Of a stretch of 64,000 bases of DNA, positions 1-64,000 are shown in pieces. The notes under the pieces were generated by a model that worked only from the letters and a program-made list of their open reading frames with translations, was not told where the DNA came from and searched no databases. The stretch is from Pyrinomonadaceae bacterium (GTDB taxonomy: Bacteria > Acidobacteriota > Blastocatellia > Pyrinomonadales > Pyrinomonadaceae). Within the stretch, counting starts at the first letter, position 1; every line of letters starts with the position of its first letter. The stretch lies in NCBI GenBank assembly GCA_026129865.1, contig JAHCHG010000004.1, positions 248,001-312,000 on the forward strand, given 5' to 3'. Position numbers and translations under genes: made by a program.

Positions 1-679
1 TTTTCAGCGCAGCCTGACTGATCATTTTTTCGCGGCTGCGGTCGTTCGTATCCGACATATCGACCGCATAGATCGTCGCGCCCGCTGCTATCGCAGCCTT
101 TAGGGCTTCGGAAGTTGAATTTCCGCTTTTTGTGTCAGCGCCGTCTGAAAGCACGACGATGGCTTTGCGTCTTTCGGAGCGCTTTTTCAATAGATCGGCA
201 GCTTCAACGACCGCGTCGTTCAGCACAGTCCATCCGTCTGCTTTAATATTAAAAAATTGAGACGCCACATCGCGGCTGTTGGAAAAGTCCTGAATTAGCG
301 AAATCTTTGTATCGAAGCTGTAAATAGAAGCGACGTCGTTAACACGAAGTCCGTTGAGGAAATTGATCGCAGCAGATCGCGCCAGCGAAACGCGCCGTTC
401 CATACTTCCGGAACTATCGAGCAAAATAACCGCGGCAAACGGAGTTTCAAAACTTTCAAATACCTCGATATCCTGTTCCACGCCGTCTTCAAAGACCTTA
501 AAATCGGACAGTTTCAGTCCGGCTACCGGCTGACCTTTCGGATCGGTAATTGTTGCATTTAGTACAACTAACGTAGATTCGATCGTTACCGGTTCATCAT
601 CTCGTTCCTGCCCTGCGATTGGGGAAAGTGAAGCGGTTAAGCACAGTGAAAACAAAAATAGAAGCAAAAATGATCGCAT
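1..679 (-). CDS. VWA-domain exported protein (acidobacterial type), 3' part beyond window
   Basis: The reading frame runs from an ATG at 679 to the window edge and gives 226 residues, so the C-terminus is missing. Residues 1-24 form a signal peptide ending near AGQ. Residues 33-75 resemble the N-terminal domain of acidobacterial VWFA-related proteins (ATITDPKGQPV, then DFKVFEDGVEQ). A von Willebrand factor A domain follows from about residue 80, with a full metal-ion-dependent adhesion site: DSSGS at 88-92, T151 and D179. Such proteins are exported and thought to bind ligands or assemble surface complexes; the ligand is unknown. The domain call is firm, the biological role is not. Confidence 0.85.
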   Translation of the reverse strand, partial: MRSFLLLFLFSLCLTASLSPIAGQERDDEPVTIESTLVVLNATITDPKGQPVAGLKLSDFKVFEDGVEQDIEVFESFETPFAAVILLDSSGSMERRVSLARSAAINFLNGLRVNDVASIYSFDTKISLIQDFSNSRDVASQFFNIKADGWTVLNDAVVEAADLLKKRSERRKAIVVLSDGADTKSGNSTSEALKAAIAAGATIYAVDMSDTNDRSREKMISQAALK

Positions 680-723
680 CAAAATAAAAAAGACGAAAAA
701 TTACCGTTTAGAGACTTAATGGA

Positions 724-1227
724 TCAAGAACGGAGATATCCTATCACGAGCAGTATTCGGTTACTGATATCGATCGCGGATACGGAGATCGCATAGCGCG
801 AGACTTTTTGAATTTCCTGATCAAACAGTTCGATCTCCGCAAAAAGTCTTTCCATCGCAGCTTTTTTTGAAACCGGTTTTGCCATTTCCTCTACATCGCT
901 GCTGCCGGACGCTCCGAGATCTTTGCGTAATTTTTTAATCAGCTTCTCCAGGTCTTTGAGTCGTGCAAGTTCGTTCGAAGTCAGTTTCTTATGCTTTGTA
1001 AATGATGTTTTAAGTTCGTCGCAAATATCAGAAGCTTCGCGGGCACGCTCTTTCAGTTCGTCAAATTCCTTTTTTTCGTACTCAATCCGCTGCTTTGCCA
1101 AGGTTTCCAAGATGCTTTGCGGTAACGGTTCCGACCGCTCGCGACCCGACGCAGTCTCTGAAGTGATCTGAGCCTGCGAAAAAACTGCCAATGAAAGGAA
1201 GATGATAATAAAACTAAAGATCTTCAT
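724..1227 (-). CDS. Exported coiled-coil protein of unknown function
   Basis: A product of about 167 residues from the ATG at 1227. That start is preferred over one ten codons upstream (1257) because it begins directly with a signal peptide (MKIFSFIIIFLSLAVFSQAQ) and avoids overlapping the preceding gene. The mature part is rich in Glu, Lys and Leu and should form long alpha helices or a coiled coil (residues about 35-115). I recognise no family. It lies 16 bases after the exported protein ending at 1244 and before the VWA protein, so the three minus-strand genes may be co-transcribed. It probably works in the periplasm; the function is unknown. Confidence 0.6.
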   Translation of the reverse strand: MKIFSFIIIFLSLAVFSQAQITSETASGRERSEPLPQSILETLAKQRIEYEKKEFDELKERAREASDICDELKTSFTKHKKLTSNELARLKDLEKLIKKLRKDLGASGSSDVEEMAKPVSKKAAMERLFAEIELFDQEIQKVSRYAISVSAIDISNRILLVIGYLRS

Positions 1228-1243
1228 AAATAAATACCGGAAT

Positions 1244-1864
1244 TTACGGCTGTTCAACCTTTTGCGATTCGTCCGGCGAGATCCCGGTGATCATTTCCAC
1301 CAGTTTCGACAAAAACATATCCTCCGCCAAACCGGAACTCCGCAAAGTGTTCCATTCCTGAGTCAGTCCGCTGTTGGCGCGACCTTCGATCTTTGCGGTT
1401 ACGTAAACATTATTTTGAATGCCGTCGATCGATTGAACCTCGATCGTAAATGTGTAGCGACCGCGCGTCCAAGCAGTGTCCGAGTTGTCCAACACCGCAT
1501 AACGGTTTAATTCGGTATTTGAGGTAACCGGGCTTTTTGCAAATACATACGGCTGCGATACGATAATTCCGTCGTTCAGCCGCGACGCGGCATCGTCAAC
1601 GATGATCTGGTTCTCGCTCAGAATATTTACGATTGTTTCCACTAAAATATCGCGCCGCGAATTGAGTTTCAGCGGGTTGTCCAACCGTTCCCGAACGCGG
1701 GTTTTGCCGCTGCCCCAATTCCATGAACGAGTTACATCGTTTGTCCGCGCTGTTTTGTTGCCTTCGGTTTTGATCTTTTCCGTCTGCGGGTCGATGCCTT
1801 TTTGTCCGAAACAAAATACGGAAAACAAGAGCATGAATATCAATAAAGAGATCAATTTTTTCAT
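1244..1864 (-). CDS. Exported protein of unknown function, possibly LpoB/BamC-like
   Basis: 206 residues with a clear signal peptide (about 1-20, ending in FCFGQ). The mature part carries a segment rich in Arg and Trp (SWNWGSGKTRVRERL), then alternating predicted strands and helices, including a region about making or reading out a variable partner (YTFTIEVQSIDG, VYVTAKIEGR). The pattern of a short periplasmic alpha/beta domain recalls LpoB or BamC-type envelope proteins, but this is only an impression of fold and no signature motif is present. It lacks a lipobox cysteine. It is first in a minus-strand run with the coiled-coil protein and the VWA protein. Confidence 0.6.
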   Translation of the reverse strand: MKKLISLLIFMLLFSVFCFGQKGIDPQTEKIKTEGNKTARTNDVTRSWNWGSGKTRVRERLDNPLKLNSRRDILVETIVNILSENQIIVDDAASRLNDGIIVSQPYVFAKSPVTSNTELNRYAVLDNSDTAWTRGRYTFTIEVQSIDGIQNNVYVTAKIEGRANSGLTQEWNTLRSSGLAEDMFLSKLVEMITGISPDESQKVEQP

Positions 1865-1967
1865 ATAATTACTCCGCTCCTGCGAGCCGATTCAAATATA
1901 TCGTAAAGAGATTCGAAACTGAAGGTATGATGTGCCGTAAAAATTGCAGGTTGTACCGGGTAAAGAT

Positions 1968-2747
1968 TTACCTGTGTTCGGCTTCCGCGGTCCGCTCGGA
2001 ATTTTGAAGTTCCCAGAGAATAAGATGTTTTAAGAAAGAATGATGCGCAGCAAATTTGGCGATCGCGAATCCGGGCAATCCATCCAAAATACCCATTTTC
2101 AAGAAATAAGAACGAAAAAAGCTCGACGGACCGGCGGCTGCGATCTTAAGCGGCGATGTCGTTTTTCCGGAATCATACAAATGTTTCGCGGCGAGCGGAG
2201 CATATCTTTCGCCGATCATTTTGTGGTGATGCGCCGCGCCTTCAACGCTGTAATGAAAAATATCCGCATGGATGACCTCAACGGTCGCCGAATCGTCCAT
2301 TTTAACCGACTCGTGAATGAGCCGGTCGTTCCAATGACCTTTTCGTTTGTCAAAAAGTCTAAGCTGGCGGTCCGGATACCAGCCGCCGTGGCGAATCGCC
2401 CGGTTCATATAAAACGAAAGTCTCGGAATCTTATATCCATCCGCTGACTTTTCTGAAGTTCTTATTTTTTCAATGCCTTCTGCCAGTTCGCTCGAAACTT
2501 CCTCGTCGGCATCCAAACTGAAAATAAATTCGTTAGCCGCGAGATCGGCAGCAAACTGTTTTTGTTTAGAAAACCCGAGCCATTCCTGAATTGTCACCTT
2601 TGCACCGAGCGATCGCGCGATCTCCGCTGTCCGATCGTTCGAACACGAATCAACAACGACGATCTCGTCCGCCCAGGACAGCGATCGAATAGCACGCTCA
2701 ATATTGTGCTCTTCGTTTAAGGTGATGATTGTTGCTGAAATTTTCAC
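1968..2747 (-). CDS. Family 2 glycosyltransferase, WaaE/KdtX-like
   Basis: 259 residues of a GT-A fold glycosyltransferase. The N-terminus ISATIITLNEEHNI and the segment EIVVVDSCSNDRT bind the nucleotide sugar, and the metal-binding DAD motif lies at residues 79-81 in FSLDADEEVS. The length and the C-terminal pattern (HGGWYPDRQLRLF, HSVEGAAHHHKM) match the WaaE/KdtX subgroup, which adds a glucose-type sugar to the LPS inner core at the cytoplasmic face of the inner membrane. Donor and acceptor cannot be read from sequence. The gene seems to stand alone, with gaps of about 100-150 bases on each side. Family assignment is secure; the LPS role is an inference from the subgroup. Confidence 0.85.
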   Translation of the reverse strand: MKISATIITLNEEHNIERAIRSLSWADEIVVVDSCSNDRTAEIARSLGAKVTIQEWLGFSKQKQFAADLAANEFIFSLDADEEVSSELAEGIEKIRTSEKSADGYKIPRLSFYMNRAIRHGGWYPDRQLRLFDKRKGHWNDRLIHESVKMDDSATVEVIHADIFHYSVEGAAHHHKMIGERYAPLAAKHLYDSGKTTSPLKIAAAGPSSFFRSYFLKMGILDGLPGFAIAKFAAHHSFLKHLILWELQNSERTAEAEHR

Positions 2748-2849
2748 AGGCGCGTGTAAATGAGATCCGATAAAAAGGTAAGACTTCGCGGCGAAAAAAT
2801 CAATTAAGAATTTACTTGAGGTTTAATATAGATAACTTAATGTAAAAAA

Positions 2850-2875
2850 TTAAGAGTCGGCAGACCGACTCTTAA
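2850..2875 (-). terminator. Rho-independent terminator after the TolC gene
   Basis: An 11-bp perfect stem (TTAAGAGTCGG / CCGACTCTTAA) closes a 4-base loop. Read on the minus strand it is followed by a run of T, as expected at the end of the TolC-family gene that stops at 2897. Confidence 0.75.
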
Positions 2876-2896
2876 ACAGAAACTTTAACTCGAGGC

Positions 2897-4744
2897 TTAA
2901 TCGTTGTCGTCGGGCGGTGAATCGACCTGAATATTATTTACCGAAAAGGTCGTAGAAGTTGCCCTTTGAAGGTCTGCGAGAAACTTGTTGTAATCGGTTT
3001 CCGCACGAATCTCAGCATTCCGCGCATTTACAAGCGCGTTTTCACGTTGAAACAAAAGAAAGGTCGTCGATCTGCCGACCTCGAAAAGCTTTCTTTCGCC
3101 TTCGAGCTGGATCTCTGCATTTTCTCTTGCTCGGCGTGCGGTAAGTACACGGAGTCTCGCCGTTTCAACTGCCTGAACGGCGTTTCTCACTTCCGCGATA
3201 ACTTGCTGTTCGCGTGATCGTGTTTGCGCATCGATTCTTTCCTGAGTGATTCGAGCGCCAGCCAGATTTGCCTGTGCCGTTCGGTTTCTTAATGGAAAAG
3301 AAAATGTAACGCCGACCGAATAATTTGGAGCGTCTGATCTTAAAATATTCGTTATCGACTGTCCAAAGCCACCGACCAAGTAATCCGGAACCGCCGGAAT
3401 GATGATGTTCGGATTCGGTATCTGCGAATTTGCAGGAAGAAGTGTGTTCAGACGCTGCCGCAAAATCTCGTCGTTACCGGTAAACTGAGGTACGAGCTGA
3501 TCGGTGTTATCGCCGGTTAATCCGCGCGAAATTCCGTTAAGCGAAAATGTCGCATTTAGATCGATCTGCGGTCTGGTCTGGTTTTTGAAATATTTTAGGT
3601 CGATTTCGTTAATTTCTTTTTCGAGACTTAACCTGCGAAGTTCCGGACGATTTTGCTTTGCGTCATTCAGCGCGTCGGTCAGATCGACAGGTTCGTCGCT
3701 GTAAACCGGTCGATCGGTCGGGACCAATGTCGCGGTCCATTCTGCAGCGGTCGGCTCCCGCAGAAGCAATGTTTTAAGCGTATTTTCAGCCGTCGAGACC
3801 GATTGAGTTGCTGAAAGCAATTCGCCTTCACGGGTCGCGACCTCGGTATTTACTTCCGCACGAGCGAGCGGTGCCGCCGCCCCAGCCTCGATCTTAGCTT
3901 CGACCTGTCGAAGGTTTTCCTTTGCGAGGTTCAGATTTGCGAGCCGGTTTTGCTGATCGCGGAGCGCAAACACGAGATCCCAATATGCGCGTTGAACCTG
4001 GGCAATGACCTCAATAGCCTGCTGTCTAAAATCGGCATCAGATTGTTGGAGACGCTTTTTCTGAATCTTTATTAGCCTGCGGTTATTGTCGATTCCAAAG
4101 TTTCGAAGTATCGGCTGCGTAAGTTGGAAACCTGTACTGGTTGAATAAAATCCAGCCGCCGCACCGCTTGAAATTCCTGATGATCCCGAAGTTAACTGAG
4201 CCTGCGTAAACGAATTTTCCGTCCGCGTGTTGTTAAAAAAGAATTGGTAAGAACCGCCGGTTCCGAGGTTTTGCGTAATGTTTGCATTCGCACGAAAATC
4301 GTTCGTCGCTTTATTGCCCGTACTCGAGTTCCTGGAATATGTCGGAGTAAAATTCAGTGTCGGATCGTAGAAACCGCGGAGGGAACGAAGCTGGGTTTCC
4401 TGCAGCCGAATATCGTCGCGGGCGATCTCAATATCATTATTGTTTTGAAGCGCGCGGCGGATAGCGTCGTCCAAAGAAAGCGGAAGCGTTGTCGACGTCT
4501 GGACGCCTACCCGATTCAATGCGGCACCGTTTGAAAATGTCGAAACGTTTGACCGAACCGGAACACCGGTTTTAGGTTCAGCCTGAACGGCATCTGCCGG
4601 TTCGGTCGGGAATTCTGCGGTTTCTATCGATTTAGCAAGCTGGACGGATGTTGCGGTCTCCTGCCCAAAACTGTTCAAACAGCAAAGCGCAATGGACAGG
4701 CACGTAAATGCCAGAAATTTGTTTGCTGAAATTAATGATTTCAT
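2897..4744 (-). CDS. TolC family outer-membrane efflux protein
   Basis: 615 residues with a signal peptide (about 1-27) followed by a Pro- and Thr-rich linker of roughly 60 residues. The body holds the duplicated outer-membrane-factor unit: the first copy begins at LSLDDAIRRALQNNNDIEIARDDI, and the second includes LTDALNDAKQNRPELRRLSLEKEI. Long coiled-coil helices are rich in Gln, Arg and Ala. Such proteins trimerise into a channel through the outer membrane and periplasm that works with an inner-membrane pump. No pump or adaptor gene adjoins it, so the partner is encoded elsewhere. At 615 residues it is longer than typical TolC (about 450-490), because of the N-terminal linker and inserted Asn/Gly-rich loops. 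Confidence 0.88.
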   Translation of the reverse strand: MKSLISANKFLAFTCLSIALCCLNSFGQETATSVQLAKSIETAEFPTEPADAVQAEPKTGVPVRSNVSTFSNGAALNRVGVQTSTTLPLSLDDAIRRALQNNNDIEIARDDIRLQETQLRSLRGFYDPTLNFTPTYSRNSSTGNKATNDFRANANITQNLGTGGSYQFFFNNTRTENSFTQAQLTSGSSGISSGAAAGFYSTSTGFQLTQPILRNFGIDNNRRLIKIQKKRLQQSDADFRQQAIEVIAQVQRAYWDLVFALRDQQNRLANLNLAKENLRQVEAKIEAGAAAPLARAEVNTEVATREGELLSATQSVSTAENTLKTLLLREPTAAEWTATLVPTDRPVYSDEPVDLTDALNDAKQNRPELRRLSLEKEINEIDLKYFKNQTRPQIDLNATFSLNGISRGLTGDNTDQLVPQFTGNDEILRQRLNTLLPANSQIPNPNIIIPAVPDYLVGGFGQSITNILRSDAPNYSVGVTFSFPLRNRTAQANLAGARITQERIDAQTRSREQQVIAEVRNAVQAVETARLRVLTARRARENAEIQLEGERKLFEVGRSTTFLLFQRENALVNARNAEIRAETDYNKFLADLQRATSTTFSVNNIQVDSPPDDND

Positions 4745-4968
4745 TTTTATGATGGCTCCGAGAAGTTTGATCTTTATGAAATTTTATGGCTCAAAATACA
4801 AACACTAACTACGTGAAACGGTTGTGATTGTTTCAATTATTTAATCGTCGGCAGACTGTTTTTTTCTACATGCGGCTCCACAAATGCTCAATTATGGAAG
4901 CTTTGAAGTTTGGGTTAATATAAGTTATCTTCAAGTTTTTATCACAACCAACAGGAGGAATTTAAGAT

Positions 4969-5976
4969 ATGGCTATAAAAGTAGGTATAAATGGGTTTGG
5001 TCGCATAGGTCGAAATGTAATGCGTACGGCGCTGGGTGATTCGGATTTCGATTTTGTTGCGGTTAATGATCTTACGGACACAAAAACGCTCGCACATCTT
5101 CTGAAATATGATTCGATCATGGGAAACCTCGAGCAGGATATTTCTGCCGACGGCGATACAATCAACGTTGACGGCGATAGTTTTAAGGTTTTCAGTGAAA
5201 AGGATCCCGCGCTAATTCCGTGGGACGAAGTGGGTGCAGACATCGTTGTTGAGTCGACCGGCAGATTTACGAATGCTGCGGATGCAGCAAAACATCTTCG
5301 CGGTTCAGTCAAAAAGGTTATAATTTCGGCACCCGCAAAAGGCGAAGATATTACGATCGTTCTAGGCGTCAACGAAGAAAAGTACGAACCTGCCAATCAT
5401 CACATTATTTCAAATGCCTCCTGTACGACAAACTGCCTTGCGCCTGTGGCGAAGGTAATACATGAAAAGTTCGGTATCAAAAACGCTTTGATGAATACGA
5501 TCCATTCGTATACCAACGACCAGCAGTTGCTCGATCTTCCGCACAAAGATCTTCGGCGTGCGCGCGCTGCGGCAGTTTCGATGATCCCTACGTCGACGGG
5601 GGCTGCAAAAGCCGTTGCTTTGGTTATTCCCGAACTCGAAGGTAAATTCGACGGCATTTCAGTGCGCGTACCGACGCCGAACGTTTCCTTAGTAGATGTT
5701 GTGATGAATCTTGAAAAAGAAACATCGACCGAAGAAGTTAACCGTGTGCTGAAGGATGCCGCTAACGAAGAGTTAAAAGGAATTCTTGCATTTGAGGAGG
5801 AACCGCTTGTATCTATTGATTTTAGGGGTAATCCAAACTCTTCGATCGTCGATGCCGACAATACAAAAGTGATCGGCGGCACGACTGTTAAGATCCTTTC
5901 ATGGTACGACAATGAATGGGGTTATTCGTGTCGTGTTCGCGATTTGATCAAGTACATCGCAGACAAGGGTTTATAA
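4969..5976 (+). CDS. gapA: Type I glyceraldehyde-3-phosphate dehydrogenase
   Basis: 335 residues, the usual length. It oxidises and phosphorylates glyceraldehyde-3-phosphate to 1,3-bisphosphoglycerate with NAD in glycolysis. The Rossmann motif [12 protein letters not shown] is at 6-17, the catalytic Cys152 lies in SNASCTTNC and His179 in NTIHSYTND. Asp34 in AVNDLTD favours NAD over NADP. The start is supported by a strong ribosome binding site, AGGAGG at 4953-4958. It is the first gene of a plus-strand run that continues with an S41 protease, pgk and tpiA. It diverges from the TolC gene across 224 bases that must hold both promoters. Confidence 0.97.
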
Positions 5977-5996
5977 ATCTTAAGTTGATAATTTAA

Positions 5997-6063
5997 GTGA
6001 AGAGTTTCGGGTAATTTCGTGCCTCTGTAGATCGTTGGCGATATGCCCGAATCTCTACTTCAC
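5997..6063 (+). repeat. Interrupted inverted repeat between gapA and the S41 gene
   Basis: GTGAAG (5997-6002) pairs with CTTCAC (6058-6063), and TTCGGG (6006-6011) with CCCGAA (6046-6051), around a 34-base loop. There is no T run, so it is a weak terminator candidate at best. It could also be an mRNA processing or stabilising structure that separates gapA levels from the genes downstream. Confidence 0.35.
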
Positions 6064-6082
6064 CTCTTCATATTAGACCGGT

Positions 6083-8269
6083 ATGAAACGGATTCTCAAA
6101 ATTTCTTCAGTAATTTCGTTTTTCTTTCTCTTATTCTCGTTCCACGCCGGCGCCCAAGAGCCGAAGATTTCAAGAGTACCGCCGCCGGTCAAATCTTCAC
6201 AGATCTCGGCTGATCAGACCCGGAGACTTCGGGCTTTCCAGATCGTTTGGACGACCATCGCAGAAAATTATTTTGACCAGACATTCAACGGGTTAAATTG
6301 GGATAAGGTCAGACTTGAGTTTGAACCCCGCGCTAAAGCGGCAAAAAACGATAGAGAACTTCATTTTTTGCTTCAGGAGATGATAAATCGTCTAGCGCGG
6401 TCGCATTTTTCTATAATTCCTCCGGAAGTTGCGAGAGAATTGGAAAATGTTAAGCGCGAAGCCGCCGCGTCAGCGTCGGATCAGAACGGCATTGATGAGG
6501 AAGACGATGTCGAAGAATCTACCGAGGACGGCGACGGTGAAAAGGAGATCAACGCTGATTCGATCTACGGGATCGGAATAGAAGTGCGTGTTTTCGGGAA
6601 CGATATTGTCGTTTCCGCTGTTGAACCAGGATCGCCGGCTGAGAAAGCGGGCATTCGGACCGGTTTTGTAATTGAAGGGGTCAACGACCTTCTCTTTGCC
6701 GATTTTATTAAGAAAATCACCGATCTTGGCTCGTATGCGAAATCCGTTGAAAAACAACTTCCGCTCGAGATCGTTGCGTGGTTTTTCAACAGTCGAACCC
6801 GGTCGGAGTTGTCGCTGCGAATAATTGACAATGAAAATCGGCGTCAAACCTTGCAAATTCAGCGGGAAAAGCTCTCGGGCGAACTTGAAAGACTCGTTCC
6901 AAATTTGCCAAAGCAGTTTCTTCGTTTTGAGAAAAGATCGCTTACCGATGATATCGGATATCTTAAGTTCAATTTTTTCACAATTTCGACGGTTGATAAA
7001 TTTTGCGATGCTATGACCAAGTTCAAAGACAAGCGTGCTTTGATCATCGATCTTCGCGGAAATCTCGGCGGGTCATATGGAACCGTCATCGGCATCGGCG
7101 GACTTTTGACTCAGAAACAGATCAAAATGGGAACCGAGATTCACCGTTCGGGATCATTTTCAAGAGAAATCAATCCGCATCGAAAGAACTTTAAGGGAGA
7201 CATCGTAATTCTCGTAGATAAACTTAGTTACTCCGCTGCTGAGATCTTTGCTTCGGCACTTCAGGAAAACGGGATCGCGACTGTCATCGGCGAGCAAACG
7301 GCGGGCGAAGCGCTTCCTGCGGTCACAAAGATCCTTCCGACGGGTGCGATCTTTCTTTATCCTGTCGCAAATTTCAAAAGTCCGCGAGGGAATCTACTCG
7401 AAGGTCGCGGTGTCGTGCCCGATATTGTCTTACGAAACGACTTGATCTCCTTGCGTAAACAGCAAGATCGGCAGCTTAGCGCGGCAATCGCCGAAGCAAA
7501 TCGAAAGATCGCCGAAAAGACGGCAAAAAATCCGAATTTGAATAAAAATGATCTGCCTAATGCAGCCGCTTCGACGGTCAAAAGAGCTTTACCGTCCAAG
7601 CGTGTGAAGCCGATTCAAGATGAAAAAGCGTTACAGATCATTCTTGATTCGATAAATTCGATCGGCGGCGCGGATGAATTAAGAAAGATCACTTCATACA
7701 CAGCGTCCGGAAATTTGACGATCGTCGATTCCGGCACCGAAGTAAAAGGTAGAATAGAGATCTTTCGGCGCGCACCCGACAAATTCGCTGAGAATCTCTT
7801 TATCGAAGGGTCCGGCGAAATTCGGGAAGTTTTTAATGGAAAGGATCATTTTGTTCAATCCAAGATATTTGGCACCGATCAGACTGTCCAGCCCGCGCAA
7901 GTTAACGAATTAAAGCTTTTAGCCGATTTTTATGAAATCCTTAACGCTAAGTCTATTTATCCGAAGATAATTTATCGCGGAGAATTTGAACGGGAGAATC
8001 GTCAGGTTCATTTGATCGAAGCGACTGACGTAAACGGTTCAAATGTTATGTTCGTTTTCGATGTGGAAACGGGACGGCTGGTGAACAGGACAGGAACTTC
8101 GACCGTGAATTCGTTCGGCGATTATAGAAAGGTGGGTCAGATTTTCTTTCCGTTTTGGCAATCGCGGACCGATACGATAGTTTATATGCTTAACGAAGTT
8201 AAATTTAATGTTGAGATCGGGGACGAAGTGTTCGAAGCCGCCGTTAATTGCTTCGATAAGATCGATTGA
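6083..8269 (+). CDS. S41 family peptidase with PDZ domain and lipoprotein-like C-terminal domain
   Basis: 728 residues. A signal peptide (1-24) is followed by a helical N-terminal region and an acidic linker (about 138-157). A PDZ domain spans about 160-260 ([24 protein letters not shown]), and the S41 protease core runs about 285-450. The nucleophile Ser384 is in [10 protein letters not shown]. At the place of the catalytic lysine of CtpA-type enzymes (25 residues later) the protein has Glu409 in [10 protein letters not shown], as in tricorn/IRBP-like S41 members, so a Ser-Lys dyad is not available. Residues about 515-728 form a second domain resembling LolA-like lipoprotein-binding folds. 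It is probably periplasmic. Its stop lies 14 bases before pgk. Confidence 0.85.
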
Positions 8270-8283
8270 GACCTATTTTTTGT

Positions 8284-9585
8284 ATGAAAAAGAAAACGAT
8301 CAAAGATATTGATATTGCAGGCAGAAGAGTTTTTGTCAGAGTTGATTTTAACGTGCCGATCAAAAACGGTCACATTGAAGACGCTACACGTATCACGAGT
8401 GCGCTGCCGACTATTAAATATGCGATGGAAAAAGGCGCAAAGGTTATAGTGGCGTCGCATTTGGGAAGACCAATCAAGGACAAGCAAAAGGCGGAAGAAA
8501 AAGGAATGCCTTATGACGAGGCTGCTTACAGTTTGCGTCCTGTTTATGAATTTTTAAAGGATCTGCCGGAATTTTCCGGCAGCTCGTCGACCGGTGGATC
8601 AACAGGGTTGGCGAGCGAGGAAGGTACGGCAGCGGCAAAAACAGGTCGGATCTTTTTTGCTGAGGATTGCATCGGCGACGATGTCGAGGAAAGGGTCCGG
8701 TCGTTAAGTTCCGGCGACGTACTGCTTCTTGAAAATCTCCGTTTGCATCCGGAAGAAGAAAAGAACGCCCCGGAATTTTCCAAAAAATTGGCGAATCTTT
8801 GCGATGTCTATGTTAACGACGCATTCGGAACGGCGCATCGTGCGCATGCTTCGACGGCTGGAATCACCGAATTTGTCGAACAGTCCGTCGCGGGTCTGTT
8901 GATGGAAAAAGAATTGGAATTTCTCGGAAAGGCGCTGGAAGATCCGGAAAGACCGTTCGTTGCGATCCTCGGCGGAGCAAAGGTTTCGGACAAAATTCCG
9001 GTGATCAAGTCTTTGATCGAACGAAAAGTTGATAAGCTTTTGATCGGCGGAGCAATGGCTTATACGTTTTTCAAAGCCAACGGATATACTGTCGGAAGAT
9101 CACTGGTTGAAGACGAGATGAAGCCGACTGCGCTGGAGATCGAAAAGATGGCGCAGGATTCCGGCGTTCAGCTGATCCTGCCGACTGATCATCAGGTTGT
9201 CGATTCGTACGATCCGCTAAATTCTGCGAAAACGATTCCGGTCGATTTTACCAATGCAGGATTGGTCGGGTTGGATATCGGGAAGGAAACATCGGCAATT
9301 TTTGAAAGCGCGCTTGACGGCGCGAAAACGATCATCTGGAACGGACCGATGGGAATGTTCGAGGAAAAGCCTTTTGACGAAGGAACTCTCGCCGTTGCGC
9401 GCGCGGTTGCCAAAGCAACAGCGAACGGTGCGACATCGATCGTCGGCGGCGGCGACTCGGTCGCGGCAATAAATCAAGCAGGACTTTCGGATAAAATTTC
9501 ACATATATCGACGGGCGGCGGCGCGACGCTGGAATTTTTGTCAGGTGCGGAGTTGCCCGGAGTTGCCGCATTGGATAACAAGTAG
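8284..9585 (+). CDS. pgk: Phosphoglycerate kinase with a low-complexity insertion
   Basis: 433 residues. It transfers phosphate from 1,3-bisphosphoglycerate to ADP in glycolysis. [11 protein letters not shown] (residues 15-25), the substrate histidine and arginine loop VASHLGRP (56-63), [11 protein letters not shown] and the nucleotide motif GGGDSVAA are all present. The ATG at 8284 is preferred over an in-frame TTG at 8266, which would overlap the preceding gene. Residues about 96-123 are an unusual stretch rich in Ser, Gly, Thr and Ala placed just before [10 protein letters not shown], where most bacterial homologues have only a few residues. tpiA follows after 12 bases. Confidence 0.96.
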
Positions 9586-9597
9586 GAATTTTAATAA

Positions 9598-10359
9598 ATG
9601 AGAAAACCCGTGATCGCCGGAAATTGGAAAATGTATAAGCTTCATGACGAAGCTGTAAAAACTGCTTTGGAATTGAGATCTCTCGTTGCAAACGCAAATC
9701 ATTGCGAGGTTGTTATCGCGCCGGTATTTACCGCGTTGAAGACGGTTTGCGACAGATTAGAAGGTTCGAATGTCAGAGTTTCGGCGCAGGATTGCGCGAC
9801 AGAAACCGAACAAGGCGCGCACACCGGCGAAGTTTCTGCGGAAATGCTGAACGATGCCGGGTGTTCGCACATAATAATCGGGCATTCCGAACGCAGGCAA
9901 TTTTACGGTGAGACAGACAGGTCGGTAAATTTGAAAACGCGGGCATGTCTTAAAAGCGGATTAACGGCAATTGTTTGTGTCGGTGAAATGCTTCCGGACA
10001 GGGAATCCGGCAACGCGGAAAAAGTTGTAAAAGAGCAGCTCGAAGGCGGATTGGACGGTTTGACAGTTTCAGACATGGAACGTATTATTATCGCTTACGA
10101 GCCTGTTTGGGCAATTGGCACCGGAAAGACTGCCACGCCCGGACAGGCTCAAGAAATGCACGGATTCATTCGTTCGTTCATAGCTGAAAAACACGGAAAG
10201 GAAACTGCCGATCAGACGCGAATTCTTTACGGAGGATCGGTTAAACCTGAAAATATCGGCGAATTGATGGATCAGACGGATATAGACGGTGCATTGGTCG
10301 GCGGAGCAAGCTTAAGCGCCGAAAGTTTTTCGAAGATTGTTAATTATAATTTGGGGTAA
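9598..10359 (+). CDS. tpiA: Triosephosphate isomerase
   Basis: 253 residues, the normal length for the (beta/alpha)8 isomerase that interconverts dihydroxyacetone phosphate and glyceraldehyde-3-phosphate. Catalytic residues are visible: Lys11 in GNWKMYK, His96 in [10 protein letters not shown] and Glu168 in [11 protein letters not shown]. The phosphate-binding GGSVKPENI is near the C-terminus. It lies between pgk (12 bases upstream) and secG (5 bases downstream), a gene order common in bacteria, and is probably co-transcribed with both. Confidence 0.97.
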
Positions 10360-10364
10360 CGAAG

Positions 10365-10802
10365 TTGGCTTATTTTTTGTACGGATTATTTTTTGTTTCT
10401 TGTATTGTGCTGATCGGTGCGGTTCTATTGCAGCCGGGTAAGACTGATGCGGGCGCGCTGTTTACGAGCAACATTTCAAGCACGTCATTCACTCCCCGCG
10501 GAGCGCAGAGCGTTTTATCAAAACTGACTATAATTGCTGCTACCTGTTTTATGCTTTCGGCACTTCTTTTGTCGATGCCTGCATTGACGGGAAATATTTC
10601 GGTACTTCAAACGACGGATACGACCGAAGAGGCGCCGGCGGTTGGAACGGACGCTGCAAATACGAACACCGCGGCTGATGCGAACACGGCGAATACAAAT
10701 GCTGCGACTGAAGAAGCACCGGTTAATTCGAACGCAGCCGCTCCCGCGAACGCAAATTCCGCTGAAGATGCGGGCGAAGAAAAGCCTGCGGCAAACAAAT
10801 AA
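10365..10802 (+). CDS. secG: Preprotein translocase subunit SecG
   Basis: 145 residues starting with TTG at 10365, five bases after tpiA. The N-terminal 75 residues have the two transmembrane helices of SecG and the conserved loop between them (LLQPGKTDAGALF, then FTPRGAQSVLSKLT). SecG helps SecYE translocate exported proteins in the inner membrane. The C-terminal 65 residues are a tail made almost only of Ala, Asn, Thr, Glu and Pro, likely disordered; tails of this kind are seen in SecG of related groups. tRNA-Leu follows directly. Confidence 0.92.
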   Translation: MAYFLYGLFFVSCIVLIGAVLLQPGKTDAGALFTSNISSTSFTPRGAQSVLSKLTIIAATCFMLSALLLSMPALTGNISVLQTTDTTEEAPAVGTDAANTNTAADANTANTNAATEEAPVNSNAAAPANANSAEDAGEEKPAANK

Positions 10803-10830
10803 TTAGTTCTTTTTAGTTTAATTTACCCAG

Positions 10831-10915
10831 GCTGAGGTGGCGTAATTGGTAGCCGCGCACGTTTGAGGGGCGTGTGGTGAAAACCGTGCGGGTTCGAGTC
10901 CCGCCCTCAGCACCA
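10831..10915 (+). tRNA. tRNA-Leu (anticodon GAG)
   Basis: 85 bases including an encoded CCA end (10913-10915). The acceptor stem is GCTGAGG / CCTCAGC, the D stem GCG/CGC, the anticodon stem CACGT/GCGTG around loop TTGAGGG, and the T arm GCGGG-TTCGAGT-CCCGC. The long variable arm (GGT-GAAA-ACC) is typical of class II tRNAs and fits leucine. It lies 28 bases after secG and may be part of the same transcript. Confidence 0.96.
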
Positions 10916-10922
10916 TTAATAG

Positions 10923-10957
10923 AAAAGGTTCTTCGAAATTGTTCGGGGAACCTTTTT
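10923..10957 (+). terminator. Terminator between tRNA-Leu and mlaD
   Basis: AAAAGGTTC (10923-10931) pairs with GAACCTTTT (10948-10956) and is followed by T residues. It closes the secG/tRNA-Leu transcript; the A-rich left side could also serve the converging mla operon. Confidence 0.7.
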
Positions 10958-10964
10958 CAGTTGT

Positions 10965-12170
10965 TCAGAACAATTTGAAATTGATCGTTAAGTATTTCTT
11001 AGGATTCTGGCGGAAATCGTAGATCAGTTTTGTGCTTTCCGATGAAAGCTGGTTAATGTTCGTGCTGGTTTGATTGATATTATTAAACAATGAATCGTCC
11101 GTAAACAGCTTTCCGACCGTTCCTTTCCCGTCCTGAATGTCAGCCAATATCGATTCGAAACGAAGAGTCGTCGAATTTATTCGTGCAAACGCCGTCCTTG
11201 CTTCGTTGTAGATCTCTTCGTCTTTCAGCAATTTACCCGCGGTGCCTTTGCCCTGGTTAAGTTCCGAGGTCAATTTTTTTACATCATCGGCAATTTCGTT
11301 CAGTTTCTTTGCCGAGGTTCGAAAATCTGCTATTGCCGCACGGCTGTCATTGTAGAGTGCTTCGTCAGTTAAAAATTTTCCTGCGGTTCCGCGTCCTTCC
11401 TTTAGTTCTCGCGAGATCGTTTCCAGCTGAATAACGGTTTTGTTCAGATTATTATAAAGTTCGGGATCGTTAAGAAGTTTACCTGCTGTTCCGTCGCCTG
11501 ACTTTACCTTATCAAGGATATTCTGAAGCTGGACGATGGAAAGCTTTGCTTCGCCCATTGTTGCGTCGAGATTTTTATAAAGCGATTCGTCGTTTATTAT
11601 GCGCCCGAGCGTTCCCTCGCCTTGATTGGCTTTATTCAGGATCTCGTTGGTCGGAATCGAAAGTTTGTTTATCTGCTGTAAAAGCTCGTTTCCGGTCTGA
11701 GTTAGTTGGTTTATCGAAATCGCTTCGCTCGAATCCAGAACATCATTTTCGGTTACGCCTGCTGCAGTTTGCGATCCCGGCGTAATGTTAATAATTTTAT
11801 CGTTTGCCAAAACGGAAGTAGCGATCAACTGCGCAGTTGAATCGTTTTTGATCCGCTGCGAAATGGGTTTTCCGTCCAGCGAAGCGTCGACGATCATTAC
11901 GGCTTCGATCTTTGCTTCCTCAGGGCTGTCGGGCGGCAAGAGCCTAACTTCGGAAACTTTTCCGATGTTAACGCCCGCAAGCTGCACTTCAGCGCCTTCG
12001 CGAAGCCCGTCGGCGGTCTTAAATCGCGCTTTCAACGTTAAAGTGTCTTTAAACGGATTAAAGTCGCCGGTTGAATTTAATATCAAAAACCCGAGCACTA
12101 GAAGTCCTACGAGAACGAAAACTCCGACACGCAGCTGCTTAAATCCGAGATATCTGTCTGTTTTCGGCAT
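10965..12170 (-). CDS. mlaD: MlaD-like MCE-domain lipid transport protein with a repeated C-terminal motif
   Basis: 401 residues. A single membrane anchor (about 13-32) is followed by one MCE domain (about 42-130: FKTADGLREGAEVQLAGVNIGKV). The protein binds phospholipid in the periplasm as the substrate-binding part of an Mla-type transporter; mlaF and mlaE are immediately upstream. The long helical C-terminus carries five copies of a motif G-x-G-T-x-G-[KR]-x-[LIF]-x-D-x-x-[LI]-[YF], starting at residues 184, 225, 259, 308 and 348. The conserved spacing suggests stacked structural units, perhaps a helical tube as in longer MCE proteins. It ends with TINFKLF. Confidence 0.88.
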   Translation of the reverse strand: MPKTDRYLGFKQLRVGVFVLVGLLVLGFLILNSTGDFNPFKDTLTLKARFKTADGLREGAEVQLAGVNIGKVSEVRLLPPDSPEEAKIEAVMIVDASLDGKPISQRIKNDSTAQLIATSVLANDKIINITPGSQTAAGVTENDVLDSSEAISINQLTQTGNELLQQINKLSIPTNEILNKANQGEGTLGRIINDESLYKNLDATMGEAKLSIVQLQNILDKVKSGDGTAGKLLNDPELYNNLNKTVIQLETISRELKEGRGTAGKFLTDEALYNDSRAAIADFRTSAKKLNEIADDVKKLTSELNQGKGTAGKLLKDEEIYNEARTAFARINSTTLRFESILADIQDGKGTVGKLFTDDSLFNNINQTSTNINQLSSESTKLIYDFRQNPKKYLTINFKLF

Positions 12171-12184
12171 AAATCAGTGTTGGT

Positions 12185-13084
12185 TTACTTTCCTTTAAGA
12201 AAGCGGCGAATATAAGGATCGGTGTTCGCCTGCAATTCTTCGTCTTTTCCGCTAAAAATAATTTTGCCCTGCTTAAGCATGATAATTTCAGTATTTATCA
12301 AACAAAGCCGTTCGCCTTCAAGTTCAAATTTTACCTCACCGTTTTCATCGATTATTGCATATTCGGACGAAAGATATTCCAGATTGTTCATTTCATGCGT
12401 AACAAATATCGAAGAAACATCTTCAAGATCGCGAAGCTTTATCGCCAATTCACATATTGTTCTCGCTGTCGGCGGATCGAGACCTGCAGTCGGTTCATCA
12501 AAAAGAACGATCTGCGGATCACCGACGAGCGCACGCGCTATTCCGACACGGCGGCGCATTCCGCCGGAAAGTTCGTTCGGCATTTTGTCGATCGCCTCTT
12601 CGAGGTCGACGAAATGCAGCATTCGCTTGACCTGAGATTCGACCTCCAATTCTTCGACGCCGAGTTCGTGCAGGCGGTACGCGACATTGTCGTAAACTGA
12701 AAGCGAATCGAAAAGCGCACCTTCCTGGAAAACCATTCCGATCTTTTTCCGGACGGACATAATATCCTGTTCAGAATAAGCAGTGATCTCTTCGCCGTCG
12801 ATGAATATCTGCCCGCCGTCCGGTTTCAGCAGTCCGAGAATAAGCCGAATTATGGTCGATTTTCCGCTTCCGCTGCGCCCGAGAATGATCTTCGTTTCGC
12901 CGCGACGGACCGTGAAACTGATGCCGTCGAGAATAACTTTTTTGTCGAACGCGAGATAAATATCCCGGAATTCGATTGCCGGAATGACCCGATCGACGTT
13001 ATCGACCGCAGATTCCATATCCGGCGATTCCGCCAGAAGACCGTCCGACAAGTCAATTTTTTCTTCGATCTGCTCAGATAGCAT
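12185..13084 (-). CDS. mlaF: Mla-type ABC transporter ATP-binding protein
   Basis: 299 residues. Walker [10 protein letters not shown] is at 69-77, the signature LSGGMRRRV begins at 172, and Walker [14 protein letters not shown] is at 192-204. It drives phospholipid transport between inner and outer membranes together with MlaE. It is longer than E. coli MlaF (269), with about 35 extra residues before the ABC domain. It lies 23 bases after mlaE and 14 before mlaD, so the three form one operon. Proteins MlaB and MlaC are not seen here. Confidence 0.92.
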
Positions 13085-13107
13085 ATTTTAGCCGGAAATT
13101 GAAAACT

Positions 13108-13881
13108 CTAAATATGATTAACGCCGAGAACGTGCTGGAGCGCGCGCGACAAAAAGAAATCGACAATAATTACAACGATGGATGACTGCACAACTGCGCT
13201 CGTCGTCGAACGCCCGACGCCGACCGTTCCGCCACTTGTGCTCAACCCGCGGTAACATGCGATGCTTCCTATGATCAATCCGAAAAACAAAGGTTTGATC
13301 ACTCCGCCGATAATATCTTCGATCGTAATGCCGGTTCGCGCCGACGAAACAAAAACATTGTAGTCGTGATTATAAATATATGAAGCGACGACTCCGCCGC
13401 CGATTATCCCGGAAATGTCCGCCGCAACCGTCAACAGCGGAAGCATCGTGATCAACGCGATCAAACGGGGCAGCACGAGTTTTCTGACCGGATCCGTCCC
13501 AAAAGCCCTCATTGCGTCAATCTGCTGCGACACCACCATTGATCCAAGCTCGGCTGAGATCGACGAACCGATTCGTCCGGCGACCATCAGCGCAGACAAA
13601 ACCGGACCAAGTTCGCGGATCAATGTAAACGCAACTAACTGACCTGTTTGACTTTGTCCGCCGTAATACGAAAGCGTCGGATAAGATTGAAGCGTCAAAA
13701 CGCCGCCCGTAAAAAATCCCGTAAGTAAAATGATCGGCAGCGATCCGACGCCGATGACGTCCATTCGTTTGACCGTTTCAGTGTAATAACGCGGCTTTGA
13801 AAAAATACTTAAGAAAGCACGGGCTATCAGAACGCTAATTTCCTGGAGCTCAAAAATGATCTGTTTAAGCGGATTCATCAA
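13108..13881 (-). CDS. mlaE: MlaE family ABC transporter permease
   Basis: 257 residues with five or six hydrophobic segments. Typical MlaE motifs are present: LTGFFTGGVLTLQ, IRELGPVLSALMVAGRIGSSISAELGSM (split here across two segments), and EQ-like QIDAMRAFGTDPVRKLVLPR. It is the inner-membrane channel of the phospholipid transporter and the first gene of the mlaE-mlaF-mlaD operon. The upstream 220 bases contain the terminator of the preceding operon and probably the mla promoter. Confidence 0.93.
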   Translation of the reverse strand: MMNPLKQIIFELQEISVLIARAFLSIFSKPRYYTETVKRMDVIGVGSLPIILLTGFFTGGVLTLQSYPTLSYYGGQSQTGQLVAFTLIRELGPVLSALMVAGRIGSSISAELGSMVVSQQIDAMRAFGTDPVRKLVLPRLIALITMLPLLTVAADISGIIGGGVVASYIYNHDYNVFVSSARTGITIEDIIGGVIKPLFFGLIIGSIACYRGLSTSGGTVGVGRSTTSAVVQSSIVVIIVDFFLSRALQHVLGVNHI

Positions 13882-14046
13882 TCAGTGGTTATCAGAGTGC
13901 CGAAAATGGAGCAAATTTTACGATCCTGAACGTAAATTTTACAGATATTTTAAAAAAGATCGTTCTACTTGATCGAAGGGCGATGTAAATCGTTCATTAA
14001 TCTGTTATTTAGAAAGACTACAACGAAGACCTGAAAACGACAAATG

Positions 14047-14078
14047 AAAAAAAAGCCGATCGTGAAAAAATCGGCTTT
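14047..14078 (-). terminator. Terminator of the sigma/anti-sigma/Spy operon
   Basis: AAAGCCGA (14052-14059) pairs with TCGGCTTT (14071-14078) around an A-rich loop. On the minus strand the stem is followed by eight T residues. It lies 25 bases beyond the stop of the Spy-like gene. Confidence 0.85.
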
Positions 14079-14102
14079 GACGGAATGGACTTGAAACTAT
14101 GA

Positions 14103-14645
14103 TCAGGGGCGCTGTCGGTTCGGCTGCCGTCTCAGCGGCGGTCCCGCATCGTTCGGCGGTTCGTCGCGGCGGCGCATCGTCCGGCGTTCGTTATTTTTTT
14201 CCTCGCGCCTTTCCCGGAACTGTTCGCGAAGCTGCCGAAACTGAACAAGCTGTTCGGGCGACAAGACCTTCCGAATCTCAATTTCGCTTAATGCCCGTAT
14301 CCGTGCAACTTCAGCCTGGGCGGCGTTAAATTCGCGCAGTCTTTCATCGACGAGCTTTTCATCGACCGTGTCCGCATAGATCGCTTCGTCGAGCGAGCGA
14401 TTTGCTTCGCGCAATGTACTTTGAGCTTCCTGCATCAACGGTCCGCGTGCGGCGTTCAGTTTGCGGATCTGCTGGATCTGCTCTTTCGTCAAGCCAAGGC
14501 GGCGCATCAGGTTGCCGCGCATGTTTTGATTGTCCGGCGGTGGAGCAAAATTGTTGTCACCTTCGCGTTGTGCGCTTGCAGAATTCACCAAAAGCAGCAA
14601 GGTCGCCAGAAAAAGGATTGCAATGAAACCAGTTGTTTTTCTCAT
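14103..14645 (-). CDS. Spy/CpxP-like periplasmic protein
   Basis: 180 residues with a signal peptide (1-26, ending in ASAQ). The mature part has the helical Spy/CpxP pattern with LTXXQ-type repeats: LGLTKEQIQQIRKL near residue 50 and VLSPEQLVQFRQLR near 130. Family members bind metals or unfolded proteins in the periplasm and signal envelope stress. The C-terminus is extremely rich in Arg, Asn and Pro. It follows the anti-sigma gene by 12 bases, so it is probably a target or a feedback sensor of this sigma system. Confidence 0.8.
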   Translation of the reverse strand: MRKTTGFIAILFLATLLLLVNSASAQREGDNNFAPPPDNQNMRGNLMRRLGLTKEQIQQIRKLNAARGPLMQEAQSTLREANRSLDEAIYADTVDEKLVDERLREFNAAQAEVARIRALSEIEIRKVLSPEQLVQFRQLREQFRERREEKNNERRTMRRRDEPPNDAGPPLRRQPNRQRP

Positions 14646-14657
14646 TTGATTTTACGA

Positions 14658-15392
14658 TTATTTAGAACCGACCTCGTCGAATAGATCCGATAAACGAATG
14701 GAATCATCTTCGTATTCGGTAAAATTCGTCAATTTGGGAATTTCCTTCACCGCCTGAACGGGAGTTTCTTTTACGGAATTGTCGGGAACAACTGCCGGCG
14801 CTGTTTTTAAGCTTCGTTTCCTCGGACGAATCGTTTTTTCCGGATTCGAAGGAATCTCCGCTTTTTCGATCTTTGGTTCGGGCAGCGTCGCAGCGCTGCT
14901 TTCCGACTCAACAGCTTCATTTTCGGTCTTTGCGTCAACAGGCATTTTTTGCGGAGCTTCCGGTACGAAATTCCCGGTGTCCGTCGGCGCATTTACGGCG
15001 ATCGAATTTGTCTGTTGAAACGCAGAAGAGAAATAAAACACTCCGAAACCGATCAGGAGAATCGCCATCGCCGGCACCGCGGTCCAAACGGGAACTGCAT
15101 CAATGAATTTCCTCAACCGTTCGAACAAACCAGAATCGGCGCTTTCTGTGATGACAGCAGCGTTTGAAGAAAACGCGTCGGGTTCAAATTCCGGCAAAGA
15201 GATCGGTTCGAACAGCCGGTCGCGCCATTCGCCGATGCCGCTGCGAACGGCGGCAAACGCGGTTATTTCTTCGGCGCAAACTTTACAATCGCCTAAATGT
15301 TCTTCAAATTTTATCCTGGAAGCCGAATCGAACTCGTCGTAAAGATATTCGACAAGTTGTTCAGATCGTTCGCATTTACTATTGTTTTCCAT
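14658..15392 (-). CDS. Anti-sigma factor with zinc-finger domain and one membrane helix
   Basis: 244 residues. The N-terminal anti-sigma domain has the zinc motif His32-x3-Cys36-x2-Cys39 in EEHLGDCKVC. A single transmembrane helix lies at about 102-123 (AVPAMAILLIGFGVFYF), and the periplasmic part is a low-complexity region rich in Pro, Glu, Lys and Ala. Such proteins hold their ECF sigma factor at the membrane until an envelope signal releases it. The gene lies 11 bases after its partner sigma gene and 12 before the Spy-like gene. Confidence 0.88.
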   Translation of the reverse strand: MENNSKCERSEQLVEYLYDEFDSASRIKFEEHLGDCKVCAEEITAFAAVRSGIGEWRDRLFEPISLPEFEPDAFSSNAAVITESADSGLFERLRKFIDAVPVWTAVPAMAILLIGFGVFYFSSAFQQTNSIAVNAPTDTGNFVPEAPQKMPVDAKTENEAVESESSAATLPEPKIEKAEIPSNPEKTIRPRKRSLKTAPAVVPDNSVKETPVQAVKEIPKLTNFTEYEDDSIRLSDLFDEVGSK

Positions 15393-15403
15393 CTATTTCG
15401 CCT

Positions 15404-15982
15404 CTAAACAATCTCAACCGGGCTTCGTTCCATCTTCATCCGCAGTTGTTTCAGCGCTGTATATAAACGGCTTTTCACCGTGCTCAACGGAAGTTCAAGT
15501 GTTTCCGAAATTTCCTGAAAAGTCATTTCCTCAAATTCCTTCATGACAATGACCTGTTTAAGATCTGCCGGAAGAGCTTTCACCGCCTGGCGGATCAAAT
15601 ACAAACGTTCGTTCTGTTCCGTTTTCCGCGCCGGCGAATTGTAAGCCGGAGCGACAAAAACTCGTTCATGTTCTCCAGTTTCTTCGTCGAGATAACTCTC
15701 GGAACGGCTTTTATTCTTTCTCTTCGTTGTCAAACATTGGTTGACAGCAATTCTGTGCAGCCAACTCGAAACCTTTGCGTCGCCGCGAAATTTCGATAAA
15801 TTTTTGAACGCAGCGATGAACGTTTCCTGCGCGGCGTCTTTTGCTTCATCTTCGCGGTTGAGCATTCCGTAACAGAGCGCTAATATCTTGCGCTCCCACC
15901 TCGAAACTATTTCGCCGAACGCATCCGGATTTCCACCGACCGCCAACTCGACCAATTTCTCATCCGCTAGATCTCTAATCAT
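15404..15982 (-). CDS. ECF RNA polymerase sigma factor (RpoE-like)
   Basis: 192 residues. Region 2 (about 22-88) contains LCYGMLNREDEAKDAAQETF and SSWLHRIAVNQCL. Region 4 (about 130-182) has the helix-turn-helix FQEISETLELPLSTVKSRLY. There is no region 3, as expected for the ECF class. It directs RNA polymerase to its own regulon when released by the membrane-bound anti-sigma factor encoded next. Autoregulation is usual in this class, but I could not pick out a convincing promoter upstream. Confidence 0.93.
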   Translation of the reverse strand: MIRDLADEKLVELAVGGNPDAFGEIVSRWERKILALCYGMLNREDEAKDAAQETFIAAFKNLSKFRGDAKVSSWLHRIAVNQCLTTKRKNKSRSESYLDEETGEHERVFVAPAYNSPARKTEQNERLYLIRQAVKALPADLKQVIVMKEFEEMTFQEISETLELPLSTVKSRLYTALKQLRMKMERSPVEIV

Positions 15983-16112
15983 TAACTCGTGTATATTTTA
16001 CAAATTCTGCACGAGAAGAATACCAAACGCGCTCCGGAACGTTAAAGCATTTTGCTCCGTTGTTTAGACGCCGATTGCGGCAAAATAGTCGAACGGTTCG
16101 TCAATAAAATAC

Positions 16113-16149
16113 AAAACAGGCGCAAAACCGATGATTTCGCGCCTGTTTT
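16113..16149 (-). terminator. Terminator after tRNA-Lys
   Basis: AAAACAGGCGC (16113-16123) pairs with GCGCCTGTTTT (16139-16149), an 11-bp stem. On the minus strand it follows tRNA-Lys by about 20 bases and is followed by a T-rich tract. The stem could work in both directions. Confidence 0.75.
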
Positions 16150-16171
16150 TGCTAATATTACAAAGTTAATT

Positions 16172-16247
16172 TGGTGGGTCGTGCAGGTATCGAACCTGCG
16201 ACCCGCGGATTAAGAGTCCGCTGCTCTACCAACTGAGCTAACGACCC
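16172..16247 (-). tRNA. tRNA-Lys (anticodon CTT)
   Basis: 76 bases including an encoded CCA. The acceptor stem is GGGTCGT / ACGACCC. The D arm contains AGCTCAGTTGGTAGAGC, the anticodon stem GCGGA/TCCGC encloses loop CTCTTAA (anticodon CTT), and the T arm is GCAGG-TTCGATA-CCTGC. All canonical positions are in place. Confidence 0.97.
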
Positions 16248-16366
16248 GAATTAACGAATCGGATTATAACAACTATAATGTAAAGAGTTCAAGCCGTTGA
16301 AGTTTGCAATTTTTTTGATTTTTCTGGTTCTTAAAGTCAGCAGTCAAAATTTATCGTTCTCAAATT

Positions 16367-17986
16367 ATGAAAGAATGTCCAAAATGCGAGATCTGTTATC
16401 CCGACGCAGTCGATGTTTGTCCGGGCGACGAAACTGCGACGCGTCTTAGTTTGCCGGGACCGCAGCTTCTTGCCGGAAGATATTTGCTCGAGCGCAGACT
16501 CGGTCGCGGAGCGATGGGACAGGTTTATCTGGCAAACGATAACAATCTCGGCACAAGAAAAGTTGCGGTAAAAACAGTTCGTCAGGACATTCTCAACAGC
16601 GACGATCTGCAGGAAGGCGAAGCAATAGCACGATTTGAAAGGGAAGCGATGTCTGCCGCATCGATCCGCCATCCCAATATTGTCGATGTTACGGATTTTG
16701 GCGAAACGGAAGACGGCGTGTTTTATCTAGTGATGGAATACGTCGAAGGCGAAACGCTTCATCGATTATTGCGCCGCGAAGGAACTTTGACCGTTAAACG
16801 GGCTACGCAGCTGCTTCGGCAGATAGCAGACGGAGTAGAAGCAGCACACGAAGCAGGAGTTCTGCATCGCGATTTGAAACCGGCGAACATTTTCATCATG
16901 ACAAAAGGTCGCGGCGACGGTTTTATAAAGGTCGGCGATTTCGGTTTGGCAAAGCTCGTCAATCAAACCGTAACCGATGCAAGCAGCAATGCTACGCCCT
17001 CTTCGCGGGGAATTATCGGGACGCCGGAATTTATGTCTCCCGAGCAGATGCAGCCGGAGGTCGGCGTCGATGTTCGCGCCGATGTTTACGCTATCGGTAC
17101 GATCGCATATCTCATGCTCGGCGGTCGGACACCGTTCACCGGCGACCTTATGCAGCTTGTGATGCAGAAAATAATGCATAAGCCGCCGCCGCTGAAGGAA
17201 CTTCGCTCGGACATTCCTCAAAAAGTTGAAAGCGTAATAATGAACGCGCTTGAGATCGATCCGAAGAACCGCAGCGCGACCGTTGCCGAATGGATAAACG
17301 AGCTTGAAAAGGCTGCCCAGGACATGTCGGAGGATTCGCAGACCGGTTCATCGCGTCTCGTTATAATGGCGCCGATCGGTGCTGAAGTTTATATTGACGA
17401 CGAGCGAAAGGGAAGCGTAGGAAGTTCTGGCAGACTTGTTTTATCGACGGTTCCGGCGGGTCAGCATATTTTGCGAGTCTCGAAACAAGGCGAAAAGGAC
17501 GACGAACGCGTGATCGAACTTCGTGAAGGAGTGAACGAGCAGGTGATTCAGGCTGAACTGCGACCGCTTCGCAGCTCGCAGAGCCAGCCGTCGCCGTCGC
17601 ATAGCAGCGGAATCAGCGGAGCGCAGTCGAGTTTGATGCCCGGTATCGTGGCGTGCACAAACTGCAGTTCGCGGTTTGCGGAAGGTGTAAAATTTTGCGG
17701 TCGGTGCGGAAATAGATCGTTTACGCTTGTTGCCGAAGGCGAAATTCCGAGGACGATCGACTGTCCGCGGTGCCGTTCGCAATTGCCCGCAAATTCAAAA
17801 TTTTGCGGAAAATGCGGTTTTAATATTCCGCCGAATGCGGCTTCCGGTTCGCCAAATCGTGTCGGTTTCGCGTCGAGCCCGCATCCGCCGGCGCAAAACT
17901 TGCCGACAAGACGATGCCCGCGCTGTCGCGGCGAATTTCCAGGTCATATCAAGTTTTGCGGAAAATGCGGATATAGTTTAAATTGA
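16367..17986 (+). CDS. Ser/Thr protein kinase with PEGA domain and four zinc ribbons
   Basis: 539 residues. An N-terminal zinc ribbon (CPKC at 4-7, with C10 and C18) precedes a bacterial eukaryotic-like kinase: GRGAMG 46-51, Lys69, HRDLKPAN 167-174, DFGLAKL 191-197, and the APE-like SPE at 224-226. A PEGA domain lies at about 330-398. Three more zinc ribbons follow, each CxxC-x(10,11)-FCGxCG, at about 430-447, 466-483 and 517-534. No transmembrane helix is visible, so it is probably cytoplasmic. It starts a cluster with two further genes, one another kinase. Substrates are unknown. Confidence 0.93.
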   Translation: MKECPKCEICYPDAVDVCPGDETATRLSLPGPQLLAGRYLLERRLGRGAMGQVYLANDNNLGTRKVAVKTVRQDILNSDDLQEGEAIARFEREAMSAASIRHPNIVDVTDFGETEDGVFYLVMEYVEGETLHRLLRREGTLTVKRATQLLRQIADGVEAAHEAGVLHRDLKPANIFIMTKGRGDGFIKVGDFGLAKLVNQTVTDASSNATPSSRGIIGTPEFMSPEQMQPEVGVDVRADVYAIGTIAYLMLGGRTPFTGDLMQLVMQKIMHKPPPLKELRSDIPQKVESVIMNALEIDPKNRSATVAEWINELEKAAQDMSEDSQTGSSRLVIMAPIGAEVYIDDERKGSVGSSGRLVLSTVPAGQHILRVSKQGEKDDERVIELREGVNEQVIQAELRPLRSSQSQPSPSHSSGISGAQSSLMPGIVACTNCSSRFAEGVKFCGRCGNRSFTLVAEGEIPRTIDCPRCRSQLPANSKFCGKCGFNIPPNAASGSPNRVGFASSPHPPAQNLPTRRCPRCRGEFPGHIKFCGKCGYSLN

Positions 17987-18088
17987 TTTGGTCGATTCTA
18001 TTGGTCTACAACCGTAACAAACTCGCGTTCGTCAAATCGCGAAGCGCGCAAATCATTATAAAGTCTCGTTTTACGAACAGGTACAAAA

Positions 18089-19051
18089 ATGAAGATCTGC
18101 CCCAAATGTCAAAAAACCTATAACGACGAAAATTTGAATTTCTGTCTCGATGACGGATCGGTACTCGCCCAAGGCGGTTCGCAGCCGGGAAACGATAGTT
18201 TGCCTGAAACGGTTATGATGAGTTCGCCGAGACCAACTGCGCCGAACCAACAGGTCGACACAAGTTCGCCGCCAAGTTGGGGGCATCAGCAGCCTTCGGT
18301 TCCGACATGGAGCGCCGCCGCTCAGCCGGCGAAAGGCAAATCGAAAAGCTGGCTTTGGGTCCTTGGAATTCTGGCAGGCGTGGTCGTACTTTGCGGCGGC
18401 GGAATAGTTGGCATGGCTGTGCTGCTGGCAAGCGTCGACACGGAAGAATCAAATTCAACAACAAAAACGAATATCGACCTTGGAAACCGGACGATTTCCT
18501 CGGACGACAGCGCTAAATTCAGTAAAGTGGATCTTTCCGGCTGGACGAAAGTTAATCCGGAATATGCCGCAGCCGAATACGAAAACGGCGAACTGGTGAT
18601 GGGAACGAAAGAAAAACGCTATTATTACGTTTTGATCGCGACCTCGCAGTTTAAGACCGACGACGCAACGACCCGTGTTACGGTCAGAAATGTCGACGAA
18701 GAACCGACTGATCTTGGCTATGGTTTGATATTTCACAGCGATCCCGAGAAACCGCTGGTGAAGGATTATGCCTTCTTGATAGATGCCTCGAAAAAACGGT
18801 ATCGGATTGTAAAACATTCTCCCGGAAAAGAAACGGATCTCGTTAAATGGACCCGCTCCGCAGTGATCAAGGACGGGACGCAGAAAAATGTGCTCGAGGT
18901 CCGCGATAGCAACGGCGACATATCGCTGTTTATTAATGGTCAGAAGGTGGATTCGATAAAGAATTCTGACGGTTACGGAGGCGGCGTTGCGGGAATTTAT
19001 TCGGGCGGCGGAATCCCGGTTGCGTTTTCCGATCTGGAGATCGGCAAGTGA
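18089..19051 (+). CDS. Zinc-ribbon, single-pass membrane protein with a LamG/DUF1080-like outer domain
   Basis: 320 residues. A short N-terminal ribbon (MKICPKCQKTYNDENLNFC) is like that of the kinase before it. A Pro/Ser-rich linker leads to a transmembrane helix at about 88-114. The outer part (about 150-318) reads like a concanavalin/LamG-type jelly roll of the DUF1080 kind (YGLIFHSDPEK, FLIDASKKRYRIV, FINGQKVDSIK, GVAGIYSGGG). It may sense or bind a carbohydrate outside and signal through the ribbon or nearby kinases. That role is inference; the architecture is clear. Confidence 0.75.
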   Translation: MKICPKCQKTYNDENLNFCLDDGSVLAQGGSQPGNDSLPETVMMSSPRPTAPNQQVDTSSPPSWGHQQPSVPTWSAAAQPAKGKSKSWLWVLGILAGVVVLCGGGIVGMAVLLASVDTEESNSTTKTNIDLGNRTISSDDSAKFSKVDLSGWTKVNPEYAAAEYENGELVMGTKEKRYYYVLIATSQFKTDDATTRVTVRNVDEEPTDLGYGLIFHSDPEKPLVKDYAFLIDASKKRYRIVKHSPGKETDLVKWTRSAVIKDGTQKNVLEVRDSNGDISLFINGQKVDSIKNSDGYGGGVAGIYSGGGIPVAFSDLEIGK

Positions 19052-19114
19052 TATTTCAATCCGCACGTTTTCCACGTTTTGGGAATTGGCGATCTGATAC
19101 TAGACTAGTTAATA

Positions 19115-20437
19115 ATGCGAGTTACTTTAAGGGTGTTGGCGGGTCCGCAAAGCGGACGCGTCTTTACGTTTGACCAACATGAAACCTTCATGATCGGACG
19201 GAGCGAGGCAGCACATTTCTGCTTGCCGCACGACCGGTTTTTTTCGCGTCACCATTGTTTATTGGAGATAGCGCCGCCGCAGTGTTTTCTACGCGATCTC
19301 GGCTCGACGAATGGAACGTTTGTTAATGGAATTCGCGTCGAAACTGCGCATTTGAAGAACGGAGATCGAATTCAGGGCGGTGAAACGGTTCTTGAAGTCG
19401 AAGTTACGACCGATTCGAAACAAAATCTTTCGCACGGCGCCAATTCGCCGCAGATAAACACGGATACCGTTCCATCGGTAATAACCGTGCAATGTCTGAA
19501 TTGCGGAATTCCGGCAAAAGCCGAAGCTTCGCAGCCCGATGCGAAGCTTTCATTTCTCTGCGACGATTGCCGCGAAAAATTGAAGAAAAATCCGCAGCCG
19601 ATTCCCGGATTTCAGATGATCCGCGTTTTAGGTCAGGGCGGAATGGGAAGCGTCATGCTGGCTCGTTCTGTCAAGGACGGTCGGGCGGTGGCGATTAAAA
19701 CGCTTCTGCCTGAAGTTGCGGTCAGCGAACAGTCATTGAAGCGGTTCATGCGCGAGATCGAGGTTGCCGCCAGCCTGCAGCACCCGCATATCGTCAGCTA
19801 TATCGAACATGGAACTCATAACGGCATTGTTTATCTTGTTTCGGAATATGTCGCCGGAATGGACGCGTCAAAACTTGCGAAGATCAGCGGCGGGAAGTTG
19901 AGCTATCAGGAGGTTGTTAAGATCATATCGCAAACGCTTGCCGCTCTTGAATTTGCCCATTCGCTCGGATTTGTTCATCGCGACATCAAGGAACAAAATA
20001 TTCTCGTTGACGGAAATTTTCCCAATTATCAATCGAAATTGACCGATTTTGGATTGGCAAAAAGCTACAAACAAAGCGGAATGAGCGGCGTGACAATGGT
20101 CGGCGATGTCGCCGGAACGATCGCCTATATGCCGCCGGAACAGGTTCGCGATTTTAAGGAAGTGCGACCTCCGTCCGACATTTACGCGATGGGAATGACC
20201 GCGTACAGCCTTTTGACCGGAAGTCATGCGCTCGACCTTTCACCGAAAGCCGGAATTTCGGAAACTGTAAAGGCGATATTCGAAAAGCCGATCGTTCCGC
20301 TTGCTCAAAGACTTCCGGACATCCCGCCGCAGATCGCATTCGTCATCGAACAGGCGATCGCAAAAGAGGTCGAAAACCGCTGGCGAACCGCGGGAGAGAT
20401 GCGGGAAGCGCTTTTGAGTTTTAGTACGCAGATGTGA
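19115..20437 (+). CDS. FHA-domain Ser/Thr protein kinase
   Basis: 440 residues. An FHA domain occupies about 5-96, with the phosphothreonine-binding signature GRS 28-30, SRHH 44-47 and GSTNGTF 63-69. A zinc-binding segment follows (CLNC 127-130, CDDC 149-152). The kinase domain starts at about 165: GQGGMGSV 173-180, Lys195, HRDIKEQN 288-295, DFGLAKS 311-317, MPPEQ 339-343. No membrane helix is seen. FHA domains bind phosphorylated partners, so this protein could act downstream of the kinase at 16367, but no direct evidence links them. FHA at the N-terminus of the same chain as a kinase is a less common order. Confidence 0.92.
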   Translation: MRVTLRVLAGPQSGRVFTFDQHETFMIGRSEAAHFCLPHDRFFSRHHCLLEIAPPQCFLRDLGSTNGTFVNGIRVETAHLKNGDRIQGGETVLEVEVTTDSKQNLSHGANSPQINTDTVPSVITVQCLNCGIPAKAEASQPDAKLSFLCDDCREKLKKNPQPIPGFQMIRVLGQGGMGSVMLARSVKDGRAVAIKTLLPEVAVSEQSLKRFMREIEVAASLQHPHIVSYIEHGTHNGIVYLVSEYVAGMDASKLAKISGGKLSYQEVVKIISQTLAALEFAHSLGFVHRDIKEQNILVDGNFPNYQSKLTDFGLAKSYKQSGMSGVTMVGDVAGTIAYMPPEQVRDFKEVRPPSDIYAMGMTAYSLLTGSHALDLSPKAGISETVKAIFEKPIVPLAQRLPDIPPQIAFVIEQAIAKEVENRWRTAGEMREALLSFSTQM

Positions 20438-20515
20438 TTAAATTTCGTTAGTAATTTTTGGCTAACATGTGATCGGATTCGTTCGCGGTTAGTTTTAAGC
20501 GGTGAAAGCTTTACA

Positions 20516-20989
20516 TTGCCTTTGAGAAAAAGAATTCAAAAAACACGCTTTTTAAATCGACTTTCTAGGTTAAGGAGTCATACCGCTCTGTATCGGAAGC
20601 TGGCTCTTTTGTGGGTTTTTCTCATATTTTTGGAAATAGCCTGTCCCATTTTTGAATGCCAGATCTTTGCGGAAAGTTTCCCCGAAGATAACACAACAGT
20701 TTCGCATAGATTCTCTCATACCAACATGCCCGATTTTTCGGCAACCGTTTCAAGTGGAAATATAGAATTTCATGAAATTTCATCTGCTGGCGATTACCAA
20801 TCCGTTACTGACCAGAGCTCAGTGTCGGAAGACTGCAAGGACGAATGCCTGTGTCATGTAACTCCGATTCAGGGGTTGTCTTTCGTAGTACCGAAAGCCC
20901 AATTGCTTACCGAAATTTCTCCCGTTAAAAACAAGTTCCAACCTACCGGCAATCTTCCGCCGCCGTACCAACCACCACAAGTCAGCTAA
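20516..20989 (+). CDS. Small exported or membrane-anchored Cys-containing protein at the head of the metal-efflux operon
   Basis: About 157 residues if the TTG at 20516 is used; no better start with a clear ribosome site is visible, so the N-terminus is uncertain. The basic N-terminus is followed by one hydrophobic helix (about 29-46) and then a Ser-rich region. A compact acidic Cys motif, CKDECLCHV, lies near residue 110, and the end is Pro-rich (PPPYQPPQ). Small proteins of this layout head many CzcCBA-type operons in Gram-negative bacteria, where the Cys/Asp/His cluster could bind metal in the periplasm. It is 118 bases before czcC. Function not known. Confidence 0.6.
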   Translation: MPLRKRIQKTRFLNRLSRLRSHTALYRKLALLWVFLIFLEIACPIFECQIFAESFPEDNTTVSHRFSHTNMPDFSATVSSGNIEFHEISSAGDYQSVTDQSSVSEDCKDECLCHVTPIQGLSFVVPKAQLLTEISPVKNKFQPTGNLPPPYQPPQVS

Positions 20990-21106
20990 GTTTTCTTTGT
21001 CCGAACATTCAATTGTTTGTTTCAACTTCGCGCCGAAGTGTGTCCTTTTTCGGCTCGATTGAAACTTCTAACGCTGTTTTTGTCAGTTAGAGAGGAAATT
21101 TTAGCA

Positions 21107-22513
21107 ATGACTATTTTAAATTCGCACAGCCTTTTCAAATGGCTGGCGGCGACGGTTTTATTATTGCCGATTATCTACCCGAATTATAAAACGAACGCCC
21201 AACAGGTAGCTTTATTGACAAAAGAGGAAACAAAAGTTTCTTCTACGGCGAAACCGATCTTGGTTTCAACTTTGCCGAATTATTACGATTCGCAGGACGG
21301 CATTTCGCTTAAAGATCTGATCCGCCGCGCTCTGGAAACGAATCAGGATCTAGCGGCGGACAGGCTTGAAATCGAAAAGGCGAAAGCCCGATTAGACCAA
21401 GCGCGTCTGCGTCCGAATCCGACGCTTGAATTCGAGCAGGAATCCGGCAGAATTGTCGGCAACGGCGGCGACGGACAGTTTACCGTCGGCGCGTCGCTAC
21501 CGATTGAAATATACGGACGGCGCACGGAGAGAATAAATTACGCGCTGATCGCCATCGATGCAAGCGAGGCGGAAGTTCGCAACCGCGAGAGAATTTTAGT
21601 TGCCAATGTTTTGACCAATTATGCCGAAGCACTCGCCGCTTTGCGCGAACTCGAAGCGACGGAAAATCTGCTCGAACTTGATTTGCAGACGACGCGATTT
21701 GTGCAGATTCGCGTCAACGAAGGCGACACGCCGCCGCTCGAACTGAATCTTTTGCAGGCGGAAGTCGAGCGTCTTCGCTCGCGGCGTGAACTTGCCGAAG
21801 GTCGGCTGCAAGCGGCTTTAACGCAGCTGAAAATGCTTGGAGGATCATCTTTTGATGAACCTTTAAGATTACGCGAACAAATCAACTCGGCGATACTGCC
21901 CGTTCTGCCTGCGACACCGGACGCGGCGGTTGATATTGGACTCCGAACGCGCCCGGATGTTCTTCTGGCGCGGATCGAAGAGCAGGTTTCGACCGCCGGT
22001 TTGCGGCTCATCAAAGCGCAGTCGCGCCCGGATTTGACGGCTTACACACGCTATTCACAAGGGCGTTCGGTGATTGATACTTCAATCGGAAATTTTCCGC
22101 AGCGCGACCGCAGTTTGACGTTCGGCGTGGCAATCGGAATTCCGATTTTTAATAAAAATCAAGGCGCGAAAGCCGAAGCGGAAATTAATATCCGACAGGC
22201 AAAAGCGCGGCTCGAATTTGCCGAAAGAGTCGTGCGCGGCGAGATTTTAGCGGCGTACCAGAAAATTGAAGCCGCTAATCGTGCCGTTTCAACACTAGAA
22301 ACGGCGGCAATTCCGCAAATGACGAATAACGTCGAAACCTTTCGCAAAGTCTATCAGATCGGCGAGATAAAAATCACCGATTTAATCAACGAACAAAGAA
22401 GACTGCTGGACGCAAACCGCGATTTGACCGAAGCCCTGACGCTGCGGTATCGCGCCAATGCCGATTTGTTGATCGCGCTCGGCGCGGGCGGACTTTTGCC
22501 GGAAACGAAGTGA
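21107..22513 (+). CDS. czcC: CzcC-like TolC family outer-membrane metal efflux protein
   Basis: 468 residues from the ATG at 21107, which has GAGAGGA upstream and begins directly with a signal peptide; an in-frame ATG at 21017 would add 30 unlikely residues. The outer-membrane-factor domain begins at ISLKDLIRRALETNQDLAADR and includes IPIFNKNQGAKAEAEI, a segment typical of CzcC-like proteins. It forms the outer-membrane exit duct of an RND cation pump with the CzcB and CzcA proteins that follow. Base composition of this and the next two genes looks more GC-rich than the neighbourhood, which may reflect acquisition by transfer. Confidence 0.92.
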   Translation: MTILNSHSLFKWLAATVLLLPIIYPNYKTNAQQVALLTKEETKVSSTAKPILVSTLPNYYDSQDGISLKDLIRRALETNQDLAADRLEIEKAKARLDQARLRPNPTLEFEQESGRIVGNGGDGQFTVGASLPIEIYGRRTERINYALIAIDASEAEVRNRERILVANVLTNYAEALAALRELEATENLLELDLQTTRFVQIRVNEGDTPPLELNLLQAEVERLRSRRELAEGRLQAALTQLKMLGGSSFDEPLRLREQINSAILPVLPATPDAAVDIGLRTRPDVLLARIEEQVSTAGLRLIKAQSRPDLTAYTRYSQGRSVIDTSIGNFPQRDRSLTFGVAIGIPIFNKNQGAKAEAEINIRQAKARLEFAERVVRGEILAAYQKIEAANRAVSTLETAAIPQMTNNVETFRKVYQIGEIKITDLINEQRRLLDANRDLTEALTLRYRANADLLIALGAGGLLPETK

Positions 22514-22552
22514 GGTTATTGACGTGAGTTCTAGATAAGAAATCAAGATTTA

Positions 22553-22742
22553 GTCGGTGAAACCGACGTTATATTTGTAGCCCACGATGCAAATCGTGGG
22601 AATAATGCCGGAAAATTGACAAAGCCATTGAAAATGGCGGCATAAATATTATGTCACGGTTATTCAACCGTTTGAAACAATCCTGTAACCTGTTCCCATA
22701 ACTGGCGTTATGGGCTACAAATATATCGCCATCTTCGATGGC
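22553..22742. repeat. Composite palindrome of six hairpins, REP/RAYT-type element
   Basis: The 327 bases between czcC and czcB hold no gene but six hairpins, mirror-symmetric about 22647/22648. Left arm: GTCGGT-GAA-ACCGAC (22553-22567), CCCACGAT/ATCGTGGG (22581-22600), GCCATT-GAA-AATGGC (22624-22638). Right arm: ACGGTT/AACCGT (22656-22671), CCCATAAC/GTTATGGG (22695-22714), GCCATC-TTC-GATGGC (22728-22742). ATATTTGTAGCCCA (22571-22584) is an exact inverted copy of 22711-22724. Loops (GAA against TTC) and flanks match between arms while stems differ but keep pairing. This fits a REP-like element mobilised by a RAYT transposase encoded elsewhere. In the czc transcript it could also alter mRNA stability. 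Confidence 0.85.
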
Positions 22743-22840
22743 TTGTCTCGAATTCACGAAATATTAGAGCAAAAGTAAAAAGGTAAAACCAAGAACTTTT
22801 GCATATTTGAATTTGTGAAGAAATTAAAAGGCAAATTGGA

Positions 22841-24337
22841 ATGAAAGAAGAAATTAAACAACGAGAAACGAAAAACATTAGTGAAACCGACGAAATAATT
22901 GAAACTACGGAAAACGTTGAAACATTTGAAGAAGTCGAAAGCGACACGCCCGAATCAAAACCGCGCCAGATGTTCGCATGGCTTTTAACGATTGCGATTA
23001 TCGCGCTCGTCGGAATTGTCGCGGTTGCTTGGATGGCAAGCAAAAAACCAACAACCGATGTCAGTGTCGAAACCGCCGCCACGGAAGAAGAACATTCCGA
23101 AAACGAGAGCGGGCGCGAAGTAAAACTCGAACCTGAAACTCTTGCTTCGGCAAATCTAGAATATGAAGCCGTAACCCAGCGTCCGGCGGTCGCTTTGCTT
23201 AATGCGACGGGAATAATCGAGACCAACCCGCAATTGACACAATCGGTTACGCCGCTCGTCGGCGGACGGGTCGAGCGGATGACAGCGACTGTCGGTGATC
23301 ATGTCAGGCGCGGCAGTTTGCTGGCGATTATTTCCAGTCCGCAGATCGCGCAGATTCACGGCAAAATGCACGAAGCCGAAACCGCGCTCGGAATCGCTGA
23401 AAGAAATCTGGCGCGGGTGCAAAAAGCGGAAAACCGCGTCGCCGTTCTTTCTGCGAAAGCCAAACTCGACGAATCGGAAGCGAGCTTAAAGCGCGTCAGA
23501 CGTTTGAACGAGCTCGGCGCGGGCGCAGGGAAAGATATTATTTCGGCAGAGACGAACTATAAAACCGCCCAAGCCGAGTACGAATTTCAGACGAATATTT
23601 CGCTCAACAAGGAAATTCAGGAAGCGAAAGCCGCCGCCGAAACCGCGCGTGTTGATCTGCGCCACATCCGCGACGAGATGCGCTCGCTCGGCGTAGAACT
23701 TGCGCCGCACAACGCCGACAATCATCAGCGCGATACGTCTCTGGTCTCGATTTATGCGCCGGCGGCGGGAATGGTAACGGAGCGTCCGGTCAATCCCGGC
23801 GCGGGTATCGAAACCGGAACGACGCTGTTTGTTTTATCGAATTTATCGAGCGTTTATGCCGTCGCCAACGTGCCGGAAGCCCAGATGACGCTTTTGCAGA
23901 TCGGCACGACGGCGGAAATTCGCACACCGGCAATGGGCGGCGGTTCGCTCACCGCGCGGATTACTTATATTGATCCGCAGCTCAACGAGGATACGCGGAC
24001 GGGCAGAATTCGGCTCGAAGTTCCGAATCCGAACGGTCGTCTGCGTGCGGGAATGTTTGTCGAAGTCGGCTTTCATACCGGCACGAATGCCGCGACCGGC
24101 GAAGAACTCGTTGTTCGGACGGCGGCGATTCAGAATACCGGCGGCAAATCGGTCGTGTTTGTCCCGCGCGAAGGCGAAGCGGGCGCATTTGAGGTGCGCG
24201 AAGTCGAAACGGGTTTGGAAACCGGCGGCTACACGCGCATAAAAAAAGGCTTGCAGCTTGGCGAGACGGTCGTTACAAAAGGGAGTTTTACGCTTAAAAC
24301 GCAGCTCGAAAAAGGCGCGATCGGCGATGACCACTAA
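22841..24337 (+). CDS. czcB: CzcB-like RND efflux periplasmic adaptor
   Basis: 498 residues. An acidic cytoplasmic N-terminus of about 45 residues precedes a membrane anchor (about 48-66, FAWLLTIAIIALVGIVAV). The membrane-fusion fold follows: barrel-sandwich half VGGRVERMTATVGDHVRRGS, a long coiled-coil hairpin (about 165-275), the second half (VSIYAPAAGMVTERPVNPGA) and a beta-barrel domain. A His/Glu-rich patch, EEEHSENESG, precedes the fold and could bind metal. It links the CzcA pump to the CzcC duct. It is followed by czcA after 43 bases. Confidence 0.92.
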   Translation: MKEEIKQRETKNISETDEIIETTENVETFEEVESDTPESKPRQMFAWLLTIAIIALVGIVAVAWMASKKPTTDVSVETAATEEEHSENESGREVKLEPETLASANLEYEAVTQRPAVALLNATGIIETNPQLTQSVTPLVGGRVERMTATVGDHVRRGSLLAIISSPQIAQIHGKMHEAETALGIAERNLARVQKAENRVAVLSAKAKLDESEASLKRVRRLNELGAGAGKDIISAETNYKTAQAEYEFQTNISLNKEIQEAKAAAETARVDLRHIRDEMRSLGVELAPHNADNHQRDTSLVSIYAPAAGMVTERPVNPGAGIETGTTLFVLSNLSSVYAVANVPEAQMTLLQIGTTAEIRTPAMGGGSLTARITYIDPQLNEDTRTGRIRLEVPNPNGRLRAGMFVEVGFHTGTNAATGEELVVRTAAIQNTGGKSVVFVPREGEAGAFEVREVETGLETGGYTRIKKGLQLGETVVTKGSFTLKTQLEKGAIGDDH

Positions 24338-24380
24338 TTCGAATTTTAGGTGTTGGATTTTGGGTTGAAAAAGGGATTTT

Positions 24381-27300
24381 ATGATAAACGCACTTATTCG
24401 CTTTTCTATTTCGCAAAAACTGGTCGTTCTGATGCTCGTGGCAATTATGTCGGGCGCGGGAATTTACAGTTTGATTACTTTACCGATTGATGCCGTGCCT
24501 GACGTAACTAACGTGCAGGTGCAGGTCCTAACTGGCGCGCCGTCGCTCGCACCTTTGGAGATCGAACGGCAAATCACGTTTCCTATTGAAATTGCAATGA
24601 GCGGAGTTCCGGGTGTCGAAGAGATCCGCTCGGTGTCGAAATTCGGCATCTCCAACGTAACCATTGTTTTTGAAGAATCGACCGACATTTACTTTGCCAG
24701 ACAGCTTGTTCTCGAACGTCTTTCCCAGGCGCGTGAACAGATTCCGCCCGGCATCGGGTCGCCCGAAATGGGTCCGATCGCGACCGGCTTGGGCGAAATT
24801 TATCAATACGAAGTCAAAGCCGAGAAAGGCAGTAATTATTCGGCGACTGATTTGAGGACGATTCACGATTGGAACATTCGCCGTCAATTGATGGGCGTTC
24901 CCGGCGTAACGGAAGTCAATTCGCACGGCGGTTACGGCAAACAATACGAAGTGCGTCTGTCGCCCGAAAAACTGCAAAGTTACGATCTGACGTTGCGCAA
25001 CGTTTACGAATCCGTCACCCGCAATAACGGCACGGTTGGAGGAGGCTATATCGAAAGAGGCGCGGAACAGTACCTTCTGCGCGGGGTCGGCTTAATCGAA
25101 AAAATGGACGATATTTCAAATATTGTCGTCAAAACCGGCGCAGACGGCGTTCCGGTTTATGTCAAAGATTTAGGCGAGGTGGTCGAAGGCAAAGGCATCC
25201 GGCAAGGCGCGGTAACGGCGGACGGCGAAGGCGAAATCGTGTCCGGAATGGCGATTATGCTCAAAGGCGAAAATTCCCGCACGGTCGCCGAGCGCGTTGC
25301 GGCGCGAATCGACGAAATCCGCAAAACTTTGCCGGACGGCGTTACCATTGAGCCGTTTTACGACCGCACCGCGCTGGTCAAACGGGCGATTGCCACCGTC
25401 GAGAAAAATTTGATCGAAGGCGCGCTGCTTGTCATTTTTGTTCTGCTTCTGCTTTTAGGAAACTGGCGCGGAGCATTGCTCGTGGCGACGATAATTCCGC
25501 TTTCGATGTTGTTTGCGGCGATTCTCATGCGGATTTTTAATGTGTCGGGAAATTTGATGAGTTTGGGCGCGTTGGATTTCGGTTTGATCGTTGACGGCGC
25601 GGTTGTGATGGTCGAAAACGTCGTGCGAAGACGAAGCGAGGCGCAGCACGAACATTCACGCGAACCGCCCGAACGGACGATTTTGGAGGGGTGTCTCGAA
25701 GTTGCGCGTCCGGTCGTGTTCGCCGTTGCCATCATCGCCATCGTATATCTGCCAATTCTTTCGCTTCGCGGCATTGAAGGCAAAATGTTCGTGCCGATGG
25801 CTTTGACCGTGATTTTCGCCTTGCTCGGTTCGTTGATTTTATCTTTAACTTATGTGCCGGCAATGCTCGCTCTCATTTTGCGCGGCAAAGTTTCCGAAAG
25901 CGAAAGTTTTCTGATCCGCTGGGCGAAACAAACTTATAAACCTGCACTTCGGTTCGTGATGAGATTCCGTGCACAGGTCTTGGCGATTGCCGTCGGAACG
26001 GTTTTGATTTCGGGCGCGATTTTCCCGTATCTCGGCGGCGAATTTATTCCGCGTCTCGACGAAGGCGATATTTTGATCGAAGCGATTATGCTGCCGAGCG
26101 TTTCCTTGGATCAATCAATGAGAACAACGACTGAAATCGAAAAATCTCTTAAAGCATTTCCCGAAGTCAAAACGATCGTTTCAAAATGCGGCGCACCGGC
26201 GGTTGCGAATGATTCGATGAGTCTTAATCAATGCGACGTTTTTACGATGCTCCATCCGATTGATGAGTGGAAATCGGGAATGACGAAAGAAGAATTGATC
26301 GAGGCGATGACGGAAAAGGTCGAAAAGGAAGTTCCCGGCGCAGCTTCGTTCGGTTTTATGCAGCCGATTGAAATGCGAGTTAATGAACTGATCGCCGGTA
26401 CTCGAGGGGATGTCGCCATCAAACTTTTCGGCGACGATTTAGATGTTTTGGCAAAAAAAGGCGTGGAAATCGAGCGGGTTCTCGCCCAAATTCAGGGTGC
26501 GGAAGAAACAAAAGCCGAAGTAACGACCGGCTTGCCGCAATTGCAAATCAAACCAGACCGAGCCGCGATTGCGCGATATGGTTTGAATGTAGAGGATGTC
26601 AATGATCTTGTCGAATCGATCTTCGCGGGCAAAAAAGCCGGACAGGTTTTCGAGGGCGAACAGCGCTTCGACATCGTTTTGCGCTTAAACGAAAGTGCTT
26701 CGCAGACTATCGACTCGGTTAAAGATCTGATGATGACCGCGCCGACGGGACAACGCGTTCCGCTTGCGCAAGTCGCCGAGATTTCTGTTGTCGAAGGCGC
26801 AGCGCAGATTTCCCGCGACGACACGCGCCGCCGGATCGTCGTTTCAACGAATGTCCGCAACCGTGACATTGCGAGTTTTGTCGAGGAAGCAAAGCAAAAA
26901 ATCGAAAAAGAGGTCAGTTTACCGCCTGGATATTACCTGACGTGGGGCGGAGCGTTCGAAAATCTCGAACGCGCCACTGGAACGCTTATAATCGTCGTGC
27001 CTATTGCACTATTCCTTATTTTCGTGATGCTTTTTTCGACCTTTGGTTCGGCAAAACAAGCGCTAATAGTTTACACCGGAATTCCGTTTGCGATAGTCGG
27101 CGGCGTATTTGCTTTGGCAATTCGCGGAATGCCGTTTTCGATTTCCGCCGGAGTCGGTTTTATCGCGCTGTTCGGCGTGGCGGTGCTAAACGGCGTGGTA
27201 ATGGTTTCCTACATCAACCAACTCCGGCGGGAAGGGAAAACCGTATTGGAAGCCGTTACAGAAGGCGCGATGACGCGGCTTCGTCCCGTTTTAATGACCG

Positions 27301-27488
27301 CACTCGTCGCCAGTTTGGGGTTTATACCAATGGCGATTGCGACCAGCGCGGGCGCGGAAGTTCAGCGTCCTTTGGCAACGGTTGTGATCGGCGGTCTGAT
27401 AACTTCGACGCTGCTGACTTTGCTGATTCTGCCGACGCTGTATGCGTGGATCGAACGCGACCCGGAAGGAGTTTTTGAAGAAGAATAA
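24381..27488 (+). CDS. czcA: CzcA-like heavy-metal efflux RND transporter
   Basis: 1035 residues, the normal length. It is an inner-membrane proton-driven pump of the HME class that expels divalent metal cations. The diagnostic motif in the fourth membrane helix, DFGLIVDGAVVMVEN at 399-413, with Asp399, Asp405 and Glu412, fits the Co/Zn/Cd/Ni (CzcA, CnrA) subgroups better than the Cu/Ag pump CusA, which has a different helix motif. Twelve hydrophobic segments and two large periplasmic loops can be traced. The exact metal cannot be read from sequence. No metal sensor gene adjoins the operon. Confidence 0.95.
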   Translation: MINALIRFSISQKLVVLMLVAIMSGAGIYSLITLPIDAVPDVTNVQVQVLTGAPSLAPLEIERQITFPIEIAMSGVPGVEEIRSVSKFGISNVTIVFEESTDIYFARQLVLERLSQAREQIPPGIGSPEMGPIATGLGEIYQYEVKAEKGSNYSATDLRTIHDWNIRRQLMGVPGVTEVNSHGGYGKQYEVRLSPEKLQSYDLTLRNVYESVTRNNGTVGGGYIERGAEQYLLRGVGLIEKMDDISNIVVKTGADGVPVYVKDLGEVVEGKGIRQGAVTADGEGEIVSGMAIMLKGENSRTVAERVAARIDEIRKTLPDGVTIEPFYDRTALVKRAIATVEKNLIEGALLVIFVLLLLLGNWRGALLVATIIPLSMLFAAILMRIFNVSGNLMSLGALDFGLIVDGAVVMVENVVRRRSEAQHEHSREPPERTILEGCLEVARPVVFAVAIIAIVYLPILSLRGIEGKMFVPMALTVIFALLGSLILSLTYVPAMLALILRGKVSESESFLIRWAKQTYKPALRFVMRFRAQVLAIAVGTVLISGAIFPYLGGEFIPRLDEGDILIEAIMLPSVSLDQSMRTTTEIEKSLKAFPEVKTIVSKCGAPAVANDSMSLNQCDVFTMLHPIDEWKSGMTKEELIEAMTEKVEKEVPGAASFGFMQPIEMRVNELIAGTRGDVAIKLFGDDLDVLAKKGVEIERVLAQIQGAEETKAEVTTGLPQLQIKPDRAAIARYGLNVEDVNDLVESIFAGKKAGQVFEGEQRFDIVLRLNESASQTIDSVKDLMMTAPTGQRVPLAQVAEISVVEGAAQISRDDTRRRIVVSTNVRNRDIASFVEEAKQKIEKEVSLPPGYYLTWGGAFENLERATGTLIIVVPIALFLIFVMLFSTFGSAKQALIVYTGIPFAIVGGVFALAIRGMPFSISAGVGFIALFGVAVLNGVVMVSYINQLRREGKTVLEAVTEGAMTRLRPVLMTALVASLGFIPMAIATSAGAEVQRPLATVVIGGLITSTLLTLLILPTLYAWIERDPEGVFEEE

Positions 27489-27489
27489 A

Positions 27490-27738
27490 ATGATGGAAAG
27501 ACGATTAATAATTGCCGTCGTGAGCCCATTTCTGCTGGACAAATTCGTCGTCGCGCCCGCAAACTTCGAAAAATTTCCGGGCGTCACGGTTGCGGATGCA
27601 GAAGGCTTCGAAAATTGCTGGAGAACTATGAGGCAGTGCGAGATCCTGAAAAGCCGGATTCGGCTCACGGAGGTTATAAACCTTCGCGAGAGAACAGATT
27701 GCTCTGAAATCAAGGTAATTGAAGATAGCGGCTCTTAA
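27490..27738 (+). pseudogene. Probable remnant of a P-II-like small regulatory protein
   Basis: An ATG two bases after the czcA stop opens a frame of 82 residues. The first 40 (RLIIAVVSPFLLDKFVVA, then FPGVTVADAEGF) read like the start of a P-II-type protein, a family often found at the end of heavy-metal RND operons. After GF the expected glycine and T-loop are missing in this frame. A different frame over the same bases gives KLLENYEAVRDPEKP and GGYKPSRENRLL up to a stop. The conserved C-terminal P-II motif is absent. I read this as a frameshifted and truncated relic, but a short real protein or unrelated gene cannot be excluded. Confidence 0.35.
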
Positions 27739-27847
27739 GGGATATGATGCCACTGCTAAAATCTGTTAAACGCGCACGTCGCCTTGCTTACAAACCGCTC
27801 ATTACATATTGGCGGAACTGCGATTCGAGAGAACTCATTACATTTTG

Positions 27848-27879
27848 AGATATGCCTGTTAGAGATGACAGGCATATCT
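27848..27879 (+). terminator. Long hairpin in the gene-free stretch after the metal operon
   Basis: AGATATGCCTGT (27848-27859) pairs perfectly with ACAGGCATATCT (27868-27879) around an 8-base loop, followed by GGATTTTTG. It may terminate the czc transcript, although the T run is short. The rest of 27739-28059 shows no credible gene or RNA; short open frames there lack ribosome sites and family resemblance. Confidence 0.55.
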
Positions 27880-28059
27880 GGATTTTTGAAAATCTTGATG
27901 ATCGAAAGTCTCAAGATAGATCGCGCTGCGCTAAATCGGAATATAAGTTTGATTGCTCTAAATACGGTTACCTCCTGAACTTATATCTTTCTATCCCGAG
28001 AGGAGTAAAAAGGTTCGAACTTCAAGAATCCCCTTCGCGCTCATAAGGCACGTTCAAAT

Positions 28060-30168
28060 CTAATGCTGATATTCGAAGGGAATCGGTTTATCGGATGAAA
28101 GCCCGAATCGTTCGATATGGAACGTCGAATTGGAGCTTCTCAACACATACCAGACTCCGGTTGACGGTCTAAATACCGCGTAATCAGAAGTTCCGTCTCC
28201 GTCGTAATCGCCGGTTACCGGAACGTCGCCCGTTGCGCCGAACTGAACCGTGCCGATCGAACCGTTCGGTCGAAGATAATACCAGGTTCCGTTCGACGGT
28301 CTAAAAACTGCGACATCGTCATTTGAATCGCCGTCAAAATCAGCGGGCGTCGGAATATCTCCGGCGACACCGAAATCGAACGAATCAAATGTCGAATAGA
28401 TAGTGCCCGAATTATAGACGATCCATTGGTTATCGTTCCGAACAACTGCCAGGTCGGCTTTCCCGTCTCCATCGAAGTCACCCGAAACAGGTTTGTCGCC
28501 TGCATTTCCGACTGTTCGGGAAAGCACCGAACCATCGCCGCTTTTGCTGATGTAATAGGTGTTTGTCGACGGACGGAAGACTCCAATATCGGATTTCCCG
28601 TCACCGTCATAATCGGCTACGACCGGAATATCATTTTCAATTCCCCAGGCAAATCCTGAGAACGTGTAATCGTCGGAAAATAATATGTAAAAGTCCGGCG
28701 CACTCGGATCGTTGTTCGCCCTGAAAACCGTAATGTCCGTTTTGCCGTCTCCGTCCATGTCCGCGGGTACGAGAACATCGCTCGCAATTCCCCAATTTAA
28801 TGCGAAAAATCCGTCGCGGCTTCGGTTCATATACCAGGTTCCGGTCGAAGATCGAAAAACCGAAACGTCCGTTTTTCCATCGCCGTCAAAATCCGCCCGC
28901 GCCTTGCTCGGTGCTGCCTGCGGTATCGAACCTTTGGCGAGCTCGCCGACGAAAGAGAGCGCTAGTTTGGTAAATTTTAATGCATGATCCGCATTATTGT
29001 TCGACAGCGAAATTGTGTCATTCGCGGTGTGAATCTGGCTGTTCGAATTATTAAAGCTAGATTCAAAAGGGAATGACGACGGATAATTTTTTGAAGTCCA
29101 AGATGCGTGATCGGAACATCCGTAATTGCAAAGCGAAGTTCCAACGCTCAATGCCGGAAGATAAGCAGCAGCAAGATCCATAACAAATTGATTCTGAGCC
29201 GCATTGGTAAAATCAGTGATCAGGACGATGTCTTTGTCCGGAGTTCCTTTGAAATTTGTCATATCGAGCTGCATGACCCCGATGACATTTACGTTCCGGT
29301 TTCGATAATCGGTCGCGATGGCATTTGACCCCCGCAATCCAACTTCTTCCGCGGCATAAGCCATAAATTTTACGGTGCGTGCCGGACGAAAACCGGTCGC
29401 AACGATCGATCTGATCGCTTCGGTTAAACTTGCGATACCCGAAGCATCGTCATCCGCACCCGGCGCGGTCTGTGTTTGTCCGTTGCGATTGATCGAATCC
29501 TGGTGCGCGCCGAGGACAACTTCCTCGGTTGGATTGGTAGTTCCCTGGATCGTCAAGATAATTGAAGGCTGAGCAGAGGTTGACGTCGGATGCGTGAAAA
29601 AATCAACCGAAATATCGCTCCGTCCGGCGGCGAGCGATGTCCAGGTGTTTTTTATATAATTTGCTGACTCTGTTCCGCTGGGCTGATTATAACGACGGTT
29701 CGGAAACGCTGAAAGGGAAATGATCATCTGTCGAACGCCTGTTTCACGAGCCTCGGCGATCATCGGGGAAACGTTCGCCTGGTTGTCTATAGTGTAATCG
29801 ACAAAGGAGTGTCCAAGATCTGCGGCAAATGTCGAAGCGATGCTTTCCAACGCTTCCTCTTTCGAAAAATGCGCAAAGAAGCCGCTGCATTTTTGAAACG
29901 AATCATGCATATGCGAGCTCAGCTTTTGCATTTGAGCCTCATCCGCACGGACGACGGCAATTCCATTTTGAACCGCAACAACGTCGAGCGGGAAATCGTC
30001 GCCCGCGAGAGCGGCATTTTGCCGGATCATTTCGAGTTCCGATTGATCAACTGAGATCCAAAGCGGCGGAGTGCCCGCGCTTGTGGTCGAAAAATAGCCG
30101 ATAAAAACAAAAATTGCCGCCGCAATAAACAAACTGATTGCGGAAAACGCTAAAAATCTAGATCGCAT
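28060..30168 (-). CDS. M28 family zinc aminopeptidase with C-terminal FG-GAP-type repeats
   Basis: 702 residues. A signal peptide or anchor (about 6-28) and a propeptide-like region precede an M28 peptidase domain (about 150-410). The two-zinc ligands are all visible: His222 (GAHQD), Asp240 (GADDDASG), Glu275 with catalytic Glu274 (AAEEVG), Asp302 (LDMT) and His354 (SDHASW). Cys347 and Cys351 match the disulphide of Vibrio/Aeromonas aminopeptidases. Residues about 425-700 hold six repeats of the type DFDGDGKTDVSVFR, alternating with TGTWY-like segments, as in FG-GAP/VCBS beta-propellers that bind calcium. It is probably secreted or on the cell surface. It seems monocistronic. Confidence 0.92.
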   Translation of the reverse strand: MRSRFLAFSAISLFIAAAIFVFIGYFSTTSAGTPPLWISVDQSELEMIRQNAALAGDDFPLDVVAVQNGIAVVRADEAQMQKLSSHMHDSFQKCSGFFAHFSKEEALESIASTFAADLGHSFVDYTIDNQANVSPMIAEARETGVRQMIISLSAFPNRRYNQPSGTESANYIKNTWTSLAAGRSDISVDFFTHPTSTSAQPSIILTIQGTTNPTEEVVLGAHQDSINRNGQTQTAPGADDDASGIASLTEAIRSIVATGFRPARTVKFMAYAAEEVGLRGSNAIATDYRNRNVNVIGVMQLDMTNFKGTPDKDIVLITDFTNAAQNQFVMDLAAAYLPALSVGTSLCNYGCSDHASWTSKNYPSSFPFESSFNNSNSQIHTANDTISLSNNNADHALKFTKLALSFVGELAKGSIPQAAPSKARADFDGDGKTDVSVFRSSTGTWYMNRSRDGFFALNWGIASDVLVPADMDGDGKTDITVFRANNDPSAPDFYILFSDDYTFSGFAWGIENDIPVVADYDGDGKSDIGVFRPSTNTYYISKSGDGSVLSRTVGNAGDKPVSGDFDGDGKADLAVVRNDNQWIVYNSGTIYSTFDSFDFGVAGDIPTPADFDGDSNDDVAVFRPSNGTWYYLRPNGSIGTVQFGATGDVPVTGDYDGDGTSDYAVFRPSTGVWYVLRSSNSTFHIERFGLSSDKPIPFEYQH

Positions 30169-30291
30169 TAAACCTCCAGGGGGGAACGTGTATTATTTTT
30201 TGATTTGATTCGAAGTAAAGACTGAAATTATAACAAATTGCGCGATTAGACAAGCGGAATGCCGCTGTTTCAGCGTTTTCGAACACAAGTG

Positions 30292-31200
30292 CTAATCTAT
30301 TTTGCCGCCTGCATTGTTCGAGTCTTCAGAGTTTTCACCCGTTACATCCTTATCGGCGGCTTTTCGCATTTCGTATAGGACGGAATTTACAGAACCCCCG
30401 ATCAGGATCACAAGAGAAGTGAGGTAAAGCCAGAGCATTAAAATAATAACGGCACCGAGTGAACCGTACATTCGGCTGTAAGTGTTGTAATAGTTGAGAT
30501 AAAGTCGAAAACAGCCGGATAAAAGGAGCCAGAGAATGATCCCCGTTATCGCGCCCGGCGTTACCCAGACCCAGCGGAAGGGAGAATGCGATGGAACGAA
30601 ACTGTAGATCAGATCAAAAACCAGAAGCAAAAGAATGATAACTGCGACCGATTGGATCGCAAACAATAGATATCCTTCGGGAACCGGGACGGAGATGGAT
30701 AGAAGAACGAATTCGACCAATTTCCAACCATAAAAAATGATCAAAAGCGCAATCGAAATCATTGACGTGATCACGACCGTGAATAACAGTGACAGCAGCT
30801 TAGTCTTCCACCAGGCACGTTTTTCTTTCAAATTATAGACGGAATTTAAACCGACCCGAATGCTGTCGATTCCCGCAGACGCGGACCAAAGCGCGATGAA
30901 AAAACCGAATGTTAATTTGCTGCCTGAACTCTTATTCGTAATTTCGTCGATAGTACCTTTGACAACATCGAAAGCAGAATACGGCATTATCTGGCGTAAA
31001 TAAAAGAAAAGTTCCGCGCGAATATCGTCGGCGGAACTTAAAACCATCCCGAATAAGCTCACCAAAAATAAAAGCAACGGGAAGATCGCAAAAGAGAAGT
31101 AAAAAGCAACCTGCGCGGCACTGCTAAAAATATCTTCATCCAACGCCTTATTGTAGAGCCGTTCGAAGAACTTTTTTAGAGGAAACTGTGACAGCCGCAT
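30292..31200 (-). CDS. YihY/BrkB-like inner-membrane protein
   Basis: 302 residues with about six transmembrane helices. Family motifs include AAQVAFYFSFAIFPLLLFL at the N-terminus, the segment LIYSFVPSHSPFRWVWVTPGAI and YGSLGAVIILMLWLYLTSLVILIG (shown in parts) near the end. BrkB/YihY proteins are widespread inner-membrane proteins whose function is still unclear; the name as a virulence or RNase factor is historical. The C-terminal 25 residues are hydrophilic and rich in Asn and Asp. The neighbours offer no functional hint. Confidence 0.88.
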   Translation of the reverse strand: MRLSQFPLKKFFERLYNKALDEDIFSSAAQVAFYFSFAIFPLLLFLVSLFGMVLSSADDIRAELFFYLRQIMPYSAFDVVKGTIDEITNKSSGSKLTFGFFIALWSASAGIDSIRVGLNSVYNLKEKRAWWKTKLLSLLFTVVITSMISIALLIIFYGWKLVEFVLLSISVPVPEGYLLFAIQSVAVIILLLLVFDLIYSFVPSHSPFRWVWVTPGAITGIILWLLLSGCFRLYLNYYNTYSRMYGSLGAVIILMLWLYLTSLVILIGGSVNSVLYEMRKAADKDVTGENSEDSNNAGGKID

Positions 31201-31297
31201 AAGTAAACTATATCATCGCGGATTTTTGTAACGCTAACCAAAATGTAGTCTACAAACACCTGTCGCGTCCGATAACGTGCGATGGTGCAGAATCCAT

Positions 31298-31885
31298 TTA
31301 ACCGCGGGCGCGTTCGAGCAGTACCATCGTCAGGATTCCAAGTAATACTAAACTTTCCTCGGCGGTACTTAAATTGCCGGGTTCCGAGAGATGAAACTTG
31401 CTTTCAAAAAACGCACGTTGTTTTCCCACCCGCAAAACCTGAGTTCCGTCCATTCTGGAAACGATGTAAGCCGGATGGAAAAAATATCCGGTAAACATTC
31501 CGATTACCGGCAATTCTCCGACCAGCGAATCGGCAATTTTGACCCATGGACTCTCTTCGTTTACTTGAAAAACTTGTGTTCCGGAAGGATCGCAGATCTC
31601 ATAATTTGCCTTCCAAATTGAGCGCATGCCGCGTCTTCGGATGGAGCCGAGCGCATTGCCGCGCGAGTCGGTAAAATTATATCGAGCCGAAAAATCAAGA
31701 ATTCTGTCCGCTTTTATATTAAAAAGTACGGTCGTTTGGCTTTCGTCGGAATACACGTTGATATCTTCTTTAAGCTTTAGAAGTTTCTGCTTGACGTATC
31801 CCAAAAGGTTGCCTTGAGCATCACGGACGTAGATTTGACTCGCCAGTGCTAGAATCTTAAATGTTAGATCGATAGGGAATTTCAT
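31298..31885 (-). CDS. LURP-one/scramblase-like (Tubby-fold) protein
   Basis: 195 residues. The repeated strand pattern with short phrases such as YVRDAQGNLLGYVKQKLL, NFTDSRGNALGSIRR, YEICDPSGTQVFQVNEE and YIVSRMDGTQVLRVGK is typical of the LURP-one-related family, which has a Tubby/scramblase-like beta-barrel around a central helix. A hydrophobic segment near 125-140 and the C-terminal helix (LVLLGILTMVLLERA) could contact membrane. The bacterial members have no settled function. Family confidence is moderate to good. Confidence 0.75.
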   Translation of the reverse strand: MKFPIDLTFKILALASQIYVRDAQGNLLGYVKQKLLKLKEDINVYSDESQTTVLFNIKADRILDFSARYNFTDSRGNALGSIRRRGMRSIWKANYEICDPSGTQVFQVNEESPWVKIADSLVGELPVIGMFTGYFFHPAYIVSRMDGTQVLRVGKQRAFFESKFHLSEPGNLSTAEESLVLLGILTMVLLERARG

Positions 31886-32098
31886 TCTTTTTGTTCTCCG
31901 AGACGAACGTAATTTGAATTTATCAAGTCAATCTGCCCGCCTTTTTTTGCTTTCGCAAATCGGCTAAAGCCTTAAAATAGCTAACAGATTACACAAACTT
32001 AATCTAAGTCAAAATCTCATATCACAAAACCTTTATATTCAGCACTTACAGAAAAACTCGTAAGTAATATCTTAATATTTCTTAAACCATTAATAGAA

Positions 32099-33247
32099 CT
32101 AATTTTCTTTTCGTATGTATTCTTTGCGAACTCGCTGACTAATACCGCAGGTAATCTCGTATGAGATCGTCGAGCAAGTCCCGGCAATATCTTCAGCAAG
32201 GATCATTGCTCCGTCCTGTTCGCCGATCAAAACAACATCATCGCCGACAATTATGTCAGAAACTGTTGAAACGTCAAGGGTTATCCAGTCCATGGAAACT
32301 CTTCCGATAATGGGCACGCGTTGACCTCTTACCAATGCAAAACCCCGATTTGAAAGCATACGAGGGATTCCGTCGTGATAGCCGATCGGGATTGTCGCAA
32401 CAGTTGTCGTGTCTTTCGCTACAAAAGTTCGACCATACCCTATGGTTTCCCCGGAAGATATTGTTTTCAGATGAGATACGATCGTCGAAACGGACATCAC
32501 CGGCTTCAGATCGGGCACCGGCACCCCATTTGGAAGGACATCGCCGCCCAATCCATACAGCACCCCGCCGAGCCGGGCGAGTGAACTTCTCGTGCGCGGA
32601 TAGACGACCGCAGCCGGAGAGTTTGCCAGATCTATCGTCTGCGGAGAATGTCCGAATTCATATATCATTTTCAGCGCCTCTTCAAATCTATCAATCTGCG
32701 CATTTGTGAAATCCGAAAAAGCAAGGTCGTCTGCAGCGGCAAAATGCGTCATCGCTCCTGAAAGTGAAAGGGACTTAAGATTCGCCAAATTTTTTAAAAA
32801 TCCCGCAAGATCTTCCGGTCTAACACCTATTCGCCCCATTCCGGTGTCTATCTTCAAGTGAAACTTTAATGTTTTGCCTTTTTTTCGAGCAGCTAGATCA
32901 AGTAAATTTGCGCGTGCAGTATCGGAAATTACAGGCGTGATGCCATGATCGATAAGTAACTCTTCCTGTCCGCTCCAGAATCCGCCCAGACATAGGATCG
33001 GTGCAGTAATTCCGGATTCCCGAAGCTCAAAGGCTTCTTCCGGAATCGCGACTGCAAGCCATTCCGCCCCTTCAGAAACCAGTAGCCTGGCACATTCCAC
33101 GGCACCGTGACCATAAGCATCTGCTTTGACGACCGCCATTACGCCCACGTCTTCACCGATAAATTTCCGGGCGGAGTGAAAATTATAAGCGAGATTCTTT
33201 AAATTTATCGTCGCGACGGTAGGTCTGAAAGCGGAAATGCCTGTCAT
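32099..33247 (-). CDS. alr: Alanine racemase
   Basis: 382 residues. It interconverts L- and D-alanine with pyridoxal phosphate, supplying D-Ala for peptidoglycan. The PLP lysine is Lys41 in VVKADAYGHGAV. Other family motifs are MGRIGVRPED, VYPRTRSSLARLGGVLYG, GYGRTFVA and PIIGRVSMDWITLDVS. Length and order are normal. Gaps of about 200 bases downstream and 108 upstream suggest a single-gene transcript; the hairpin at 33309-33340 separates it from the carboxylase gene upstream. Confidence 0.95.
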   Translation of the reverse strand: MTGISAFRPTVATINLKNLAYNFHSARKFIGEDVGVMAVVKADAYGHGAVECARLLVSEGAEWLAVAIPEEAFELRESGITAPILCLGGFWSGQEELLIDHGITPVISDTARANLLDLAARKKGKTLKFHLKIDTGMGRIGVRPEDLAGFLKNLANLKSLSLSGAMTHFAAADDLAFSDFTNAQIDRFEEALKMIYEFGHSPQTIDLANSPAAVVYPRTRSSLARLGGVLYGLGGDVLPNGVPVPDLKPVMSVSTIVSHLKTISSGETIGYGRTFVAKDTTTVATIPIGYHDGIPRMLSNRGFALVRGQRVPIIGRVSMDWITLDVSTVSDIIVGDDVVLIGEQDGAMILAEDIAGTCSTISYEITCGISQRVRKEYIRKEN

Positions 33248-33308
33248 AGACTACTTAAGATAATGGCGTTATACAAAACAAACAAAATGGGTTAGAAGTT
33301 AGAGAGTT

Positions 33309-33340
33309 ACTTTAACTGTCGGGGCGCCGACAGTTAAAGT
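33309..33340 (-). terminator. Strong hairpin after the carboxylase gene, repeat-like
   Basis: ACTTTAACTGTCGG (33309-33322) pairs perfectly with CCGACAGTTAAAGT (33327-33340) around GGCG. It stands 16 bases beyond the carboxylase stop and so may terminate it. A related but imperfect copy, including the following AGTTAAAGTAAATT, is at 45750-45795, so this may also be a dispersed repeat. Confidence 0.65.
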
Positions 33341-33355
33341 AAATTCACGGCGCCT

Positions 33356-34924
33356 TTAAAGGGGAATATTCCCGTGCTTTTTCGGCGGATTCGTGTCGCG
33401 CTTGTTTTCCAGCAGAGAAAGTGCACGAATTAGTTTTGTTCTGGTTTCAGCAGGTTCGATTACTTCATCGATAAATCCGCGTTCTGCCGCAACATACGGA
33501 TTTGCGAATTTTGTTTCGAATTCTTTCACTTTAAGTTCGCGAAGCGTCGCCGCGTCCGTTGTTTCATTGAATTCTTTGCGATACAAAACGCCAACTGCGC
33601 CTTCGGCACCCATCACTGCGATCTCGGCGGTCGGAAACGCAAAGTTGATATCGGTTCGAATATGTTTGGACGCCATCACACAATAGGCTCCGCCGTAGGC
33701 TTTTCGCGTGATCACCGTGATCTTGGGGACCGTCGCTTCGGCGAACGCATACAGCAGCTTTGCTCCGTGCCGGATAATGCCGCCGTGTTCCTGGTTTACG
33801 CCCGGCAGAAAACCCGGAACGTCTTCAAAAGTTATCAGCGGAATGTTAAAACAATCGCAAAACCTGACGAATCGAGCTGCCTTGACCGATGCGTCGATAT
33901 CCAAGACACCGGCTAGAAAAGCCGGTTGATTTGCGACGATACCGACGGAACGACCACCGAGCCGCGCAAATCCGATCACAATGTTCTGTGCGAAATGCTC
34001 CTGGACCTCAAAAAAGTAATTGTCATCCGCGACAATATTTATAATCTCCCGTATATCGTATGGTTGAGTCGAAACTTCCGGAACTATGCCGTTCAAACGC
34101 TCTTCGCGACGGTTTTCCGGATCTTTTGTCGCGCTCCGCGGCGGGTTTTCCATATTGTTCGAAGGAACGAAGGAAAGCAATTCCCGCGTCAATCGCAACG
34201 CGTGCCCGTCGTCATCGGCAGCAAAATGTGCGACACCGGAACGCGAGTTATGTGTGACGGCACCGCCCAGTTCGTCTTTCGTCACCTCTTCGTGTGTGAC
34301 GGTCTTTATCACGTCAGGACCGGTTATGAACATGTATGACGTATCTTTCACCATCACATTAAAATCCGTGATCGCCGGCGAATAAACCGCTCCGCCTGCG
34401 CATGGACCCAGGATGCAGCTGATCTGAGGGACGACACCGCTTGCCAAGGTGTTTCGCAGGAAAATATCTGCATACCCGCCGAGGCTGACGACTCCTTCCT
34501 GGATTCTCGCCCCGCCGGAATCATTCAGACCCACGACGGGAGCGCCCACTTTCATTGCAAAATCCATTACTTTACAGATTTTCTGCGCGTGTGTTTCTGA
34601 AAGAGAGCCGCCGAAAACGGTAAAGTCCTGAGCGAATACGAAAACCTGGCGCCCATCGACAAGTCCATGTCCTGTAACCACTCCGTCGCCGGGATACCGG
34701 CGTTCATCTAAACCGAAATCGGTCGAACGATGGACGACGAATTTATCAAACTCTTCAAAAGTTCCTTCATCGAGGAAAAAATCGATTCGTTCGCGCGCTG
34801 TCATTTTGCCGCCGGCTTTGTGCTTTTCGACACGCTTTTCGCCGCCGCCAAGCTCGGCAAGTTTATTTTTTTCTTTAAGGATCTCAAGTTTTGACTTGCT
34901 GTCTTGTTTACTTTCGGGATGCAT
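33356..34924 (-). CDS. Acyl-CoA carboxylase beta (carboxyltransferase) subunit, propionyl-CoA type
   Basis: 522 residues of a biotin-dependent carboxyltransferase. The two crotonase-like halves are clear: [25 protein letters not shown] and GGYADIF-type oxyanion region in the N-half, [25 protein letters not shown] and [14 protein letters not shown] in the C-half (quoted in parts). This pattern is that of propionyl- or methylmalonyl-CoA-type enzymes rather than AccD. It would transfer carboxyl groups from biotin to an acyl-CoA. No biotin carboxylase or biotin carrier gene adjoins it. Cytoplasmic. The acyl substrate is not certain. Confidence 0.93.
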
Positions 34925-35004
34925 AAAATTAGTTTAGCCAGTTCGGGATGATTTGCAACTTTCGTGAATCTGCAAACTCAGCTAATTTGTGAGCCGTACG
35001 AACC

Positions 35005-35781
35005 TCAAACGACCATTCTTTTTCGAACGCTTTTTAGCGCCCATTCCAGGCAAATTAACGCAGCAGCGACCACATAAAAAAATTCAATCCAATGACGACC
35101 GGCAAAGTTTCCTGTCAGAAACGCGCGTGTCAGATCTATTACGGAAGTTGTCGGTATCGCATAGGCGATAATTTGCAGCCAACGTGGAAGAAGTTCAACG
35201 GGAAACCAGGCACCGCACAGAAAAATTGTAGAAAAGAATATCGCAAAGAAGATATTAAAATGGTCGATCTCGAAAACATGTGCAGTCAATGCCAAGCCGA
35301 GTCCTGCCAAAAATATGCAACCAAGGACCAGAGGAATGATCGCCAGCGGAGTGAATGCTGAACTTGCTGCACCGAAGATAACGATAAGCGGCAAAATAAA
35401 GATGGAATCGATGACGCCCTTAGTTACCGCCCACAAAATCTCGCCAAATGCCAGCGATTCAGCATTTACCGGAGTTGCAAGGATCGCGTCGTAGGTCGAT
35501 TGATAGACCATCCTAAAATAAGCGCCGTAAGTTACTTCGAAAATTACGCGCATTAAAACTGTAAAAGCCAGGACACCCGCTCCAACAAAAGCGAGATAGC
35601 TCATTCCCTGAATCTGTGATGTAACGAGGGCGCCGACACCAAATCCGAAAGCGAAAAACGTGAAAACAGGCTCGATAACAGGCGCGATCATCTCGGTTTT
35701 CCACAGCCTTAGATAGACCCGCGAATTTCTTCGCCAGACAGATAAACTATCGACAACATCAACTTTTGATAGCGCGATCAT
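35005..35781 (-). CDS. ABC-2 type transporter permease, NodJ-like
   Basis: 258 residues with six transmembrane helices. The pattern (VYLRLWKTEMIAPVIEPVFTF, then the sequence YLAFVGAGVLAF and CGAWFPVELLPRW) matches the NodJ/daunorubicin-type ABC-2 permeases that export polysaccharide, lipid or drug-like compounds. Its ATPase partner is most likely the NodI-like protein at 37594-38496, although three unrelated genes lie between them. It is the last gene of the MarR-led cluster, 15 bases after the DUF402 gene. Confidence 0.88.
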   Translation of the reverse strand: MIALSKVDVVDSLSVWRRNSRVYLRLWKTEMIAPVIEPVFTFFAFGFGVGALVTSQIQGMSYLAFVGAGVLAFTVLMRVIFEVTYGAYFRMVYQSTYDAILATPVNAESLAFGEILWAVTKGVIDSIFILPLIVIFGAASSAFTPLAIIPLVLGCIFLAGLGLALTAHVFEIDHFNIFFAIFFSTIFLCGAWFPVELLPRWLQIIAYAIPTTSVIDLTRAFLTGNFAGRHWIEFFYVVAAALICLEWALKSVRKRMVV

Positions 35782-35796
35782 CGGAAGAAAAAACGC

Positions 35797-36291
35797 CTAA
35801 ATATCGAATGGAAAATCTCGCCGGTCGATTAATGCTAAAAGAGTTGCCATATCCTCGTCGACATCTTTTCGAAGTTCGTCAGAATAGCCGAATTTCCGCG
35901 CGTTTATCTCAAATTCGTCTAGGTCAAGGATCTTTACCGTAAAATCTTCACTGACCAAAACGTCAATATCGAGATCGACATAGTTGACTACGCGATCGCC
36001 AAAACTCGGCGGCATAATGATATTACAGTAAAAATTTCGAAAATTTCCACCCGGTTCAAAGAATTGAAAAACGTTATAACCCTTGTTTTTCCAGTAATAT
36101 TCGAAACTTCTTGTTCCTTTTTCAATTAATCCGAGTTCGGAGTGATCGACATCGAAGTCAAATACGCCGTGGAATTCGTAAAGTCCGTTTTGGGACGATA
36201 GAAGCTCGGCGTGCCAGCTTCGATGAATTTCACCGTCAAATTTTCGCGAATTTATCGTAAATATCCGCGGCGATTCCGTTTGATCTTTCAC
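35797..36291 (-). CDS. DUF402 family protein
   Basis: 164 residues. The motif region FYCNIIMPP followed by VNYVDLDIDVLVSEDFTVKI and LDLDEFEINARKFGY is the hallmark of the DUF402 family, whose characterised members (Ntdp of Staphylococcus, FAU-1) hydrolyse nucleoside tri- and diphosphates or act on RNA; acidic residues in the DxD-like loop bind metal. Its start overlaps the hydrolase stop by four bases, so the two are translationally coupled. The role in this cluster is unknown. Confidence 0.82.
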   Translation of the reverse strand: MKDQTESPRIFTINSRKFDGEIHRSWHAELLSSQNGLYEFHGVFDFDVDHSELGLIEKGTRSFEYYWKNKGYNVFQFFEPGGNFRNFYCNIIMPPSFGDRVVNYVDLDIDVLVSEDFTVKILDLDEFEINARKFGYSDELRKDVDEDMATLLALIDRRDFPFDI

Positions 36292-37058
36292 CGCGACCTC
36301 AGAAAGTTAAGAATAGCCGCATTGAATTCAATCGGCTGCTCTAAATTGGAGTAGTGTCCGGCGTTCGCGATCTCAATATATTCGGATCCCGGCGTCAAAG
36401 CATGCATTTTGCGAGAAATGTCCGGCGGAGTCGTAATATCTTCCGAACCGACGACGAATGCTGTCGGAACTGAAATTGACGGGAGAAAGTTGTCGGAATC
36501 GTTTCTAACCGCCATTCCGCGCAGCGCTGCAATTGCGGATTCGGGCGCGGTTTTACGGAACATTTCTTCAATCTTTAAGACTAGTTCGGTATTGTTCTTT
36601 TTCGTGCTTTCGCAGATTAGATTTGGAAGCATATTTTCTATCAATGCGTCCGAGCCGTCTTTTTCGATCTTTTTTATCAGGTCATAGCGATTATTTTTCT
36701 TTTCTTCAGTGTCCGATGATGAGTTGGTATCGCAAAATACTAGTGACGAGATACGTTCGCCGGCGTTTTTCGCAAATTCGAACAGCACGTAACCTCCCAT
36801 TGAAAGCCCGCCGAACACCGCGTTTTCGATCTCGAGCAGGTCGAGCATTTCGACAAGGTCGTTTGCCATCTCTTCCATCGTCAAAATGTCGGAAAAATTG
36901 GCGGATTCGCCGAATCCGCGATGGTCGGGCGTGATTACGCGAAATCCTTCTTCCGCGAAAAACTCGATCTGCGGCTGCCACATTTCATTTGACAGAGGAA
37001 AAGCGTGCAGCAATACCAGATTTTCACCGTTCCCGGTTTCGGAGAAGTTTAATTTCAT
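36288..37058 (-). CDS. Alpha/beta hydrolase
   Basis: 256 residues of an alpha/beta hydrolase fold. The oxyanion HAFPLS motif lies at 14-19, the nucleophile elbow GLSMGGYV is near 92, an acidic residue follows VVGSEDITTPP, and the catalytic His is in NAGHYSNLEQP near the end. It resembles small esterases or enol-lactone/pimeloyl-type hydrolases; substrate unknown. It overlaps the DUF402 gene and starts 6 bases after the universal stress protein gene, within the MarR-led operon. Confidence 0.9.
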   Translation of the reverse strand: MKLNFSETGNGENLVLLHAFPLSNEMWQPQIEFFAEEGFRVITPDHRGFGESANFSDILTMEEMANDLVEMLDLLEIENAVFGGLSMGGYVLFEFAKNAGERISSLVFCDTNSSSDTEEKKNNRYDLIKKIEKDGSDALIENMLPNLICESTKKNNTELVLKIEEMFRKTAPESAIAALRGMAVRNDSDNFLPSISVPTAFVVGSEDITTPPDISRKMHALTPGSEYIEIANAGHYSNLEQPIEFNAAILNFLRSR

Positions 37059-37064
37059 ATAGAT

Positions 37065-37520
37065 CTATTCCTTTGGAATTCTAACGACTAAAACCGAACA
37101 CGGAGCATGATGGACAACCGAGTCAGAAACCGACCCAAGCAATAATCGCTCCCAACGGTTGTACCCGTGGGAGCCGACAACTATGAGATCTGCGTTGATC
37201 TCTTCGGCAGTTTCGACGATCCTGCTGTCAGGAGAACCAACGAGCACTTCGGTAGAAATATTAAGTCTTTCGTTTCCATGCATTTGCCTTAACTTATCTG
37301 ACGTTTCACTTAAGACTCGTTCGGCATTCTCACGTACATGTTTTTCAATCTCAGGAGTCGACGGCAGATAACCTGCATACATATCCACCGCCATCGGAAC
37401 AGCCATGTCGACGACGGAGATGACATGTATCTCATCGGTTTCCGTCAAACGAAACGAACGGATGATTTCGACGGTTTGATCGCTGTGTTTCGATCCGTCG
37501 GTCGCAAGCAAAATCTTCAC
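37065..37520 (-). CDS. Universal stress protein (UspA family)
   Basis: 151 residues with a single Usp domain: MKILLATDGSKHSDQTVE at the start and the ATP-binding signature GSHGYNRWERLLLGSVS near the end, so it is probably the nucleotide-binding type. Such proteins help cells survive starvation and other stress, often through ATP-dependent interactions. It lies 73 bases after the ABC ATPase and just before the hydrolase. Confidence 0.93.
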   Translation of the reverse strand: MKILLATDGSKHSDQTVEIIRSFRLTETDEIHVISVVDMAVPMAVDMYAGYLPSTPEIEKHVRENAERVLSETSDKLRQMHGNERLNISTEVLVGSPDSRIVETAEEINADLIVVGSHGYNRWERLLLGSVSDSVVHHAPCSVLVVRIPKE

Positions 37521-37593
37521 GGTTCACCTCCAAACTGAAAAATGATTTAGTACCAAAATACCGCAAAATCAAACGTTTGCAAAGACTTGCCGA

Positions 37594-38496
37594 TCAACTC
37601 GCGATCACGCCCAAGAATACGTCTTCCAAATTCGAAGGGCGAAGTATCATCGGACGTGATCCGTATTGAGGCATAAGCTTAGCCAATTCGTCCGTATTTT
37701 CACCGAAATAAATATGCAGCGATCCTCGTGAAACCGCAGTTATGCTGTGATCGACGTTTGCTAACGGGACTCCTTTCGCCTCGCGAACCTCCAGTGCGAA
37801 CTTACCAACTCGTGAGCGGATCAGTTCTGCCGGATGACCTGTCGCCGCGATCTTTCCATTAGCAAGGACGATTAAACGCCCGCTTAATTTTTCCGCTTCG
37901 TCCATATAATGCGTTGATAAAACAACGGTTATCTTTCGTTCGGACCTTAGATCGTCGATCTTTTCCCAAATTTCCTGGCGAACGTTCGGGTCGAGACCTG
38001 TCGTAGGTTCGTCAAGCAGCAGAATGGAAGGTTCGTGGATCAATGCCCGGGCTATAACCAGACGCCTCTTCATTCCGCCGGACAGAGAATCGACTTTAGC
38101 TTTTGCTTTTTCACTAAGACGTATAAAATCCAATAATTTACGGCTTCTTTCTAATGCCGCTTCGTAGGGAATTCTAAAATATCTTGAATAAACTATCAGG
38201 TTTTCAAGAACGTTCAGATCCGGATCGAGGTTGTTTTCTTGAGGAACAACTCCTAATACCGACCGTATCTTTCGATCATCTGCTCCGACCGTATATCCGT
38301 TAACCGTCAGGTTGCCCTCAGAAATCGGCGAGCGGCACGCTATCATTCGCATCGTCGTCGACTTTCCGGCGCCATTCTCACCTAGAATGGCAAACGTTTC
38401 GCCGGCAGCGATGTCAAAGGAAATTCCGCCAACCGCGCAAAAATTCCCGTAGTATTTCTTTAGATTCTTTGCCTCTATTATCCAGTCAGATCGCAT
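37594..38496 (-). CDS. ABC transporter ATP-binding protein, NodI/DrrA-like
   Basis: 300 residues. Walker A GENGAGKST (about 39-47), signature LSGGMKRRLVIARAL and Walker B ILLLDEPTTGLDP are intact. The C-terminal 70 residues form the usual extra domain of DrrA/NodI ATPases. It should pair with the ABC-2 permease at 35005. Its start overlaps the end of the MarR gene by 11 bases, so regulator and transporter are coupled. Confidence 0.92.
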   Translation of the reverse strand: MRSDWIIEAKNLKKYYGNFCAVGGISFDIAAGETFAILGENGAGKSTTMRMIACRSPISEGNLTVNGYTVGADDRKIRSVLGVVPQENNLDPDLNVLENLIVYSRYFRIPYEAALERSRKLLDFIRLSEKAKAKVDSLSGGMKRRLVIARALIHEPSILLLDEPTTGLDPNVRQEIWEKIDDLRSERKITVVLSTHYMDEAEKLSGRLIVLANGKIAATGHPAELIRSRVGKFALEVREAKGVPLANVDHSITAVSRGSLHIYFGENTDELAKLMPQYGSRPMILRPSNLEDVFLGVIAS

Positions 38497-38911
38497 TTTC
38501 TTCTTTTTTCCGCAGCTTCTTCAGCAATTGACCAAACATTAATCTTTCCGTTTCGGTAAATTCGGAAAAAAAGCTTTCTTCGAATAGTTCAAGTCTTGCA
38601 TTAAGTTCAGGTTTTAGATCGTTCGCTTTGTCCGTAAGAAATATCCGCGTCACGCGGGCATCCAACTCGCATTTCCTGGGTTCGACAAACCTTCCCGCCA
38701 AAAGACTTTTAACCATATTGCTAACCGTCGGCGCCGAGACCTGAAGTTCACCGGCTAACTCGATCTGGCTCCGTCCGTCCTGCTCATAAAGCGCGAGAAG
38801 AATAGACACCTGCCCGCCGTGGAGCCCGATTTCCTTCATCGCCCTGTCGAATTCGTAACGAAAAAACGTTGCGGCTTCAGAAAATTGAAGCGTGATCCCA
38901 TCCGTTAGCAT
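38486..38911 (-). CDS. MarR family transcriptional regulator
   Basis: 141 residues with the winged helix-turn-helix pattern: GLHGGQVSILLALYEQDG, QIELAGELQVSAPTVSNMVK and CELDARVTRIFLTDKA. It is the first gene of the transporter cluster and very likely represses it by binding the inverted repeat at 38922-38953, directly upstream of its own start. The ligand that would release it is not known; an exported toxic compound is plausible. Confidence 0.92.
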   Translation of the reverse strand: MLTDGITLQFSEAATFFRYEFDRAMKEIGLHGGQVSILLALYEQDGRSQIELAGELQVSAPTVSNMVKSLLAGRFVEPRKCELDARVTRIFLTDKANDLKPELNARLELFEESFFSEFTETERLMFGQLLKKLRKKEENAI

Positions 38912-38921
38912 AGGAACATAT

Positions 38922-38953
38922 TAGCATACTAATCAAAGTTACGTAGTATGCTA
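38922..38953. promoter_or_regulatory. Probable MarR operator
   Basis: Perfect inverted repeat TAGCATACT (38922-38930) / AGTATGCTA (38945-38953) with a 14-base spacer, 11 bases upstream of the MarR start. A partial third copy, TTAGCAT, overlaps the start codon. Autoregulatory palindromes at this position are typical of MarR proteins. Confidence 0.7.
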
Positions 38954-39040
38954 TCTAAAATAAACTTGTTATGGAATTCATTCGCAATTCGCTTAACTTC
39001 AAGGGAAAAATAATTAACTGTCGGCACCTGAAAATACGAA

Positions 39041-39068
39041 AAAACCCGAACGATGCCGGGTTTTTTTT
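39041..39068 (-). terminator. Terminator after the transaldolase gene
   Basis: AACCCG (39043-39048) pairs with CGGGTT (39057-39062) around AACGATGC; the stem extends into A and T runs on both sides. It lies 27 bases beyond the transaldolase stop and may also act on transcripts from the other side. Confidence 0.85.
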
Positions 39069-39094
39069 GTTTAACTTTTTTATCCGCTTAACCT

Positions 39095-39745
39095 TTAGGT
39101 TCGACCGCTTTTTTTCCAATCATTAAGAAAGGCTTCCAAACCGCGGTCGGTTAACGGATGTTTAACGATCTGTTTAAGCACCTTAAAGGGAACAGTCGCA
39201 ACGTCAGCTCCTGCGAGTGCAGATTCGACGATGTGCATCGGATGACGGATCGAAGCAGCCAAAACTTCAGTTGCGAATCCGTAATTTCCATATATCTGAA
39301 CAATATCCCAGATCAGCTGCATTCCGTTTTCAGAAATATCATCGAGCCGACCGATAAAAGGGCTGATGTATGTTGCGCCAGCCTTTGCCGCAAGCAGCGC
39401 TTGCGATGCAGAAAAACAAAGTGTCACATTGACCTTTATCCCGTCCGAACTCAACGTTTTTGTTGCCTTCAATCCGTCCCACGTGAGCGGACATTTGACC
39501 ACAACATTGTCTGCGATCTTTGCTAATTCGCGCCCTTCGGCGAGCATACCTTCGGTATCCATCGCTGTCACTTCAGCAGAAACGTCTCCGTCGACGATCT
39601 CACATATCTCGGCAATCCGTTCCTTAAAATCAATGTCGCCCTCTTTTGCAACAAGCGACGGATTTGTCGTAACTCCATCGATCAACCCGAGCTCGGCAGC
39701 TTCGCGAATCTCGTCCAAATTTGCCGTATCAACAAAAAATTTCAT
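39095..39745 (-). CDS. tal: Transaldolase, small TalC/Fsa family
   Basis: 216 residues, the size of the single-domain TalC/FSA class. [16 protein letters not shown] and [13 protein letters not shown] are at the start, the Schiff-base lysine is in [12 protein letters not shown], and [25 protein letters not shown] (quoted in part) and [22 protein letters not shown] follow. It moves a dihydroxyacetone unit in the non-oxidative pentose phosphate pathway. The class also contains fructose-6-phosphate aldolases, but the general pattern favours transaldolase. It is the last gene of the hslV-led minus-strand run. Confidence 0.92.
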
Positions 39746-39791
39746 TTCTATCTCCTAAATATTTACCAATAACCTTCAATTACTCAATTAA

Positions 39792-40574
39792 CTAACCCAT
39801 TTCAAAAACAGGGTTTATCAGCGGCTCGAGACCTTCGAGCCGAACTTCTACAATATCTCCATCAACCATTTTTGAAACTCCCGAAGGTGTTCCGGTTGCA
39901 ATTATGTCGCCCGCATTCAATGTCATCTGATTTGAAATGTATCTTATCAGAAAGGGAACAGGGAAAACCATTTCGGAAGTTCGCCCGTCCTGCCTGACCT
40001 CTCCGTTTACAAAAGTCTGCACGCGCAGATCGCTAACATCAAGCTCAGTTTCGAGAAAAGCACCGATCGGACAAAATGTGTCGAAAGACTTGGCACGGGC
40101 AAATTGAACATCCGATCTCTGCAGATCTCTTGCGGTCACGTCATTTAGACATGTGTAGCCTAAAATAAAAGGAGACACATCGTCCGATTCACCCAGATTT
40201 TTGCATCGTTTTCCGATAATAACTGCAAGTTCGCCTTCGTGTTCGACCTGGTGAGATTGAGAAGGGATCTGAATGATTTCGCCATTTGTAATGACGGAGG
40301 ACGGTGCCTTGAGAAAAAGGAGCGGCTGCTTCGGGACCTCATTCCCGAGTTCAGCTGCATGGGCGGAATAATTTCGCCCGACACAAACGATCTTTGATGG
40401 TTCAACGGGAGGCACGAATTTGACGGCAGAAATCTCAACTCGTTTCGTTGTTGGTTCAGCTGTTGAAATCTCTGCAAGAGTTGAAAACGACCCGAGAATT
40501 GCTAATTGAGAATCCTCTATACGGGCATAAGCAACCTTATTTTCCAAATTGATTCGGCAAATTTTCATAATCAA
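39792..40574 (-). CDS. Fumarylacetoacetate hydrolase family protein
   Basis: 260 residues. Family motifs include IVCVGRNYSAHAAELGN, the metal-binding HEGELAVIIGKRCKN (E-x-E type), GYTCLNDVTARDLQ and DIIATGTPSGVSKM. Members hydrolyse C-C bonds or decarboxylate 2-keto acids, for example in aromatic breakdown, or act as acylpyruvases. The exact substrate cannot be told. Its start directly abuts the stop of the fibronectin-type gene, so it is co-translated with it. Confidence 0.9.
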   Translation of the reverse strand: MIMKICRINLENKVAYARIEDSQLAILGSFSTLAEISTAEPTTKRVEISAVKFVPPVEPSKIVCVGRNYSAHAAELGNEVPKQPLLFLKAPSSVITNGEIIQIPSQSHQVEHEGELAVIIGKRCKNLGESDDVSPFILGYTCLNDVTARDLQRSDVQFARAKSFDTFCPIGAFLETELDVSDLRVQTFVNGEVRQDGRTSEMVFPVPFLIRYISNQMTLNAGDIIATGTPSGVSKMVDGDIVEVRLEGLEPLINPVFEMG

Positions 40575-41678
40575 TTACGGCGCCTTTTCAACAATTATCT
40601 CCGAAGGAGCGCTAATATTGCCGTTTTTATCGACCGCCAGAATATAGTAGTAATACCTCGTGCCGGAGCGGACCGTTTTATCCTGAAAGGTATTTGTTTT
40701 CAATAATTCAGGTGTCATTTTGGTCCAGTTTTGCAGCGGAATGTCCCGGTCGGTCGAACGGAATATTTGATAGCCGGCAATGTCAGATTCGGGGTTCGTC
40801 GCAAAAAAGATCGACATAACGTTCGGTGCTGCCGCGATCGTTATTGAACCTGGAGCTGACGGCGCAAAAATATCTTTTGGCTCGATAACGACGGACTCGG
40901 TCTCGGCGCTCTCGACCGTTTCACCGTCGGCTGCAAGGGAAACGGTTCGAATAAAATACTCGTATGTCGTGTCAAAACCAAAAGTTTCATCAGAATACTG
41001 TTCACCCTCGACCGGACGGGCGTTTATTTTGGCAGGCTTTTCTTCGGCTTTCGATTTTCGATAAATGTTGTATCCGATGATGTTGGGCGGGGAAGTTTGA
41101 TCTACATTTGCAGTTGGCGCGTCCCACTTTAAAATAACCGCTGATTCCGTCAAGTTAACTTTAACGTCCGAAGGAGCCAGTGCAACATTTGATGCGGGTT
41201 CGACTAGCAAAAAATTCGAAAAAGCAGCCTTTTGCCCGGACGAATTAACAAACCTGACAGCGTATATCAGCCGAACCGCTTGTCCTGCAAACTGAAGTTT
41301 GTCCGTATAGGTTTTGGATTTCAAACCAAAATCCGCCTGCGAAAGTTTTAACGAAGCGATCACGGTGCTTTTTGCAGCGAAATCACCTTCGGTCAACGCA
41401 CGTGTTTCGCTAAGCGGTTCCGCGTAACGATAAATATCAACTCTATCGACATTTAGGACGCTAGAATCCGACGCGTTCCTTGCAGGCATGTCCCATGTTA
41501 TAAAAACTGAATCGCCGCGCTGGACGGCTCCGATCTGCGCGCGCTGCGGGACTCTGTCAACCGGCGGCAGAGGCGGCATCCGCTTACCGCAGCTTAAGCC
41601 TGTGAGTGCATAAAGCAGGTAAAGCATAAGCACTGCTTTACGGTGCTTAAATATGCGTTGATTTAATGAATTAAGCAT
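40575..41678 (-). CDS. Fibronectin type III domain protein, probably exported lipoprotein-like
   Basis: 367 residues. A hydrophobic N-terminus ends in LYALTGLSCGKR, which is close to a lipobox although not canonical. Three fibronectin III-like units follow at about 45-130, 140-240 and 245-365, each with W/Y-rich strands (VFITWDMPARNAS, VILKWDAPTANV, YQIFRSTDRD). Such proteins sit in the envelope and bind partners or polysaccharides. It lies 20 bases after hslU and abuts the FAH gene. Function unknown. Confidence 0.8.
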   Translation of the reverse strand: MLNSLNQRIFKHRKAVLMLYLLYALTGLSCGKRMPPLPPVDRVPQRAQIGAVQRGDSVFITWDMPARNASDSSVLNVDRVDIYRYAEPLSETRALTEGDFAAKSTVIASLKLSQADFGLKSKTYTDKLQFAGQAVRLIYAVRFVNSSGQKAAFSNFLLVEPASNVALAPSDVKVNLTESAVILKWDAPTANVDQTSPPNIIGYNIYRKSKAEEKPAKINARPVEGEQYSDETFGFDTTYEYFIRTVSLAADGETVESAETESVVIEPKDIFAPSAPGSITIAAAPNVMSIFFATNPESDIAGYQIFRSTDRDIPLQNWTKMTPELLKTNTFQDKTVRSGTRYYYYILAVDKNGNISAPSEIIVEKAP

Positions 41679-41698
41679 TCTGTTTAATCGGTGTTTAA

Positions 41699-43105
41699 TT
41701 ACAACACATATTGTCTTAAGTTTTGATCCTGAATCAATCCGGAAAGTTTCGATTTTACATATTCGGCGTCGATGATCTGATGCTTTTCTTCGAGTTCGTT
41801 TCCAAGAAAACTGATCTCTTCGAGAAGTGTCTCGAGAAGCGTGTGAAGTCGCCGCGCTCCGATATCTTCAGTGCTTCGATTGACTTCTTCGGTCATTTCC
41901 GCGATCTCGGAAACCGCGTCGTCGGTAAACTCGAGATCTATTCCCTCAGTCTTAAGCAGTGCTTGATACTGCTTAATAAGCGAATTCTTAGGCTGTGTAA
42001 GAATTCGCTTAAAATCGTCGAGAGTCAGTGATTCGAGTTCGACGCGGATGGGAAATCTACCCTGTAACTCCGGGATCAGATCTGACGGTTTAGAAACGTG
42101 GAACGCTCCAGCTGCGATGAAAAGAATATGTTCTGTGTTGACCATGCCGTAACGTGTATTGACCGACGTTCCTTCAACTATCGGCAAAAGATCGCGCTGA
42201 ACGCCTTCGCGCGAAACTTCGGGACCTCCGCCGGATTCGCGACCGGCGATCTTGTCGAGCTCGTCAAGAAAGATAATCCCCGACGATTCCGTCTTTTCTA
42301 TTGCAGAGCGCGTTATTTGCTCCATATCGACCAAACTTTCCTGTTCGTCGCGAAGTAAATAAGTTTGGGCTTCAGAAACTTTTATCTTTCGCTGAACAGT
42401 TTTGTTCGGAAACAGGTTCCCGAACATATCTCGAAAGTTAACGCCCATTTCTTCCATTCCCTGTCCGCCGACGAAATCGATCATCGGCGTTGACCGGTCC
42501 TGGGTTTCGATCTCAACAAGACGGTCATCGAGCTCGCCGTTTCGAAGCTGTTCACGCAGTTTTTCACGTGTCCTATTTTTAGAACTGCTGTCGGTTAGAT
42601 CAATGGACGATTCCGGCGCATAACTCGCGTAAGAACCTGCAGCGGAAGTCGGAAGAAGTATATCGAGTATCTTTTCCTCGACGTTTTCTCTGGCGCGCGC
42701 CAAAACTTTCTCAAATTCCGCCTGCTTGGTCATATCGATCGCAATATCCGCAAGCTCGCGGACCATGCTCTCGACATCGCGCCCGACATAGCCGACTTCG
42801 GTGAATTTTGACGCTTCGATCTTGATGAACGGTGAATCGGCAAGCCGTGCGAGTCTTCGCGCGATCTCGGTTTTTCCGACACCGGTCGAACCGATCATCA
42901 ATATATTCTTGGGCAATACATCACGTGCTAATTCAGCAGGCAATTTTTGCCGCCGAATTCTGTTTCGCAAAGCAATTGCGACAGAACGTTTTGCTTTAGC
43001 CTGTCCGACGACATATTTATCTAAAGCTTCAACGATCTGCCGCGGCGTAAGTTCGTCAAGTTTTGGCATGTTTTCTGTTGTTTGACCACCAAGGTAAATT
43101 GGCAT
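41699..43105 (-). CDS. hslU: ATP-dependent protease ATPase subunit HslU
   Basis: 468 residues. Walker A GSTGVGKT is at 72-79 and Walker B GIIFLDELDKIA is in the middle. The I domain, about residues 110-240, and the C-terminal QYVL-type tail, which inserts into HslV, are present (the chain ends NLRQYVL). HslU unfolds proteins and feeds them to HslV. It follows hslV by 9 bases. Confidence 0.97.
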   Translation of the reverse strand: MPIYLGGQTTENMPKLDELTPRQIVEALDKYVVGQAKAKRSVAIALRNRIRRQKLPAELARDVLPKNILMIGSTGVGKTEIARRLARLADSPFIKIEASKFTEVGYVGRDVESMVRELADIAIDMTKQAEFEKVLARARENVEEKILDILLPTSAAGSYASYAPESSIDLTDSSSKNRTREKLREQLRNGELDDRLVEIETQDRSTPMIDFVGGQGMEEMGVNFRDMFGNLFPNKTVQRKIKVSEAQTYLLRDEQESLVDMEQITRSAIEKTESSGIIFLDELDKIAGRESGGGPEVSREGVQRDLLPIVEGTSVNTRYGMVNTEHILFIAAGAFHVSKPSDLIPELQGRFPIRVELESLTLDDFKRILTQPKNSLIKQYQALLKTEGIDLEFTDDAVSEIAEMTEEVNRSTEDIGARRLHTLLETLLEEISFLGNELEEKHQIIDAEYVKSKLSGLIQDQNLRQYVL

Positions 43106-43114
43106 TTGATATTT

Positions 43115-43648
43115 CTACAATTCCTCTAAAACAATGTTTGTGTTCGTGTATATGCAGATCTCGCCGGCAATAGTTAGTGCTTCGATCGCAACCTCTTTTG
43201 CCGAAAGCGAAGTATGTTTGACCAATGCACGCGCCGCCGCCATCGCAAACATGCTTCCCGAACCGACCGCAAGCAATCCTTCGTCCGACGCAATGACATC
43301 GCCTTTGCCGGAAATTAGAAAGGCGTCCTTTTTGTCGGCGACGATCAACAGCGCTTCCAAATGTCTAAGATATTTATCCGTCCGCCATTCTTTGCTTAGT
43401 TCGATCGATGCACGTTCGAGCTGACCTTGATATTGTTCAAGCTTGGCTTCAAATTTGGTTAAAAGCGAAAACGCATCTGCCGTCGCACCGGCAAAACCGA
43501 CGAGCACGGTGCCGTTGTAAATACGCCTTACTTTACGCGCATTTCCCTTCATAACGGTTTCGCCAAGCGTTACCTGACCATCGCCAGCCATTGCAATTTC
43601 GCCGTCTTTTTGCACCATTAAAACGGTTGTCGAACGTATTTTCGGCAT
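43115..43648 (-). CDS. hslV: ATP-dependent protease subunit HslV
   Basis: 177 residues from the ATG at 43648; an upstream ATG at 43666 lacks a ribosome site. The prosequence MPKIRS should be cleaved to expose the catalytic threonine of [18 protein letters not shown] and [14 protein letters not shown] are conserved. It forms the proteolytic core that works with HslU encoded next. Confidence 0.95.
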
Positions 43649-43746
43649 GTTTGAATGTTCTTTCATAAAAAGTTCAATGATAAATCTTTAAATTGAAATG
43701 CTCAAATTGACATCGGGACGTCAATTGTTTGAACATAAACAGGTTT

Positions 43747-44493
43747 ATGTCAAAGGCTCCGAGAATCGGAATAACAATGCGGTTGGAAACGTCCACGCGG
43801 CGTTTTTACCTCGGGCGGGATTACAGCGAAGCCATCGAGCATTTCGGAGCAATTCCGGTTCATATCGGGTTGATCCCCAATCGTGAATCGTTGGATCGTT
43901 TAGTAAATGAACTGGACGGCGTTTTGCTTCCCGGAAGCGATACGGACGTCGACCCGCTGCGCTTTGACGAAGAACCGCATCATCGTTTGAAAAATGTCGT
44001 TCCGGAAAAGGACGAAACCGATCTGATCGTTCTGCAGCAGTGTGAAGCCCGCGGTTTGCCGGTGCTGGCGATCTGTTATGGTATGCAGATCCTTAACGTT
44101 TCGCGCGGCGGCACGCTCATTCAGGATATTGAGTCGCAGGTTTCCGGTTCGATAAAACATGAGCAGGGAATTCCGCTCGATCGAAACTCGCACAGCATCG
44201 AATCATCAGAAGATTCGATCATTGCGCGTCTGATAACGACCGAAAAAGTACTTGTGAATTCGCATCATCATCAATCGATAAAGGAGCCGGGAGAAAATTT
44301 GCGCGTAACAGCGCGGGCAAAGGACGGCGTTATTGAATGCATCGAAGACATTCGTCCGGATCGATTTGTTTTGGGAGTTCAGTGGCATCCGGAGATCGGT
44401 TGGAGAAACAACCGGTCTTCTTCGGCGATATTTCAAGAGTTTGTTGATAGAGCGCGGCAATTTAGTTCGCAAAAGGGAGATTTGAAAGCTTGA
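43747..44493 (+). CDS. Gamma-glutamyl-gamma-aminobutyrate hydrolase-like class I amidotransferase
   Basis: 248 residues from the ATG at 43747 with AGG seven bases upstream. A class I glutamine amidotransferase-like fold of the PuuD kind: GVLLPGSDTDVDP, the nucleophile Cys110 in VLAICYGMQILN and the His/Glu pair in VQWHPEIGW. PuuD-type enzymes cleave gamma-glutamyl amides. The next gene, a muramidase-like one, overlaps it by four bases (TTGA), which suggests a link with cell-wall peptides. That link is inference. Confidence 0.85.
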   Translation: MSKAPRIGITMRLETSTRRFYLGRDYSEAIEHFGAIPVHIGLIPNRESLDRLVNELDGVLLPGSDTDVDPLRFDEEPHHRLKNVVPEKDETDLIVLQQCEARGLPVLAICYGMQILNVSRGGTLIQDIESQVSGSIKHEQGIPLDRNSHSIESSEDSIIARLITTEKVLVNSHHHQSIKEPGENLRVTARAKDGVIECIEDIRPDRFVLGVQWHPEIGWRNNRSSSAIFQEFVDRARQFSSQKGDLKA

Positions 44494-45677
44494 ACCAACA
44501 TCAACAAGTGAGAGTTAAATTAGGCATTGAAAAGCTTTTAGCAGATCACAAATGTCTGCTAAAAGGACAGCGCGTTGGGTTGATCTGCAATCAGGCGTCG
44601 GTCGATCATTCGTTCGATCACTCAGCCGACCTCATGTTTCGCCATCCGGATATTGATCTTCAGACGTTGTTCGGTCCGCAGCACGGCATTCGCGGTGATG
44701 TTCAGGACAATATGATCGAAACGCCGCATTCGACAGATGCAGATACGGGACTTCAGGTGTATTCGCTGTACAGCGAGACTCGCGAACCGAACGCCGACAT
44801 GCTGGAAAATGTTGATACTCTTGTATTTGATCTACAGGACGTGGGCTGCCGTGTTTATACTTTCATCTACACGATGGCAAATGCGATGAAGGGCTGCGCG
44901 AAACTTGGTAAGAAATTTATTGTTTGCGACCGTCCGAATCCGATCAACGGAATTGATATCGAAGGAAGTTTATTAATTCCGGGTCATGAGTCATTTGTCG
45001 GAATGTACCCGATTCCAATGCGTCATGGAATGACCGTCGGAGAACTTGCGGAAATGTTCAATCGTGAGTTCGACATCGGCTGCGATCTTACGGTCGTCAA
45101 AATGGACGGATGGGAACGAGAGCTATTTTACGACGAAACCGACGCGCCGTGGGTAATGCCCTCCCCGAATATGCCCACTGTCGATACGGCGGTTGTTTTT
45201 CCCGGAACGGTTTATTTAGAGGGAACGCAGATATCGGAAGGGCGGGGAACGACGCGACCATTTGAAATTGTCGGAGCTCCGTTTGTCGATGCACGATCAT
45301 TTGCCGAGAATCTCCAGAAAGTCGGTCTTCCCGGCGTGAAATTTCGCGCGACCAATTTTTTGCCGACATTCCAGAAGCATAAAGGGGAAGTTTGCGGCGG
45401 TGTTTTTCTGCATATAACGGACAGACGGTCTTTTGAGCCAGTGATCACAGGACTTGCGATCATTCGGCAATTATTTGAAGATTACGGTGATCAGTTAAAA
45501 TGGAAAATTCCGCCGTATGAATATGAATTTGAACGTAACCCGTTTGACGTCATTTCAGGCGACACTGAAACGCGAAAAATGATCGAAACCGGAAGCAGTG
45601 TCGATTCGTTACGTTCTTCGTGGCAGCAAGATCTGAAAAACTTTGATTCGGTTCGCACCAAATACTTACTTTATTAA
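44490..45677 (+). CDS. DUF1343/NamZ-like exo-N-acetylmuramidase
   Basis: 395 residues starting at TTG 44490 within the stop of the preceding gene. The DUF1343 motifs are clear: GQRVGLICNQASVD, TLFGPQHGIRGD, VDTLVFDLQDVGCRVYTFIY, CDRPNPINGIDIEG and EGTQISEGRGTTRPFE. The characterised member NamZ removes N-acetylmuramic acid from the ends of peptidoglycan chains. No signal peptide is visible, so a cytoplasmic recycling role is possible. Paired with the PuuD-like hydrolase it may act in wall recycling. Confidence 0.9.
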   Translation: MNQHQQVRVKLGIEKLLADHKCLLKGQRVGLICNQASVDHSFDHSADLMFRHPDIDLQTLFGPQHGIRGDVQDNMIETPHSTDADTGLQVYSLYSETREPNADMLENVDTLVFDLQDVGCRVYTFIYTMANAMKGCAKLGKKFIVCDRPNPINGIDIEGSLLIPGHESFVGMYPIPMRHGMTVGELAEMFNREFDIGCDLTVVKMDGWERELFYDETDAPWVMPSPNMPTVDTAVVFPGTVYLEGTQISEGRGTTRPFEIVGAPFVDARSFAENLQKVGLPGVKFRATNFLPTFQKHKGEVCGGVFLHITDRRSFEPVITGLAIIRQLFEDYGDQLKWKIPPYEYEFERNPFDVISGDTETRKMIETGSSVDSLRSSWQQDLKNFDSVRTKYLLY

Positions 45678-45749
45678 AAGTAAAAGTAAATTAACGGAAG
45701 TCAAAGATCGCATTTTCAACATTTAAGCCGAGAGAACTCTAAAAATAAA

Positions 45750-45795
45750 TTAACTGTCTGCGGTTCGACAGCTAAGGTATCAGTTAAAGTAAATT
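45750..45795. repeat. Imperfect copy of the TTAACTGTC hairpin
   Basis: TTAACTGTC (45750-45758) pairs, with one mismatch, with GACAGCTAA (45767-45775), and AGTTAAAGTAAATT follows. The same elements appear in perfect form at 33309-33345, suggesting a dispersed palindromic repeat or shared terminator sequence. It lies between the NamZ-like gene and the membrane protein that follows. Confidence 0.5.
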
Positions 45796-45806
45796 GAGTG
45801 AAAAAT

Positions 45807-46187
45807 ATGGATAACCCGTGGGTTTTAAGTTTAATTTCGTGGTTTCTGCCGGGCGTCGGACATTTGCTGCAAGGACGAATGCGCCGCGGCATCATTATCG
45901 GTGCTGCGATCTGGATAATGTTTATCATCGCAATTCTCAGCGGCGGTGCTTATTCTCCGGCTTTCGACTTTAAAGACGGTCAACTGCTTTATCTATTGAA
46001 TTTTTTCGCTCGCCTCGGAAACGGATTGGGCGCTTTGATTAGTTTTGTTTTAATAGCAAGCCCGCCGCCCAATGTTGCAGCCTGGGCGACTTTTGAATAC
46101 GGCGGAAGATTCCTTGAGGTCGCCGGATTGCTTAATTATTTAGCGTTGATCGATACGTTTGATATTGCGGTCGGGAGAAAGAAATGA
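45807..46187 (+). CDS. Small membrane protein, DUF6677-like
   Basis: 126 residues from the ATG at 45807; a GTG nine bases upstream is an alternative start. It has three or four hydrophobic segments. The N-terminus WVLSLISWFLPGVGHLLQGRMRRGIIIG is typical of small membrane proteins with a TM2-like start; I associate it with DUF6677 of acidobacteria. Its stop overlaps the start of the next small gene (ATGA). Function unknown. Confidence 0.7.
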   Translation: MDNPWVLSLISWFLPGVGHLLQGRMRRGIIIGAAIWIMFIIAILSGGAYSPAFDFKDGQLLYLLNFFARLGNGLGALISFVLIASPPPNVAAWATFEYGGRFLEVAGLLNYLALIDTFDIAVGRKK

Positions 46188-46354
46188 TCCATTTTTTATA
46201 TTTAATAAGTTTTGCTGCGATCGTCGGGGTAGTTTTCGGCGCATTGCTTGATGGAACTTCAAAAGAACGAGTAATTTACGGATTAAAGATCTTCGGGCAA
46301 TTCATTGGCATCAGCCTGGTTCTCGCATGGTTATTCTATTTCCTCCCGTGGTAA
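46184..46354 (+). CDS. Small two-helix membrane protein
   Basis: 56 residues. The ATG at 46184 overlaps the preceding stop as ATGA. Two hydrophobic helices (about residues 4-22 and 36-56) flank a short charged loop, DGTSKERV. It ends four bases before recO. Its tight fit in the operon and continuous hydrophobic pattern argue that it is a real gene, probably working with the membrane protein before it. No family recognised. Confidence 0.65.
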   Translation: MIHFLYLISFAAIVGVVFGALLDGTSKERVIYGLKIFGQFIGISLVLAWLFYFLPW

Positions 46355-46358
46355 CGTT

Positions 46359-47111
46359 ATGTCGCTTTTCGAAACCGAAGCGCTGATACTTCGCAGCTAC
46401 AACCTCTCGGAAGCGGACAAGATCGTACTGCTTTTAACTGAGGAACACGGCTTGGTCCGGGGTGTTGCAAAAGGCGCAAAAAGGTTGAAAAGCCAATTCG
46501 GCGGCAGTCTTGAACCGTTCACTATCGTCAAAGCAAGCATTTACCAAAAAGAAACAAGCGAACTCGCGTCGATCAGGCATTTAGAACTCATCCGGTCGTA
46601 TTTCGGAAGTGCGAGTAATCCTGAATTTCTGCACCAATTCTCTTATCTTGTCGAAATGCTGATCGAATTCGCGCCGCCGAACGATCCGAATGAACGATTG
46701 TATCGAATGACCAAAGTCTGCCTTGAAAGCGCTTCGGAAAATGCCGGATCGCTTGAGATCGTTGGACTTTACTTCGAGATCTGGCTCCTCAAATTGTGCG
46801 GATTTTTGCCGGATTGGTCGCATTGTGAGGTTTGCAGAACGGAATTTAGCCGCGACGAGAGATCTACATTGCAGATGAATTTCAATCTGCGATGCGATAA
46901 ATGCAAGCAGTCTCGTGCGGACGGCACTCTGACCGGACAAGATCGTGAAATAATGCTTTCAGCCCAGCGAATGGGACCTGCGAAATTCATTCGAACAGTT
47001 GAAAATGCTGCATCGAAGAATGTATCGGTCATCTTGCGGAGAATGATCGCACATGTTCTCGGTAGGGAATTCGCTAATGGGAAAATCGTTAAAGCCAAAG
47101 GATACAGTTAA
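46359..47111 (+). CDS. recO: DNA repair protein RecO
   Basis: 250 residues from the ATG at 46359; a longer frame upstream overlaps the small membrane gene and is unlikely. The N-terminal OB-fold is recognisable (TEALILRSYNLSEADKIVLL, VRGVAKGAKRLKSQFGG), and the zinc site CEVCRTEF and CDKCKQS lies near residues 168-200. RecO loads RecA onto SSB-coated DNA with RecR. lptFG starts immediately after the stop. Confidence 0.93.
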   Translation: MSLFETEALILRSYNLSEADKIVLLLTEEHGLVRGVAKGAKRLKSQFGGSLEPFTIVKASIYQKETSELASIRHLELIRSYFGSASNPEFLHQFSYLVEMLIEFAPPNDPNERLYRMTKVCLESASENAGSLEIVGLYFEIWLLKLCGFLPDWSHCEVCRTEFSRDERSTLQMNFNLRCDKCKQSRADGTLTGQDREIMLSAQRMGPAKFIRTVENAASKNVSVILRRMIAHVLGREFANGKIVKAKGYS

Positions 47112-49397
47112 ATGAATCGCGCGGGTTGGTTAATTTCAAAGTACATAATTCAGTCGATTCTGCCTTATTTTCTCTCATCGTGGCTGCTTTTAACGGTCGT
47201 TTTATTCGTTCAACAGGCAAGCCGTTATTCAGACATCTTCTTCAGTATCAATCTGCCGAGCAATCTGACGTGGCAATTAACGATAGCGCTTATCCCAAAC
47301 GTGATCGCATTTACATCGCCGATGGCTGTTCTTTTAGGTGTGATCATCGGTCTTTCGAAAATGCAGGGCGACAGTGAATTGGTAGCGATCAGAACTGCAG
47401 GTGTCGGCAGCCTTCAGATCGCTCTGCCTATCATCATATTAGGACTTTTACTTTCCGGCTTTGCTCTATTGATCAATGTAAAAGGCGTTCCTATCGCCGC
47501 CCAGGTTGTCCGGGCAGTGGCTGTCAGGGCAGCGCTTTTCAAACTAGAGTCGCCTATCGAACCCGGCGTTTTCAATAAGGAAATAAACGGGCTGACAATT
47601 TATGTAAAAAAAGGAAATTTAGAAAGCGGTAATTGGGAAAACGTTTTCATTTTTCAGGAAGATAAGCAAAACGGACAGATGCGTCTGATAACGTCAACCA
47701 ACGGGCGGATCGATTCGACCGACGAAACTTCCGAACTTATTTTGGATAATGCCTTTGTCAATACGATCTCATTGAAGGACGACAAACAAAAACTCGTTTC
47801 TGAAAGCCTGGGACAGATCCGTTTGGCGATAAAAACCAGGAGGAACGAGATAGTCGAACGGCTCGCGAAAACCGAAAGCACACCGGATGAGTTGGGGCTT
47901 TCGGAACTTGCTGCGTACGCCGGGACTCAAACTGGTGCCGAACGAACGGAAGCGCTTGTCCTCTGGCAGCGTCGAATTCTGCTTTCGATAACGCCGTTAA
48001 TATTTGCATTGCTCGGAACCGGACTCGTGCTCCGATACAACCGCGGCGGAAAAGGTTTTGGCGTTTTTCTCGGGCTCGTCAGTCTTGTCGGATATTATTT
48101 GATCTCGCTTTTGAGCGAACAGTTGGCGCGAACCAATTATATAAATGTATTTCTCGCAGGACTTCTGCCTTTGGCTGCGAGCGTTACCGCGATCTCCTGG
48201 CTTTTTCTTTCCAACAGATTTTTTCTCAGAGGAAGTCGCCGCAGTTCGTTTAAGCTGCCGGATTGGAATATCGGCGGGCGCTTTAGAAGCTTTTTTCGCA
48301 GTAATTACTATCCGGACTTTGCCGGCGGAATTCTTGACATCGATATCGTGAGATCTCTGCTCAAATATCTGTTTTTGACGGTTGTTTTTCTAACCTCGAT
48401 CTATTTGATATTTACCGCTTTTGAACTATGGAAATTTGCCGGGACCATCGAAAACGGAGTATTTTTGCTCACCAAATATCTTATTTATTTGATCCCGTTC
48501 GTCTATATTCAGCTCGCACCGTCTGCGCTGATGATCGCGATCCTGGCGACGTATGTGATCAAATCCCGTCAGAACGAGATCGTTACATGGACCGCGTCCG
48601 GGCAAAGCATTTATCGACTTCTTGCGCCGTGTTTTGCTCTGATGATCGTGATCGGGTTTGTTAACTGGGGTATTCAGGAGACCATTGCGCCGGTGGCAAA
48701 CTTAACGCAGGATCAGCTTCGGGTTTTGATCCGCGACCGCGGCGTCCAAAAAACGCGAAACGACAAACTATGGGTTGCGAATAACAACCGCGTGTTTTCG
48801 TTTAATTTGGGTGAAAACAGCACGACGGGGACAACAAAAGTGCGGGATCTAATGATCTTCGAATACGCGACCGATCGTTCAAAACTTGAATCTATCTATC
48901 GAATTCCGGCTGCAGAATGGTCGGGTCAGGAAATCCACGTAGAGGGTAACGCGACCAAACTCGTGTACACCGGGGACGATGTAGAAGAGCTTGATCTGTC
49001 AAACGGCAAAATTCCGGTCGAGATCAATCCATTTGGATCGACAACTCAGAAGCCGAGTCATTTGAACAGTTCGGAAACAAGGAATCAGATCGCAGCTCGC
49101 GAATCGGAAGTCGAACGGCGAATGTTCCGCATCGCGCTGGAAAAAAAGAACTTAACTCTTGTTTTACCACTCGTAGTAATGCTTTTTACAGCGCCGTTCG
49201 CGCTTTCGCTCAGCAGAAAAGGGAAGGCGGCAACGGTTGGCTACGCGGTCGGGATCTGGCTGCTTTTTATGGGAACAAGCAATGTTTTTGAACAATTCGG
49301 TCAAAACGGATTTCTTTCACCGTTTATCGCCGTTTGGTCCCCTGCGATCCTGTTCGGCATAATCGGCGCTTATTTATTAAGTAAAGTTAAGACTTAA
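47112..49397 (+). CDS. Fused LptF-LptG lipopolysaccharide export permease
   Basis: 761 residues, twice the size of a single YjgP/YjgQ permease. Residues about 1-380 form one unit (WLISKYIIQSILPYFLSSWLL, then FTSPMAVLLGVIIGLSKMQGDSELVAIRTAGV, quoted in part) with a periplasmic beta-jellyroll. Residues about 405-761 repeat the pattern (YLFLTVVFLTSIYLIF, SALMIAILATYVIKSRQNEIV, WTASGQSIYRLL). LptF and LptG together with LptB form the inner-membrane extractor of LPS. Here both halves lie in one chain, so subunit stoichiometry is fixed. A linker rich in Arg and Ser joins them. Confidence 0.9.
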   Translation: MNRAGWLISKYIIQSILPYFLSSWLLLTVVLFVQQASRYSDIFFSINLPSNLTWQLTIALIPNVIAFTSPMAVLLGVIIGLSKMQGDSELVAIRTAGVGSLQIALPIIILGLLLSGFALLINVKGVPIAAQVVRAVAVRAALFKLESPIEPGVFNKEINGLTIYVKKGNLESGNWENVFIFQEDKQNGQMRLITSTNGRIDSTDETSELILDNAFVNTISLKDDKQKLVSESLGQIRLAIKTRRNEIVERLAKTESTPDELGLSELAAYAGTQTGAERTEALVLWQRRILLSITPLIFALLGTGLVLRYNRGGKGFGVFLGLVSLVGYYLISLLSEQLARTNYINVFLAGLLPLAASVTAISWLFLSNRFFLRGSRRSSFKLPDWNIGGRFRSFFRSNYYPDFAGGILDIDIVRSLLKYLFLTVVFLTSIYLIFTAFELWKFAGTIENGVFLLTKYLIYLIPFVYIQLAPSALMIAILATYVIKSRQNEIVTWTASGQSIYRLLAPCFALMIVIGFVNWGIQETIAPVANLTQDQLRVLIRDRGVQKTRNDKLWVANNNRVFSFNLGENSTTGTTKVRDLMIFEYATDRSKLESIYRIPAAEWSGQEIHVEGNATKLVYTGDDVEELDLSNGKIPVEINPFGSTTQKPSHLNSSETRNQIAARESEVERRMFRIALEKKNLTLVLPLVVMLFTAPFALSLSRKGKAATVGYAVGIWLLFMGTSNVFEQFGQNGFLSPFIAVWSPAILFGIIGAYLLSKVKT

Positions 49398-49420
49398 AAG
49401 GTTAAGCTTTTACAAAATCC

Positions 49421-49461
49421 AAAAAAGGTCGTGCCCGTTTATCGGACATGACCTTTTTTTA
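49421..49461 (+). terminator. Bidirectional terminator between lptFG and ahcY
   Basis: AAAAAAGGTCGTG (49421-49433) pairs with CATGACCTTTTTTT (49448-49461) with one wobble; T and A runs on both sides suit the converging lptFG and ahcY genes. Confidence 0.88.
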
Positions 49462-49478
49462 TTACTGGATAGGGAAAT

Positions 49479-50849
<1,371 letters not shown>

Positions 50850-50859
50850 TTAAAAGTTT

Positions 50860-52026
50860 CTACGCTCCCGTTCCGTTCGTAGCGCTAAGGGAATTCAACA
50901 GTGCGTCCGCTTTATCAGTGCGCTCCCAGCTGAATTCATCGTTCGTTCTTCCAAAATGACCAAATTTCGCTGTCGCACGAAATATTGGTCGTCGGAGGTC
51001 GAGGGAGTCAATAATTCCTTTCGGAGTCAGTTCAAATGTCTTCCGAACGGCATCTGCAAGCTGTGAGTCGTCGACGCGACCTGTACCGTGCGTATCAACC
51101 AGAACGGAGACCGGTTCTGCAACACCGATCGCATATGCAAGCTGAACAGTGCATTTTTCTGCAAGTCCCGCCGCCACAATGTTCTTAGCGATGTATCGCG
51201 TCATATAGGCAGCCGAGCGGTCAACTTTTGTCGGATCCTTGCCCGAAAAAGCGCCGCCGCCGTGCGGAGCATAGCCGCCGTATGTATCAACAATGATCTT
51301 GCGTCCCGTAACACCGGCATCGCCCATCGGACCGCCGACAACAAACCGACCGGTCGGATTTATGTGATATTTTGTATTTTCGTCCAAAAGATCTGCTGAA
51401 ACCGTTGCTTTAATTACTTTTTCCAGAATATCGCTTCTCAGCTGCTCGGTAGTAACGTCGTCCGCATGCTGCGTCGAGATCACAACCGCTTCAACGCGAA
51501 AAGGCTTGCCGTCGCGATATTCAATGGTAACCTGCGATTTTCCATCCGGGCGAAGGTATCCGAGTTCGCCGCTTCTGCGTACTTCCGAAAGCTTTCGAGT
51601 CAAATTATGAGCAAGCTGAATCGGCAGGGGCATCAATTCCGGAGTTTCATTGCAGGCAAAGCCGAACATCAATCCCTGATCGCCGGCACCGCCGGTGTCG
51701 ACGCCCTGCGCAATATCAGGCGATTGAGTTCCGATAGCGTTCAGGACGGAGCAGGTATTTGAATCATATCCAAAAAGTGCGTCGTTGTAGCCGATCTCAT
51801 GGATCGTGTCGCGCACAACCTTCTGATAGTTGATCTCTGCAGACGTCGTGATCTCGCCCGCAATAACCGCAAGTCCAGTAGTTACAAGGGTTTCACAGGC
51901 TACGCGCGCGGTCGGATCCTTTTCAAGGATCGAATCCAAAATTGCATCTGAAATCTGATCCGCTATCTTATCCGGATGTCCTTCCGTTACAGATTCGGAA
52001 GTGAATAGAAAATTAGTGTTACTCAA
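50860..52026 (-). CDS. metK: S-adenosylmethionine synthetase
   Basis: 388 residues. It makes SAM from methionine and [64 protein letters not shown] (quoted in parts) and [19 protein letters not shown] are the standard motifs. Cytoplasmic tetramer. It is 124 bases upstream of the chosen ahcY start and probably co-transcribed with it. The upstream region was checked for a SAM-responsive riboswitch and no convincing one was seen. Confidence 0.97.
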
Positions 52027-52483
52027 TTATTTGAAACTCCTTTTAAAAAGATTAAAGTCTTAGTGATATATAACAAAACTCAAATTCTATAGATTAAACA
52101 TTATGCTGTCAAAAGCGAATCGAAACTTGTATTTTTAATTCAAAATTCAGCAATTAATTGCGGATTGACCGATAAAGAACTTCAAGTATTCCGAAATTAC
52201 CACAACAAAGCGCTCAACTCGTACGGTATTAAGTAAACTAACGAAAGGAAGAGAAGTGGGATGCTAGCCGCCGATCTCTAGGGAATTAAATGCAATATAT
52301 CTGCATCCCGGATGAAATCTTACCAAAACCGAACTCTATTAAAGATATTAAGCGCGTCTGATAATAAAGATTATGTAATAATAAGGTAATACGAAGATCG
52401 TCTAAAGCTAGTGCTTAAAGCTGACTTTCGATGACTCCGTTAATTAGGTCGAAAATTGGCGTATAAACTCTCGGAGAAAATTA
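52027..52483. other. Gene-free stretch upstream of metK
   Basis: About 450 AT-rich bases without a credible coding frame, tRNA or repeat. It should hold the metK promoter and end with the parB terminator. No riboswitch fold, CRISPR-like repeat or insertion sequence was recognised. Confidence 0.5.
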
Positions 52484-52516
52484 AAGTGCCGCGATCACCG
52501 TGATCGCGGCACTTTC
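52484..52516 (-). terminator. Terminator after parB
   Basis: AAAGTGCCGCGATCAC (52484-52499) and GTGATCGCGGCACTTT (52501-52516) form a 16-bp perfect palindrome, followed on the minus strand by AATTTTC. It lies 27 bases beyond the parB stop. Confidence 0.85.
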
Positions 52517-52542
52517 GATGCTCTATTCTTCATTACGGTTTC

Positions 52543-53397
52543 TTACTTAGATTTAACCGAATCGAACGCTTCTTTAAGAGCTTTTAATATTTGTGAATCC
52601 GTTAGATCTTCACCTGCTTTTGCGAAACGTATCTCGACACTAAAATTGTTCTCAGGCGAGGAATAATGAAAAACCTTTTTGGGATTCCTAATCGTTTGAC
52701 CGGTTGAGTTCTTAGCTTTCGACTTTTCAGATGCGGGTCGCGCCTTTTGACGAACTTCTTTCCGGGAAACTCCGCCATCTGAGAGATTATCAACGAATTG
52801 ATGCATCGCTTCCTCATCAAACTGTCTGGCGATCTCTAAAATAACCGACTTTGCGCCGATCTTTAACTTCCGACATTTCTCGCGAATCGATTCCGGAACT
52901 CCCGCGATCGTGAGCGATTCGGTAACTGTTGAGCGGCTTTTCCCTATCTTTTTAGCGATATCTTCGTGAGTGTACCCAAATTTTTCACCCAGATATGCTA
53001 AACCGTCGGCAACTTCCCAGATTGTTAGATCCTTTCTCTGTAAATTCTCAATTAAAGCGATCTCGGCAATCGAGTTTTCGTCAAGATCCAGTTCGATGCA
53101 AGGAACTTCGGTCAAGCCGGCAAGATTTGATGCGCGCCAACGTCGTTCGCCGGCAATGATCATCCACGTCCCATCATTTCTTGGCTTAACAAGAATGGGT
53201 TCTAAAACTCCATTTTGTTTAATCGAACTCGAAAGTTCGCTCAACTCGCCAATCTCCACGCGCGGCTGGTCCGGATTTGGAACGAGTTTTTCGATCGGAA
53301 GCGTTTTTCCAATTGACCGGTGCGATCGAGTTAATTCTTCAACATAATGCGAATCGTGCCGCATTTTCACCCCGCTTGGTAACCCTCTCTTAAGCAC
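52543..53397 (-). CDS. parB: ParB/Spo0J-like chromosome partitioning protein
   Basis: 284 residues. The ParB/sulfiredoxin-like CTPase domain is clear: LVPNPDQPR (38-46), GERRWRAS (83-90) and ENLQRKDL (117-124). A helix-turn-helix for parS binding follows at about 143-165 (THEDIAKKIGKSRSTVTESL). The C-terminal dimer domain is less conserved and Lys-rich. It overlaps parA by 8 bases. No consensus parS site was seen nearby. Confidence 0.93.
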   Translation of the reverse strand: MLKRGLPSGVKMRHDSHYVEELTRSHRSIGKTLPIEKLVPNPDQPRVEIGELSELSSSIKQNGVLEPILVKPRNDGTWMIIAGERRWRASNLAGLTEVPCIELDLDENSIAEIALIENLQRKDLTIWEVADGLAYLGEKFGYTHEDIAKKIGKSRSTVTESLTIAGVPESIREKCRKLKIGAKSVILEIARQFDEEAMHQFVDNLSDGGVSRKEVRQKARPASEKSKAKNSTGQTIRNPKKVFHYSSPENNFSVEIRFAKAGEDLTDSQILKALKEAFDSVKSK

Positions 53398-54145
53398 GTT
53401 TGAACACCTCCGAACATAATTTCTTGTATTCTTCCGATCCGGAAGAAGTCGGCGCGTAAGTGAAGATCGGCTGCTTATGTGCAGGTGATTCTTCTAATCG
53501 CACGCTGCGTCTGATAATTGTTTTAAATGTTTTATCTCCAAATACTTTGCGAATATGCTCCTCTACATCGCGCGAAAGCGCAGTTCTACTGTCGAACAGC
53601 GTTACGAGAACTCCCAAAATTTCAAGATCCGGATTTGGGCGTGTCCTAACTTTTTCGATCGTTTCAAGAAGGTCGTCCGTTCCTTCCAACGCAAAATAAG
53701 ACGACTGGATAGGGATCAAAACATGCGTAGCCGCCACCAATGCATTAACGGTGATCAATCCCAAGGTCGGCGGCGTATCGATGAATATATGGTCGTAATG
53801 AGGTTTTATGTCTTCGATCCGGTCGCGAAGCCGATAAATTGCTTCAAAGTCGCTAACGAGCTTTGGTTCCAATTTCGCCAAATTGATCTTTGACGGAACG
53901 ATGTCCAGCTTTTTTACATTCGTTTTGTAAACGCAGCTTTCCCACGGTTGAGAAACCTCAGTAAAAAGTTCAAAAGCACTGTTTTCAATGGTTAACGGAT
54001 CAATAAATGAAAGCGACGAGTTTCCCTGCGGATCCAAGTCAATTAGCAAAACCCGCTTCCCTTTCAAAGCGGCAGCCGCCGACAAGTTTATCGCAGTGGT
54101 CGTTTTTCCAACACCACCTTTTTGGTTAGCAATTACAGTAATCAT
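53390..54145 (-). CDS. parA: ParA/Soj-like partitioning ATPase
   Basis: 251 residues with the deviant Walker A KGGVGKTTTAINLS at about 9-22, LLIDLDPQGN, and the second Walker motif HIFIDTPPTLGLITVNAL. It belongs to the small chromosomal Soj type without a DNA-binding N-terminal extension. It works with ParB encoded next to move the origin region. Its place after a tRNA modification gene and a bifunctional nuclease gene is not the usual gidB-linked order. Confidence 0.95.
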   Translation of the reverse strand: MITVIANQKGGVGKTTTAINLSAAAALKGKRVLLIDLDPQGNSSLSFIDPLTIENSAFELFTEVSQPWESCVYKTNVKKLDIVPSKINLAKLEPKLVSDFEAIYRLRDRIEDIKPHYDHIFIDTPPTLGLITVNALVAATHVLIPIQSSYFALEGTDDLLETIEKVRTRPNPDLEILGVLVTLFDSRTALSRDVEEHIRKVFGDKTFKTIIRRSVRLEESPAHKQPIFTYAPTSSGSEEYKKLCSEVFKRA

Positions 54146-54167
54146 TTAATATTAACTAATCGAAAGC

Positions 54168-54644
54168 TTAACCGATAAGATCAGGCCAGTCTTCCGTTTG
54201 CAAAGAAGGCTCGTCAGACGTGATATCCTGCTCGTTCGGAGTAGAGGATGCTGATAAATCGATAACTTTTTGATCTACAAAAATTGGACAATCCAGTCTT
54301 AACGCCAATGCGATAGCGTCGGACGGGCGGGCGTCGAGCGATATTTTCTGGTCCTTTTCGTCGATAATCTCAACCATCGCGTAAAAAGTGTTCTCGAGCA
54401 ATTCCGTTATGACGACTTTCGATGCGCGGAATCCGCTTTGAACTATAACGTTGCGAAGAAGGTCATGCGTCATCGGTCGCTGCGGTACGATCTTTTCGAT
54501 CTCCAATGCGATCGCGTTCGCTTCATACGCTCCGACCCAGATCGGCAGAATCGTATCTGAATCGACCCCTTTCAGCACGACGATCGGCGTATTGGTGTTT
54601 GGATCCATTATTAGAGCCCCAATTTTTACTTCTAGCAGCATCAA
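54168..54644 (-). CDS. Bifunctional nuclease family protein (BFN, DUF151)
   Basis: 158 residues. The family core is present: PIVVLKGVDSDTILPIWVGAYEANAIALEIE (quoted in part), RPMTHDLLRNVI, ISLDARPSDAIALALRLDCPIFVD. BFN-domain proteins show DNase and RNase activity in a few studied cases and otherwise remain poorly understood. The C-terminus is acidic (NEQDITSDEPSLQTEDWPDLIG, in part). It is 18 bases after miaB and 22 before parA. Confidence 0.9.
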   Translation of the reverse strand: MMLLEVKIGALIMDPNTNTPIVVLKGVDSDTILPIWVGAYEANAIALEIEKIVPQRPMTHDLLRNVIVQSGFRASKVVITELLENTFYAMVEIIDEKDQKISLDARPSDAIALALRLDCPIFVDQKVIDLSASSTPNEQDITSDEPSLQTEDWPDLIG

Positions 54645-54662
54645 AACCTCAGGATTGAAATC

Positions 54663-55988
54663 TTAACAGATTTCACCGTACAACGTAAAAGACTTCGCCT
54701 CCGAAATTTTAACTTCAACGATCTTGCCGAGCATTTCGGACGATCCTTTAAAATTGACCACTTTATGACAAGTGGAATGTCCGGAAAGTTCGTCGATATT
54801 TCGCGTCGAATTTTTTTCTACCAAAACCTTAACCTTTCTTCCGAGATATGACTCTAAAGCGTTCTGTTGATTGATCTTCTGCAGAGATTCAAGTTCAAGA
54901 AATCTTCGTGTTTTTTCCTCAAAAGAAACGTCATCAGCCCGCTCGAACGCAGGCGTGCCCGGGCGCGGCGAATATCGAAAAATATATGCACTGTCGTATT
55001 CACAGTATTGTACCGCAGCCTTCGTATCTTCAAAGTCTTCAATTGCTTCGCCTGGAAAACCGACAATTATATCCGTGGTTAAAGCAATTCGGCGCGGCGA
55101 TTCACGAATCTTATCGATCCTTTCGAAATAGCTTTCGATCGTATGACCGCGTCGCATTGCGCGAAGTACCGAATTGCTTCCGGATTGAACCGGAAGATGA
55201 ACCCAATTACAAAGATTCTCGTTTTCATTTATCGCGTCGACGATGTCGGGATGAAAATCCCTCGGGAAAGATGTGTTGAACTTAATTCGCTCGATCCCGG
55301 TCGCAGCGACTGCTCGAAGCAATCTCGAAAACGGCGTTGCGCCGTGAAAATCTTCTAAACCCTCGGTGGATTTCGGTCTGTAACTATTGACGTTTTGCCC
55401 GATCAGGTGAACTTCCCGCACGCCTTCCCGCCGTAAAGTTAGAACTTGACGTATTATCTGTGCCGGCGCCAAACTGATCTCACGACCGCGGGAAAACGGA
55501 ACAATGCAGTAAGTGCAAAATTTGTTACAGCCTTCGATTATTGGAACAAAGGCGATATATTTCGAATGGCGATAGTCTTTATCGACACTCCAATCGTACT
55601 CATTCTCGCGTTCGCCGAGATCGATGAAGTCCTTTTCGCCTTTAAAAGATGCGTCAATCGCGCTGGAAATTCGTCCGACAGCCTTTGTTCCGACAATAAA
55701 ATCGATCCCGCGGTTTTGCGAAAACAGCGTTTCGCCCTCTAGCTGAGCGACACAACCGAGAACGCCGACCTTCTTATCATTACCGCTCTCTTTGCGAATT
55801 TGACCAACTCGGGTGTAAAGTTTTTGTTCCGCCTTTTCCCGAACGGAACATGTGTTAATTAAGACGATTTCGGCTTCTTCTTCGGACTCGGTTATTTCAT
55901 AACCATCTGATTTTAAGACACTTGAAACCCTTTCCGAATCGCTGACATTCATCTGACAGCCGTAGGTTTCGAGGTAAACTTTTTTCAT
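54663..55988 (-). CDS. miaB: tRNA-2-methylthio-N6-dimethylallyladenosine synthase
   Basis: 441 residues. A methylthiotransferase of the radical SAM class that adds a methylthio group to i6A37 of tRNAs. The N-terminal cluster uses Cys11, Cys47 and Cys79, and the radical SAM cluster Cys154, Cys158 and Cys161 (GCNKFCTYCIVPFSRGRE). A TRAM domain lies at the C-terminus (LGRKVKVLVEKNS). It begins the operon miaB-bfn-parA-parB and faces dnaE across only 25 bases. Confidence 0.96.
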   Translation of the reverse strand: MKKVYLETYGCQMNVSDSERVSSVLKSDGYEITESEEEAEIVLINTCSVREKAEQKLYTRVGQIRKESGNDKKVGVLGCVAQLEGETLFSQNRGIDFIVGTKAVGRISSAIDASFKGEKDFIDLGERENEYDWSVDKDYRHSKYIAFVPIIEGCNKFCTYCIVPFSRGREISLAPAQIIRQVLTLRREGVREVHLIGQNVNSYRPKSTEGLEDFHGATPFSRLLRAVAATGIERIKFNTSFPRDFHPDIVDAINENENLCNWVHLPVQSGSNSVLRAMRRGHTIESYFERIDKIRESPRRIALTTDIIVGFPGEAIEDFEDTKAAVQYCEYDSAYIFRYSPRPGTPAFERADDVSFEEKTRRFLELESLQKINQQNALESYLGRKVKVLVEKNSTRNIDELSGHSTCHKVVNFKGSSEMLGKIVEVKISEAKSFTLYGEIC

Positions 55989-56013
55989 ATCAATATTAAT
56001 AAAGCGATAACAA

Positions 56014-59000
56014 ATGCAAGAACATTCCGATAAATTTCAGTTCCGTTCAAAGGATTTCGTTCACCTTCACGTTCACTCGGATTATAGCCTTTTGCAAAGC
56101 ACAATCCAACTCAAGTCAATTCCGGAAGCTCTGAAGGAACTGGACATGAAGGCGTGTGCGATCACCGACTATGGAAACATGTTCGGAGCCGTATCATTTT
56201 ATAACACAATGAATTACGCGGGTCTTCATCCCATAATCGGGTATGACGCGTTCGTCGCAAACGGGAGCCGCTTTGATAAAGGAACTCCGCTGGCAGGAGG
56301 CGAACGACCTTATTACGCTGTAACTCTGCTGGCGAAAGATTTCGAAGGCTATTTGAACCTTGCATACATTGCATCAGCGGCGTTTACCGACGGATTTCAT
56401 CACAAACCGCGAATTGATCTGGAACTTCTTGCGGAAAAAAGTAAGGGATTGATAGCGCTGTCGGGTGGGTTAGAGGGCGCAGTTGCGCATTACCTTTCAA
56501 CTGAATCGCAAGATAAAGCAGAAAAATATGCCAGCTCTCTAAAAGAAATCTTTGGAAAGGACAACTTCTTTCTTGAGATCCAGGACCATGGACTTGATCG
56601 TGAACGCAACATACACCCGAAGCTAAACGCACTTTCAAAAAAACTCGAGATTCCGATAGCCGCAACGAACGACGCACATTACCTAAAACCTGATGATGCG
56701 AAAGCACATGAAGTATTGATGTGCATCCGCGATGGAAAAACGGTTTACGACTCTACCCGTGCCGTTCTCGAGGCTCAAAACTACCATCTATGTTCCGCAG
56801 CGGAAATGTGGGAGAAATTTGGTAAAGAATTGCCTGAGGCTTTAACCAATACTTTAAAAATCGCCGAAATGTGCGATGTGAAGATCCCTTTGAAGGACAA
56901 TCTTCAGCTTCCAAACTTCCCGATTCCCGCGGAAAGCAAATGTAAAACGAACGCAGAATACTTTGAAGAAGTAGTGCGTGAGGGTTTTGATCACCGAAAG
57001 GAAAGCGTCTGGCTGCCGATGCTTGACCGTCAAGAGTTAAAGTGTAACCTCAACGACTATGAAGAACGTTTAACGACGGAAATTTCGATCATTCAAAACA
57101 TGAAATTTCCCGGATACTTTTTGATCGTATGGGATTTCATCAAGTATGCAGTTGAACAAGGCATTCCGGTCGGTCCGGGGCGTGGATCGGCAGCGGGCTC
57201 ATTGGTCGCGTATTGTTTAGGAATTACGGATGTTGACCCGCTTCAATATGATCTGCTTTTTGAACGATTTTTAAATCCGGAACGCGTTTCAATGCCCGAC
57301 ATCGACATCGATTTCTGCGTGAAGGGACGCGGAGACGTTATAAACCATGTTTCGGAACTCTATGGACGCGATTCGGTTTGCCAGATCATAACCTTTGGAA
57401 CGATGGCTTCGAAAGCCGCAATCAAGGACGTCGGACGAGCTCTAAACATGCCTTACGGAGATGTCGAGAGGATCGCCAAACTGATCCCGCCGCCTGTACG
57501 TGGACGAAACATCAGCATTTTGCAGGCGATCGAACAAGTTGCAGATCTCAAAAAGCTGATGGACGCAGACCCGCAAGTAAAGGAAGTCGTTGAACTTGCC
57601 CTTCGAATTGAAGGATGTGCCCGGCACACTTCGGTTCACGCAGCCGGAGTCGTCATTTCGCCTAAACCGCTGCATGAACTCGTTCCGATCGCCGTCTCCG
57701 GAAAAAACGAATTAACGAGCCAATACACCATGGGCGATCTCGAAAAAGTCGGGATGCTCAAGATGGATTTCCTTGCATTGACTACACTTACCGTCATCAA
57801 TGATTGTCTAAAGACGCTCAAACAGCAAACCGGGACGGAAATAGACTGGGCAAAAATTCCGCTCGATGATCCGAAAAGTCTGGAACTGTTTGCCGACGGC
57901 AGAACGGAAGCGATCTTTCAGTTTGAATCATCCGGGATGCAGCAGATCTGCCAGCGTTTGAAACCTAAAAATCTTGAAGATCTTGCCGCGCTAAACGCTT
58001 TATACCGACCTGGTCCGCTCGACGGCGGCATGGTGGACGATTTCATTGCACGGCATCGGGGTGAAAAAGACGTGGAATATATTCTCCCGGAAATGGAGGA
58101 AATTCTAAAAAACACGCTTGGAATCCTCGTTTATCAGGAACAGATCATGCAGCTCGCGCAAAAGCTTTCCGGTTATTCACTCGGCGAAGCGGACATGATG
58201 CGCCGCGCAATGGGTAAGAAAAATCGTGCCGAGATGGAAAAGCACGAGGTTCGTTTCATAAGCGGCGCGGTCGAACGCGGAATTGACAAGAAGAAAGCGG
58301 CTGAGATCTTCAATTTGATGGCGCAGTTCGCCGATTACGGTTTTAACCGAAGTCATAGCGTCGCTTACGCGTATCTTGCGTTTCAAACCGCATATTTGAA
58401 GGCGCACTTCCCTTCTTATTTCTACGCCTCGGTGTTGTCGAACGAATCGCAGGACACCGCAAAAATTTATAAATATTCAAATGAGTTGCGGGCAGCGGGA
58501 CTTAAACTTCTTCCACCCGACATTAACGAAAGCGGCATCGGCTTTACTCCGCTGGACAACGCCGTTCGGTTCGGTCTCAGCGCTATTAAGGGTATCGGCA
58601 CAACAAGCGTCGAGGCGATAATAAAAGCTCGCGATGAAAAAGGAAAATTTACCTCTCTTTTCGATTTCGTTTCGAGAATTGAACAGGGCGCGGTAAACCG
58701 AAGAGGATTGGAAAGTTTGATCACAGCCGGTGCCTTTGATTCTTTAATGCCTGAGGAGATGAGCGTAAATCTCTGGCGTGCTAAGCTTTACGCAGGCGTT
58801 AACACGGCGATTTCGCATGGTCAGCGAGTTTGGGAGGACAAGCTGAGAGGTCAAACCGGATTATTCGGCATGGTCGAAACAACAGAAGTTGACGCAAATT
58901 CGGAGCTTCCCGAAGCAGATGCGTGGACTTTGAAGGAAATGTCCAATCACGAAAAAGCCGCGGTCGGTTTTTACCTTTCGTCGCATCCGCTCGATGAATT

Positions 59001-59559
59001 TCAAAAGGTTTTACGGGATCTTTCGATCAAAAATCTTGCCGATTATGATGAGATTCGTCCGGGAGACCGAATCACGCTCGCCGGAATTGTCGCTGCGTTT
59101 CAGGTTCGTCATAGTAAAAAAGGCAATAGATTCTGTATTTTCCGCCTGGAAGATCAATCGTCCGGAGTTAAATGTCTCGCGTGGTCTGAAGCATATACAA
59201 AAATGGCGGAGATTCTCCGCGATGATGAAGTTCTGATTGTAGAAGGAAAGGTTGAATCAAACGAAGGGCAGGAAATTACGCTGATCATCGACGACGCGCG
59301 CAGGCTCGCCGACGCAATTCCGCAAAGGGCGCAGAATCTTCAGATATCGATACCCGAGCATAAATTTGAGGAGAATTTTCTTGAAGAGATATTTTCGCTG
59401 CTCAGTTCGTCGCAGGGAAAATGCCTGGTAAATTTGGAAATTACCCTTGAGGATGAAATTGAATTAACGATCGAATCGCAGCCGCTTCGGATTCAGGGGT
59501 CGAGTAAATTGGAGCAAGATTTACGCGACAAAGGATGTCAGGTAAACTGGATTCTATAA
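56014..59559 (+). CDS. dnaE: DNA polymerase III alpha subunit
   Basis: 1181 residues, the normal size of DnaE1. The PHP domain begins with FVHLHVHSDYSLLQSTIQL. The polymerase active site PDIDIDFC is at 428-435, preceded by VGPGRGSAAGSLVAY, and fingers motifs such as NRSHSVAYAYLAF follow. An OB-fold (about 1000-1090: RITLAGIVAAFQVRHSKKG) is near the C-terminus. This is the replicative polymerase. It ends about 20 bases before accA, so the two are probably co-transcribed. Confidence 0.97.
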   Translation: MQEHSDKFQFRSKDFVHLHVHSDYSLLQSTIQLKSIPEALKELDMKACAITDYGNMFGAVSFYNTMNYAGLHPIIGYDAFVANGSRFDKGTPLAGGERPYYAVTLLAKDFEGYLNLAYIASAAFTDGFHHKPRIDLELLAEKSKGLIALSGGLEGAVAHYLSTESQDKAEKYASSLKEIFGKDNFFLEIQDHGLDRERNIHPKLNALSKKLEIPIAATNDAHYLKPDDAKAHEVLMCIRDGKTVYDSTRAVLEAQNYHLCSAAEMWEKFGKELPEALTNTLKIAEMCDVKIPLKDNLQLPNFPIPAESKCKTNAEYFEEVVREGFDHRKESVWLPMLDRQELKCNLNDYEERLTTEISIIQNMKFPGYFLIVWDFIKYAVEQGIPVGPGRGSAAGSLVAYCLGITDVDPLQYDLLFERFLNPERVSMPDIDIDFCVKGRGDVINHVSELYGRDSVCQIITFGTMASKAAIKDVGRALNMPYGDVERIAKLIPPPVRGRNISILQAIEQVADLKKLMDADPQVKEVVELALRIEGCARHTSVHAAGVVISPKPLHELVPIAVSGKNELTSQYTMGDLEKVGMLKMDFLALTTLTVINDCLKTLKQQTGTEIDWAKIPLDDPKSLELFADGRTEAIFQFESSGMQQICQRLKPKNLEDLAALNALYRPGPLDGGMVDDFIARHRGEKDVEYILPEMEEILKNTLGILVYQEQIMQLAQKLSGYSLGEADMMRRAMGKKNRAEMEKHEVRFISGAVERGIDKKKAAEIFNLMAQFADYGFNRSHSVAYAYLAFQTAYLKAHFPSYFYASVLSNESQDTAKIYKYSNELRAAGLKLLPPDINESGIGFTPLDNAVRFGLSAIKGIGTTSVEAIIKARDEKGKFTSLFDFVSRIEQGAVNRRGLESLITAGAFDSLMPEEMSVNLWRAKLYAGVNTAISHGQRVWEDKLRGQTGLFGMVETTEVDANSELPEADAWTLKEMSNHEKAAVGFYLSSHPLDEFQKVLRDLSIKNLADYDEIRPGDRITLAGIVAAFQVRHSKKGNRFCIFRLEDQSSGVKCLAWSEAYTKMAEILRDDEVLIVEGKVESNEGQEITLIIDDARRLADAIPQRAQNLQISIPEHKFEENFLEEIFSLLSSSQGKCLVNLEITLEDEIELTIESQPLRIQGSSKLEQDLRDKGCQVNWIL

Positions 59560-59580
59560 GATCCTATAAAAAGAGCGAAA

Positions 59581-60435
59581 ATGAAAAAAGAAACCGACGA
59601 CAAAAATGCGTTTGAACGTGTCCAAATTGCCAGAGATGCTGAGCGACCTTATACAAACGACCTATTAGAGACTATTTTCAGTGATTTTCAGGAGATACAC
59701 GGCGACCGGCGGTACGCCGACGACCCGGCGGTCGTTTGCGGTTTTGCAAAGATCGACGATTACGAAGTAGCCGTGATCGGTCAACAAAAAGGGCGAGATA
59801 TCAATTCCCGAAGACATCGAAATTTCGCAATGCCGAAACCCGAAGGCTATCGTAAAGCATTGCGGATGATGAAATTAGCGGAAAAGTTCGGACGTCCCGT
59901 AATAACCTTGATCGACACGCCGGGCGCTTATCCGGGGATCGACGCAGAAGAGCGCGGGCAAGCTGAGGCGATCGCTTTTAATCTTCGTGAAATGGCGAAT
60001 CTGAAAGTTCCGACGATCGTAGTCGTCCTCGGCGAAGGTGGTTCGGGCGGCGCGCTGGCGATCGGCGTCGGAGACCGCGTTTTGATGCTTGAAAATTCGG
60101 TCTATTCGGTTATCACCCCCGAAGGATGCGCTGCGATTCTTTGGAAAGACGCTGCACAGGCGCCGCGCGCTGCGGAAAGTTTGAAATTGACGGCGGCGAA
60201 TCTTCTCGACCTTGGACTTGTAGATGAAATCGTTACCGAGTCGGAGGATTGGAAGATCGACGCTTCAACCTCTCAGTCAGGCGGCGAAGTAGATAATTCA
60301 AAGTTTGAAAAAGCCGCAAATGAATTAAAGAAAGCCATTTTGCAAAATCTGAAACAGCTCGAAAAAATGCCGTTTGAAAAAAGGATGGATGAGCGCTACA
60401 AGAAATTTAGAAACATGGGCAAATTTATATGCTAA
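59581..60435 (+). CDS. accA: Acetyl-CoA carboxylase carboxyltransferase subunit alpha
   Basis: 284 residues. It forms the carboxyltransferase with AccD in the first step of fatty acid synthesis. [48 protein letters not shown] and [20 protein letters not shown] are typical. It lacks about 30 N-terminal residues compared with the E. coli protein, which is within family variation. dnaE-accA adjacency is widespread. A terminator follows at once. Confidence 0.96.
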
Positions 60436-60471
60436 AAAACGGGAAACGCGCAAAAGCACATTTCCCGTTTT
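60436..60471 (+). terminator. Terminator between accA and ssb
   Basis: AAAACGGGAAA (60436-60446) pairs with TTTCCCGTTTT (60461-60471); the A/T runs on both sides suit the converging accA and ssb genes. Confidence 0.85.
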
Positions 60472-60494
60472 GAGTGAACTAAAGTTTCGCGCAG

Positions 60495-60929
60495 TTAAAA
60501 CGGAATATCGTCGTCCGAAGGTGAATCCTGGCTGCTGACCGCACCGCTCGGCGCCGAACTTTGCATTTGTTCGACGTTGTCGCCGCCAAACTCGTCCGTT
60601 CGCCCGCCGCCGAGAAATTGCACTTCCGAAGCCTGAATATTTAGGGTAAAACGGTCTTTTCCGTCCCGATCCTGCCATTCATCAACCTGCAGCCGACCTT
60701 CAACGTAAACCTGACGCCCTTTTGATAGATATTTTGAAGCATTTTCAGCCATTTTGCGCCAGGTCGTTACGCGGAACCAGGTCGTTACATCTTGATAATC
60801 GCCGGATTTATCCCGCTTTCGGTCGTTAACGGCGACCGAAAAGTCGCAAACGGCATCGCCTTGAGGTGTGTATCTTAACTCGGGATCTTTGCCGAGATTC
60901 CCGATCACAGTAATTTTATTGTAAGACAT
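60495..60929 (-). CDS. ssb: Single-stranded DNA-binding protein
   Basis: 144 residues. The OB-fold fills the first 105 residues (KITVIGNLGKDPELRYTPQG, FRVTTWRKMAENASKYLSKG, VYVEGRLQVDEWQD). The linker is short and the chain ends in the acidic tip DDDIPF, which recruits repair and replication proteins. It is a single gene between two converging or diverging neighbours. Confidence 0.97.
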   Translation of the reverse strand: MSYNKITVIGNLGKDPELRYTPQGDAVCDFSVAVNDRKRDKSGDYQDVTTWFRVTTWRKMAENASKYLSKGRQVYVEGRLQVDEWQDRDGKDRFTLNIQASEVQFLGGGRTDEFGGDNVEQMQSSAPSGAVSSQDSPSDDDIPF

Positions 60930-61074
60930 CGTGTTTTCTCTCCAATTTTAGATTTATGAACGAACTCATTTACGGTTCAACTTCATCTATTCGTAATGAC
61001 GATGAGCCAGCTGTTAAATTAGAAAAATAACTGGAATAAGTTGATCCGAAAATTGTCTTTATATATTTACATTC

Positions 61075-62163
61075 ATGCGCTTTTTTCACAACTTCACGAA
61101 CAAATTCTTTGACGTACAAATAAATTTAATTCTGATCTTCGCGCTGCTGTTGGGAAACACTGCGGCGGCACAATCGATCGATTGGAAATCGCCGCTCCGA
61201 CCGTGTGCCTTGAAATTTAGCGGAAACACAGCATTTGACGCAATTGCGTCTGATAACGAGTGGCTGTTTGCCCTTTCGACGTCGACAGGATTATTGAGCT
61301 CGTATCAAACTGTTCCTAACGCGGATGTTCAATGGGAGCTTGATCTGGGGTCCTCGATCATTTCGAATCTTGAACAAGATCGGACAAGCCTCTATGTAGC
61401 TGCGGTCACAGACGGCGATCCTGAGGTTTTAAGCGTTCGCCGTATCAGCAAGTTGACCGGAATCACAAGCTGGCAGCGAGATCTGCCTTTCGCAGATTCG
61501 TATGAACTGCAGCGTAACGACAATTTTCTTATTGCGCTGTCAACTACGTCCAGGACGACGCTTAAAATAGAATCGGGTCAAATTGTTTCTTCCGAGGTTC
61601 CCGCACAGCCGAATACTGTCGAATCACACGATCGGAGACCAGGCACGACCGCGGGCGAAGGGCGATCGATCGCCGTAAAAACTTCGAATTCGGACGAGAT
61701 CGAGATTACAGCGGTCTTTTCTAACGATTCGTTAATGTTCTCCGGAGATAAAAACGGGAATATAAGTACGACGGACATTAGCGGAACAAAGAATCTGTGG
61801 AAATATAAGGCTGGCGGGCAAATATCCAATTTTTCACTGTTAGACGGAGGTCTGCTTGCGAGTTCGTTTGATAATTTTCTCTATTATTTTGATCAGGAAA
61901 GCGGAAATTTGAGATGGAAAAAGCGATTTCCGTTTCGGCTGACCGATCGACCGATTATGGCAGGCGAAGTGATCATCGTTTCTTCCGCCGGCAACAACCG
62001 TATCTTTTTTCTAGAGAAAAATTCCGGCAAAATTATAAATCAAATAAGTTTGCGGGAACCGCTGTTGTTGACTGCTCCGCCGGTATTCGCCGCTGACAAA
62101 TTGTTCATAGCGACAAATTCCGGGATTCAAACGTATGGTCAATGCGAAAAAACCGGAAAATAA
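61075..62163 (+). CDS. Exported PQQ-like beta-propeller protein
   Basis: 362 residues with a signal peptide (about 1-33, ending in AAAQS). The rest is built of repeated blades with the pattern of PQQ-like repeats: DVQWELDLGSS, ITSWQRDLPF, TKNLWKYKAGG, GNLRWKKRFPF. It resembles BamB/YfgL-type scaffolds in the periplasm, but BamB identity is not proven, and no bam gene is near. About seven or eight blades can be counted. Confidence 0.8.
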   Translation: MRFFHNFTNKFFDVQINLILIFALLLGNTAAAQSIDWKSPLRPCALKFSGNTAFDAIASDNEWLFALSTSTGLLSSYQTVPNADVQWELDLGSSIISNLEQDRTSLYVAAVTDGDPEVLSVRRISKLTGITSWQRDLPFADSYELQRNDNFLIALSTTSRTTLKIESGQIVSSEVPAQPNTVESHDRRPGTTAGEGRSIAVKTSNSDEIEITAVFSNDSLMFSGDKNGNISTTDISGTKNLWKYKAGGQISNFSLLDGGLLASSFDNFLYYFDQESGNLRWKKRFPFRLTDRPIMAGEVIIVSSAGNNRIFFLEKNSGKIINQISLREPLLLTAPPVFAADKLFIATNSGIQTYGQCEKTGK

Positions 62164-62165
62164 GA

Positions 62166-62188
62166 AAGGCGCCAACATTTGACGCCTT
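62166..62188. terminator. Hairpin between the propeller gene and the DUF465 gene
   Basis: AAGGCG (62166-62171) pairs with CGCCTT (62183-62188), with T-rich sequence on the plus side after a short gap. A modest terminator for the converging genes. Confidence 0.55.
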
Positions 62189-62203
62189 CTTGATAATCCT
62201 TTT

Positions 62204-62434
62204 TTAATGCCCGACGGAATGTTCCGTCATCATCGCATAAATTTCATCTTTTAATAGCAGCTTTTTCTTCTTAAGTTTCGTTTCTTCAAGCATTTCATCT
62301 TCGTTCGGGTAAGTTAATTCGGCTAATTCAGACAGTCGCTTTTCGTAATTTTGATGTTTCTGAACCAGTTCACGAAAAGTCGCATTGTCTTTAAACAGGT
62401 CATCGTGAACCGCGTCACTTACTGAAATATCCAT
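62204..62434 (-). CDS. DUF465/YdcH-like small protein
   Basis: 76 residues from the ATG at 62434, which has GAGGAAAA upstream; a longer frame from 62503 has no ribosome site. The pattern FRELVQKHQNYEKRLSEL, then DEMLEETKLKKKKLLLKDEIYAMM, fits the DUF465 family of small helical hairpin proteins, often of unknown role. It follows the same-strand order of the rimI/tsaB genes upstream. Confidence 0.78.
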   Translation of the reverse strand: MDISVSDAVHDDLFKDNATFRELVQKHQNYEKRLSELAELTYPNEDEMLEETKLKKKKLLLKDEIYAMMTEHSVGH

Positions 62435-62577
62435 AATGTTGTTTTCCTCACTTATTGAAATTTTACAGCGAATTTTGCAAAATTTTTCCTTAAAATTTGC
62501 CAAGCTCCTGTGATTACGATGTTATATCAGCCGGCGCTGATTAATCAAGTTTTTAATCGTCATTGTAAATTTACGCA

Positions 62578-63051
62578 TTACTTAACATAACTGCGCATGA
62601 TTATGGCGTTTTCTGTCGGATCGGTGAAGTAATTTCGCCGGGTCGACATCGGTTCGAAACCGTGTCTTCGATAAAAATTTATCGCCGAAAAATTTGATTC
62701 CCGCACTTCGAGCCACAGTTCGTCGATCTTTAATTTTTTTAATTGCCTGGTCGATTCATAGAAAATCCTTGAACCGACTCCGTTTCGTTGAAATTTTTTC
62801 GAAACGGCAAAATTTAAGATCTCCGCCTCCCGGAAATCGTTCCCGTCTCCCGCTAGAAGTCTAATAACGATGAACCCCGCCACGACGGAATCGACTTCCG
62901 CCGACAACCCGATCGAATCCGTTTGTCCGATCTCTCGGCTATAATCCGTCTCTGACCAAAAACTCAAACCTGTTTCGGATTGGATCGACAAAACTTGCGG
63001 AATATCATCCAGAGTCATTTCGCGAACGATCAATGCGCCGGTCGTTTTCAT
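62578..63051 (-). CDS. rimI: Ribosomal-protein-alanine N-acetyltransferase, RimI-like GNAT
   Basis: 157 residues. A GNAT fold with the acetyl-CoA motif KKFQRNGVGSRIFYE and a WLEVRESNFSAINFYRRHGF segment typical of RimI, including the C-terminal Tyr/Phe-rich end (RNYFTDPTENAIIM). It acetylates the N-terminus of ribosomal protein S18 in E. coli. It lies 6 bases after tsaB, a common pairing that supports the RimI assignment. Confidence 0.9.
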   Translation of the reverse strand: MKTTGALIVREMTLDDIPQVLSIQSETGLSFWSETDYSREIGQTDSIGLSAEVDSVVAGFIVIRLLAGDGNDFREAEILNFAVSKKFQRNGVGSRIFYESTRQLKKLKIDELWLEVRESNFSAINFYRRHGFEPMSTRRNYFTDPTENAIIMRSYVK

Positions 63052-63057
63052 CGCAGG

Positions 63058-63678
63058 TTAAATATATTGGAAAAGATCATTGTCCGACAGCGGTTCCGAA
63101 ATTGCCGTCCTGCCAATGATCTCCGCAAGGTTACTACCGATATTTTGCACGCTGATGTCAAGATCTTGAATCCGCTCACTCAGAAGATCATTCACGACGG
63201 CGTGTTTAATTGACGAGTTTCGAATTTCGTCCAGAAATTGGTCGATATCAACCAGCCGCGGTTGAAAGGGCAGTTCATCGGGTCCGTTTTTGAAAATATG
63301 GAAGAAAATATGCCTTTCGCTTGAAGCCGCGGCGCAGATATAGTTCGATTTGTTAGATGTTCGGCTCGCCATCGCTTTTAGAAGGGAAACTCCCGCAACC
63401 CGGCAATTTAGCGCTGCTTTTAAGCCCAAAGCAGTGGAGATGCCGATTCGAAGCCCGGTACGGCTGCCGCAATCGTTCGCGACCGCTACCAGATCGATAT
63501 CGTTTCGATCTATGGAACAGGAATCGATCAAATTCGAAATTTCTAAAAGAAGATCTTCCGAGCGCGATACTTTTCGCGTACCGATCCAGTTTGCAAGAAG
63601 CGTTTCACCCCGAAAAACAGCGAGACTTCCGCCGCCGACCGCTGATTCTATTGCGAGTGTTATTTGATATGATGACAT
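63058..63678 (-). CDS. tsaB: tRNA threonylcarbamoyladenosine biosynthesis protein TsaB
   Basis: 206 residues. ASKHA-type fold: LAIESAVGGGSLAVFRGE, SRSEDLLLEISNLID, VAVANDCGSRTGLRIGISTALGLK. TsaB works with TsaD and TsaE in forming t6A37 in tRNAs. The loop that is usually GPGSFTGLRIG is here CGSRTGLRIG, a somewhat divergent form. It is followed by rimI and preceded by a partial nucleotidyltransferase-like gene. Confidence 0.9.
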   Translation of the reverse strand: MSSYQITLAIESAVGGGSLAVFRGETLLANWIGTRKVSRSEDLLLEISNLIDSCSIDRNDIDLVAVANDCGSRTGLRIGISTALGLKAALNCRVAGVSLLKAMASRTSNKSNYICAAASSERHIFFHIFKNGPDELPFQPRLVDIDQFLDEIRNSSIKHAVVNDLLSERIQDLDISVQNIGSNLAEIIGRTAISEPLSDNDLFQYI

Positions 63679-63683
63679 TTCGC

Positions 63684-64000
63684 CTAACGCTTCCCTTCCC
63701 GTTCACGACGCATTCTGAAGCGTTTAACAATATCACGGATCTGGTAAATGATTCGCGTCCTCGAGTCGAAATCGCCCTCACAATCGATGGTTGCCATTAT
63801 CGGATTCGGCGGCAGGCGTTTCCAAATCTGTTGCAGAAACGTTTTCCAAGAGTGTTTTGCCTGTGAAAGAGGAATGAGCGGAATATTGCGTTTCCATTCT
63901 TTTTCGACACGTTTCGTCAACCATTTAGGAAGGTCCTTTGCATCTTCCTCGATCGGAGTTCCGCGAAGATCAAGCCCCAAATATCGATGCGCCAGCCCGA
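63684..64000 (-). CDS. C-terminal part of a probable nucleotidyltransferase-family protein
   Basis: The open frame continues past the window edge, so only the last 105 residues are seen. The stretch GLAHRYLGLDLRGTPI is like the C-terminal region of NTP_transf_5-type (uncharacterised nucleotidyltransferase) proteins, in which a similar phrase precedes a Trp-containing helix. The remainder is basic with many Arg and Lys (RMRREREGKR at the end). The assignment is tentative. It ends 5 bases before tsaB. Confidence 0.4.
   Translation of the reverse strand, partial: GLAHRYLGLDLRGTPIEEDAKDLPKWLTKRVEKEWKRNIPLIPLSQAKHSWKTFLQQIWKRLPPNPIMATIDCEGDFDSRTRIIYQIRDIVKRFRMRREREGKR

Follow-up and report, generated by a model that had tools for sequence, protein, structure and literature searches.

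The composite palindrome at positions 22553-22742 of the window (the whole stretch of 64,000 nucleotides of Pyrinomonadaceae DNA that was analysed) very probably consists of the ends of an IS200/IS605-like transposon that carry no gene between them, became enclosed by IS982 repeats, were dispersed by IS982 in trans and landed between czcC and czcB. Each arm carries three hairpins, arranged as A-B-C and C'-B'-A' around a mirror axis at 22647/22648, and all six hairpins and the axis lie where the initial annotation had placed them. On the forward strand, the left arm comprises hairpin A (22553-22567, GTCGGT-GAA-ACCGAC; 6-bp stem, GAA loop), hairpin B (22581-22600, CCCACGAT-GCAA-ATCGTGGG; 8-bp stem, GCAA loop, with GTAG just 5' of it) and hairpin C (22624-22638, GCCATT-GAA-AATGGC; 6-bp stem, GAA loop). 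The right arm, assigned to the minus strand, comprises hairpin C' (22656-22671, ACGGTT-ATTC-AACCGT), the loop of which reads GAAT on that strand, hairpin B' (22695-22714, CCCATAAC-TGGC-GTTATGGG; 8-bp stem, GCCA loop on the minus strand) and hairpin A' (22728-22742, GCCATC-TTC-GATGGC; 6-bp stem, GAA loop on the minus strand).

From the outside to the inside, both arms thus read A, 13 nt ending in GTAG, B with a GNNA loop, 23 nt, and C, with the A-B and B-C spacings (13 and 23 nt) alike on the left and on the right. GTAG stands 5' of both B hairpins in the window copy, and hairpins A and C are without it. The exact sequence that the arms had been said to have in common is ATATTTGTAGCCCA (22571-22584, forward strand, with its inverted copy at 22711-22724), which covers the A-B linker with its GTAG foot and the start of hairpin B and is kept in relatives; its core, GTAGCCCA, has only two sites in the window, one per arm. 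Conserved GAA/TTC loops had also been claimed, and these are found in A, C and A' but not in the fourth hairpin, C', where the loop of the window copy has 4 nt (GAAT on the GAA strand); in several sister copies it is GAA. What had been overlooked are terminal inverted repeats just outside hairpins A and A', and the true element is therefore larger, about 238 bp (22522-22759, unstranded). The left repeat, ACGTGAGTTCTAGATAAG (22522-22539, forward strand), is common to the sister copies and to IS982-family insertion sequences of relatives, and the right one, CTTGTCTCGAATTCACG (22742-22758, minus strand), is degenerate, with a match at C16:270742-270757. There is no open reading frame of at least 80 aa confined to the 238-bp element.

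The palindrome is far beyond chance, as indicated by its folding z-scores of -8.1 (RNA) and -6.7 (DNA), with none of 200 shuffles folding as well, and by the recurrence of the architecture in many copies. The predicted RNA minimum is a single long arm-arm structure, not six hairpins. Covariation was analysed in an alignment of ten copies that had been picked by sequence similarity; eight of these belong to this genome and one each to G033 and G016. In the six small stems 98.3% of cells were paired, 20 of the 40 pairs had changed on both sides, and double-sided changes occupied 43 cells versus 9.8 in shuffles (0 of 500 shuffles as high); when the partner was slid by 1-3 columns as a control, pairing went down to 27-47%. 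The long arm-arm palindrome yielded just 6 double-change cells versus 2.9 in shuffles, and one long cruciform was rejected as the selected structure, its arm-arm pairs being without clear covariation. The maintained unit is the set of six small hairpins, and the earlier claim of selection on folding is borne out by the covariation of their stems. Hairpin-correcting template switching could yield some of the compensatory changes without protein recognition, and it is a partial alternative. Of 108 arms, 88 have a GNA loop in hairpin A and 85 a GNNA loop in hairpin B, the latter divided into 58 GNRA and 27 GNYA loops, with 23 B loops of other types. GNNA-type loops are stable in DNA, and the mixture of B loops is suggestive of such DNA-type loops, while not decisive for DNA versus RNA.

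The gene that is missing between the arms is found in relatives, in which a 148-aa HUH Y1 transposase of the IS200/IS605 type is encoded between C and C'. The order A-B-C-gene-C'-B'-A' occurs at L211, L214, L215, L218, L222 and other loci, and at L211 (genome G045) the arrangement reads A, 13, B, 23, C, gene, C', 21, B', 13, A', next to 13, 23 and 23, 13 in the window. The arms of relatives have A-B spacings of 11-14 nt and B-C spacings mostly of 20-26 nt, the foot is GTAG, ATAG or TTAG in most arms overall, and in many gene-bearing relatives the start of the TnpA gene lies some 5-25 nt inward of hairpin C. At L212 (G056), a gene-less six-hairpin module lies directly upstream of a gene-bearing one. 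A scan of 35 Y1 loci selected solely on protein similarity showed an upstream arm at 21, an inverted downstream arm at 25, both at 19 and an arm on at least one side at 27, compared with 4 of 2000 control stretches. The near-identical arm spacing and the presence of an arm beside 27 of the 35 Y1 genes argue that the palindrome represents the triple-hairpin ends of the transposon minus its gene. Arms stand beside Y1 genes in both Acidobacteriota and Verrucomicrobiota; three Verrucomicrobia/Akkermansia loci and another Acidobacteria locus have the same hairpin order with different stems. The three-hairpin end design is conserved across two or more bacterial phyla, and the running text of open-licence papers gave no description of such ends.

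An IS200-like gene with matching flanks, which the initial annotation had suggested looking for, exists in relatives but was not found in this genome. None of the 13 Y1 matches of the genome is flanked by ATATTTGTAGCCC hairpins, as a cognate RAYT would be, and the assembly, about 96% complete, yielded no close cognate Y1 gene. The Y1 gene of this genome closest to the cognate enzyme (C4:55920-56348, 149 bits) was set aside, as it has its own, different TAGCCTAGGG hairpins. Pattern searches gave no match in a genome-contig collection and one in viral contigs, which is without hairpins and was taken as chance. Other Y1 genes of the same genome have repeats of their own. At L015 (G000:C18:192742-193083), the gene lies beside a tandem array of its own hairpins (2000-2890 of the locus), with GGCGACA...TTAGCCTAGCGAGAATCGCTAGG and CCTATGGTT...ACCATAGG series that form a separate repeat family in which two hairpins follow each other in a similar order; those at L018, L019 and L020 adjoin further distinct palindromes (CGCGGACG..., CGGAAAAGC... 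and CGCAGGC...), apparently gene-specific.

The three linked 148-aa proteins match the IS200/IS605 model NF033573 above its cut-off and score 21-29 bits with the RAYT model NF047646, the cut-off of which is 80; in a wider protein set NF033573 matched 11 of 11. The enzyme also matches PF01797, and the HUH residues His55 and His57 as well as Tyr113 and Gln117 are invariant. The PDB entries related to it in sequence are ISHp608, ISDra2 and further transposases of the IS200 type, and its predicted structure (mean pLDDT 84) compares with the TnpA proteins of IS608 and ISDra2 at Z about 15 and with the REP-associated transposase 4er8 (TnpA-REP) at Z 11.7. Judged by profile and predicted fold, the enzyme is of IS200 type, with REPtron-like surroundings.

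The module belongs to a dispersed family, as the initial annotation had supposed: a whole-genome search for the 11-mer TTTGTAGCCCA gave 11 sites in 4.40 Mb, with three inverted pairs. A search with the element recovered eight near-full copies, including that of the window, together with fragments; the other seven are 75-84% identical to the window copy, and the neighbour genes differ from copy to copy. Homology among the copies extends beyond the hairpins to the IS982-type inverted repeats; these outer repeats are present in most copies, and two copies have decayed at their ends. A 92-bp deletion derivative running from repeat to repeat lies at about C2:63357-63452. The same region (G000:C2:63357-68184) holds three IS982-type-ended elements within 5 kb, of which this internal deletion is one.

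The outer repeats point to the vehicle of dispersal. With two mismatches allowed, 61 of the 119 genomes of the family contain matches to them, of which some are single and possibly due to chance. Ends of the ACGTGAGTTCGANATAAG type bound both the window element and insertion sequences of 0.92-0.99 kb; two of the latter encode intact transposases that match NF033520 (IS982) above its cut-off (L154, 8e-75; L155, 5.7e-72), and the transposase at L153 is partial. Ends of this type also bound MITEs with unrelated interiors. A clear target duplication of 6-9 bp was recognised in 12 of the 21 elements with these ends, with 0.7 expected on permuted flanks. Among the six-hairpin copies, duplications are present at L073 (6/6), L075 (7/8) and L168 in G033 (7/7), the first two being copies of the genome under study that keep them. 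In the window copy the inverted repeats are degenerate and no target duplication can be recognised in the flanks; on the latter ground the copy is probably old. No IS982 transposase was found in the assembly, about 96% complete as stated. IS982-type MITE ends are numerous in G001 and G042 of the same family (46+39 and 34+30 sites), and three MITEs examined in G001, 149-160 bp long, show target duplications and a palindromic interior that is unrelated to the six-hairpin module.

Interiors of the six-hairpin kind also occur in G033 and G030 within different terminal repeats, TIR2 (TAGACATCTTTCCAAAATAA), which enclose the modules L086, L098, L101 and L167. A 920-bp TIR2-bounded segment in L139 encodes, in two overlapping frames, a protein with an HTH_Tnp_4 domain and gave no NCBIfam transposase match; the TIR2 assignment is provisional. 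In G026 (L165), a module with wholly different stems lies inside IS982-type ends. The TIR2-enclosed modules and the G026 case indicate that the module was apparently enclosed by terminal repeats more than once.

The initial annotation had interpreted the palindrome as a REP-like element spread by a RAYT transposase. Parts of this proposal hold, namely the dispersed family, the GTAG 5' of the long hairpins and the existence of an IS200-like HUH transposase with matching flanks; what does not hold is the assignment of the enzyme, which is IS200/IS605 and below the RAYT cut-off, and the mode of spread, since the copies spread as IS982-type MITEs and not as free REPs. In its strict form, in which the Y1 enzyme itself inserted each genomic copy and the inverted repeats are incidental, direct movement of a REP/REPIN family by a RAYT is improbable. 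The GTAG foot and the inverted layout resemble REPINs, gene-linked copies exist, and the six-hairpin copies L089, L090 and L092 of genus g22 have no obvious inverted repeats. However, the homology among the copies of this genome runs past the hairpins to the IS982-type repeats, the 92-bp derivative is a deletion between such repeats, and target duplications like those of L073, L075 and L168 are not expected from single-strand Y1 transposition.

At the site itself, the element interrupts a metal-efflux operon, as the initial annotation had recognised. The upstream gene (21017-22513, forward strand) encodes a TolC-like, czcC-like outer-membrane efflux protein, and its stop lies 8 nt before the element; the downstream gene (22841-24337, forward strand) encodes a CzcB-like periplasmic adaptor and is followed by a CzcA-like RND pump (24381-27488). 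The czcC-czcB gap measures 327 bp in the window versus -41 to +33 bp in 25 of the 26 relatives measured; the remaining relative has an apparent 203-bp overlap, attributed to start-codon choice. The element is an insertion into a normally tight operon. The 81 nt between the element and czcB (22760-22840) hold an inverted repeat, GCAAAAGT/ACTTTTGC (22769-22776 and 22795-22802), and an AT-rich direct repeat (22763-22787 and 22811-22835).

It is very unlikely that the palindrome is a regulatory RNA or mRNA-processing element selected for host control at czcC-czcB, be it an attenuator, an RNase barrier or a device for differential expression. It does sit in an operon gap where it would be transcribed, its predicted folding is strong, and two of its hairpins are followed by T-rich runs that look terminator-like in a simple scan, in which promoter and terminator consensus matches were otherwise few and weak. 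However, none of the 26 relatives measured has room for such an element at this place, the covariation is common to copies outside czc, and a structured RNA was rejected, as no Rfam family matched the element. Because the sister copies adjoin other, unrelated genes, nothing ties the structure to czc. The weakest alternative, a plain palindromic MITE in which the small hairpins are incidental parts of a long inverted repeat without any link to Y1, draws on the IS982-type repeats, the target duplications of sister copies and the imperfect long palindrome, but can be dismissed, as covariation is clear in the small stems and slight in the arm-arm pairing, arms of this kind border a Y1 transposase in many genomes, and the module also occurs within TIR2.

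Under the preferred reading of gene-less IS200/IS605-like ends carried by IS982, the chimera may be compared with several known systems. With IS200/IS605 elements such as IS608 and ISDra2, it has in common the fold and family of the transposase and subterminal hairpins at both ends. In IS608 and ISDra2 there is a single subterminal hairpin per end, and both are read on the same strand, whereas here three hairpins per end stand in mirror orientation. REPtrons and REPINs/BIMEs combine TnpA-REP or RAYT with GTAG-tagged REPs (PMC2817692, PMC3116915, PMC8266576) and likewise have inverted palindromes with a GTAG foot around a Y1 HUH gene, as well as dispersed gene-less inverted hairpin pairs. Unlike in REPtrons, the arm described here has three hairpins in a set order, with nearly constant spacing and loop types, in place of a single REP, both the profile and the fold of the enzyme are IS200-like, the carrier has IS982-type ends, and the copy number is low (about eight near-full copies and fragments in 4.4 Mb versus often more than 100 per genome). 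In Class 3 TnpA-Y1 systems, compared by their description, the foot is CnGA, while it is GTAG/TTAG on hairpin B here, and the passages covered describe no three-by-two end architecture (Quentin et al. 2018, PMC6006769). TIRtrons and double inverted repeats are similar in that compound repeats flank Y1 genes, and in P. putida a degenerated GTAG unit is joined to another stem-loop beside such genes; the repeats are in two parts, and the portions consulted describe neither three-hairpin arms nor a gene-less mirror module in a DDE MITE (Di Nocera et al. 2013, PMC3733652). The IS982-family MITE of Cardinium is also a gene-less element of about 240 bp with IS982-type ends, but it is described as derived from its parent IS982 (PMC9769881), whereas the interior here is that of an unrelated Y1 transposon.

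The proposed course of events would start from two mutually inverted transposon ends. In each, hairpin A has a stem of 6 bp and usually a GNA loop, and a stretch of 11-14 nt with a TAG foot separates it from hairpin B, the stem of which has 8 bp and the loop of which is usually GNNA; after about 20-26 nt follows hairpin C, with a stem of 6 bp. The gene-less form presumably arose through loss of the gene, while the reverse, the capture of a gene by a pre-existing palindrome, could in principle have occurred. In an ancestor, the gene-less module would have been enclosed by IS982-family inverted repeats, and the DDE transposase of IS982 would then have moved the resulting chimera in trans, leaving one copy between czcC and czcB. 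The stems would keep their ability to fold because single-stranded hairpins are what the Y1 enzyme binds and cleaves, a mode of recognition proposed by analogy with IS608 and the TnpA-REP of E. coli. If czcCBA mRNA is affected at all, this would be a by-product of the insertion. Since searches of this genome revealed no IS982 transposase and no cognate Y1 gene, its copies are presumably stranded today.

The Y1 transposase described here stands between the IS200 and RAYT types. The gene-bearing and gene-less forms make up a counterpart pair for the three-hairpin design, in which spacing and loop type are kept while the stems turn over, so that it can be tested directly whether the enzyme recognises structure and not sequence. 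Chimeras of this kind, with the ends of one class of transposon spread by a second class, would also mislead the assignment of REP-like repeats to RAYTs. More tentatively, and with somewhat less than even confidence, we consider that in an IS200-like lineage of Acidobacteriota and Verrucomicrobiota the triple-hairpin mirror ends may serve as a cooperative recognition platform, and that unrelated DDE transposons may have acquired the gene-less ends of this lineage on more than one occasion, namely with IS982-type ends, with TIR2 ends and independently in G026. If so, the end architecture would be unlike the single-hairpin ends of the IS608, ISDra2 and RAYT systems, and the chimeric elements could respond to both single-strand and double-strand transposition systems.
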